The notes under the pieces: generated by a model
What the model saw: only the letters and a program-made list of their open reading frames with translations
Databases searched by the model: none
What the model was told of the DNA's origin: nothing
Part shown: positions 1 through 64,000 of the stretch, one piece after another
Position numbering within the stretch: the first letter of the stretch is position 1
Layout of the letters: each line of letters starts with the position of its first letter
Source of the DNA: Caprimulgus europaeus
Lineage: Eukaryota > Chordata > Aves > Caprimulgiformes > Caprimulgidae
Direction: 5' to 3'
NCBI GenBank assembly: GCA_907165065.1
Contig: OU015523.1
Span: 125,427,023-125,491,022 of the forward strand
Length of the DNA: 64,000 nucleotides
Program-made: the position numbers and the translations under genes

Positions 1-708
1 CAGCATCTCAGCTCCTCTTCCTCCTCTGGGCCCGGGTTGCTTGGTAAGGATGGGCTTTTATTAACACCAATAATATTTATCCTCAAGCACAATAAAATGT
101 GACAGGACAGCTGATCAGTTGCTGAGATGGACAAAATGACTTTTAGTCAGGGAAAAACAAACAAACAAACAAAAACCCCAACTAAAACAGCTTGAAAATA
201 ACCAAACTGGGACATGTGGAACAACCTCGGAGCTTCTCCTGCAGCCACTGACTCCCCTGGTGCTGGGGACCATGCTGGAGCTGGAGGGGTTAATGCCACA
301 GGCTCCCCTCAGAGCAGTGCCAGGACCAGAACTCACTCTAAATTGCTCTCAAGATGTTTAAAACCAGTAAGAAAGGTTTCTGAGACCATTGCCCTGCACA
401 CAGCAGATCTGAAGGCTCAGCAGTGTCACTGCTCAACCCTTCAGGTCCCACCAAGTTCTGTGGTTTGGTTTGGTTTGGTTTTTTCCTTCTTTTCCAGCCA
501 CAAAAATGAACATTGAAATAAGGAAACAAAGCAGCTGAGAACTTTATTCTATAGATGGACATTTCCATAGGCCTTGGTGTAAGAGCAGTTTGAAAGCTCC
601 AAGATGTGCAAACAAAGACATTGAACGTGTCCTCCTGTTCCAGGAGATGCCCAGAGCAGTTCAGCACTTTAACATCTGTGAGCACACACACAGGGATGTG
701 TGTGACCC
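1..708 (+). other. CLPB intron, mostly unique sequence
   Basis: Non-coding sequence of moderate GC, with no open frame resembling a known protein. It lies within the CLPB intron upstream of the first visible exon. A short (CAAA)n run sits near 158-175. Confidence 0.6.
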
Positions 709-1620
709 CAGAATGGACTGGAAAAGCCCTTTGAGCTCCTGGAGTCCAGCCATGAACCCAACACTGCCCAGTCCCCACTGACCCCTGTCCCTCAGCACTG
801 TGTCTACACGACTCTTCAATCCCTCCAGGGATGGGGACTCCACCACTGTCCTGGGCAACCCCTTCCAATGCCTCAGAACCCTTTCAGCAAAGAAATTCTT
901 CCTCACATCCCATCTCAACTGCCCTGGCCACAACTGGAGCCCATTTCCTCTTGTCCTGTCCCTTGCTCCTTGGTGGAACAGACCCACCCCCACCTCTCTG
1001 CACCCTCCTCCAAGGGACTTGGACAGAGCCACAAGGTCTCCCCTCAGCCTCCTTTTCTCCAGGCTCAGCACCCCCAGTTCCCTCAGCCTGAACTCAGCAC
1101 ACTTGTGCTCCAGACCCTTCCCCAGCTCCGTTCCCTTCTCTGGACACGCTCCAGCACCTCCAGGTCCTTCTTGGACTCAGGGGCCCAACACTGAACCCAG
1201 CACTCGAGCTGCGGCCTCACCAGTGCCCAGTGCAGGGGGAAGAGAACTTCCCTGCTCCTACTGGCCACACTGGTGCTGATCCAGGCCAGGATGCCCTTGG
1301 CCTTCTTGGCCACCTGGGCACTCTGCTGGCTCCTGTTCAGCTGCTGTTGCCCAACACCCCCAGGTCCCTCTGTGCCCAGCAGCTCTCCCCCCACTCCTCC
1401 CCAAGCCTGGAGCTGCCGGGGGTTGTTGTGACCCAAGGGCAGGACCCGGCACTTGGCCTGGTTGAACCTCATGGAATTGGTCCTGGCCCATGGATCCAGC
1501 CTGGCCAGACCCCTCTGCAGAACCTCCCCACCCCCCAGCAGATCCACACTCCCACCCAGCTGGGTGATGAGCGCTCACACGTTGGGATCCATGACACAGC
1601 CACCCAGGAAGCCAACAAAG
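709..1620 (-). mobile_element. CR1 LINE fragment, reverse orientation
   Basis: On the minus strand this carries the CR1 3' body seen repeatedly in the window: the phrase GGAGCTCAAAGGGCTTTTCC near its 3' end (715-745), the GAGGAAGAATTTCTTTGCTG segment, and further in the stretch naming an Asn-Arg-Ser style RT tail. The 3' end is at ~709 and the 5' truncation near 1570-1620. Frames through it are broken, so it is an old copy. Confidence 0.85.
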
Positions 1621-1951
1621 CCTGAACTGACAGAAGGTGCTGGGTTTTCTGGATGTTCTCCAGCCTCCCCGTGCTGAATTCCCACTTTTCCAGCCCTTTG
1701 GTGGTGATCTCTTAAGTGATCCTGCAGCTCTGACCCCCACAGTCTGTCATCCCTGCCACCCAGCTGTGTCAGCCTGGCCTGGGGCAGGTGTGTGGGGGGT
1801 TTTTTAGCTGATTTGGTGTTTAAAACACAGTTTTTGGGGGGTTTGGAGTAGTTGATGGTGGATCTCCGTGCAGGGAGCACAAGGGCTTGGAGCAGCGTGT
1901 GAGGAACTGGTGACAGTCCCCAGAGCATCCTCCCTGGCTGCAAAAGGCTGA

Positions 1952-3022
1952 TCAAATCAGCCCAAATCAGCCCAAAAAAGCCCAAATCAGCCCAAAACAG
2001 CCCAAATATCAACCCAAATCAGCCCAAATCAGCCCAAATCAGCCCAAATCAGCCCAAAACAGCCCAAATCAGCCCAAATCAACCCACATCAGCCCAAATC
2101 AGCCCAAATCAACAAAAATCAGCCCAGATCAGCCCAAATCAACCTAAATCAACCCAAATCAGCGCAACTCAGCCCAAATCAGCCCAAATCAGCCCAAATC
2201 AGCCCAAATATCAACCCAAATCAACCCAAATCAGCCCAAATCAACCCAAATCAGCCCAAATCAGCCCAAATCAGCCCAAATCAGCCCAAATATCAACCCA
2301 AATCAGCCCAAATCAGCCCAAAACAGCCCAAATCAGCCCAAATCAACCCACATCAGCCCAAATCAGCCCAAATCAACCCACATCAGCCCAAATCAGACCA
2401 AATCAGCCCAAATCAACCCAAATCAACCCAAATCAGCCCAAATCAGCCCAAATCAACCCAAATCAGCCCAAATCAACCCAAATATCAACCCAAATCAGCC
2501 CAGATCAGCCCAAAACAGCCCACATCAGCCCAAATCAACCCAAAACAGCCCAGATCAGCCCAAATATCAGCCCAGATCAGCCCAAATCAGCCCAAATCAA
2601 CCCAAATCAGCCCAAATGAGCCCAAATCAGCCCAACTCAGCCCAACTCAGCCCAAATCAGCCCAACTCAGCCCAACTCAGCCCAAATCAACCCAAATCAG
2701 CCCAAATCAACCCAAATCAATCCAAATCAGCCCAAATCAGCCCAAATCAGCCCAAATCAACCCAAATCAGCCTAAATCAACCCAAATCAGCCCAAATCAA
2801 CCCAAATCAGCCCATATCAGCCCAGATCAACCAAAATCAACCCAAATCAACCCAAATCAGCCCAAATCAGCTCAAATCAACCCAAATCATCCCAAATCAG
2901 CCCAAATCAGCCCAAATCAACCCAAATCAGCCCACATCAGCCCAAATCAGCCCAAATCAGCCTAAATCAACCCAAATCAACCCAAATCACCCCAAATCAC
3001 CCCAAATCAGCCCAAATCACCT
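1952..3022 (+). repeat. Decamer array (AAATCAGCCC)n, ~107 copies
   Basis: About 1,070 bp of a 10-bp unit AAATCAGCCC with frequent AAATCAACCC, AAACAGCCC and ATATCAACCC variants. It lies in a CLPB intron. The long open frame across it (Ser-Ala-Gln-Ile-Asn-Pro repeats) is a by-product of the unit. Confidence 0.97.
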
Positions 3023-3596
3023 GATTCTGCACCTGACCAATCCAATAAACTCGGTGATCAGGTGCCAGGGGAAGGGGGGGCTTTGCTGGGGGATTTTTCC
3101 CCCCCAGTTAAGAGCCTTTGAGGGGTTTGTCCCTGAGTGGCCAGGTTGGGAGGACAGGGTCTGACCTTTTCCAGACCAGGGTGGGAGTTTCCAGCACTGT
3201 CACTGTGGATTTCCCTCATTGCTGCTTCTTCCTGATCCACAAATCCCATGGCAGTCACCTCCTGTAGATCAAAGAAAGGAAGAATTTCCCCATTTCCCTG
3301 AAATTAGCTACAGAATAAGAAACATTGAGCAGGAAATGGAGAATATTGAGATTAAACAGCAAAAAAACCAGATCTAACCACACCTTTTTGTGGGAAAAAA
3401 TAAGAATTCACTGTTCCAAATGAAGCAGCTGGCACAGGGGTGCAGCTCTGCTGCTCAACTTGCTCTCTCTGAGCTAAAAAATAGACATTTATTGGCCACA
3501 GAGGGTGCCAGCCCTGGAGTTAGCACAGCTGATGGGCAGGCAGGTGAAGGACACACCTGGTTTAACACAAATCTTCTCTTCTTGTCTTTGGAACAG
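3023..3596 (+). other. CLPB intron, unique
   Basis: Unique intronic sequence between the decamer array and the first visible CLPB exon. It ends in the pyrimidine-rich acceptor at 3565-3596. Confidence 0.6.
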
Positions 3597-14481
<10,885 letters not shown>

Positions 14482-14528
14482 GGTCGCTCCTGGCCCCGGC
14501 TCTGCCCCGCGGGCGGCACCGGCTGGGC

Positions 14529-14534
14529 AATAAA
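14529..14534 (+). terminator. CLPB: CLPB polyadenylation signal AATAAA
   Basis: AATAAA 48 bases after the CLPB stop codon, giving a very short 3' UTR. Confidence 0.85.
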
Positions 14535-14535
14535 A

Positions 14536-15185
14536 TCCCCGGGAGAGCCCGAGTGTGCGATGCGACCGCGCCGGGGGGCGGCGGCGGGGGACGGGGGGCG
14601 GCGGGGGCGGCGGCGGGAGCTGCTGGGTCTGGGGTGGGAGATGTGGGGGTGCAGGGGCTGCACCCTGAGCTGGGGGCTCCTGGGGCTTCCAGAAGGTGGT
14701 GTTGGGGGGCTTAAAAAAGGGGGGAAAAGCAGATTTGAGCTCGTACGGGAGCCGGGGTGGGGGGTGGGGTCCGGCTCCGGGAGGATTTGTCGCTCCCTGC
14801 GGAGGAGGAGAGGGGCTGCAGGGGTTGGGTTGGGTTGGGAAGGGGTGGGACAGGGACCCAGCGTGTGACAGCTCCGTTCCCAAAGCCACCAGACTCCGGG
14901 GTTTGCTCAATTTTCTTTATTTATTGTCATAAACGTGGTGTGCAGCCACGGGTGAGCTTCTGCCTCCGGCGTGGGCGGTGGGGGGACACGTTCCTGGGTG
15001 GTTCCTGCATCTCCTGCTCCTCACATTGTCCCCATCCCAACCAGGTGACATCCCTGTGCACACCCCTCCCCACTGCTGCTCCTCTCATCTGCTTCCAAGG
15101 AATATTGAATGTCTGGGGTTAACCTGCTCCTGCCAGGGCTGCAGCAAAGGGGCCCAGTCCAGGTAACTGGGACCTTATGGTGGCT
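14536..15185. other. CLPB-PHOX2A intergenic, unique part
   Basis: GC-rich sequence just after the CLPB poly(A) signal. At about 14909-14925 the plus strand reads CTTTATTTATTGTCAT, i.e. an AATAAATAAA signal on the minus strand. No minus-strand coding exon was recognised upstream of it. Confidence 0.5.
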
Positions 15186-15194
15186 CTCACTGGG

Positions 15195-15312
15195 CACAAC
15201 TGGCTTGGGTTGGAAGGGACCTCAAAGCTCCTCCAGTCCCAACCCCCCTGCCAGCAGCAGGGACACCTTCCACTAGACCAGGTTGCTCAAAGCCTCAGCC
15301 AACCTGGCCTGG
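15195..15312 (-). mobile_element. CR1 LINE fragment, reverse (last one in the window)
   Basis: Reads TTGGGTTGGAAGGGACCTCA then CAGCAGGGACACCTTCCACT. This is the last CR1 sequence I recognise before the end of the window. Confidence 0.82.
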
Positions 15313-15371
15313 AGAAGCTCATGTGGAGCTTCTGGTCCCCCAGCACCCCCAAGTCAGGTCCTCCAGTTTCA

Positions 15372-16175
15372 GTGGGAAATGGAGCTGCTGGGATGGGAAA
15401 TGGAGCTGCTGAGGTGGGAGATGGAGCTGCTGAGGTGGGAGATGGGGCTGCTGGGATGGGAGATGGAGCTGCTGGGGTGGGAGATGGAGCTGCTGGGATG
15501 GGAGATGGAGCTGCTGTGGTGGGAGATGGAGCTGCTGTGGTGGGAGATGGGGCTGCTGGGATGGGAGATGGAGCTGCTGGGGTGGAAAATGGAGCTGCTG
15601 GGATGGAAAATGGAGCTGCTGGGGTGGGAGATGGAGCTGCTGGGATGGGAGATGGAGCTGCTGAGGTGGGAGATGGAGCTGCTGAGATGGGAGATGGAGC
15701 TACTGGGATGGGAGATGGAGCTGCTGAGGTGGGAGATGGGGCTGCTGGGATGGGAGATGGAGCTGCTGGGATGGGAGATGGGGCTGCTGGGATGGGAGAT
15801 GGGGCTGCTAGGATGGGAGATGGAGCTGCTGGGATGGGAGATGGGGCTGCTGAGGTGGGAGATGGAGCTGCTGGGATGGGAGATGGGGCTGCTGAGGTGG
15901 GAGATGGAGCTGCTGAGGTGGGAGATGGAGCTGCTGAGGTGGGAGATGGAGCTGCTGGGATGGGAAATGGAGCTGCTGGGATGGGAGATGGGTCTGCTGG
16001 GATGGGAGATGGGGCTGCTGAGGTGGGAGATGGAGCTGCTGAGGTGGGAGATGGAGCTGCTGAGGTGGGAGATGGAGCTGCTGGGATGGGAAATGGAGCT
16101 GCTGGGATGGGAAATGGAGCTGCTGAGGTGGGAGATGGGGCTGCTGAGGTGGGAGATGGGGCTGCTGAGGTGGCA
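15372..16175 (+). repeat. 21-bp minisatellite, ~38 copies
   Basis: Unit GAGCTGCTGGGATGGGAGAT plus one base, with GGATGG/GAGGTGG and GAGAT/GAAAT variants. Because 21 is a multiple of three, several frames stay open with a seven-residue repeat. I see no gene signal around it. Confidence 0.96.
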
Positions 16176-16667
16176 TCTCCCACGCTGGTGGCCCATGGGT
16201 GCCCTGCTCCTCTCCTCTCCAGCTCAGGACCATCAGCAGGTGGGTGAGGGATCAGGGTGAGCCTGTTCCCCACCAAGGTGTGGGGCAGTGGGGGGGTGGC
16301 AGTGCCCAGGGACCCCCCAGGATGGGGAAGAAGGTCTCTGGGAGCCACATTTGGCCTTTAGGAGCCCCTGGAGGTGACCAGTGACAGGACAGGGTGGCCA
16401 CGGGGGGTTTCTCTTCCCCTGAGGGGCTTTTCTGGACCCTCTGGAGTGGGGATTCAGTCCCATGGAGGAGGAGACACCGCCCAGGGCACAGGGACAGGGG
16501 GGTCCCCAAAACCACCGGGGTCCCTCACAGGGCACCAAGTGGTGTCCCCAAACCTGCTGTCACCTCCTGCAGCCACCAGGCGCTGGCAGACCCCGCCCCA
16601 GTGGCACCACGGGGCTGGGGGACAACAGGGGGACCCCTGGGGACATCCTGGGTGCAGCTGGGCCCAC

Positions 16668-16862
16668 AGCCATGCCATGCCGTGCCGTGCCGTGCTGTGC
16701 CGTGCCATGCTGTGCTGTGCCATGCCATGCTGCATCATGCAGAGCTGTTCTGTGCCATCCCATGCCGTGCTGTGCTGTCACACTGTGTCACACCACACTG
16801 TGCCATGCCAGGTCAAGCTGTGCCATGCCATGCCATGCCATGCCATGCCGTGCCGTGCTCCC
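16668..16862 (+). repeat. TGCCR/TGCTG pentamer array
   Basis: A degenerate five-base repeat (TGCCG, TGCCA, TGCTG), about 195 bp, in the CLPB-PHOX2A interval. Confidence 0.85.
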
Positions 16863-17013
16863 AGTGACAGAGCCAATAAAGGTGCCACCACAGCCAAGTT
16901 GGGGACAATGAACAGGACCAGGATCTGGAGGGACAAACCCAGGGCAGTGCCAGGGAAATTCAATCCCAGGACACCCCCAGCCCCGTGCCAGGCTCCGGAT
17001 CCGGTCAGGGGGG

Positions 17014-17095
17014 CTGGTGACCGTGGGGGTGTCACTGCTGGTGACCATGGGGGTGTCACTGCTGGGGACCGTGGGGGTGTCACTGCTGGTGCCTT
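17014..17095 (+). repeat. 24-27 bp tandem repeat, 3 copies
   Basis: GGGGGTGTCACTGCTGG is repeated three times with GACCGTG or GACCATG between. Confidence 0.8.
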
Positions 17096-17509
17096 TGTCA
17101 CCAGGAACAAAGGGTGGCAGCGCTGCCCGGTGGCTTCTGACACCGTTGGGTCTCGTGTGGTTCTGGGATCCATCAGGGAACCTCTCCCCCACTCATGGAA
17201 AATTTGGGGGGGGGGGTCCCTGTGGGGTGACATGCGCTGGGTGGGTGTGGGAGGGATGGGGACGGTGCTGGCACCTGGTCAACAATGGTGACAGAGCTGG
17301 AGCTGTGTGGGGACACGGGATGTGCCCAGGGGGTCCCATCAGAGCGGGGTGGGGGGGGTCCCATCACCCCCTCCAGCTCCAGAGGGGCTTGGACCCACGG
17401 ACATGACCCTCAGGTCATGGGTGGCAACCTGAGCCCGTGGATGGAGGGACAAGGAGGGGACCCTGTTGCTGGAGCTCTGAGGATGGAGGGATGGGGTGGG
17501 GTGGGGGAG

Positions 17510-17880
17510 CCCTGTCCCCAGCTCCTCAAAGATGAAGGGACATGGGGGTCCCTGTCCCCAGATCCTTGAGGATGGAGGGATGGGGAGGGGGGTTCTCTGT
17601 CCCCAGATCCTCAAGGATAAAGGGACAGTGGGGGGTCCCTGTCCCCAACTGTCCCAAGCTCCTCAAGAATGGAGGGATGGGGAGGGGTCCCTGTCCCCAA
17701 ATCCTCGAGGACAAAGGGATTGGGGGGGTTGGTGTCCCTGTCCCCAAATCCTAAAAGATGGAGGGACGGGGGGGTGGGGGGTCCTGTCCCCAAATCCTCG
17801 CGGACAAAGGGATTGGGGGTGGGGGGGGCGGTGTCCCTGTCCCCAAATCCTCAAAGATGGAGGGACTGGGGGGTCTCACC
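17510..17880 (+). repeat. Irregular minisatellite, unit ~55-65 bp
   Basis: Repeats of CCCTGTCCCCAAATCCT, then a GATGGAGGGA or GACAAAGGGATTGGGG block, about six copies. Confidence 0.85.
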
Positions 17881-18130
17881 GTGGTCAACCCCCTCCCCCG
17901 CTGCTATTGCCCCCCATTTCCACCCCATGGGGCGATCCTGGGACACCAGCGTGTCCCGGCCACCAGCACAGCAGGAGGTGTCACTCGCAGGGACACGGGG
18001 GGGTCGGGCAGGGGCGAGGTGCCCCCCCCATCCCCCCGCCCCCCCCTCCTCTCCCCCTTCACCCCCCTCATCCTCGTCCCTCCCCCCCCCGCCCCTCCCG
18101 GGCAGCAGCAGCTCCTCGCGCGCAGATCGC

Positions 18131-18220
18131 AGCCTAATTAGTTTAGAGGGGAAATTTAATTGAATTAACTTTTCACAGCTCCAGCAGCCCCTCAGCCCTC
18201 CGCCCCCCGCCCGAATTAAC
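18131..18220. promoter_or_regulatory. Homeodomain-site cluster upstream of PHOX2A
   Basis: A short unique AT-rich island inside very GC-rich sequence. It holds TAATTA at 18135-18140, the dimer site TAAT-TGA-ATTA at 18157-18167 and GAATTAA at ~18213-18219. TAATNNNATTA (P3) is the known palindromic site of paired-class homeodomain dimers, the class PHOX2A/PHOX2B belong to. It lies 1.5 kb before the PHOX2A start. Function is inferred. Confidence 0.5.
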
Positions 18221-18361
18221 GGCTTTAACGGGGCGGGGGGGACGGGGGGGAGGCCCTGCCCGCGCCCACCGGGGTCCCGGGGTCCCACGGGAGGGACCGA
18301 CTCCCCCTCCGGGGGGAACTGCGGGGGGACACGGGCAGCGAGGGCAGCAGGTCTGCCCCGC

Positions 18362-18565
18362 GGGATGTGGGACGGGATGTGGGGCAGGACACGGGACAGG
18401 GGGCAGGAGATGGGGCAGGATGTGGGGCAGGACATGAGGCAGGACATGGAACAGCGTGTGGGGCAGGAGATGGGGGGCAGGCTGTGGGGCAGGAGATGGG
18501 GGGCAGGCTGTGGGGCAGGAGATGGGGCAGGCTGTGGGGCAGGAGATGGGGGGCTGGTGCCCAGA
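18362..18565 (+). repeat. GGGGCAGGAGATGGGG minisatellite
   Basis: About 200 bp of GGGGCAGGA(T/C)(G/A)TGG-type units of 16-26 bp. Confidence 0.85.
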
Positions 18566-18722
18566 GGCGGGGCAGGGACCCCCCACCCCGGTGAGATCTG
18601 GAACCCCCGTCAGTGAAAGTGTCTGTGCTGAAAATGGCCCCAAATCCCCCCCCCACCCCCAGAGCCCGGCGGGGGGGTCCAACCGTGGGGGAGGGGCTTT
18701 GAAATCCCACCGGGATGGAAAC

Positions 18723-19197
18723 TGGGAATGAAATGGGATGGGATGGGGATGGGAATGGGGATGGGGTTGGAATGGGATCGGGATGGGAATGGGGATGGAA
18801 TGGGAATGGGATGGGATGGGGATGGGGATGGGGTTTGGGGATGGGGATGGGATGGGGATGGGGATGGGGATGAGGATGGGGATGGGGATGAGGATGAGGA
18901 TGAGGATGGGGATGGGGATGGGGATGGGGATGGGGATGGGGATGGGGATGGGGTTTGGGGATGAGGATGGGGATGGGGATGGGGATGAGGATGAGGATGA
19001 GGATGAGGATGAGGATGAGGATGGGGATGGGGATGGGGTTTGGGGATGGGGTTTGGGGATGGGGATGGGGATGGGGATGGGGATGAGGATGGGGATGGGG
19101 ATGAGGATGAGGATGAGGATGAGGATGAGGATGGGGTTTGGGGATGGGGTTTGGGGATGGGGATGGGGTTTGGGGATGGGATGGGATGGGGATGATA
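18723..19197 (+). repeat. (GGGGAT)n / (GAGGAT)n array
   Basis: About 475 bp of hexamer GGGGAT with GAGGAT and GGGGTTT variants, ending about 475 bp before the PHOX2A start codon. Four-G runs every six bases make it a dense potential G-quadruplex array on the plus strand. Confidence 0.96.
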
Positions 19198-19489
19198 CAG
19201 CGGGATGGGGACTTGGGGGGGTGGATCCGTCCATGGTCGTTGCTGCTGGTTCCGGGGGACCCCCACCGAGAACCGGGATCCCCCAGAGCCCGCGCCCCCA
19301 GTGCCTGGAGCTGCTCCCCACCGCCCGCCCCGACGGGACGGTGAGTGGGTGCCGGTGGGTGGGTGCGGGTGGGTGGAGGCGGGTGGGCACCCACGAAGGG
19401 TTAAGGGCGGGGGGCTGAGGGGCGGAGTGGGGGGGGGGCGTTGGCGGCTCCGCCCGCTCCCGCCGCTCCCGCCGTTCCCGGGAGATATT

Positions 19490-19671
19490 GTCATGCAAAA
19501 GCCCCCGGCGAGCGCTGCCTTTGTCCGCCGCTCCCCCCGCCGCTATATTTACCGGGAGCTCGGCGGCCCGGGGCGGGTCGGGCCGGTGGATGGAGGGGGC
19601 GGGTCGGGAACCGACGGGCAGGAGGCGACGGTGACGGGCGGGTGGTAGCCAAGGATCGCTCTTGACTCGCC
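19490..19671 (+). promoter_or_regulatory. PHOX2A: PHOX2A core promoter, TATA-like
   Basis: TATATTTA at 19544-19551 lies 121 bases before the ATG at a spacing that fits initiation near 19575. Upstream are GATATTGTCATGCAAAAG (octamer-like ATGCAAA) and CCTTTGTCC (SOX-like). The start codon context is CGCCATGG. Binding is inferred. Confidence 0.6.
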
Positions 19672-19882
19672 ATGGACTACTCCTACCTCAACTCCTACGA
19701 GTCCTGCGTGGCCGCGATGGAAGCGTCCGCCTACGAGTTCAGCCCCTGCAGCCAGGCCGGCTCCTTCCAGTACAGCCCCATGCGGGGGGGCTTCCCCGGG
19801 GGACCCCCCTGCCCCCCCCTCGCCTCCGCTAACTGCGCCCTGGGGGCCCTGCGTGACCACCAGCCCTCGCCCTACTCGCCAG
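19672..19882 (+). CDS. PHOX2A: PHOX2A exon 1
   Basis: ATG at 19672, donor GTAACG at 19883, 70 codons plus one base. It contains the family N-terminus and [19 protein letters not shown] before the junction. Confidence 0.97.
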
Positions 19883-22800
19883 GTAACGGACACGGGACCC
19901 CCCCGAGCTCCGAGACCGCCCGGGACCCCCGCCACGAGCATCCCGTCCTACCCGGGAACCGTCCCCCCCCTCTAGTATCCGTTCCCAACCGGGATCCCCC
20001 AATATCCGATCCCACTTGTGACCCCCCGAGTTCCGATCCCACCCGGGACCCCCGCCCTGAGCATCCGATCTCGCCCGGGACCCCCCCACCCAGTATCCAC
20101 TGCCCGGAGCATCCCCCGCCGTCGGTGCCCGGTACCGTCAGAGCTCGGTGCCGCCGGTAACCGTTGCTGTCGATGCTCGTTACCGTCGGTTCCCAGTGTC
20201 CGGTACCGTCAGAGCTCGATGCCGACGGATCCCAGTACCGTCATAGCTCTATACCGGCTGTTCCCGGTGCCCGTCGATGCCCGGTACCGTCAGCGTTCGA
20301 TGCCGTTCTTGCCCGGTACTGTCGGTTCCCGGTGCAGTCAGGGCTCGGTGTCGCCGGTAACCGTTGCTGCCGGTGCTTGGTACCGTCAGTGTTGTCGGTT
20401 CCCGGTGCCGCTGGTGCCCGATACCGTCAGTATTCGATGCTGCCGGTGCCCAGTACTGTCAGGGCTTGGTGCCGCCGGTAATCGCTGCTGCCGGTACCCA
20501 GTACCGTTAATGCTCAATACCAACTGTTCCCGGTACTGTCAGGTCTCGGTGCCGTCGATTCCCGGTGCCGCCAGTGCCCGGTACCGTCAGTATTCGATGC
20601 CGCCGGTGCTCGGTACCGCCGGTCCTCGGTACCGTCGGTATCAGCTGCCCGCGGTGCCCGGTACCAGTGGTTCCCGGTGCTGTCGGTGCTCGGTACCGTT
20701 AGTTCCCGGTGCCGGCGGTTCCCGGTACCCTTGGTGCTCGGTACCGTTGGTTCCGTGCGGTCCGTGCCCGATACTGTCGGTACTCGGTGCCGTCGTTGAC
20801 CACTGCCGCCAGTTCCCCTTGCCGCCGGTGCTCGGTACCGTCAGGGCTCGATGCCCGCAGGAGCCGCTGCTGTCAGTGCCCGGTGCCATCGGTATCAGCT
20901 GCCGGTTGTGCCCGGTACCGCCGGTGCGCGGTGCAATCGATTACCGGTACGGCCGGTGCTCGGTACCGCCAGCTCCCGGTGTAATCGATTCCCGGTGCTG
21001 CCGGTGCCCGGTGCAATCGATTCCCGGTGCCGCCGGTGCCTGGTACCGCCAGCTCCCGGTGTAATCGATTCCCGGTATGGCCGGTGCTCAGAACCGCCGA
21101 TTCCCGGTATCGCCAGTGCCCGGTGCAATCGGTTCCCGGTGCCGCAGATTCCCGGTATCGCCGGTGCCCGGTGCAATCGGTTCCCGGTGCCGCAGATTCC
21201 CGGTACCGCCGGTGCCCGGTGCAATCGGTTCCCGGTGCCGCCGGTTCCCGGTACCGCCGGTGTCCGGTGCAATCGGTTCCCGGTACCGCCGATTCCCGGT
21301 ACGGCTGGTGCTCGGTACCGCCGGTGCCCGGTGCAATGGGTTCCCGGTGCCACCAGTGCCCAGTACCATCAATTCCCGGTACAGCCGGTGCTCAGCACCG
21401 CCGGTGCCCGGTGCCGCCGCCCCGCCCGTCCCCCGGTCCCAGGCAGCTCCCGACGCCCCGGTGATGGACGGATGCCCCGTGCGCGGCGGCGGAGCCCCCG
21501 AGGTCCCCGGAGCGGGGCTAGGGGGGGGTGGTCTCCGCCACAGGACCCCCCCTCCCCTCCCCGCTCCGCTTTCGTTGCCGCCGCGGACGCGCTGCCCGCG
21601 GATGCTCCGGTAACGAAGGAGCCGCCGGACTGTACCGGCCGCCCCCACCCCAGCCCGGCACTGCGACCCCTCCCCGGGTCCTGGGTCCCGCGCCCCACCG
21701 AAGGGGCGGCGGCGGCAACGAACGGGTGGGACCGGGGGAGCGGGGAGGCAGCAACCGGGATCGGCAGCTGCCCGGTGTGTCCCTGCCCGGTTCGTCCCTG
21801 CCCGGTGTGTCCCTGCCCGGTGCGTCCTCCCTGGTCCATTCCCACCCGGTTCATCCCTGCCCGGTGCATCGTCTCCCGGTATATCCCTGCCCGGTGTGTC
21901 CTGCCCGGTTCATCCCTGCCCGGTTCATCCCTGCCCGGTTCATCCCTGCCCGGTTCATCCCTGCCCGGTGCATCATCTCCCGTTATATCCCTTCCCGGTG
22001 TGTCCCGCACGGTTTACCCCTTCCCGGTGTGTCCTGACGGGTTTATCCCTGCCCAGTTTATTCCTGCCCGGTTCACCCCTGCCCGGTGCATCATCTCCCG
22101 GTCCATCTCTGGCCGGTACCTCCTCCCGTATCCCCATACTCCATTCCGTACCCGGTGCCCCCTCCCACGCCCTGGTGCCTCCTCCCGTCCCCGGTACCAC
22201 TACTTGTGCCCGGTACCCTCTCCCGTGCCCGGTGCCTCCTCCTGTGCTCGGTGCCCCTTCCCATGCCCGGTAACCCCTTTCCCCACCCTGGTACCCCCTC
22301 TCTCACCCCGGTACCCCCTTCCTCGGTAGCTCTTTCTCTCACCCCCTTACCCCCTTCCTTCACCCCGGTAGCCCCTTCCTTCACTCCGGTAGCTTCTTCT
22401 CTCATCCCCGTACCCCTTTCCCTCACCCCGATTCCCCCTTCCCTTACCCCGGTACCCCCTTCCCTTACCCCGGTAGCCCCTTCCCTTGCCCCGGTAGCCC
22501 CCTTCTTCACCCCGGTCCCCCCCTCCCTTACCCCGGTACCTCCTTCTCTCACCCCAGTACCCCTTTCCCTCACCCAGGTACCCCCTTCCCTTATCCCGGT
22601 ACCCCTTTCCCATGCCCGGTAGCCCCTTCTCTCACCCCCGTACCCCCTTCCCTCACCCCGATTCCCCCTCCCTTACCCCGGTACCCCCCTCCCTTATCCC
22701 TCTACCCCTTTCCCTCACCACGGTACCCGCTTCCCATGCCCGGTAGCCCCTCCCGTACCCCACTAACCCCCGTTCTCGCCCCCCCCCAGTCCCGTACAAG

Positions 22801-23732
22801 TTCTTCCCGGAGCCGCCGGGGCTGAGCGAGAAGCGGAAGCAGCGGCGGATCCGCACCACGTTCACCAGCTCGCAGCTGAAGGAGCTGGAGCGGGTGTTCG
22901 CCGAGACCCACTACCCCGACATCTACACGCGGGAGGAGCTGGCGCTCAAGATCGACCTCACCGAGGCCCGGGTGCAGGTGAGGGGGAGCCGAGGGGGAGC
23001 GAGGGGTCGGGACACCCCCCACACATACACACATACACACCCCCCCCTTCCCAGACTGGGAATTGGGGTGCTGGGGCTGCGCCCCGACTTTGGGATGCTG
23101 CTGTCATGGGGTGGGGAAGTGGTGGGACTCCCCCCCCCGCGACGGGACCCCCCACTTAAAGTGATGGGGACCCCCCCACCACAGCGATGGGACCCCCCCC
23201 TAAAGTGATGGGGACCCCCCTGCAGTGATGGGACCCCCCTTAAAGTGATGGAGACCCCCCCACAGCGATGGGACCCCTCCTAAAGTGATGGGGACCCCCC
23301 GACCACCCTTCCTAAATTGATGGGGACCCCACCCTGTTGTGAAGGAGGACCCCCTGCTCTGTTGGGGATCCCCCCCCCTCAGCGATGGGGACCCTCCTGC
23401 TATGGTGAGGACACACCCTAAAGTGGTGGGAACCCCCCCGCAGCGACGAGACCCCCTCTCCCCAAAAACAGTGATGAGGGGACCCCCCTGCACCAGTGGG
23501 GACCCTCCTGAAGTGATGGGGACACTCCTGCTGTGGTGAGGACCCCCCCACAGTGGCTGGGACACCCCTATAGTAATGGGGACCCTCCGCAGCGATGGGG
23601 ACCCCCTGTAGGGTCCCAACACGGGGACCCACCCGCCGCCTTGGGAATCCCCCGCCCCCGCGTGCTGTCCCGGTGCGGGGTGTCCCGGGTGGGAGTGGAG
23701 CGTTTCCTCGCGTGGGTCCCTCGCGATGGGCG

Positions 23733-23787
<55 letters not shown>

Positions 23788-25709
23788 CCCCGCTCTGCCG
23801 AGGGGGCTCGGAGGGACACTCCCACCCCCCCCAGGGCCCATCCCGGCTCCCGATAGAGATGAGGGGGAGGGGGGGGAGTCAGTTTGTGCCATGTCACCCC
23901 ACGGCGTGTCACAGCCCCCACCCCTTTTTTGGGTGCAGACCCCCCTTTGCCGGTGCAGACCCCCCTTTTTTGGGTGCAAATGCCCTTTTTCGGTGCAGAC
24001 CCTCTCTTTTCTGGGTGCAGATCCCCCATTTTGGGTGCAGACCCCCCCCTTTTCAGTGCAGACTCCTTTTTGTCAGTGCAAACCCCCTTTTGTTGCTGCA
24101 GACTCCATTTTTCAGTGCAGACCCCCCCCCTTTTTTGGGTGCTCCCCCCTTTTTTGGGTGCAGACCCCCCCTTTGTCAATTCAGACCCCTTATTTTTTGG
24201 GTGCAGAACCCCCTTTTTAGGTGCAGATCCGCTTTTTTGGTACAGATCCCCCCCTTTTTGGTGCAGACCCCCCCTTTTTTGGGTGCAGACCCCGCTTTGT
24301 TGGCACCCCTGTCCCCCCCCGTCCCCCTCCTGTCAGCAGGGGGCTGAGGGTCTTGGTGGGCAGAGAGACCCCCGTGCAGAGGGGGACATTGCTTGGGGGG
24401 TGTCAGTGGAGGGGGTGACATCCCACAGCTGTGGGGTCATGGGGTTTGGGGTGGGGGTCCCCATCCCACCTCAGCACCAGCTCACCCCTGGTTTTGGGGG
24501 TCCTGGCCCCAGGAATGGGGGACCCACAGGGCTGAGGGGTCCTGGCCCCAAAGATGAGGGGACCCACAGGGATTAGGGGTCCAGTCCCTAAGGATGAGGG
24601 GACCCTGAGGGGTCCTGGCCCCAGGAATGGGGGACCCACAGGGCTGAGGGGTCCTGGCCCCAAAGATGAGGGGACCCACAGGGATTAGGGGTCCAGTCCC
24701 TAAGGATGAGGGGACCCTGAGGGGTCCTGGCCCCAAAGATGGGGGGACCTTGGGGGGTCCTGTCCTCAAGGATGTGGGACCCTGAGGGGCCCTGGCCCCA
24801 AAGATGGGACACCCTGTGGAGTACTGGTCTCAAGGGTGGGGGACCCATAGGGCTGGGGGTCCTGTCCCTAAGGAAGGGGGGACCTTGAGGGGTCCTGTCC
24901 CCAAGGATGGGGTAACCCTGAGGGGTCCTGTCCCCAGGAATGGGGGGATCTTGAGGGGTCCTGTCCCCAGGGATGGGGGGACCTTGAGGGGTCCTGTCCC
25001 CAAGGATGGGGGGACCTTGAGGGGTCCTGTCCCTAAGGATGTGGGACCCTGGGGGGTCCTGTCCCTATGGATGTGGGACCCATGGGATTAGGAGGTGCTG
25101 TCCCCAAAGATCTCCCAGTGTCACCCCACAGTGAGCACCCCAACATGAGGTGAGGTGGGGGTGGGGGGTGGGTGTTCCCCAAACCCCTGGGGGATCCTCC
25201 CATCGCCCCCCTCCCCCCCCCGCCAGGTTTGGTTCCAGAACCGTCGCGCCAAATTCCGTAAACAAGAGCGAGCGGCCAACGCCAAAGGGAGCGGCGGGAG
25301 CACCGGGAACAGCACCGGCAACACCGGGAACAAGAAACCGGAGCCGCGTTCCTCGTCGGAAGACGATGAATCCAAAGAATCCAACTGCAGCCCCACACCC
25401 GACAGCACCGCGTCCCTCCCGGTCACCGGCAACCTCGGCAGCCCCGGTAACAGTTTAAGCCCTAGTCCTGGTTCAGGGGCACCTCTAGGACCCGGTCACC
25501 ACCACCACCCCCCACCACCACCACCACCCCAAAACCTTAAAGCAACCGTTTGGCCCGGGGTCGGTACCGGTAACGGCACCGCCAACGCCGCCGCCGCCGC
25601 CGATTTACTGAAGGTCTGGCAGCCCACCGAAGCCGTGCCGGGACCGTTCTCCGGTGTCCTCTCCTCCTTCCATCGGAAACCCAACGCTCTCAAGACAAAT
25701 CTCTTCTAG
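19672..25709 (+). CDS. PHOX2A: PHOX2A paired-like homeobox transcription factor
   Basis: Three exons, 19672-19882, 22790-22977 and 25227-25709, give 882 nt and 293 aa. PHOX2A is a nuclear factor that specifies noradrenergic and cranial motor/autonomic neurons and activates dopamine beta-hydroxylase. The protein starts [20 protein letters not shown] as in the family. It has the homeodomain at about residues 88-147 ([22 protein letters not shown], then [13 protein letters not shown]) and ends [11 protein letters not shown]...ALKTNLF, the conserved C-terminus. Between these lie a Ser/acidic [12 protein letters not shown] block and a His4-Pro7 run. The homeodomain is split between Q133 and V134, the classical paired-like intron position. 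Length fits the family (human ~284 aa). Both introns are nearly all tandem repeat. Confidence 0.97.
19883..22789 (+). repeat. PHOX2A intron 1: CCGGTACC-based degenerate arrays
   Basis: About 2.9 kb. From ~20100 to 21440 it is built of CCCGGTRCC and GCCGGTGCCCGGT pieces with higher-order copies such as CGGTGCAATCG. From ~21765 to 22110 it is built of CCCTGCCCGGTTCAT. From ~22260 to 22785 it is built of CCCCGGTACCCCCTT. A non-repeat CpG-rich stretch lies at ~21440-21760. Confidence 0.9.
22790..22977 (+). CDS. PHOX2A: PHOX2A exon 2, first part of homeodomain
   Basis: Between CCCCAG (ends 22789) and GTGAGG (22978). It reads [20 protein letters not shown] through the homeodomain to LTEARVQ. Confidence 0.98.
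23150..23620 (+). repeat. PHOX2A intron 2: ~20-bp GATGGGGACCCCCC array
   Basis: Units of GATGGGACCCCCC with (C)TAAAGT or CACAGC linkers, about 20 irregular copies. Confidence 0.85.
23732..23788 (+). repeat. (GGGACA)n
   Basis: Nine to ten near-perfect hexamers GGGACA in PHOX2A intron 2. Confidence 0.95.
23925..24315 (+). repeat. ~22-bp TTTTTGGGTGCAGACCCCCC array
   Basis: About 16 copies of TTTTTNGGTGCAGACCCCC with variable T and C runs. Confidence 0.9.
24495..25090 (+). repeat. ~32-36 bp minisatellite
   Basis: Copies of GAGGGGTCCTGTCCCCAAGG with GATGGGGGGACCT, including a ~120-bp higher-order duplication (24500-24610 versus 24615-24725). Confidence 0.92.
25227..25709 (+). CDS. PHOX2A: PHOX2A exon 3, rest of homeodomain and C-terminus
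   Basis: Starts after GCCAG at 25226 with [20 protein letters not shown] and ends TAG at 25707-25709. It includes [12 protein letters not shown], the [11 protein letters not shown] run (~25498-25530) and [11 protein letters not shown]. Confidence 0.97.
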
Positions 25710-26437
25710 AGGGATCAAGCTGCCCCCTCCCCGCCCCCAAATCCACCCCCCTCCCCACCCTGAACCCCCCCAAACCGCCCCCCTACCCACCGCGCTGATG
25801 CTCCCACCGGGCACCCGGTGATGATGCTCCCGGTAAATGGTTGCTGGTGGGGGGGACACAGCGGGGACCCCCTAATCCTTGATCAACCAAAATTGCTCCC
25901 CTGAGGGGGGGGTCCCTTGCCCCCCACCCTTGATCAACCAGAATTGCTCCCCTGGGGGTCAGGGGGGCTCCCTTGCCCCCCACCCTCTCCCAGACCCCAC
26001 ATCAATGGGACACACCCAGAGCTGGGGACTGTCCCCACCCATGGGTGGCATCACCACACTTTTGGGGGCTCCTGTTGCACCCCTAGAGTGGGGGCAGCCG
26101 TGGGGGGGTCCCTATAGTGCTGTGGGTGCTCCAGCATCACAGCAGCCCCCCCCCCCCTCACCATGGGGTGAGGAAGCACTTTAGGGTTGGGGGGTTCAGT
26201 GGGGGTCACGGGGTGAGCAGTGCCAGGGAATTCGGTCGGTGTGGACCCCCCCCTCCCTGTCCCTGTCCCCCCACCACTGAGGGTCCCCCCCGTGTCCCCC
26301 CCCCACCCTGTCCCGGTTGAGGTGCGTTTGGGTTTCACCATGTGGGGGTTTTGTTGGGTTTTTTTTAACCACTCGGTAATTTATTGACCCCGTTTGCAAC
26401 CGCCACGATCCAAATAAACTTAATTTATTGAAGATCA
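25710..26437 (+). other. PHOX2A: PHOX2A 3' UTR and flank
   Basis: Includes a short duplication, CTTGATCAACCA(A/G)AATTGCTCCCCTG at ~25879 and ~25928. No coding signal. Confidence 0.6.
26413..26418 (+). terminator. PHOX2A: PHOX2A polyadenylation signal
   Basis: AATAAA about 700 bases after the stop, followed by TTAATTTATTG. This is the most likely 3' end of PHOX2A. Confidence 0.7.
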
Positions 26438-26830
26438 AGATCATGGTGGGACCAGTATGGCCAGTCTGGAGGGTCCCAGATGATGGTGGGACCAGTATGG
26501 CCAGTCTGGGGGGTCCCAGATCATGGTGGGACCAGTATGGTCAGTCTGGGGGGTCCCAGATCATGGTGGGACCAGTATGGCCAGTCTGGAGGGTCCCAGA
26601 TCATGGTGGGACCAGTATGGCCAGTCTGGAGGGTCCCAGATAATGGTGGGACCAGTATGGCCAGTCTGGGGTGTCCCAGATGATGGTGGGACCAGTATGG
26701 CCAGTCTGGAGGGTCCCAGATCATGGTGGGACCAGTATGGCCAGTCTGGAGAGTCCCAGGTCATGGTGGGACCAGTATGGCCAGTCTGGGGTGTCCCAGA
26801 TGATGGTGGGACCAGTATGGCCAGCCCAGA
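26438..26830 (+). repeat. 40-bp minisatellite, ~10 copies
   Basis: Highly uniform unit with CATGGTGGGACCAGTATGGC and CAGTCTGGGGGGTCCCAGAT. It sits between the convergent 3' ends of PHOX2A and INPPL1. Confidence 0.97.
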
Positions 26831-26931
26831 GGACCCTGGACCATACTGGGCCCTGGTTCCCCCTCCCAGTTGCCCCCCAGTTCCCCATCTCCGTGATGTC
26901 ACTCACCGACCACCAGCCTCATGGAAACACT

Positions 26932-26937
26932 TTTATT
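26932..26937 (-). terminator. INPPL1: Candidate INPPL1 polyadenylation signal
   Basis: Plus strand TTTATT, minus strand AATAAA. It is the first clear minus-strand signal downstream of the INPPL1 stop, giving a long (~2.1 kb) 3' UTR. Another end could exist. Confidence 0.45.
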
Positions 26938-26939
26938 GG

Positions 26940-27960
26940 AATTCACCCCAAACCCCCCCGACAGTGAACTGGGGGGAACTGGGAGGAACTGGGGAGAAAC
27001 TGGGGGGAACTGGGAGGGGATGGGGGTACAGGGGAGGGGGGGGTCCGGCCCTTCCTTCATCTCAGCCGGAGTGGTGGCAGTGGGGCCGGGGGGGGGGGGG
27101 GGACAGGGAGCTGGGAGGTCTGGGGGTGGAATGGGGGTCACCCCGAGGAGGGGGGTGAAGGCACAACTGGGGGACCCCCACCCTGGGGACCCCCCTGGAA
27201 GGGCACTTGGTGAGGTTGGGGTCTGAGCACCCATGGGGTGGGGACACTAAGGTGGGCACCCATGAGGGGGGGGACACCCAGGTGGGCACCCATGAGGGGG
27301 GGGGGACACCCAGGTGCCACCAAGGGTGACACAGCCCTGGGGGGGGCGGGACGGATCCAGTAAGTACCTGATGGGTGAACTGGGAGGTGGGGGGGGGGCA
27401 GACACCCTGGAGGCACTTGGGGGGTGGGGGGCGTGAGGGGGGGGCGGTGAGCAAAGGCACCGAACTGGCTCTGCTGCCGTGGGACTCTCTGGGTGGGGGG
27501 GACAGGACCCCTTGGGTGGGGGATGGGACCCCCCGGGGTGGGGACAGGAGCACCGAGCTCTACCCAGTGTCACCCCTGGGGGCTGGCAGAGCCCCCCCCC
27601 CGCCCCCCTCATCCCACCCCAGCACCGGCTGGGAATGTCGAAGGCACTTGGGTTGTGACCCCACTTGGCGCAGACCCCCCCCCCCCCGCTCTGGTGGCAC
27701 TTGGGGGTCCCCGTCCCCACCACCCAGGCCCCCCCCCCCCCCCCCCAACTGCTCGAACCGTCTCAATAAATAAAAAAATAACTTAAAAGGGGGGAGGGAC
27801 CCCCCGGAACTGTCTGACTGGGACCCGCCACCCCCTCCCCCACCCCTTCCCCTCCCCCCACCCACCAGCACGCAGGGTGGGGGAGGGGTGGCCGCTGGGC
27901 GGGGCGGGGGGGGGCTGTCCCGGTGCTCCCGGCGGCTGCTGGTGATGTTGGGATGAGCGG
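26940..27960. other. Putative INPPL1 3' UTR, GC-rich
   Basis: No coding exon recognised. A plus-strand AATAAATAAA at ~27765-27774 has no identified upstream gene. Short repeats of CACCCATGAGGGGGGGG occur at 27225-27310. Confidence 0.4.
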
Positions 27961-27961
27961 G

Positions 27962-29000
27962 TGTGGGATGTGGAGCTGGGGGGGGCGGGATGGGACACAC
28001 GGACACGGGATGCGGGACACACGGGATCCGGGACACACGGACACGGGATGGGACAGACGGACACAGGATCCGGGACACACGGGATCCGGGACACACGGAC
28101 AGGGGATCCGGGATGCATGGACACGGGATGTGGGACACACGGACACGGGATGGGACACACGGACAGGGGATCCGGGATGCACGGGATGTGGGACACACGG
28201 GATGGGACACACGGACAGGGGATCCAGGATGCACGCTGATGGGATGGGGGATTCTGCGATCCAGGGGGTGGATCCACGGGATGGGGGATGTGTGGCCACG
28301 GGATTTGGGATGCTCGGTGGCAGGAGCCGGGATGTGCAGCTGTGGGACCCGGGATGGGATGCACTGACATGGGATGTGGGATGTGTGGCCATGGGATCCG
28401 AGATGTTCTGCCCTGGGATGCAGGATTCAGAGCCCTGGGATCCGGGATGCTCAGCCCTGGGATGCAGGATGTTCAGCTGTGGGATCCAGGATGCACAGCA
28501 CATGGGATCTGGGATGTGCAGCTGCAGGATCCGATATGTTCTGCCCTGGGATCCAGGATGCACAGCCATGGGATGCAGGATTCAGAGCCATGGGATCCAA
28601 GATGCTGAGCCATGGGATGTGGGATGCACGGCTGCAGGATCCATGATACTTGGCTGTGGGATTCGGGATGTGTGGCCACAAGATCTGGGATGTTTGTCCA
28701 TGGGATCCTTGGCCATGGGATGCAGGGACCCAGGATGCTCAGCCATGGGATCTGGGATGTGCAGCCCCGGGATCCGGGATGCTGAGCCCCGGGATGCTGA
28801 GCCCCGGGATCCGGGATGCCGATCCGTGGGCTCCGGGATGCTGAGCCCCGGGATCCGGGATGCTGAGCTGTGGGATCCGGGATGCTGAGCCCCGGGATCC
28901 GGGATGCTGAGCTGTGGGATCCGGGATGTGCAGCCCCGGGATCCGGGATGCTGAGCCCCGGGATCCGGGATGCTGAGCCCCGGGCTCCGGGACGCCGGTC
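27962..29000 (+). repeat. ~16-20 bp GGGATCCGGGATGC array
   Basis: About 1 kb of GGGATCCGGGATG units with GGACACAC linkers (to ~28240), then GCTGAGCCCC or GCACAGC linkers. It ends 15 bases from the INPPL1 stop, so it would lie in its 3' UTR. Confidence 0.93.
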
Positions 29001-29014
29001 CGCGGGCTCCGGGA

Positions 29015-29105
29015 CTACTTGCGGAGCTGGAGGCTCTCCAGCAGGACGCGCTGGTGCCCCGGATCCAGCACCCCGGCCTCCTCCAGATCCTCCTCCGTGA
29101 TGTCA
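29015..29105 (-). CDS. INPPL1: INPPL1 last exon, SAM end and stop
   Basis: Residues 1326-1355, DITEEDLEEAGVLDPGHQRV then LLESLQLRK-stop, TAG at 29017-29015. Confidence 0.96.
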
Positions 29106-32100
29106 CTGCCGGGGGGGGGGGACACATGGGACTCCCTGCCCCCGGGGGGGGGGCGTACCCCAACCCCACCCCCTCCACCCCCCCACCCAGGGGGGATCCC
29201 TCAGTGGGTGCAGAACCCCCCCACTCATGGTGCTGGTGTCCCCCCCCAAACTTCTCCCCATCCCCACTGGGGGGTTCCACAGCCTTGGGAGGCAAAGGGG
29301 ACCCCCCACACCCCAAATACAGCTGGGACCCCCAGGGACAGCACGGGGGAGGCACCCCAAGTGTTCTCCCCATGGCAGGGTGCCCCCACCATCCCCCCCC
29401 CCCCCCCCCCATGGCTTGGGGTGGGGAGTGGCAGGGTTTGGGGTCCCCCCATCACACCTCAGGGTGGAGTTGGGGGGGAGGGGGTTGAGGGGGGGATTTT
29501 GGGGGTTAGTGGGGTGAATTGTGGGGGTTGGGGGGATTTTGAGGGTTGGGGGGTAGATTTTGGGGGTTGGGGGTGGATTTGGGGGTTGGGGGGATTTTGA
29601 GGGTTGGGGGTGGATTTTGGGGTTGGGGGGGAATTTGAGGGTTGGGGGGTAGATTTGGGGGGTTGGGGGTGGATTTTGAGGGTTGAGGGGTGGATGTTGA
29701 GGGGTGGATGTTGAGGGGTGGATGTTGAGGGGTGGATTTGGGGGCTCGGGGGGGGTCTCTCACCTGAGGAACTCCAGGTCATCCCATCCATTTTGCACCA
29801 GCCCCCCCTCGTACCGCTCCAGCCCCAGCGCCCGCAGCCACTCGCCCACGCCGGCCACGGCGCCCATCCCACGGCTTCCCTGGCACAGCGCCTGCGCCAC
29901 AGCGCCCACGTCACCCCGGGGTGCCCCTGACCCCCCCCAAAATGGGGAGGGAGGGGGGGGATGACAAGGGGACACCCCCATCCCAACACCCACCTCCTCA
30001 GCCAGATCCTCCTGGATGCTCTCCCGGATGGAATGGGGGGGGAAGGCGAGGGGGCGGCCGTAATCGGGGTGCAGGCAGCGGGGGGGCAGCCCCCCTTTAA
30101 CCAATAATGGTTGAGGGGGGGTCACCAAACCTTTCCCACCCCCGTAGTCCACTTCACTCAGCGTTTTGGCCATTTGCAGCACCGAGCAGGAACGGTCGTC
30201 CAGCAACCCCCCCGCTGACGGCAGCCCCCCGGCACCGGCAAGACCCCCGGCACCGGCAAGACCCCCAGCAGTTGGAAGCCCCCCAACACCAGGGTGCCCC
30301 CCAGCAGCTGGAAGCCCCCCAACACCAGGGTGCCCCCCAGCAGTTGGAAGCCCCCCAACACCGGGATGCCCCCCAGCACTGGGAAGACCCCCTGTAGTTG
30401 GAAGCCCCCCAACACTAGGATGCCCCCCAGCACTGGGAAGCCCCCCAACACCAGGATGCCCCCCAGTAGTTGGAAGCCCCCCAACACCAGGATGCCCCCC
30501 AACACCAGGAATGCCCCCAGCACCGGGGGTCCCCCCAGCCCCCTCCAACCCCACCCCAGCCCCAGCAGCCGGCGGGGGCCGTGGGTGCACTTTGGGTGCC
30601 GGGGACTCGCCAAAGCCGGTGGCGCCGGCGGCCGCTCGCAGTTTGGGCTCGGTGGGAGCCGGCGCCTCTTTGGCGGTGCCATAGAAGGGGTTGGGGGGCA
30701 ACTCGAGCTCCCGGGGCAGCGGCGGGGGGGGGAAGTCGGGGGGTGGCAGGTTGAGGGTCCCCACGTCCTCATCCGAGGAGCTCTCCTCGCCGCGGCACGG
30801 CGCCGCTTGTCCGGTCGAGGGGTGTCGGTGTCGTTCGGGCACCGTCAGCTGCACCTTGGTTTTAGGGGTGGGGGGTTTTCCGGGGTCCCCCGGTGCCAGC
30901 AGCTGGTGGGGGACCCCCTCCAGCACGTAATAGGCCGGGTTGTTGAAGCTGTTTTTCAGCGGCACCGGTTCCGGTGACACCTCCGGTTTGGATCTGTGGG
31001 TACACAAGGGGTGAGCGGGGCACCCTTGGGTGGGGGTCCCACCTCCCCCACCCACCCCAGACCCTGCCCAGCTCCTCTCACCGGCTCGGGGGGGTCTCGT
31101 CCCTGGTGGTGCCACCCCGGTGTGGGGCAGGGGGCCGGGGGGTGGGTGCAGAGCTCCCCTTCTCCGGTTCCTCCGGTAGCTTTGCCGGGATGGTGGTGGG
31201 TGGGTCGGTACCGGGGGGCTTCCGTCCCACCGACCTGGGCAATGAGAGGTGTGGGGTGACCCGTGGGGTGACCTGTGGGGCTCGGCCCCCCCCTCCAAGG
31301 ATGGGGCTCAGACCCCTGGGATGGGGCTCAGCCCCCCAGGACAGAGCTGGGCCCCCCAAAATGGGACTCAGCCCCCCAAAATGGGACTCAGACCCACAGG
31401 TTGGGGCTCAGACCCCCAGGATAGAGTTGGACCCCCCAGAACAGGGATCCACCCCTCAGGACAGAGCTCAGACCCCCATGATGGGGATCAGCCCCCCAGG
31501 ACAGAGCTTGGTCCCCCAGGATGGGGTTCAGCCCCCCAGGATGGGGCTCAGCCCCCCAGAACAGAGCTGGGCCCCCCAGGATGGGGCTCACACCCCCAGG
31601 ATGAGGCTCACACCCCCAGATGAGGCTCAGCCCCCCAGGATGGAGCTGGACCCCCGAGGATGAGGCTCACACCCCCAGGATGATGCTCAGCCCCCCAGGG
31701 TGGAGCTGGACCCCCCAGGATAGGGCTCAGCCCCCCAGGACAGCACCAGCACTGTCCCCAACCACATCGCACGTGCCATCCCCGAGGGACACTGAGTGCC
31801 ACCCATGCTCCCACAGCACCAGGAGACACTCAAACCCCTCCTGGGACCCCCAGAACCCCACAGTTGGGGGGTCACCAGTGCTCCCCCCCCCTCCCACCCC
31901 AAGCCCTGTCCCCCCCATACTTGGCATAGTCCTGGTTGGCTCTGGCACCCAGCGGCACCTTCCCTTTGCCAGCCGCTGTCTCGTCCTTATCCACACTGAT
32001 CCACTCTGCCAGGGGACAGGGAGGGGGGGGGGTCAGTGTGGAGGTGTGTGGGGGGGTCCCATTGCCATTATCCCACCCCTGGAATTGGGTTGGGGGGGGT

Positions 32101-35100
32101 CCCTCACCATAGAGCCTCTCGCGGGTGCCCAGGCGCTCGGCGGGCACCCGGACCTTCATGGAGCCGCGGATGTTGCCGGTCTCCTCGCCGCGGTGGGACA
32201 GGTAGGTGAGGAACTGCTGGGCTGTGCTGCCAATCATGGACTTGAGGGCTATGACACATTCCCCTGAAGGGAGGAAAATGAGGGGGGGAATTTGGGGGTC
32301 TTCATCCCCAAAAGACACCCCCTCCCCTCAGCTTTGGTGGGGTGGGGGATAAGTGGGCGCTCACCGTAGGACTCGTAGCCGTCGAGGGATTTGACGGTGA
32401 GCAGGAGGTGCTGGTCCTGCAGGTACTCAATCTCGGAGAGGATGGGTTTTAGCTGTGGGTGAGGGGTATTGGGTGAGGGAGGGGGGGGTCTTCTCCTCAC
32501 CTACAACCCCCCACCCCCCCAAAAAACACCACCAGCCCAGCTCCTCTCACCGTTGGCAGCTGCCGGGACGACCACTGCACCTTGAGGAAGTTGATGTTGT
32601 CGCTGCTCTGACTGTCGTTCTCAAAGCTCTTCTTGAACTCTAAGGGGTTGGGGAGACAGGACATGGTCCCTATGAACCCCCAGGACCTGACACGACCCCC
32701 CCCAACCCCAGGACCCCCCACCCTTCCTCACCTTCCAGGCAGGTGGAATAAAACTCGATGAAGAACTTGGTGCGACTGGCCGTCTTCACTATGGCTTCGA
32801 TGCTCTCAAACTCGATGTACGCCTGCTCCGAGGACTTGGACAACCCTCCAGGGAGAGGGGAGGCTCAGGACCACCCCCCTGAGACCCCCCCCTCACTAAA
32901 ACTCTAGGGTGGGACCCATGGGGAGGGGAGTGGGGTGTCCCCTTTGGGCACAGACACCTTTTTTAGAGACGAATTGAGACGTCACCCCCACCTCGAAGGA
33001 GCCGAAGACGGGGGAGTGGTCGCTGGTGACGATGTCGTCGGTGCAGCCTGTGGTTGGGATGGTGGGGAGGGGTCAGGGTGAGTTGTTGGGGGAGGGGGGG
33101 TCTGTCCCATAGTGAGGAGGGGGGGACACAGCAGTGTCCTGGGGAGGGGGACACGCTCAGCTCACCGTAGGCGTTGCAGTTGACGTGAGTCTCAGGGTAG
33201 GACTTCCAAAGGATGCGGTCGCACCAGGATGGCACGTTGGTCCGGACCTGGGAGGGATGGGAAGCAGCAGGGATGATGTGGGGGGGTGGGGGGGCTAAGT
33301 TGGGGTGTCCCCCCCCTCAAATTTTCCACCACACTGACTCTCACCCCACCACCTACCCCCGTGGGCTTCTGCTTGTGCCAGACGTAGGTGTCCCGGGACC
33401 CTCGCTCGTAGCGGTAGGTGGGGGGGAAGGTGATCTCCTCCTCCCCTGCATGGACACCACAGAGGGGGGGTCAGGATAGTCCCACAATGGGGGTGACCCC
33501 CCAACCTTGGACCCCCTCTACCCCCCCAAAAAACCCCTCACCAAAGCGCAGGAAGACCTTGTGCTTCTCCTTCTCCAGGTTGAGTTGATCCACCTTGAGC
33601 AGCGGCTCCAGCTCCCGGCGACTGATGTAGTTGAGGATTTCCTATGGGACAGAGGGGCTGGCACAGGGTGGAAAGGGGGGGGGACATACCAATACCCCCC
33701 CAAATTGTCACCACCACCCTCCCCCTCACACCTGGATGTCCATGTCCAGGCGATAATTGAGGTCCCCAAACCAGAAGAGATGGGTGAAGCGGAGGGAGAT
33801 GTCGAAGGAGCTCAGCTGCTTGTCCCCCAGCGAGAGCAGGCGCAGGATGTCCAGGTAATTCTGGTTCCTCCTGCTCAGGAGGGAGGGGACAGATGGGGAC
33901 AGGGGTGTCCCAGGGGTGTCCCAGCCCCGGGTGGGGCAGGAGGGGGTGTCTGGGGGCTCACCTGGCTGTTTTCTCATTGCCAGAGGTGAGGTGGCAGTTG
34001 ACGAAGCCGAAGGAGGTGCCGTTGAACATGAAGGAGACGCCCACGGCTCCTTTGTTCCCTGCAGGGACACGGGGACCCGCCAGGATCAGGCCCATGGTGG
34101 GTGACAAGGAGGGGGGGTGTCTTGGGGACCCCAAGGGTGACAACCGACCCCGGGGGGGGGGACAGGGACCCGCTGGCACCAAGTCCTGGGAACGGGGCAC
34201 AGGCCCCACCCGCAGCCTGAGCTGTGCCCAGAGCCCAGCACGGACCCATCCTTGTGCAACACACACGTGCACAGACCCCTCCTTGTGCAACACACACGTG
34301 CACAGACCCATCCTCGTGCAACACACACGTGCACGGACCCCTCCTCGTGCAATGCACGTGCACAGACCCCTCCTCGTGCAACACACACGTGCACAGACCC
34401 CTCCCTGTGCAACACACACGTGCACAGACCCCTCCTCGTGCAATGCACGTGCACAGACCCCTCCCCGTGCAACACACAGAGCCCAGGACCCCTCCCCAGG
34501 CGCCAGAGGCCCCCCCGTGTCCCCCCCCTGTGCCCCCCGGTGCCCACCCAGGGTGTTGGCGATCCCGGTCTTGACGCTGGAGGTGCTGACGTGGCTGATC
34601 CGGTTCTCGTGCTCCGGTTTCACCAGCACCACCACCTTGATGTTCCACAGGGACTGCATGGCCACCTGCCAGCACACGGCCACTGTCACCCCCCCACGGA
34701 CCCCCGCCCGCCGATGGACCCCTGAGAGACCCCCACCCCCCTGATGGACCCCCCAATGGACCCCCACCCCTGTGATGGACCCCCAATGGATCCCCACCCC
34801 CCTGATGGACCCCTGAGAGACCCCCACCCCTGTGATGGACCCCCCAATGGACCCCCACCTCTGTGATGGACCCCTGAGAGACCCCCACCCCCCCGATGGA
34901 CCCCTCAATGGACCCCCACCCCCCTGATAGGCCCCTGAGAGACCCCCAACCCTGTGACAGACCCCCAATGGACCCCCACCTCTGTGATTGACTCCTGAGA
35001 GACCCCCACCCCCCTGATGGACCCCCCAATGGACCCCCACCCCTGTGCCAGACCCCCATCAGACCCCCACCTCTGCACTGGAGCCCCACCAGACCCCCAT

Positions 35101-38100
35101 CTTCACACCAGACCCCCCCCCACCCTCTGCACTGGACCCCCATCTCCACACTGGACCCCTGTCAGACCCCCAGCTCCACACTGGACCCCCACCTGCTCAG
35201 CAGACCCCCATTGGACCCCTGTCTCTGCATTGGACCCCCACCTGACCCCCATCTCTGCACTGGACCCCCCATCTCCACACCAGACCCCGTGGGACCCCCA
35301 TCTCCACACCAGACCCCATGGGACCCCCATCTCTGCACTGAACCCCCACCAGACCCTCACCTCTATAATGGACCCCCTTCTCCATGTTGGACCCCCTCAG
35401 ACCCCCACCTCTGCACCAGACCCTCATCTCCACACTGGACCCCCATCTCCATGCTGGACCCCCACCTGACCCCCACCTCCACACTGGACCCCACTGGACC
35501 CCCCTCCCCATCCCAGACCCCACGGGACCCCCGTCCCCACACCAGACCCCACAGGACCCCCGTCCCCACACCAGACCCCACGGGACCCCCGTCCCCACAC
35601 CAGACCCCACAGGACCCCCGTCCCCACACCAGACCCTCCCAGGGAGCAGGTCCCCATCCAGCAGGAGCCCCTCAGGTGCCCCCACCGGGGTGACACCCCC
35701 CCCTCCTTCACCCCCACCACAGCAGAGCTACACCAAGGGCTGTTCCTCATGGAAACCCCCCACCCCCAAACCTCTGAGAGGACCCCCCCTCCCCCCATAA
35801 ACAAACCCCAACCCCAACCCACCAGCGCTGGAGCATCCACAGCTTCCAAACACCCTCAGCGGAGCCACCCATGGGTGTCCCCCACCCCCCCCCACCAGGG
35901 ACCCCTCCCCAGGGGGGGCTCTCACCGGGCGGTACTCGACCTCGGTGAAGTCCTTGAGGACAGCCCTGAGGAAATCCACCCACTCCTTGTCCCCCAGGGA
36001 GTTCTCCTGGGTGCCAAAGACGTAGATGTCGTGGGGGATGGCCACCGTCACCTCGTCCAGCGTCTTCCCCAGCCCCTTCGAGGTGAACCACGATGTGATA
36101 TTCTTGGGTGGGGGGACGCTGCCTGTGGGGGGGAGCAGGGTGGTTATGAGGGTGTGGGGGGGTCCTTCAGGGGGTCAGGAGACCCCCCAGGTGCACCCAC
36201 CCATGTTCCAGGTGCCGATGAAGATGGAGATCATGTCGGGCTCGTCCTGGTGGGAGTGTTTGTTCTTCATCAGCTGCAGGAGCTGGCAGAAAGCTTCTCG
36301 CTTCTGGGGAGGGGGTGTCGTGGTGAGGAGGGGGTGTCGTGGTGAGGAGGGGGTGTCGTGGTGAGGAGGGGGTGTTGTGGTGAGGGGGGGGCTGAGGGGT
36401 TCTCCATGACCCCCTCCTCCTCACCAGCCCCACTGCAGCTCCCCCTATTCGTGACTTGGTACTGCCCGGGTGTGGGACCATCCTGGGGACATCTCTGAAC
36501 CCCCACGGGGGAGTTGCCCCCCCCCCCCCTATTCCTCTGTGGGACCCTTCCCCAACCCACTGTGGGACCCCCCACCCATCCCTCCATGAGACCCCCCCTC
36601 CCCATCTCTCTATGGGACCCCCCCACCCATCCCTCTGTGTGACACCCCTCATCCCATTGTGGGACCCTCCATGAGACCCCCCCCCATCCTTCTGTGGGAC
36701 CCCATCCATTCCACTGTGGGACCCCTCCCCGCCCTGCCCAATTCCCCCATGGGACCCCCCCCCATCCCTCTTTTCCCCCATGGGACCCCCCACCCATCCT
36801 TCCTTTGTGGGACCCCATCCATCCCTCCATGAGACCCCCCCCAAATCTCCTCATGGGAGCCCCCACTCAACCCCCATGGGACCCCCCCATCCCTCTGTGG
36901 GACCCCCCACCATTCTTTCCTTGGGATCCCCCCAGTCCCCCCGTGGAACCCCCCACCCCATCCCTCCGTGAGACCCACCCCAGCCTCTCCGTGGGACCTC
37001 CCACTCAACCCCTGTGGGACCCCCCCATCCCCCTGTAGGACCCCCCGCCCCCCCATCCCCCCATGGGACCCCATCCATCCCTCCACAGGGCACCCCCTCA
37101 TCCCCCATGGGACCCCCCCCTATTTCTCCATAGGACCCCCCCACCCCATCCCTCCATGCGACCCCTCACCCATCCTTCCTTGGGACCCCCCCATCCCTTC
37201 ATGAGACCCCCCCATCCCCCATGGGACCCCCCCCATCTCTCCATGGGACCCCCCCTCATCCCCCGTGGGACCCCCCACCCCATCCTCCATGAGACCCCCC
37301 CTCATCTCCCGTGAGACCCCCCCTCATCTCCCGTGGGCCCCCCCCCTATCTCCCCATGAGACCCCCCATGAGACCCCCCACCCATCCCTCCGCAGGACCC
37401 CCCCATCCCTTCATGAGACCCCCCCTTCATCCCCTGTGGGACCCCCCCCTCATCTCCCGTGAGACCCCCCCCTCATCCCCCGTGTAACCCCCCACCCCAT
37501 CCTCTGTGGGACCCCCCCCATCTCCCCATGAGACCCCCTCTCATCCCCCATGGGACCCCCCACCCCATCCTCCATGAGACCCCCCCCCATCACCCTATGA
37601 GACCCCCCACCCATCCCTCCACAGGACGCCCCCTCACCCCCCCATGCCCCCCCCCGTGCCCCCCCCGTGTCCCCCCCGGACCCACCCTCGCGCTGACGAA
37701 CACGAAGTCCTTCCGCTGGGTCTTGTCCCTGTCCTTCTCCAGCACGATCCCCAGTTTGTTCTGCACCCGCTGGGACTTGATCAGCTGCCGGACTGGGAGG
37801 AGGGACAGGCGGGGGGGGCACTGGGCTGGCTCCAGGCACCCGTGTCCCCCCCCCACTCGTGATTTTCCCCCCCATCAGGGTCTGGGGGTCACCCAGGGTT
37901 GGGGGGACACCCAGGATGGTGACAACCTGCTGCTTGTTGGGACATTCCCCACACAGAGGTGCCAGTCTGGGTGCAGGGATCCCCCCACCCCACTCGTGTC
38001 CCCCCCACCCCACTCGTGATTTCCCCCCCCATCAGAGTCTGGGGGTCAGGGGGGGACAGCCAGGATGGTGACAACCCACTGCTTGTTGGGACATTCCCCA

Positions 38101-41100
38101 CACAAGAGGTGCCAGTCTGGGTGCAGGGACCCCCCACTCATGTCCCCCCCACCCCACTCATGTTCCCCCCATCTCACTTGTGTGTTCCCCCACCCGTGTT
38201 TTTCCCCCCCCATCAGAGTCTGGGGGTCACCCAGGGTTAGGGGGGGACACCCAGGATGGTGACAACCCGCTGCTTGTTGGGACATTCCCCACACAGAGGT
38301 GCCAGTCTGGGTGCAGGGACCCCCTCACTCCACTCATGCCTCCCCCCAACTCGTGTCCCCCCCCCACTCGTGATTTCCCCCCCTCCATCAGGGTCTGGGG
38401 GTCACCCAGGGTTGGGGGGACACCCAGGATGGTGACAACCCGCTGCTTGTTGGGACATTCCCCACACAGAGGTGCCAGTCTGGGTGCAGAGACCACCCCA
38501 CTCATGTCCCCCCCACCCCACTCGTGTCCCCCCCACCCCACTCGTGTCCCCCCCACCCACTCGTGATTCTCCCCCCCAATCAGGGTCTGGGGGTCACCCA
38601 GAGTGGGGTGGGGACACCCAGGACAGTGACAACCCGCTGCTTGTTGGGACATTCCCCACACAGAGGTGCCAGTCTGGGTGCAGGGACCCCCCCACCCCAC
38701 TCGTGTCCCCCCCCACCCGTGTCCCCCCCACCCGTGCCCCCCCTCACTCTTGTCGTGGGTGAAGGTGTTCCAGTCCTCCTGGCAGTCCCGGGGTCTCTTC
38801 AGCACCACCAGGCGCCCCCCCTCCACGTCCACGCTCAGCGTCTGCTTCTGCGACTTCCCGATCTTGGTCAGGTCCCCCAGGGTGACATCGAGCTTCACCT
38901 GGGGGGGACACGGGGGGGACACGGGGGGGACACCCAGGGTGACATCGAGCTTCACCTGGGGGGACACGGGGGGGGGACACCCAGGGTGACATCGAGCTTC
39001 ACCTGGGGGGGACACGGGGGGGGACACCCAGGGTGACATCGAGCTTCACCTGGGGGGGACACGGGGGGGACACCCAGGGTGACATCCAGTTTCACCTGGG
39101 GGGGACACGGGGGGGACACGGGTGGGGGACACCCAGGGTGGGGGGGGGACACCCAGGCTGACATCCAGCTTCACCTGGGGGGGACACGGGGGGGACACCC
39201 AGGGTGACATCGAGCTTCACCTGGGGGGGGACACGGGGGGGGACACGGGGGGGGACACCCAGGGTGACATCCAGCTTCACCTGGGGGGGACACGCGGGGG
39301 GACACGGGGGGGACACCCAGGGTGGGGGGACACACCCAGGGTGACATCCAGCTTCACCTGGGGGGGACACGGGGGGGGACACCCAGGGTGACATCGAGCT
39401 TCACCTGGGGGGGGACACGGGGGGGGACACCCAGGGTGGGGGGGGGGACACCCAGGGTGACATCCAGCTTCACCTGGGGGGGACATGCGGGGGGACACAG
39501 GGGGGACACCCAGGGTGACATCGAGCTTCACCTGGGGGGGACACGGGGGGGGACACGGGGGGGGACACCCAGGGTGACATCGAGCTTCACCTGGGGGGGA
39601 CACGGGGGGGGACACGGGGGGGGACACCCAGGGTGACATCGAGCTTCACCTGGGGGGGACACGGGGGGGGACACCCAGGGTGACATCCAGCTTCACCTGA
39701 GAGGGGACACCCAGGGTTGGGGGGGGGACACATCCCAGCACCTGGCATTTTGTGACACCAAAATTGTCCCCGTCCCCAAATCGGGGGGGGGAGCAGGTTC
39801 CTTTTTGGGGGGGGTCCCTTTTTGGGGGGGTCCCTTTCGGGGGGGTCCCTTTGGGGGGGTCCCTTTTTGGGGGGTCCCTTTGGGGGGTCCCCGCTCACCT
39901 CGAAGGTCTGCACCGGGATGCTCTTGGCCTTGCGGGACAGGGGCTGGGGGGGGGCCGGGGGGGCGGCCGAGCTCATCTCCTGCAGAGCCTTCAGCGCCTG
40001 GAGCAGCCCCCGCGTCAGCCACCCCCCCAAACCACCCCGGACCCCCCCAGACCTCCCAGGGACCCCCCCCGGGACCCCAGAGACACCCCCAGGGACCCCC
40101 CCAGGACCCCCCAGGGACCCCCGAGACCCCCCCAGGGACCCCCCCAGGGAACCCCCGGAACCCCAGAGACAACCCCAGACCCCCCCCAGGACCCCCCAGG
40201 GACCCCCGAGACCCCCCCAGGGACCCCCCCAGACACCCCCGGGACCCCCCAGGGACACCCCCAGGGACACCCCCAGGGACCCCAGAGACACCCCCAGACC
40301 CCCCCAGACACCCCCCAGGGACCCCAGAGACACCCCCAGACCCCCCCAGACCCCCCCGGGACCCCCCAGACCCCCCCAGGATCCCCCAGATCCCCCCGGG
40401 ACCCCCCAGACCCCCCCAGACACCCCGCCGGGACCCCAGAGACACCCCCAGACCTCCCAGAGACCCCCTGAGACCTCCCCAGAACCCTCAGATCCCCCCC
40501 CCAAGATCCAAGACCCCCCCAGAAACCCCGCCCAAATATCCCAGACCCCCCAGTGACCCCCCAGACCCCTCAGAGACCCCCCAAAGATCCCAGAGACCCC
40601 CCCAGAGACCTCCCCAAATACCCCAGAGCCCCCAGAGACTCCCCCCCAGACGCCCCAGCTCCACCAGCACCCACCCAGTCCCACCAGTTCTCCCAGTTCC
40701 ACCAGCCCCCCCCAGCTTCAACAACCCCCCCCCACTCCACCAGCCCACCCAGCTCCATCAACCCCCCAGCCCTCCCAGTTCTCCCAGTCTCCCCAGTCCC
40801 ACCAGTCCCCCCCAGTCTCCCCATCCCCACCAGCCCCCCCAGTCCCCCCAGTCCCACCAGCCCCCCCAGTCCTCCCAGTCCCCCCCAGTCCCCCCCAGTC
40901 CCCCCCAGTCCCCCCAGTCCCACCAGCCTCTCCAGTCCCCCCAGTCTCCCCAGCCCCACCAGTCCCCCCAGTCCCACCAGCCCCCCCAGTCCCACCAGTC
41001 CCACCAGTACCCCCAGTCCACTCACCCCCACCAGTCCCTCACCCCCACCAGCCCCCCCCAGCCCCATCAAACCCCCATCTCCACCAGCCCCCCCAGTGCC

Positions 41101-44100
41101 CCCACCCATGGGGTCCCCCCAAACGCTCTGGTGCAGGACCCAGCGGACCCCCCCCGTGGTGGGAACCCCCCGAACCCCCCCCCAGACCCCCCCCGGACCC
41201 TCCCTGCGGTGGGACCCCCCCCGGACCCCCCTCAAGCCCCCCACCTTCCTCTCGATGCCGGCCAGGAAATCCTTCAGCACCGACAGCTTCAGCACCAGGC
41301 TCTCCAGCTCCTGCTCCCCACTCGAGCCCCCCCCCTGCAGCCCCCCCGGGGTCACCAGCGGCCCCCCAGGGTCACCAGCCCCCCCCCGGGGTCACCAGCG
41401 GCCCCCCAGGGTCACCACCACTGTACCAGGAGGGGACCCCCACATCTACCCCCCCGGGAGGGGCAGGAACCCCCCAGCACCGTGGGATGGGGCAGGATGG
41501 GACCCCCAGATCCACCCCCCCTCCCCAGAGGAGCAGGACCCCCCCAGCACCATGGGACAGGACAGGATGGGACCCCCAGATCCACCCCCCTTCCCCAGAG
41601 GGGCAGGACCCCCCCAGCACCATGGGACAGGACAGGATGGGACCCCCAGATCCAGCCCCCCCTCCCCAGAGGAGCAGGACCCCCCCACTGGCATTGTGGG
41701 ACCCCCCCAGCACCATGTGATGGGGCAGGATGGGACCCCCACATCCCCCCCCAGCCCTCCAGAGGGGCAAGACCCCCCCCCAGCACCCTGGGACTGGACA
41801 GGACCCCCTTAGCACCCTGCGATGGGGCAGGATGGGACCCCCAGATCCCCTCCAGCCCCCCCAGAGGGGTAGGATCCCCCCATCAGCACCCTGGAACAGG
41901 GCAGGATGAGACCCCCTGGATCCATCCTCACTCCCAGGAGGGGCAGGACCCCCCCCAGCACCCCAGTACGGGGCAGGATGAGACCCCCTGGATCCATCCC
42001 CACTCCCAGGAGGGGCAGGACCCCCCCCAGCACCCCAGTACGGGGCAGGATGAGACCCCCTGGATCCATCCCCACTCCCAGGAGGGGCAGGGCCCCCCCC
42101 CAGCAGCCTGGTATGGAGCAGGATGAGACCCCCTGGATCCATCCCCACTCCCAGGAGGGGCAGGACCCCCCCCAGCACCCTGGAACGGGGCAGGATGAGA
42201 CCCCCTGGATCCATCCCCAGTTGCAGGAGGGGCAGGACCCCCCCCAGCACCCCGGTAGGGGGCAGGACGGGTGTGTCCCCATGTCCCCACATCCCCATGG
42301 GCAGTGTCACAGCGGTTCCATGGGCACAGCCCCAGGGTGGGTGGGTGTGGGGGGGTGTCACCACCATGTCCCCATGTGTGTGTCCCCCTCACCTGCTGCA
42401 GGATCCTGGAGACCACGGGGGAGCTTTGCTGGTCAAACACCTTGGAGAGGATCTCCAGCCCCGCCAGCACCTTGTCCACCTCACTGGGGCGAGAGGAGGG
42501 GGCTCAGCCAGCGCCACCACCCCTCTGTCTGTCCCTCTGTCCATCCCAGAGCCTGTCACCCACCTGTGCAAGCGTTTGCAGGAGGTGACGAGGGTCTTGT
42601 TGAGGTGGGGGAGGCTGCTGGCCCCCCCTTTGACCGCCTCCAGGTCCAGGCTGTAGCTGCTCCTCAGGTACTCGTGGGAGATGCTGCTCAAGCCATTGGT
42701 GCTGTGGAGGGACCCCAAGGTGAGGGATAGGCTGGGAGGGGGGTTGGAGGGGGGGTTAGGTGCACCCCTCACCTCTCCATCGCCCCATCAGAGCCCAGGC
42801 TGGGGGGGTTGAGTCCCACCGAGGTGCTGGAGAAGCTGGTGGAACCCGAACGTGGTGGCAGCGGTGGCTTCTCATCCTCCCCATCTGCAGCGGGGTGAGA
42901 CACCAGCGGGGTGGGTGACAGCCTGGGTGGGGGTCCCACTGCCATTGTCACCTCATGGTACCTGAGCAATCCCTCTCCTCGGGGGTCTCCTTGTCCTTCT
43001 CCCTCTCGACGGGGAAGAGCAGGGGACAGACCAGGCCCTGGTTGGGCTGCAGGTACAGGGCGATCAGCTCGCTCAGCGTCCCGAAGCGCCGCGCTGGCAC
43101 CCCCTGGGAGGTCTGGGGGGACACGGGGGGGGGTCAGCACCCCATGGTGGGGTCACCTGCACCCCCTCTGTGCAGGGAAACCCCCCATGTGGGGAGCCCC
43201 AGGCAGGGGAGACCCCTATCACTGAGGGACACCCCCATGGAGGGACCCCCCCAAGCACAGACCCCATCACTGAGGGACACCCCCATGGAGGGACCCCCCC
43301 AAGCACAGACCCCATCATTGAGGGACACCCCCATGCAGGGACCCCCCCCAGGCAGGGGAGACCCCTATCACTGAGGGACACCCCCATGGAGGGGCCCCCC
43401 CAAGCACAGACCCCACCATTGAGGGACAACCCCATGGAGGGACCCCCAAAGCACAGACCCCACCACTGAGGGACACCCCCATGGAGGGACCCCCCTAAGC
43501 ACAGACCCCATCACTGAGGGACACCCCCATTCAGGGACCCCCCCCAGGCAGGGACCACATCATTGAGGGACACCCCCATGGAGGGAACCCCCCCAAGCAC
43601 AGACCCCATCATTGAGGGACACCCCCATGCAAGGACCCCCCCAAGCACAGACCCCATCACTGAGGGACCCCCCCCCCACCATGCAAGGACCACCCATATA
43701 AAAGGATCCCCCCTTGGAAGGACCCCCCCAATGTAGGGACCCCCCTCAATGCAAGGACCACCCCCCAGACAGGGACCCCCCCATCGCCCCCCATGGAGGG
43801 ACAGTCTTGTACAGGGGTCCCCTCATATGTGAGGACCCCCCCTCACGCAGGGACACCCCTATGTGGGGATCCCCACCATGCAGGGACCCCCCCCACATGA
43901 AAGGATCTCCCATGAAAGAACCCCCCATGGAAGGACCCCCCCCAGTGCAGGGACCCCCTCAATGCAGGGACCCCCCCCAAGAAAGGATCCCCCCATGGAG
44001 GGACCCCCTTTGAGCAGAGATCCCCCCTGTGTGGGAACCCCCCCACCATTGCAAGGACCCCCCTCATGCAGGGACCCCCCCCATGCAGGGACCCCCACCA

Positions 44101-47100
44101 AGAAAGGACCCCCCCCATGCAGGGACCCCCTCAATGCAGGGACCCTTCCCCACGCAGAGCCCCCCTAGACCCCTCCATGAAGTCACCCCCCCTATACAGA
44201 GATCCCCACACAGTGGGACCCCCCCCCTTTCTCCACAGAGGGACCCCCCTGTGCAGGATGGGGGGGCTGAGCCCCCACCCCAAAGCTGAGCCCCACAGGG
44301 AGTGGGGCCCTGGGTACACGGCACCCTCTGCAGGGGACAGGGGACAGGCAGGGGACAGGGGACAGGCAGGGGACAGGGGACAGGCAGCTGCCACCCCGCA
44401 GCCCCCTCCCCCGCTCCCTCCCTCCCGGGGGCGGTTCCCGCTGTCCCGGGCACACAAAGCCGCTTCTGTGGCTCTAAAAATACCGGCGCCGCCGGCCAGT
44501 CCGGTGGGCACCGCGCCCGGGGCCGGGCAGACGGACGGACAGACGGACAGACAGACAGACGGGCATGCTCACGGCACGGTGCCAAAGCCTGGCACACTCA
44601 GGGCACAGTGAGTGCCAAAGCCTGGCACACTCATGGCACAGTGCCAAAGCCTGGCACACTCAGGGCACAGTGAGTGCCAAAGCCTGGCACACTCAGGGCA
44701 CAGTGCCAGAGCCTGGCACACTCAGGGCACAGTGCCAAAGCCTGGCTGTGCCAGAGAGCCTGGCACACTCATGGCACAGTGAGTGCCAAGGCCTGGCACA
44801 CTCGTGGCACAGTGTCAGAGCCTGGCACACTCAGGGCACAGTGAGTGCCAAAACCTGGCACACTCATGGCACAGTGCCAAAGCCTGGCACAGTCATGGCA
44901 CAGTGAATGCCAAAGCCTGGCACACTCAGGGCACAGTGAGTGTCAGAGCCTGGCACACTCAGGGCACAGTGAGTGCCAGAGCCTGGCACACTCATGGCAC
45001 AGTGCCAAAGCCTGGCACACTCATGGCACAGTGCCAAAGCCTGGCACACTCATGGCACAGTGAATGCCAAAGCCTGGCACACTCATGGCACAGTGTCAAA
45101 GCCTGGCACACTCATGGCACAGTGAATGCCAAAGCCTGGCACACTCAGGGCACAGTGAATGCCAGAGCCTGGCACACTCAGGGCACAGTGCCAAGGCCTG
45201 GCACACTCATGGCACAGTGAGTGCCAGAGCCTGGCACACTCAGGGCACAGTGACGCGACCGAGCCCCCCACACCCAGCCCCACGGGAACTGGCACTGACT
45301 GGGGGTCCCACCACCCCGACCCTCCACCACCGGGACCCCCCCACCCACTGCCTCTCCCCCCACCCCCCCCACCACAGCGGGGTGTCCCCGTGTCACCGGG
45401 TCGGGGGGACACACGGGACCCACCTGCACGGCCAGGAACTCGTCCTCGTCGGGCAGGATGCGGTAGGTGTGGACGTGCTTCTGGAACCTGCGGGGACAGG
45501 GACAGCTCTGCTGCCATCGCCATCGTGGCACCACCACCACCATCTCCATCATCATCACCACCACCATCATCACCATCACCACTGTCACCATCGTCACCAC
45601 CATCACCACCATCGTCACCACCATCACCACCATCATCACCACCATCACCATCACCACCATCACTACCACCACCACCACCACCATCATCACCACCACCATC
45701 ACCACCACCACCACCATCACCACCACCATCATCACCACCACCACCATCATCACCACCATCACCACCACCATCACCACCACCATCACCACCACCATCACCA
45801 TCACCACCACCATCACCACCACCATCACCACCACCATCATCACCACCACCATCACCACCACCACCACCACCACCATCACCACCACCATCACCATCACCAT
45901 CACCACCACCATCACCACCACCATCACCATCACCACCATCATCATCACCACCACCACCATCATCACCACCATCACCACTGTCACCATCGTCACCATCATC
46001 ACCACCATCACCACTGTCACCATCATCACCACCACCACCACCATCATCACCATCATCCCCATGACCATCGCCACCGTGGCTGGCATGGCACGAGCTGCCC
46101 AGCCTCAGCCCACCAGGAAATGGCAGTGAGAGGGGTGCTGGGGGTCCCAGGTGGGTGCTGGGGGTCCCAGGTGGGTGCTGGGATGGGCTTTGGGGGTCCC
46201 AGGTGGGTGCTGGGGCTCTTGGATGGGTGCTGAGAGAATGCTGGGGGGCCCAGCTGGGTGCTGGAAGCCCTGGGTGGGTGCTGGGGGGTCACAGATGGGT
46301 GCTGGGGGACCCAGGTGGGTTTTGGGGGTCCCAGGTGGGTGCTGGGGGGCATGGGTGAGTGCTGGGATGGGCTTTTGGGGTCCCAGGTGGGTGCTGGGGG
46401 GCATGGGTGGGTGCTGGGATGGGCTTTGGGGGTCCCAGGTGGGTGCTGGGGGGCCCAGCTGGGTGCTGGAAGCCCTGGGTGGGTGCTGGGGGCTCACAGA
46501 TGGGTGCTGGGGGGGGCAGGTGGGTGCTGGGGGGCCCAGGTGGGTGCTGGGAGTTCCAGAGTGACCCCCCCACTCTCTCTGATGGGGACTCCACAACTGA
46601 CACCCCCATGTCCCCAGGCAGTGCTACAGCCTGTCCCTGTCCCCACGCCGTGCCACGGGTGCCAGCCCCGCTGCCTGTCCCTGTGCCACAGCCAGTGTCC
46701 CCTGCCCACGGCACAGGGACAGGCAGGGACGGGGACAGGGACAGGCAGGGGACAGGGACAGGCAGGTATGGGGACAGGCAGGGGACCGGGACAGGCAGGG
46801 GACCGGGACAGGCAGGGGACAGGGACGGGGACAGGCAGGGATGGGGACAGGCAGGGATGGGGACCGGGACAGGCAGGGGACCGGGACAGGCAGGGGACAG
46901 GGACGGGGACAGGCAGGGATGGGGACAGGCAGGGATGGGGACAGGGACAGGCAGGGACAGGGACAGGCAGGGATGGGGACAGGCAGGAGACGGGGACAGG
47001 CAGGGGACGGGGACAGGCAGGGGACAGGCAGGGACGGGGACAGGGACAGGCAGGGATGGGGACGGGGACAGGCAGGGGATAGGGACAGGCAGGGACGGGG

Positions 47101-50100
47101 ACAGGCAGGGATGGGGACAGGGACAGGCAGGGGACAGGGACAGGCAGGAAACAATCTGTTTTCCAATGGAAGGTGACAGGAACCGGGGACACGATCCCGG
47201 GTCAGGGGGTGACAAGCGGCGCTGAGAGACGCGGTGACGATGCCAGCAGGCACGGGGAGCGGGTCCAGGGCCCCACACGTGTCCCCTCCCTGGCATGGGC
47301 ACACCAGGAGCTGGGGACCCCCCAGCATGGCCAGACCTGCCCCCCGGTGCTGGTGACAGGGACAGTGGCCCCCGGGTTGGTCCCCAGCCATGGTGCTCAC
47401 AGAGGTCACCGTGAACACGGGGGTTGTCAACACGCCAGGGCCACCTGGCAGCTCGGTGGCCGTGTCCCCTGGCCCAGTGACACCTCAGCTGGGGGACAGG
47501 AGCCGGGGAGCATCCTCCTGCCACCGTGCCGGGTCCCCTGGTGTCACCCCACTCCCCACAGTGCCACGTCCTCTGGTGTCACCTGCTCCCCACAGTGCCA
47601 TGTCCGCTCATGCCACTCACTCCCCAAGGTGCCAGCTCCTCTGATGTCACCCTGCTCCCCATGGTGCCACGTCCCCTGGTGTCACCCCACGCCCCACAGT
47701 GCCGGGTCCCCGCCTGTCACCCCACTCACCACGATGCCACATCCCCTGGTGACATCCCGCTCCCTACAGTGTCACACCCTCTGGTGTCACCTGCTCCCCA
47801 CAGTGACAGGTCCCCTGCTGTCACCCCCTCCCCATGGTGCCGGGTCACCTGGTGCCACATCCCCAAGTGACACTCCACTTGCCATGGTGTCACATTCCCT
47901 GGTGTCACCCAACTCCCCATGATGCCACATTCCCTGTTGTCACTTCATTCCTCACAGCGCTGGGTCCCCTCCTGTCACCCCACTCCCCATGATGCCACAT
48001 CTCCTGGTGTCACCCCCTCCCCACAGTGCCACGTCCTCTGGTGCCAACCCACTCTCCATGATGCCACGTCTCCTGGTGCTGGGTCCCCTGGTGTCACTTT
48101 TCTCCCCATGAGGCCACATCCCCTGGTGCCATCTCACTCCCCACAGTGCCACGTGCTCTGGTGTCACCCGCTCCCCACAGTGCCGTGTCCCTCTGTGCCA
48201 CCCCCTCCACACAATGCCATGTCCCCTCCTGTCACTCCATTCCCCACAAAGCCACATCTCCTGGTGCCACCTGCTCTCCACAGTGCCATGTCCCCTGGTG
48301 TCACCCACTCCCCATGACGTCACATCCCCTGGTGTCACCCCACTCCCCACAGTGCCAGGTCCTTGTCCCACCACCCCCCTCCCCTGCCCCACAGCGAGTG
48401 GGGGGGACACAGGGTGACTGTCACCTCATGGGCTCCAAAAAGGGGATCCCCCATTTCTGCCCCCCCACACCCCAGCCAGGGCTCACAGGGAACCCCCAAA
48501 CTGGGAGGGGGAGCCCCAGTGGGAACCTGCAATGGGGGGGGACACAAGGGGGTCTCTATAGGAACCCCCCCCTTGAGGAAACCCCCCCAGAAGTTGGGGG
48601 GATCCCCATGGAACCCCAAACTGGTGTCTGGGGGCTCTGGCTGGAGCCCCCCCCAGCTGGCGGGATTGGGGGGGGGCACCCAGGAAACCCCAGCTGAGGT
48701 GGGGGGGGGGTCCCCAAGGGGTCTCTGTGGGGAGCCCCACAGCACAGGTGGGGTCTCCAGAGCAGGAACCCCAGTGGGGGGGTGCACGTGGGGACCCCCA
48801 GTAAAGGGGGAAGGGGGATCAGCCCAAACTGGGGGGGCAAAGGGGGCTCAGAGGAGGATCAGCCCCACACCCATCACCCCACAGCCCCCTTCACCCCCCG
48901 GAGAGGGGGACACCCACCACCCTCTGCCACCGCCACGGTGACAGGGTCACCACCCTGGCGCTGCCATCACCACCCTCTGCCACCACCACGGTGATGGGGT
49001 CACCACCCTGGCACTGCCATCACCACCCTCTGCCACCACCACGGTGATGGGGTCACCACCCTGGCACTGCCATCACCACCCTCTGCCACCACCACAGTGA
49101 TGGGGTCACCACCATGGCACTGCCATCACCACCCTCTTCCACTGCCACGGTGACGGGGTCACCACCCTGGCGCTGCCATCACCACCCTCTGCCACCGCCA
49201 CGTGCCACCGTCATGGTGATGGGGTCACCACTCTGGCACTGCCATCACCACCCTCTGCCACCACCACGGTGACGGGGTCACCACCATGGCACCGCCATCC
49301 CCATGACCCAGCAGAGAGCCAGGATGAGGGTCTGGCTCCGCCCCCCCACCCACGGGACACCGCGTGGGGATTGTCCCCACCAGCAACGCCACCAACGTCC
49401 TGGGGTGGCACCGTCGTGTGCCGGCACCGCGGGCTGTGGCGGGGCCGTGGCGGTCGGCGGGAGGGTTAACGGAAGCCGGCGCTGCCGGGATCCCGGCACA
49501 GTTCCCTTTCCTCCTCCTGCCCCCGCCGCTATTTTTAGCTCCCGGCGGCCACGGCCGCCCCCGTGTCGGCGGCGAAGGGGCCGCTCGGTGAGGCCACGGC
49601 ACGTCCCTGCTCCTCCCCGCGGCACCGGCCGGCACAGCCGCCCACCGTAACACCCCCCGGCCTGGCCGTGCCCCGTGGTGGGGGGCCCAGCCCTTGGCGT
49701 GGCCACGGAGGTGGCCGCGGGGACCGGACCCCCATGGAAAAGCCACATCGTGAGTGGGGGGGACATTGGTCTCTGAGACGGGGACGCCACGTTGTCACCG
49801 CCAGCACCGGGCTGGGTGGTGGGGGACGCCGGTGCCGACATCCCAACGCCACCACCTGAGCCAAGACCCCCAGCGCAGCCCCCTGCCACCCACCCGGGTG
49901 TCCCCACGTGTCCCCCAGCCCCACGGCACCGGTATTTGCAGGGGTGAGGAGCGCTGTCCCCGCCGGTGACACTCGCCATCCCGGCTTCGTGGCAAGGAGC
50001 TGGTGGCCACGGCCACGCTGTAGCCACGTGGCCAGGAAACCAAATTCACACGAGCCACACTAGCCACGGGGAAGGAGGACGGTGTCACCACAAAGGCCAC

Positions 50101-52603
50101 ACGCCCCGCACGTGGCACAGCCTCGGGGCCACGCACGCTCCTGGTTCTTCCCCCGGTGCCGGTGCCCACAGGCTCTCGGGGAGCGGGAGAACCTCCCGGG
50201 GTGCCCCGGCCACGCCGCCTGCCCCACAACCACATCAAGGGCCCGGGAGAGCTGCTGGCACACCCCGGCACACCCCGGCAGCACCCCAGCAGCACCCCGG
50301 GACACCCTGGGAGCACCCTGAGACACCCCGGCAGCACCCCGGCAGCACCCCGGGACGCCCCGGGAGCACCCCAGCTGCATCCCGGGACGCCCTGGCAGCA
50401 CCCCGGGACACCCCAGGAGCACCCCGGCAGCACCCCAGGACACCCCAGGAGCACCCCGGGACACCCCGGCAGCACCCCAGCAGCACCCCGGGACGCCCCG
50501 GCAGCACCCCGGCACGGTGCTGTCCCACGCCACCGGCACGCCGAGGCCATGGGGACACCGGGGTGACCGGGGTCCACTGCAGGGTGACAGCTGAGCTGCC
50601 ATCCCAGTGCCACCGCGCTCAGGGCAGAGGGGGTGGCAGCACCCTGAGGACCCCCAGTGCCCGCTGGTGTTGCCGTAGGAGCCCCCCCAGTAGCCCCCCA
50701 CCCTGGGCTGGGGACCCCCAGTGTCCCTCCAGTCTGCTGGTGCCTGAGATCCCCAGCCCAGCACTGATGCCAGCCCCCTGTGCCCCCGCCCCCCCCAGCA
50801 ATGCCAGTGCCCCCCAGGTCTCCTCGTGTCTGTGCCCCCCCAGACCCCAAACTGCCCCTTCCCTGTCTCAACCCACTGACAGCCCCCCCAATGCCCATTC
50901 CCCCCCCCCCCAGTAGTGCTGGTGACCCTCACGTCTGGGGTGGCCCCCCACAGAGGAGTGTCCCCCCCCATAACTGCTGCCCTCTGGGTGTCAGTGACCC
51001 CCCCAGTGCTCCTCCCAGTAACCCACCAGTGCTTCCCCAGGTCCCCTCCAGTGCCCCTCTAGACTCCCCCTGTGCCCCCCAGATCTCCCCTGGATCCCAA
51101 ACAGTGCTCCCCCAGACCCCCCCGGTGCCCCCCTCGACTCTCTTCCCAGATTCCGCCCCCCCCGGTAACCCCTGGACCCCCCCGGTGACCCCCAGATCTC
51201 CCCCAGTCCCCCCAGGTGCTCTCCTGGACCCCTCCCAGTCTCCCTATGGTGACCCCCCAGATTCCTCCGTTACTGCCTCAGAGCCCCCCGTCCCTCCCGG
51301 TGCTCCCCCGGTGCTTCCCTGGACCCCTTCCCGGTCCGTCCCCCCCCCCCCGGTGCTTCCCTGGATTCTCCCCGGAACCCCTCGGATTTCCCTCGGTGCC
51401 CCCCCCGTGCCCCCACCGCTGCCTCCTCGGATTCCCCCCCGGTGTCTCCCCCCATGCCCCCCCGCCCCGGGGCTTCCCTGGACCCCCCGCCCCAGCCTCC
51501 CCCGGTGTCCCACTCCGGTGCCCCCCGGTGTCCCGCCCCGATGCTCATCCGGTGTCCCCATCGACGTGTCCCTGGACCCCCTCAGTTTCCCCCGGTGCCC
51601 CCCCCCCAGTGACCCCCGGATCTTCCCCAGCCCCTCTCCATTCCCTCCCCCGGTGTCCCCCCGTGTCCCCCCGTGCCTCCCTCGACGCTTCCCTGGTCCC
51701 CCCCCCTCCCCGCTTCTCCCCATGTCCCTCCTGGTGTGTCCCCCCGGTGTCCCCTCGCATTCTACCGGTGTCTTCCGGTGTCCCCCCCCAAGTGTCCCCC
51801 GTCTATTCCCCCGGTGCCCCCCTCGACGCTTCCCTGGATCCCCTCTGGTCCCTCCCGGTGTCCCCCCTGGTGTCTCCCCAGTGTCCCCTTCCCGTTCTAC
51901 CGGCGTCCTCCGGTGCCACCCCCCCAGTGTGTCCCCCCCATTCCCCCAGTGTCCCTCTCGAACCTTCCCCGGGTCCCCCTCGCTGTCCCCCCGCGTTTTA
52001 ACAGTGTCTCCCCCAGTCCCGCCCTCGACGTTTCCCTGGGTCTCCCCCCAGTGTCCCCCCGGTGTCCCCATCACTCCCCTCCGGTGCCCGCCTTCGACGC
52101 TTCCCTGGATCTCCCCCCCCGGTGTCCCCCCCGATTCTACCGGTGTCCTCCGGTGCCCCTCCGCCAGTGTCCCCCCCCGGTGTCCCCTTCGACGCTTCTC
52201 TGGATTCCCCCCCGGTGTCCTCGCGGTGTCCCCCCCCAGTTCTACCGGTATCCCCTCCGCTCCCTCGCGGTGTCCACCGGTGCCCCCCCCCTCCAGTGTC
52301 CCCCCTATTCCCCCGGTGTCCCCCCCGGTGCCCCCCTCGACGCTTCTCCGGCTCCCCCCCGCTCCCTCCCGGTGTCCCTCCCGGTGTCGCCGCGGTGTCC
52401 CCCAGCTCCCTCCCGTTGTCCCCCCCGGTGTCCCCGCGGTGTCCCCCCCGCACTCACAGCAGACACAGCGCGTAGGCCCCCGCCACGCTCTCGCTGTCCC
52501 GCACCAGGAAGCTGCCGTCCCGCCCCGCCCGCGCCAGCTGCTCCTCGGCCGCGGCCCGGCTCAGGTCCCGGTGGTACCAGGGCGGCCCCCCCGCGCCCGC
52601 CAT
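29015..52603 (-). CDS. INPPL1: INPPL1 (SHIP2), inositol polyphosphate 5-phosphatase
   Basis: 28 exons on the minus strand join to 4,068 nt, a 1,355-aa frame. SHIP2 removes the 5-phosphate of PI(3,4,5)P3 at the plasma membrane and damps insulin and growth-factor signalling. Domains: SH2 (~9-105, FLVRDSES with R35); 5-phosphatase core (~405-715) with FIGTWNMG, FGTQE, PSWCDRILW (670-678) and TSDHSPV (699-705); a C2-like region to ~870; a proline-rich tail with NPAY (968-971); SAM domain (~1297-1355) with WLRALGLERYE. Start: MAGAGG-P-PWYHRDLS at 52603. Every junction has AG and GT and phase closes throughout. It is about 100 aa longer than human SHIP2 (~1,258 aa), largely through an in-frame repeat in exon 26 (residues ~1103-1211). 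Most larger introns carry a tandem repeat. Confidence 0.97.
29470..29750 (+). repeat. INPPL1 intron 27 G/T-rich array
   Basis: Units of GATTTTGGGGGTTGGGGGG, 20-37 bp, then TGGATGTTGAGGGG repeats. Confidence 0.88.
29764..29891 (-). CDS. INPPL1: INPPL1 exon 27, SAM
   Basis: Residues 1284-1325, ALCQGSRGMGAVAGVGEWLR then GLVQNGWDDLEFL. The acceptor GCGCAG at 29892-29893 was chosen because it keeps phase 0 and aligns with the family. An AG at ~29927 would break the frame. Confidence 0.92.
29994..30993 (-). CDS. INPPL1: INPPL1 exon 26, NPAY and in-frame repeat
   Basis: A 1,000-nt exon, residues 950-1283. It starts SKPEVSPEPVPLKNSFNNPA (NPAYY phosphotyrosine motif). It continues to GEESSSDEDVGTLNLPPPDF, then a ~109-residue Gly-rich repeat, then DDRSCSVLQMAKTLSEVDYG and IRESIQEDLAEE. 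The flanks are strongly conserved, so the exon and frame are secure although its middle is repetitive. Confidence 0.94.
30208..30535 (-). repeat. INPPL1: Coding 36-bp minisatellite in INPPL1 exon 26
   Basis: The plus strand repeats CAGTTGGAAGCCCCCCAACA plus CCAGGGTGCCCCCCAG, a 36-bp unit, about eight copies plus shorter relatives. On the coding strand it gives the 12-residue unit GGHPGVGGLPTA. Confidence 0.93.
31082..31234 (-). CDS. INPPL1: INPPL1 exon 25, proline-rich
   Basis: Residues ~899-949, SVGRKPPGTDPPTTIPAKLP then PTPRPPAPHRGGTT. It is SH3-ligand-like and less conserved than its neighbours. Confidence 0.92.
31300..31740 (+). repeat. INPPL1 intron 25 array
   Basis: GGATGGGGCTCAGCCCCCCA and GACAGAGCTGGGCCCCCCA alternate, about 30 bp, ~14 copies. 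Confidence 0.9.
31921..32005 (-). CDS. INPPL1: INPPL1 exon 24
   Basis: Residues 871-898, EWISVDKDETAAGKGKVPLG then ARANQDYA. Donor GTATGG. Confidence 0.95.
32108..32263 (-). CDS. INPPL1: INPPL1 exon 23
   Basis: Residues 819-870, GECVIALKSMIGSTAQQFLT, then HRGEETGNIRGSMKVRV and ERLGTRERLY. Confidence 0.97.
32365..32452 (-). CDS. INPPL1: INPPL1 exon 22
   Basis: Residues 790-818, LKPILSEIEYLQDQHLLLTV then KSLDGYESY. Confidence 0.96.
32551..32639 (-). CDS. INPPL1: INPPL1 exon 21
   Basis: Residues 760-789, EFKKSFENDSQSSDNINFLK then VQWSSRQLPT. Confidence 0.96.
32732..32845 (-). CDS. INPPL1: INPPL1 exon 20
   Basis: Residues 722-759, GLSKSSEQAYIEFESIEAIV then KFFIEFYSTCLE, the start of the C2-like region. 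Confidence 0.96.
32958..33047 (-). CDS. INPPL1: INPPL1 exon 19, catalytic motif
   Basis: Residues 692-721, GCTDDIVTSDHSPVFGSFEV then GVTSQFVSKK. SDHSPV carries the catalytic Asp-His pair. Donor GTGTCT. Confidence 0.97.
33166..33247 (-). CDS. INPPL1: INPPL1 exon 18, catalytic motif
   Basis: Residues 665-691, VRTNVPSWCDRILWKSYPET then HVNCNAY. PSWCDRILW is a 5-phosphatase signature. Confidence 0.97.
33357..33445 (-). CDS. INPPL1: INPPL1 exon 17, phosphatase
   Basis: Residues 635-664, EEEITFPPTYRYERGSRDTY then VWHKQKPTG. Donor GTAGGT. Confidence 0.97.
33542..33641 (-). CDS. INPPL1: INPPL1 exon 16, phosphatase
   Basis: Residues 602-634, EILNYISRRELEPLLKVDQL then EKEKHKVFLRF. Confidence 0.97.
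33732..33870 (-). CDS. INPPL1: INPPL1 exon 15, phosphatase
   Basis: Residues 555-601, RNQNYLDILRLLSLGDKQLS then HLFWFGDLNYRLDMDIQ. Confidence 0.97.
33962..34058 (-). CDS. INPPL1: INPPL1 exon 14, phosphatase
   Basis: Residues 523-554, GNKGAVGVSFMFNGTSFGFV then NCHLTSGNEKTA. Confidence 0.97.
34248..34480 (+). repeat. INPPL1 intron 13 ~31-bp array with CACGTG in each unit
   Basis: Unit ACACACGTGCACAGACCCCT plus CCTCGTGCAAC, about seven copies, each with the palindrome CACGTG. Confidence 0.93.
34548..34665 (-). CDS. INPPL1: INPPL1 exon 13, phosphatase
   Basis: Residues 484-522, VAMQSLWNIKVVVLVKPEHE then RISHVSTSSVKTGIANTL. Confidence 0.97.
34690..35640 (+). repeat. INPPL1 intron 12 arrays
   Basis: First part: GATGGACCCCTGAGAGACCC and CAATGGACCCCCACC units. 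Second part: CACACTGGACCCCCATCTC units. Last part: near-perfect 27-bp CCCCGTCCCCACACCAGACC units (35515-35640). Confidence 0.92.
35926..36122 (-). CDS. INPPL1: INPPL1 exon 12, phosphatase
   Basis: Residues 418-483, GSVPPPKNITSWFTSKGLGK, then IPHDIYVFGTQEN (catalytic-site Gln-Glu), ending EVEYRP. Confidence 0.97.
36201..36303 (-). CDS. INPPL1: INPPL1 exon 11, phosphatase start
   Basis: Residues 384-417, KREAFCQLLQLMKNKHSHQD then MISIFIGTWNM. The TWNM asparagine is a metal-site residue of 5-phosphatases. Confidence 0.97.
36530..37680 (+). repeat. INPPL1 intron 10 GGGACCCCCC array
   Basis: About 1.15 kb of CATCCCTCCATGAGACCCCC and TGGGACCCCCCACCC units, 20-45 bp. A 17-bp GGGGGTGTCGTGGTGAG repeat (x4-5) sits at 36305-36385. 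Confidence 0.9.
37686..37792 (-). CDS. INPPL1: INPPL1 exon 10
   Basis: Residues ~348-383, RQLIKSQRVQNKLGIVLEKD then QRKDFVFVSAR. Donor GTGGGT. Confidence 0.96.
37850..38735 (+). repeat. INPPL1 intron 9 ~150-195 bp tandem repeat, 5 copies
   Basis: Each copy holds CATCAGGGTCTGGGGGTCAC, GATGGTGACAACCCGCTGCT, GTTGGGACATTCCCCACACA and GTGCCAGTCTGGGTGCAGGG. The last phrase starts near 37961, 38109, 38300, 38473 and 38668. Confidence 0.93.
38748..38898 (-). CDS. INPPL1: INPPL1 exon 9
   Basis: Residues 298-347, VKLDVTLGDLTKIGKSQKQT through EDWNTFTHDK. The first ~24 bases and the acceptor are copied many times in the upstream intron (see the repeat at 38905-39715), so 38898 is the 3'-most of about 15 similar acceptors. 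Confidence 0.95.
38905..39715 (-). repeat. INPPL1: INPPL1 intron 8: array of exon-9 acceptor copies
   Basis: On the minus strand each unit reads CCCCAG, then GTGAAGCT(C/G)GATGTCACC, then CTGGGTGTCCCCCC. The first two pieces equal the acceptor and start of exon 9. I count 14 copies upstream of the true one, near 38945, 38992, 39037, 39084, 39163, 39209, 39269, 39345, 39394, 39463, 39521, 39581, 39641 and 39686. Confidence 0.95.
39899..39997 (-). CDS. INPPL1: INPPL1 exon 8
   Basis: Residues 265-297, ALKALQEMSSAAPPAPPQPL then SRKAKSIPVQTFE. Donor GTGAGC. Confidence 0.95.
40025..41235 (+). repeat. INPPL1 intron 7 C-rich arrays
   Basis: 40030-40470: GGGACCCCCCAGAGACCCC-type units. 40650-41100: CCCAGTCCCACCAGCCCCCC units. 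Confidence 0.9.
41245..41334 (-). CDS. INPPL1: INPPL1 exon 7
   Basis: Thirty codons, residues 235-264, GGGSSGEQELESLVLKLSVL then KDFLAGIERK. The poly-G start makes the exact acceptor uncertain by a codon. Confidence 0.93.
41345..42275 (+). repeat. INPPL1 intron 6 ~60-65 bp array
   Basis: Units hold AGGGGCAGGACCCCCCCAGC, ACCATGGGACAGGACAGGAT and GGGACCCCCAGATCCA, about 13 copies. A diverged form, GAGACCCCCTGGATCCATCC, is confined to 41905-42240. Confidence 0.93.
42393..42483 (-). CDS. INPPL1: INPPL1 exon 6
   Basis: Residues ~204-234, EVDKVLAGLEILSKVFDQQS then SPVVSRILQQ. Confidence 0.96.
42564..42701 (-). CDS. INPPL1: INPPL1 exon 5
   Basis: Residues ~158-203, TNGLSSISHEYLRSSYSLDL through LPHLNKTLVTSCKRLH. 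Donor GTGGGT. Confidence 0.96.
42773..42884 (-). CDS. INPPL1: INPPL1 exon 4, linker
   Basis: Residues ~121-157, DGEDEKPPLPPRSGSTSFSS, a Pro/Ser-rich linker conserved in SHIP2. Confidence 0.95.
42962..43112 (-). CDS. INPPL1: INPPL1 exon 3, SH2 end
   Basis: Residues 71-120, starting TSQGVPARRFGTLSELIALY and including QPNQGLVCPLLFPVE. Donor GTACCA. Confidence 0.96.
43195..44250 (+). repeat. INPPL1 intron 2 array A
   Basis: CACTGAGGGACACCCCCATG plus GAGGGACCCCCCCAAGCACA units of ~55 bp to ~43680. After that come shorter CATGCAGGGACCCCCC units to ~44250. Confidence 0.92.
44572..45255 (+). repeat. INPPL1 intron 2 array B, ~28-32 bp
   Basis: Unit GCCAAAGCCTGGCACACTCA plus (T/G)GGCACAGT, with an optional GAGT insert, about 22 copies. 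Units without the insert create GGC-N5-GCCA palindromes. Confidence 0.95.
45424..45487 (-). CDS. INPPL1: INPPL1 exon 2, SH2
   Basis: Residues 49-70, FQKHVHTYRILPDEDEFLAV then Q. Acceptor CGCAG, donor GTGGGT. Confidence 0.96.
45525..46075 (+). repeat. INPPL1 intron 1 (CAC/CAT)n trinucleotide tract
   Basis: About 550 bp of ACC/ATC triplets. Open frames of His, Thr/Ile or Val/Met repeats across it are artefacts. Confidence 0.97.
46130..46560 (+). repeat. INPPL1 intron 1 GGTGGGTGCTGGGGG array
   Basis: Units of 20-32 bp, GGGGGTCCCAGGTGGGTGCT and relatives. Confidence 0.93.
46716..47150 (+). repeat. INPPL1 intron 1 GGGACAGGCAGGGGAC array
   Basis: Units of 12-18 bp (GGGGACAGGCAGGGA), ~30 copies. 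Confidence 0.95.
47525..48362 (+). repeat. INPPL1 intron 1 ~33-66 bp array
   Basis: CCCCTGGTGTCACCCCACTC plus CCCACAGTGCCACGT units, ~24 copies. Confidence 0.92.
48910..49290 (+). repeat. INPPL1 intron 1 ~57-bp array
   Basis: CATCACCACCCTCTGCCACC, ACCACGGTGATGGGGTCACC and ACCCTGGCACTGC form the unit, six to seven copies. Confidence 0.95.
49300..50245 (+). other. INPPL1 intron 1, mostly unique CpG-rich stretch
   Basis: About 950 bp between arrays, CpG-rich, with no recognised exon. It could hold an internal promoter or enhancer of INPPL1. Nothing decisive is visible. Confidence 0.4.
50258..50520 (+). repeat. INPPL1 intron 1 CACCCCGGCAGCACCCC array
   Basis: Units of 15-30 bp, GGGACACCCCGGCAGCACCC, ~11 copies. 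Confidence 0.92.
50800..52440 (+). repeat. INPPL1 intron 1 CCCGGTGTCCCCCC array
   Basis: About 1.6 kb of CCCCCGGTGTCCC units with larger copies holding TCGACGCTTCCCTGG and TTCTACCGGTGTC. It runs up to 18 bases from the exon 1 donor. Confidence 0.9.
52458..52603 (-). CDS. INPPL1: INPPL1 exon 1, start and SH2
   Basis: ATG at 52603-52601 and residues 1-48. It includes PWYHRDLSRAAAEE and SFLVRDSESVAGAYALCL. The donor is GTGAGT, and the last two bases share a Leu codon with exon 2. Confidence 0.96.
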
Positions 52604-53260
52604 GCTCCGCCACCGGCACCGAGATCGGCTGGGCGGGAGGGGGCACCGGGGGGGACGGGGGAGGCGGAGGAACTGAGGGGGCGGGGGAAGAAACGGGAGG
52701 GCGGGGGGAGAACCGGGGGGCGGGGGGAACCGGGGGGCGGGGGGTCAACGGGGAGGCGGGGGCAACGGGGGGGCGGGGGAAGAAACGGGAGGGCGGAGAG
52801 AACCGGGAGGGGCGCGGGGAGAAACTGGGGCGGGGGGTGAACGGGGGGGCGGGGGCAACGGGAGGGGCGGGGGGAGAAACGGCGGGGCGGGGAGAACCGA
52901 GGGGGCGGACCAAGGCGGGCAGCGGCACCGGGGCGGACAGCACCGGGGCCCGGGGGACACCGGAGGGGGATCGGGAGACACCGGGGGACGCGGGACACTG
53001 GGAGATGGGCGGCACCGGCGGAGACAGGGGACACCGGGGGGACAGGGGACACCGGGGGGTGGGGGGACACCGGGAGATGGGCAACGCCGGGGCGGTCGGG
53101 GGACACTGGGAGTCGGGGGACACTGCGGGGGGGATCAGGAGACACCGGGAGATGGGCGGCACCGGGGGGGTCAGGCGACACCAGGGGAACAGGGGACACC
53201 GGGGGCAGCACCGGGAGGAGCCCAGGAAGGGTGGAACGGGGGGGGGGCGGGGACCGGGAA
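52604..53260 (-). promoter_or_regulatory. INPPL1: INPPL1 promoter region: GC-box minisatellite
   Basis: Directly upstream of the INPPL1 ATG. Plus strand GGGGCGGGGGGAGAAACGGG-type units of ~20-30 bp, dense in GGGGCGGGG, a Sp/KLF GC box, and CpG. The outer part (52980-53240) is CACCGGGGGACAC-type. Promoter role is inferred from position; no TATA seen. Confidence 0.6.
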
Positions 53261-53726
53261 ACCGGCGACCCCCCATGTCCCCCACTGCGGGTGTCCCCCT
53301 CACCCCCCCATCCCGGGGGGGGCACCCAATGTCCCCCTCACCCCCAACCCGGGGGGAACACCCCCCCTGGGGCACCAGGGACATGGGGCTGAGCCCCCGA
53401 GGGGGAGCTGTGGGTCAGCCAGGGGGGGCACCCCCAAACCAGCCATGTCCCCTGGCTATGGGGGGGGGGTCCCCATCCCCCCACATCCTAGCAGTGGGGA
53501 CCCCCATGCCCCCCACTTTACCGGGTGTGGGGGTTCAGGTGGGGGTGATACCACACAGACCTGTGTGTCACTATGATCAAACAGGGGTGTCCCCAAAATG
53601 TGCAACCCCCCCCACCTTCCCCAGCACCCCAACACCAAGCTGGGCAGGAGCATTTATTCACCAGTACATACTGGGGGGGGGGGGGGGCAACCCATGTGGG
53701 GTGCACAGGGAAGCTCAGACCTCCCC

Positions 53727-53732
53727 TTTATT
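53727..53732 (-). terminator. FOLR1: FOLR polyadenylation signal
   Basis: Minus-strand AATAAA just after the stop, with a second at 53653-53658. Either could be used. Confidence 0.65.
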
Positions 53733-53749
53733 TTTAACTCACCCACTGC

Positions 53750-55041
<1,292 letters not shown>

Positions 55042-55169
55042 TCAGGATGGTGGCACTGAGGCTCTCAGAGGGAGTGCCGGCACTTGAGGGACACGGTGCT
55101 GGTGGGGCAAAGTCCCCTGCGTGGCACGTGGGAGCCTGGTGGCACTCGGTCACTGCCAGCCCACCACCG

Positions 55170-55875
55170 TCACCACCGGCACACACTCACCACCAGGACA
55201 CTGTCACTGCCAGCCCGCTGTCACCACCAGCACATCATCACCACTGTCACATCGTCACCACCACCACACTGTCACCATTGGCACACTGTCACCACCAGCC
55301 CACTGTCACCACTGTCACACTGTCACCATTGCCACACTGTCACCCCCAGCCCACTGTCACCACTGGCACACTGTCACCCCCACCACACTGTCACCACCAG
55401 CTCACTGTCACCACCAGCACACTGTCACCATTTGGCACACTGTCACCACCAGCTCACTGTCACCCCCAGCCCACTGTCACCACTGGCACACTGCCACCCC
55501 CAGCCCACCAGCCCCATTGGCACATCGTCACCACCAGCTCACTGTCACCATTTGGCACACCGTCACTGCCAGCATGCCATCACCACTGGCACACTGTCAC
55601 CATTGGCACACTCTCACCACCAGCCCACTGTCACCACTGTCACACTGTCACCACTGTCACACTGTCACTGCCAGCACACTGTCACCACCAGCCCACTGTC
55701 ACCACTGTCACACTGTCACCACTGTCACACTGTCACTGCCAGCACACTGTCACCACCAGCACATTGTCACCACTGTCACACTCACCACCAGCCCACTGTC
55801 ACTGCTGGCACACCATCACTGCCACCACACTGTCACCACTGTCACCCCACGATCACTGTCACCCCCAGCCCTCAG
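55170..55875 (+). repeat. CACTGTCACCACCAGCCCA array
   Basis: About 700 bp of CACTGTCACCACCAGCCCAC and CACTGTCACACTGTCACC units, 18-24 bp, upstream of the folate receptor ATG. Confidence 0.94.
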
Positions 55876-55892
55876 CAGGTTCCCCCGCCGAG

Positions 55893-56378
55893 TGCCGAGT
55901 CCCTCACCGGGGTGGTGCCGGGTCCCTCACCGGGGTCGGTGCCGGTTCCGTTACCGGGGTCGGTGCCGGGTCCCTCACCGGGGTCGGAGCCGGGTCCGTT
56001 ACCGGGGCGGTGCCGGGTCCCTCACCGGGGTCGGTGCCGGGTCCGTTACCGCGGTCGGTGCCGGGTCCCTCACCGGGGTCGGTGCCGGGTCCGTTACCGC
56101 GGTCGGTGCCGGGTCCCTCACCGGGGTCGGTGCTGGGTCCCTCACCGGGGCAGTGCCGGGTCCCTCACCGGGGTCGGTGCCGGGTCCCTTGTCACCGGGG
56201 CGGTGCCGGGTCCCTCACCGGGGTCGGTGCCGGGTCCCTCACCGGGGCAGTGCCGGGTCCCTTGTCACCGGGGCGGTGCCGGGTCCCTTACCAGGGTCGG
56301 TGCCGGGTCCCTCACCGGGGTCAGTGCCGGGTCCGTTACCGCGGTCGGTGCCGGGTCCCTCACCGGGGTCGGTGCCGG
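55893..56378 (+). repeat. 24-bp CpG-rich array
   Basis: GGTGCCGGGTCCCTCACCGG plus GGTC, about 20 copies with CGTTACCG variants. CpG-dense. Confidence 0.95.
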
Positions 56379-56379
56379 G

Positions 56380-56680
56380 CAGCGCGTGCCGCGGGGCGAG
56401 CGTGGCTCATCTCAAAGGTCAGCACCGACACAACCCTTGGCCGCCGCTCACGGGCCGTGCCCCAGGTACCGCTGCCACGGCGGGGGCACCCCGCCCCACT
56501 GCCCCCCGCCTCCCCCGGACCTGGCGGCGCCGGGCTGCGGCCTCCGCCCGCCCGAACCCACCCGCGGCTGTTTGTCCTCCCGTGGGGGGGCCGGAGAGGG
56601 GGCACCGCGCTCCGGGGGCAGCACCGGGGGCAGGATCTGAGCCCCCCGCCCCCGTGGGGGTCACCCCGGTGGGGAAAAGG
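56380..56680. other. Unique CpG-rich island
   Basis: Short unique stretch between two arrays with CTCAAAGGTCAGC (a nuclear-receptor-like half site). A candidate promoter or first exon of the folate receptor. Unproven. Confidence 0.3.
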
Positions 56681-56689
56681 TGCCCCGGG

Positions 56690-62982
<6,293 letters not shown>

Positions 62983-63160
62983 CCCCCCCCCCCCAACCCC
63001 GTGGTGTCCCTGGAGACCCCTCAGCGCGGCTGGGTGAAGCCCCCCCATGCCCTGGGGCGGGGGGTGAAGCTTTTCCCCCCCGGGGGGGGCGGTGGCACCG
63101 GGCATGGCCCCGGGAGCACAGGGGTGTCCCCGGCACGGTGACAACACACCGGATTTTGCT

Positions 63161-63166
63161 AATAAA
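63161..63166 (+). terminator. ANAPC15: ANAPC15 polyadenylation signal
   Basis: AATAAA 178 bases after the stop codon, followed by CTCCATTTTTAAG. Confidence 0.85.
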
Positions 63167-63359
63167 CTCCATTTTTAAGTCATTCACCCCCAAATCTGGT
63201 GTTATGGGGCGGGGGGGCGGGGGGGGGGAGCCGCCTCACCGGGGGCTCGGGTGGGGTTTCCACCACAGCCACAACCACACCCCAATGTGTCACCCCCCCA
63301 CAAACCACAGCGGCCACCGGGGGGTTCCTGCCAGAGCTCCTGTTGCCAGCCCAGCACGG

Positions 63360-64000
63360 TGACACCACGATGGTGACATCACAACGGTGACGTCACACCG
63401 GGTGACACCACACCGGGTGACACCATGATGGTGACACCACGACGGTGACACCACAGTGGTGACATCACGGCAGTGACACCGCACCGGGTGACACCACACT
63501 GGGTGACACCACGACGGTGACACCACGACAGTGACACCATGATGATGACACCACACCAGGTGACACCACGATGGTGACATCACGATGGTGACACCATGGC
63601 GGTGACACTATGATGGTGCCACCACACCAGGTGCCACCACGACGGTGCCACCACGACGGTGACACCACACCGGGTGACACCATGATGGTGACATCACGAC
63701 AGTGACACCACACCGGGTGACACCACGACAGTGACACCACGATGGTGACACCACACCGGGTGACACCACACCAGGTGACACCACGATGGTGACACCACGA
63801 TGGTGACACCACAATGGTGACACCACACTGGGTGACACCACGATGGTGACACCATGACGGTGACATCACGATGGTGACACCATGGCGGTGACACTATGAT
63901 GGTGCCACCACACCAGGTGCCACCACAACGGTGACACCACACCGGGTGACACCACACCGGGTGCCACCACAATGGTGCCACCACACTGGGTGCCACCACA
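63360..64000 (+). repeat. 14-bp GGTGACACCACGAT array, runs off the window
   Basis: About 45 copies of GGTGACACCAC(GAT/ACC/GAC), with a ~270-bp higher-order copy (63590-63720 resembles 63885-64000). Confidence 0.95.

Follow-up and report, generated by a model that had tools for sequence, protein, structure and literature searches.

Tandem copies of an exon edge together with its splice site have been published from introns of GC-rich avian genes as exon stuttering (Hron et al. 2026, Genome Biol Evol, PMC12954441). According to the main text of that study, such copying creates potential alternatively spliced transcripts. Out of 236 affected introns, 190 reside on dot chromosomes and 36 on macrochromosomes; the copied exon parts comprise 20-187 nt, the copies number 1-44 and the arrays span 112-23,555 bp. 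INPPL1 is not named in this main text, the list of the 115 stuttering genes being part of the supplement. The mirage minisatellites of amphioxus globin genes also are tandem duplications of an intron end and the following exon start, with AG/GT signals in many of their units (PMC3087553). RT-PCR suggests regular splicing in the presence of the globin mirages (PMC3087553), and the same applies to the mirages of amphioxus Adh (Adh3) and troponin C (PMC3902484). Moreover, Duan et al. (2024, PMC10809524) showed that AGGT sites can take the role of a donor as well as that of an acceptor and that genes with tandem repeats are enriched in them. For fission yeasts, the removal of tandemly copied 24-bp AGGT segments as an intron has been reported (PMC4974935). 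Our literature searches disclosed no paper combining INPPL1, microchromosome and bird, none combining minisatellite, intron-exon boundary and chicken, and nothing on duplicated acceptors. The array described here belongs to this known kind and adds a high-copy acceptor example outside dot chromosomes, in which each copy contains a donor-like half.

The analyzed window, a stretch of 64,000 nucleotides from the nightjar Caprimulgus europaeus, harbors on its minus strand the gene INPPL1 (SHIP2), whose exons extend from one of the SH2 region (near 52,600) to the final coding one (near 29,018). A partial protein of 670 residues joined from exons of the window matched bird INPPL1 over the full query with up to 86% identity among the matches listed, and it also matched solved chains named phosphatidylinositol 3,4,5-trisphosphate 5-phosphatase 2. 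The assignment of the repeats to intron 8 of a bird INPPL1, made in a preliminary description of the locus, was thus affirmed by exon homology. The neighbor on the plus strand is a PHOX2A-like homeobox gene, presumably PHOX2A itself. Two further repetitive segments of INPPL1 were recorded: an 18-bp tandem repeat within the reading frame (30223-30538), which translates into repeats of the type GGLPxxGGHPGV in the C-terminal region, and a low-complexity region in intron 1 (45500-46100), whose open frames yield extended runs rich in His or in Asp/Gly.

Intron 8 ends in a tandem array of 14 copies of the intron-8/exon-9 boundary, each composed of an AG acceptor and 23 coding bases starting at base 1 of exon 9. 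The true exon 9 acceptor is the last unit of the array. When the minus strand was searched between 39990 and 38690 with the pattern AG/GTGAA(A/G)CT(C/G)GATGTCA(C/G)CCT (the first slash marks the exon border), 15 matches were obtained, 14 of them decoys and one the true exon start at 38898. This search bore out the earlier claim of a minisatellite with about 14 decoys derived from the exon's own acceptor. Eight decoys were identical to the exon 9 edge, while four and two decoys agreed with it in 22 and 21 of the 23 positions, respectively. The acceptor end CCCCAG, which had been ascribed to the unit in general, was present in 13 of the 14 decoys; the outermost one ends with CTCTCAG, possibly the ancestral intron edge. 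In every copy, CAG/GTGAA places the acceptor directly against a donor-like site, AG being followed by GTGAA in 15 of 15 sites (AGGT core).

The units are spaced by 46, 47, 57, 58, 59, 60, 69, 77 or 79 nt. Beyond the first C-run, the shortest units possess one GTGT-plus-C-run sub-repeat and the longer units two; three units contain a further ACCCTGGGTGT without an exon copy. Two pairs of units (39649/39590 and 39404/39049) are identical, and the longest exact direct repeat within the array has a length of 110-119 nt. On the template strand the array exhibits 38 runs of 5-10 G. The sequence CCAGGTGCTGGGATGTGTCC, which immediately precedes the first unit at 39720-39750, resembles an additional, decayed copy of the unit. 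The coordinates of all elements are compiled in Table 1.

Table 1. Position of the exon-edge array and associated features of INPPL1 in the window. Identity of decoys refers to the first 23 nt of exon 9.
Feature	Coordinates	Strand	Remarks
INPPL1 exon 8	39899..39997	-	end ...TTCGAG, then donor GTGAGC
INPPL1 intron 8	38899..39898	-	1,000 nt
INPPL1 exon 9	38748..38898	-	true start 38898, phase 0, VKLDVTLGD; acceptor ...GTGTCCCCCCCAG; homology to bird INPPL1
Whole array, 14 decoy units and source (first 23 nt of exon 9)	38876..39717	-	GTGT-plus-C-run sub-repeat in units
Direct repeat ACCCTGGGTG, intron flank	39708..39717	-	left partner of proposed founder slippage
Direct repeat ACCCTGGGTG, end of copied exon part	39672..39681	-	right partner of proposed founder slippage
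Decoy 1, outermost	39674..39696	-	22/23; acceptor CTCTCAG
Decoy 2	39627..39649	-	23/23
Decoy 3	39568..39590	-	23/23
Decoy 4	39509..39531	-	23/23
Decoy 5	39451..39473	-	22/23
Decoy 6	39382..39404	-	23/23
Decoy 7	39335..39357	-	22/23
Decoy 8	39258..39280	-	22/23
Decoy 9	39198..39220	-	23/23
Decoy 10	39152..39174	-	21/23
Decoy 11	39073..39095	-	21/23
Decoy 12	39027..39049	-	23/23
Decoy 13	38980..39002	-	23/23
Decoy 14, nearest	38933..38955	-	23/23; sole open in-frame extension, 38899-38955, 57 nt
GTCAC, candidate branch-point-like site	38939..38943 (A at 38940)	-	42 nt upstream of true acceptor; copied exon sequence

The settings published for exon stuttering (blastn-short, no dust, at least 20 nt, 42.1 bits) were applied to 18 exons against 17 introns of INPPL1. 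All 14 matches of at least 20 nt linked exon 9 to intron 8, eight of them scoring 46.1 bits, four 38.2 bits and two 30.2 bits. Upon 50 mononucleotide shuffles of the introns no match attained 42.1 bits, the best shuffled match giving 32.2 bits. As eight matches exceeded this threshold in the genuine introns and none in the shuffled ones, we concluded that the copies of the exon 9 edge are not due to chance. A 31-nt unit pattern with up to two mismatches was found at least 15 times in the 1.18-Gb genome, always in this array or in the true exon, and its reversed control had no match in the genome. In a comparison of 27 exons with 26 introns of INPPL1, for which some exon edges were set by hand, 12 matches reached the floor of 36 bits, again all between exon 9 and intron 8. 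With floors of 20 nt and 36 bits, no captured edge was detected for the 26 other INPPL1 exons or for three PHOX2A exons.

Other exon edges, too, have tandem arrays at a distance of 30 nt or less. Of 44 edges, those of exon 9 included, none was crossed by at least 8 nt on both sides by a listed TRF array, indicating that TRF alone does not reveal edge capture. Intron 10 terminates in an array of 4.4 copies of a 19-bp unit (36308-36391), which stops 4 nt before exon 11; it represents a contrasting case, since it abuts the acceptor without the AG having been copied. Intron 9 contains an array of four copies spaced by 173-194 nt (37846-38732), a stretch of which resembles the intron 8 unit (AGCGGGTTGTCACTGTCCTGGGTGTCC) with a score reached by none of 100 shuffles in the comparison with 11 introns. 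In this comparison intron 8, intron 9 (score 29) and intron 13 (score 25) surpassed all 100 dinucleotide shuffles, the matches in introns 9 and 13 being weak. Judged by this similarity, the arrays flanking exon 9 on both sides may share a motif.

We also studied the splice-site features of the copies. Sites were scored by simple counts instead of a trained model, and 20 other acceptors and 20 donors of INPPL1 served for comparison; the acceptors of exons 5, 20 and 25-27 and the donors of exons 2, 16, 19 and 24-26 were left out, and for each donor the best GT within 4 nt of the hand-set edges was taken. The true acceptor showed a pyrimidine fraction of 0.88 and two U, the decoys 0.75-0.88 and two to four U, whereas the medians of the 20 other acceptors were 0.78 and 3.5 U. 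In 13 of the 14 decoys the C-rich tract matches that of the true acceptor completely or almost completely, and a single acceptor of the same C-rich kind precedes exon 3. Splice-site strength was therefore dismissed as the deciding factor, because simple counts do not separate the true acceptor from the decoys. No match to the branch-site motif yTnAy was found in intron 8. The copied exon letters GTCAC provide a candidate T-n-A branch site, which lies at -42 relative to the true site, at -31 or -32 in six decoys and at -43 to -57 in six others; it was not found within 60 nt of the remaining two.

The donor consensus complementary to U1 reads CAGGTAAGT. At the start of the copies, CAG/GTGAAG (CAGGTGAAG) agrees with this consensus in 6 of 9 bases, and the 20 gene donors score 4-7. 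At position +5 the donor-like site of the array has A, while 19 of the 20 scored INPPL1 donors have G. A different sequence behind the copied exon part, CTGG-GTGTCC, had initially been put forward as the donor-like site. Matching the consensus in only 3 of 9 bases, it was rejected as donor or exon end; the stronger CAG/GTGAAG had been overlooked.

The nearest decoy was confirmed to lie exactly 57 nt upstream of the true start and in frame with it, so that its use would add 19 residues without a stop codon, as had been pointed out before. According to the Pfam placement, the insertion point is located seven residues inside the start of the first C2 domain of SHIP1/2. The other 13 decoys, taken as acceptors, run into a stop inside the array. 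Since the frames follow no order, one open decoy close to the exon is not surprising.

To describe the genomic setting, the coverage with tandem repeats was determined in 10-kb samples along the contig, which has 126,318,510 bases, starts with TAACCC repeats and includes the window at 125,427,023-125,491,022. The first 10 kb had a coverage of 0.57, and ten samples between 0.5 and 124 Mb had 0.00-0.05. Values of 0.13 and 0.02 were obtained at 124.5 and 125.0 Mb, respectively, followed by 0.14-0.65 from 125.2 to 125.5 Mb (including the first 60 kb of the window), 0.00-0.03 at 125.6-126.2 Mb and 0.38 in the last 10 kb. Thus, INPPL1 belongs to a local island rich in GC and repeats, which lies about 0.8-1.1 Mb from the contig end and has repeat-poor samples on both sides; the contig is far too large for a dot chromosome. 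For the INPPL1 gene the coverage amounted to 0.541 at a GC content of 0.68, as against 0.000 and 0.004 at GC contents of 0.46 and 0.45 in two 10-kb stretches at its paralog, which we take to be INPP5D, on another contig (C8, 50.9 Mb). Elsewhere in the window, related reading frames occur at 1086-1574, 8240-8795 and 13566-14202, one of them with a reverse-transcriptase-like peptide; we assume that they are probably pieces of CR1 retroposons. A 21-bp tandem repeat with 38 copies (91% matching) at 15373-16167 is possibly coding (TGGGAGATGGAGCTGCTGGGA).

The INPPL1 array shares with avian exon stuttering (PMC12954441) the tandem copies of an exon edge including the splice site, a copied part that begins exactly at the border, the location in a GC-rich and repeat-rich gene and the unaffected paralog on another contig, the repeat coverage being 0.541 for INPPL1 versus 0.000 and 0.004 in the 20 kb at the paralog. 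Its 23 nt of copied exon, 14 copies and span of 821 bp (39696 to 38876) are within the published ranges, and 8 of the 14 matches combine at least 20 nt with at least 42.1 bits and a score above the shuffles. It differs in being found in another bird and on a 126-Mb contig, whereas stuttering tends to affect dot chromosomes. The structure had been called unusual in the preliminary description. Its kind has been published (PMC12954441, PMC3087553), so that the term only suits its place, a repeat-rich island on a 126-Mb contig and not a dot chromosome. The array and the amphioxus mirages alike consist of tandemly duplicated sequence that extends across an exon-intron boundary and has AG/GT signals in many of its units. 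The mirage of BflGb6, from a cephalochordate, has 3 or 6 copies of 150-160 bp units, in contrast to the 14 short units of INPPL1, and in amphioxus the splicing of a mirage-bearing gene was tested (PMC3087553).

Other systems resemble single properties of the array. With the dual-specific splice sites of human UBC (PMC10809524) it shares tandem AGGT sites for which a dual role is possible in principle; the UBC units, however, are coding and frame-preserving and both uses have been observed, whereas the INPPL1 units of 46-79 nt are non-coding and break the frame, with stops in 13 of 14 extensions. In the intron-gain model of Rogers (PMC4974935) the duplicated segment likewise carries AG/GT and hence both splice dinucleotides in each copy, but the copies described here lie inside an existing intron. 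Ratchet points of recursive splicing (PMC8605326) also juxtapose an acceptor to a donor-like site; they have been described from long introns, unlike the 1,000-nt intron 8, whose sites lack G at +5.

Taken together, we think it quite probable that the array is a slippage-born and mostly neutral exon-edge minisatellite of the exon stuttering/mirage class and that splicing mainly takes place at the terminal acceptor. In its upstream flank the outermost copy bears ACCCTGGGTG, which recurs 36 nt further on as the end of the copied exon part; at the latter position the real exon 9 has ACCCTGGGGG. The array may have been founded at an acceptor lying between two short direct repeats, the intronic ACCCTGGGTG and the exonic ACCCTGGG; unequal exchange or slippage between the two would have duplicated approximately 36 nt containing the acceptor and the first coding bases. 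Such flanking repeats would yield the observed junction of the units, in which the copied GATGTC-ACCCTGGG is followed by TGTCCCC of the intron. On account of the two identical unit pairs and the direct repeat of 110-119 nt, we read the array as grown by duplication of single and multiple units, which probably was accompanied by gain of the GTGT-plus-C-run sub-repeat. Changes in the length of the C-runs would set the frame of each copy, without order.

The likely driver of this growth would be the G-runs of the template strand and the high GC content of the locus. The G-runs fit the suggestion of Hron et al. that replication stress and G-quadruplexes are involved in stuttering (PMC12954441). 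Of the eleven INPPL1 introns exceeding 400 nt, nine are rich in G on the transcript strand, while introns 8 and 26 have the opposite sign; for intron 8, this strand bias is expected if the array was amplified from a polypyrimidine tract. In most transcripts, exon 8 would be spliced to the last acceptor of the array, at 38898. The decoys apart from the nearest one, if used, would introduce a stop codon and lead to decay, and the terminal acceptor presumably predominates since only its product, or a rare product of the nearest decoy with 19 additional residues, would be stable. As the decoys locally resemble the true acceptor, the assumed preference is based on precedent and product survival instead of site strength. 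Most likely, the array is near-neutral, a by-product without an evolved function.

The juxtaposition of AG and GTGAA in all 15 sites might also be understood as a bank of dual-specific sites, in which splicing selects among 15 almost identical sites and intron 8 is removed stochastically or stepwise, for instance recursively. In that case the copy-number-variable array would tune by its length the amount of productive INPPL1 mRNA and of the isoform with 19 additional residues, and individuals would differ by their alleles. This explanation, which we regard as unlikely, is favored by the score of CAGGTGAAG within the range of the gene donors and by the precedents of AGGT sites serving both roles in tandem-repeat genes (PMC10809524) and of AGGT copies spliced as introns in fission yeast (PMC4974935). 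It conflicts with the A at +5 in place of the G of nearly all scored gene donors, with unit lengths that do not keep the frame and mostly lead to stops, and with the length of the intron, which is merely 1,000 nt. In addition, neither a doubled LDVTLG nor an array-like peptide was present in the 120 homologous proteins listed out of 1,862 matches, which are gene models of other species; 24 of them contain the motif once and 96 do not contain it, a test that misses variants such as LDITLG. Among 22 inspected INPPL1 models (birds and P0005), the uninterrupted reading QTFE-VKLD(V/I)TLGD was seen in 14. Exon 9 follows exon 7 in a model from a swallow, a fragment from an ibis starts in the intron (GVPPQ-VKLD) and six do not include the junction of exons 8 and 9. 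As protein models of other species, they would only fail to support decoy use.

An array of this composition could furthermore have been collapsed, expanded or misplaced during assembly, for which long G-runs that are hard to sequence, the warning of Hron et al. about local technical variation (PMC12954441) and 64 Ns in the sampled stretch at 125.20-125.21 Mb, about 220 kb from the window, can be adduced. In view of these Ns, the repeat-rich island at 125.2-125.5 Mb may be misjoined. The units differ among themselves, however, the first 60 kb of the window contain no Ns and the flanking exons are intact, which makes an artefact improbable to our mind. The least credence we give to a conserved and selected structure, whose decoys would buffer or delay the use of the true acceptor. 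The array indeed covers the polypyrimidine tract and the branch-point region of a conserved exon, but neither the frames nor the unit lengths show any order, and introns with exon stuttering are reported to be highly variable in length between chickens.

Stuttering within a GC-rich island of so large a contig, and not on a dot chromosome, points to local composition instead of chromosome type as the decisive factor. The locus represents a natural test of how an acceptor is chosen among nearly identical sites, be it by position, by exon definition or by survival of the product. If the decoys are used, the length of the array would act as a heritable means of tuning a phosphoinositide phosphatase.
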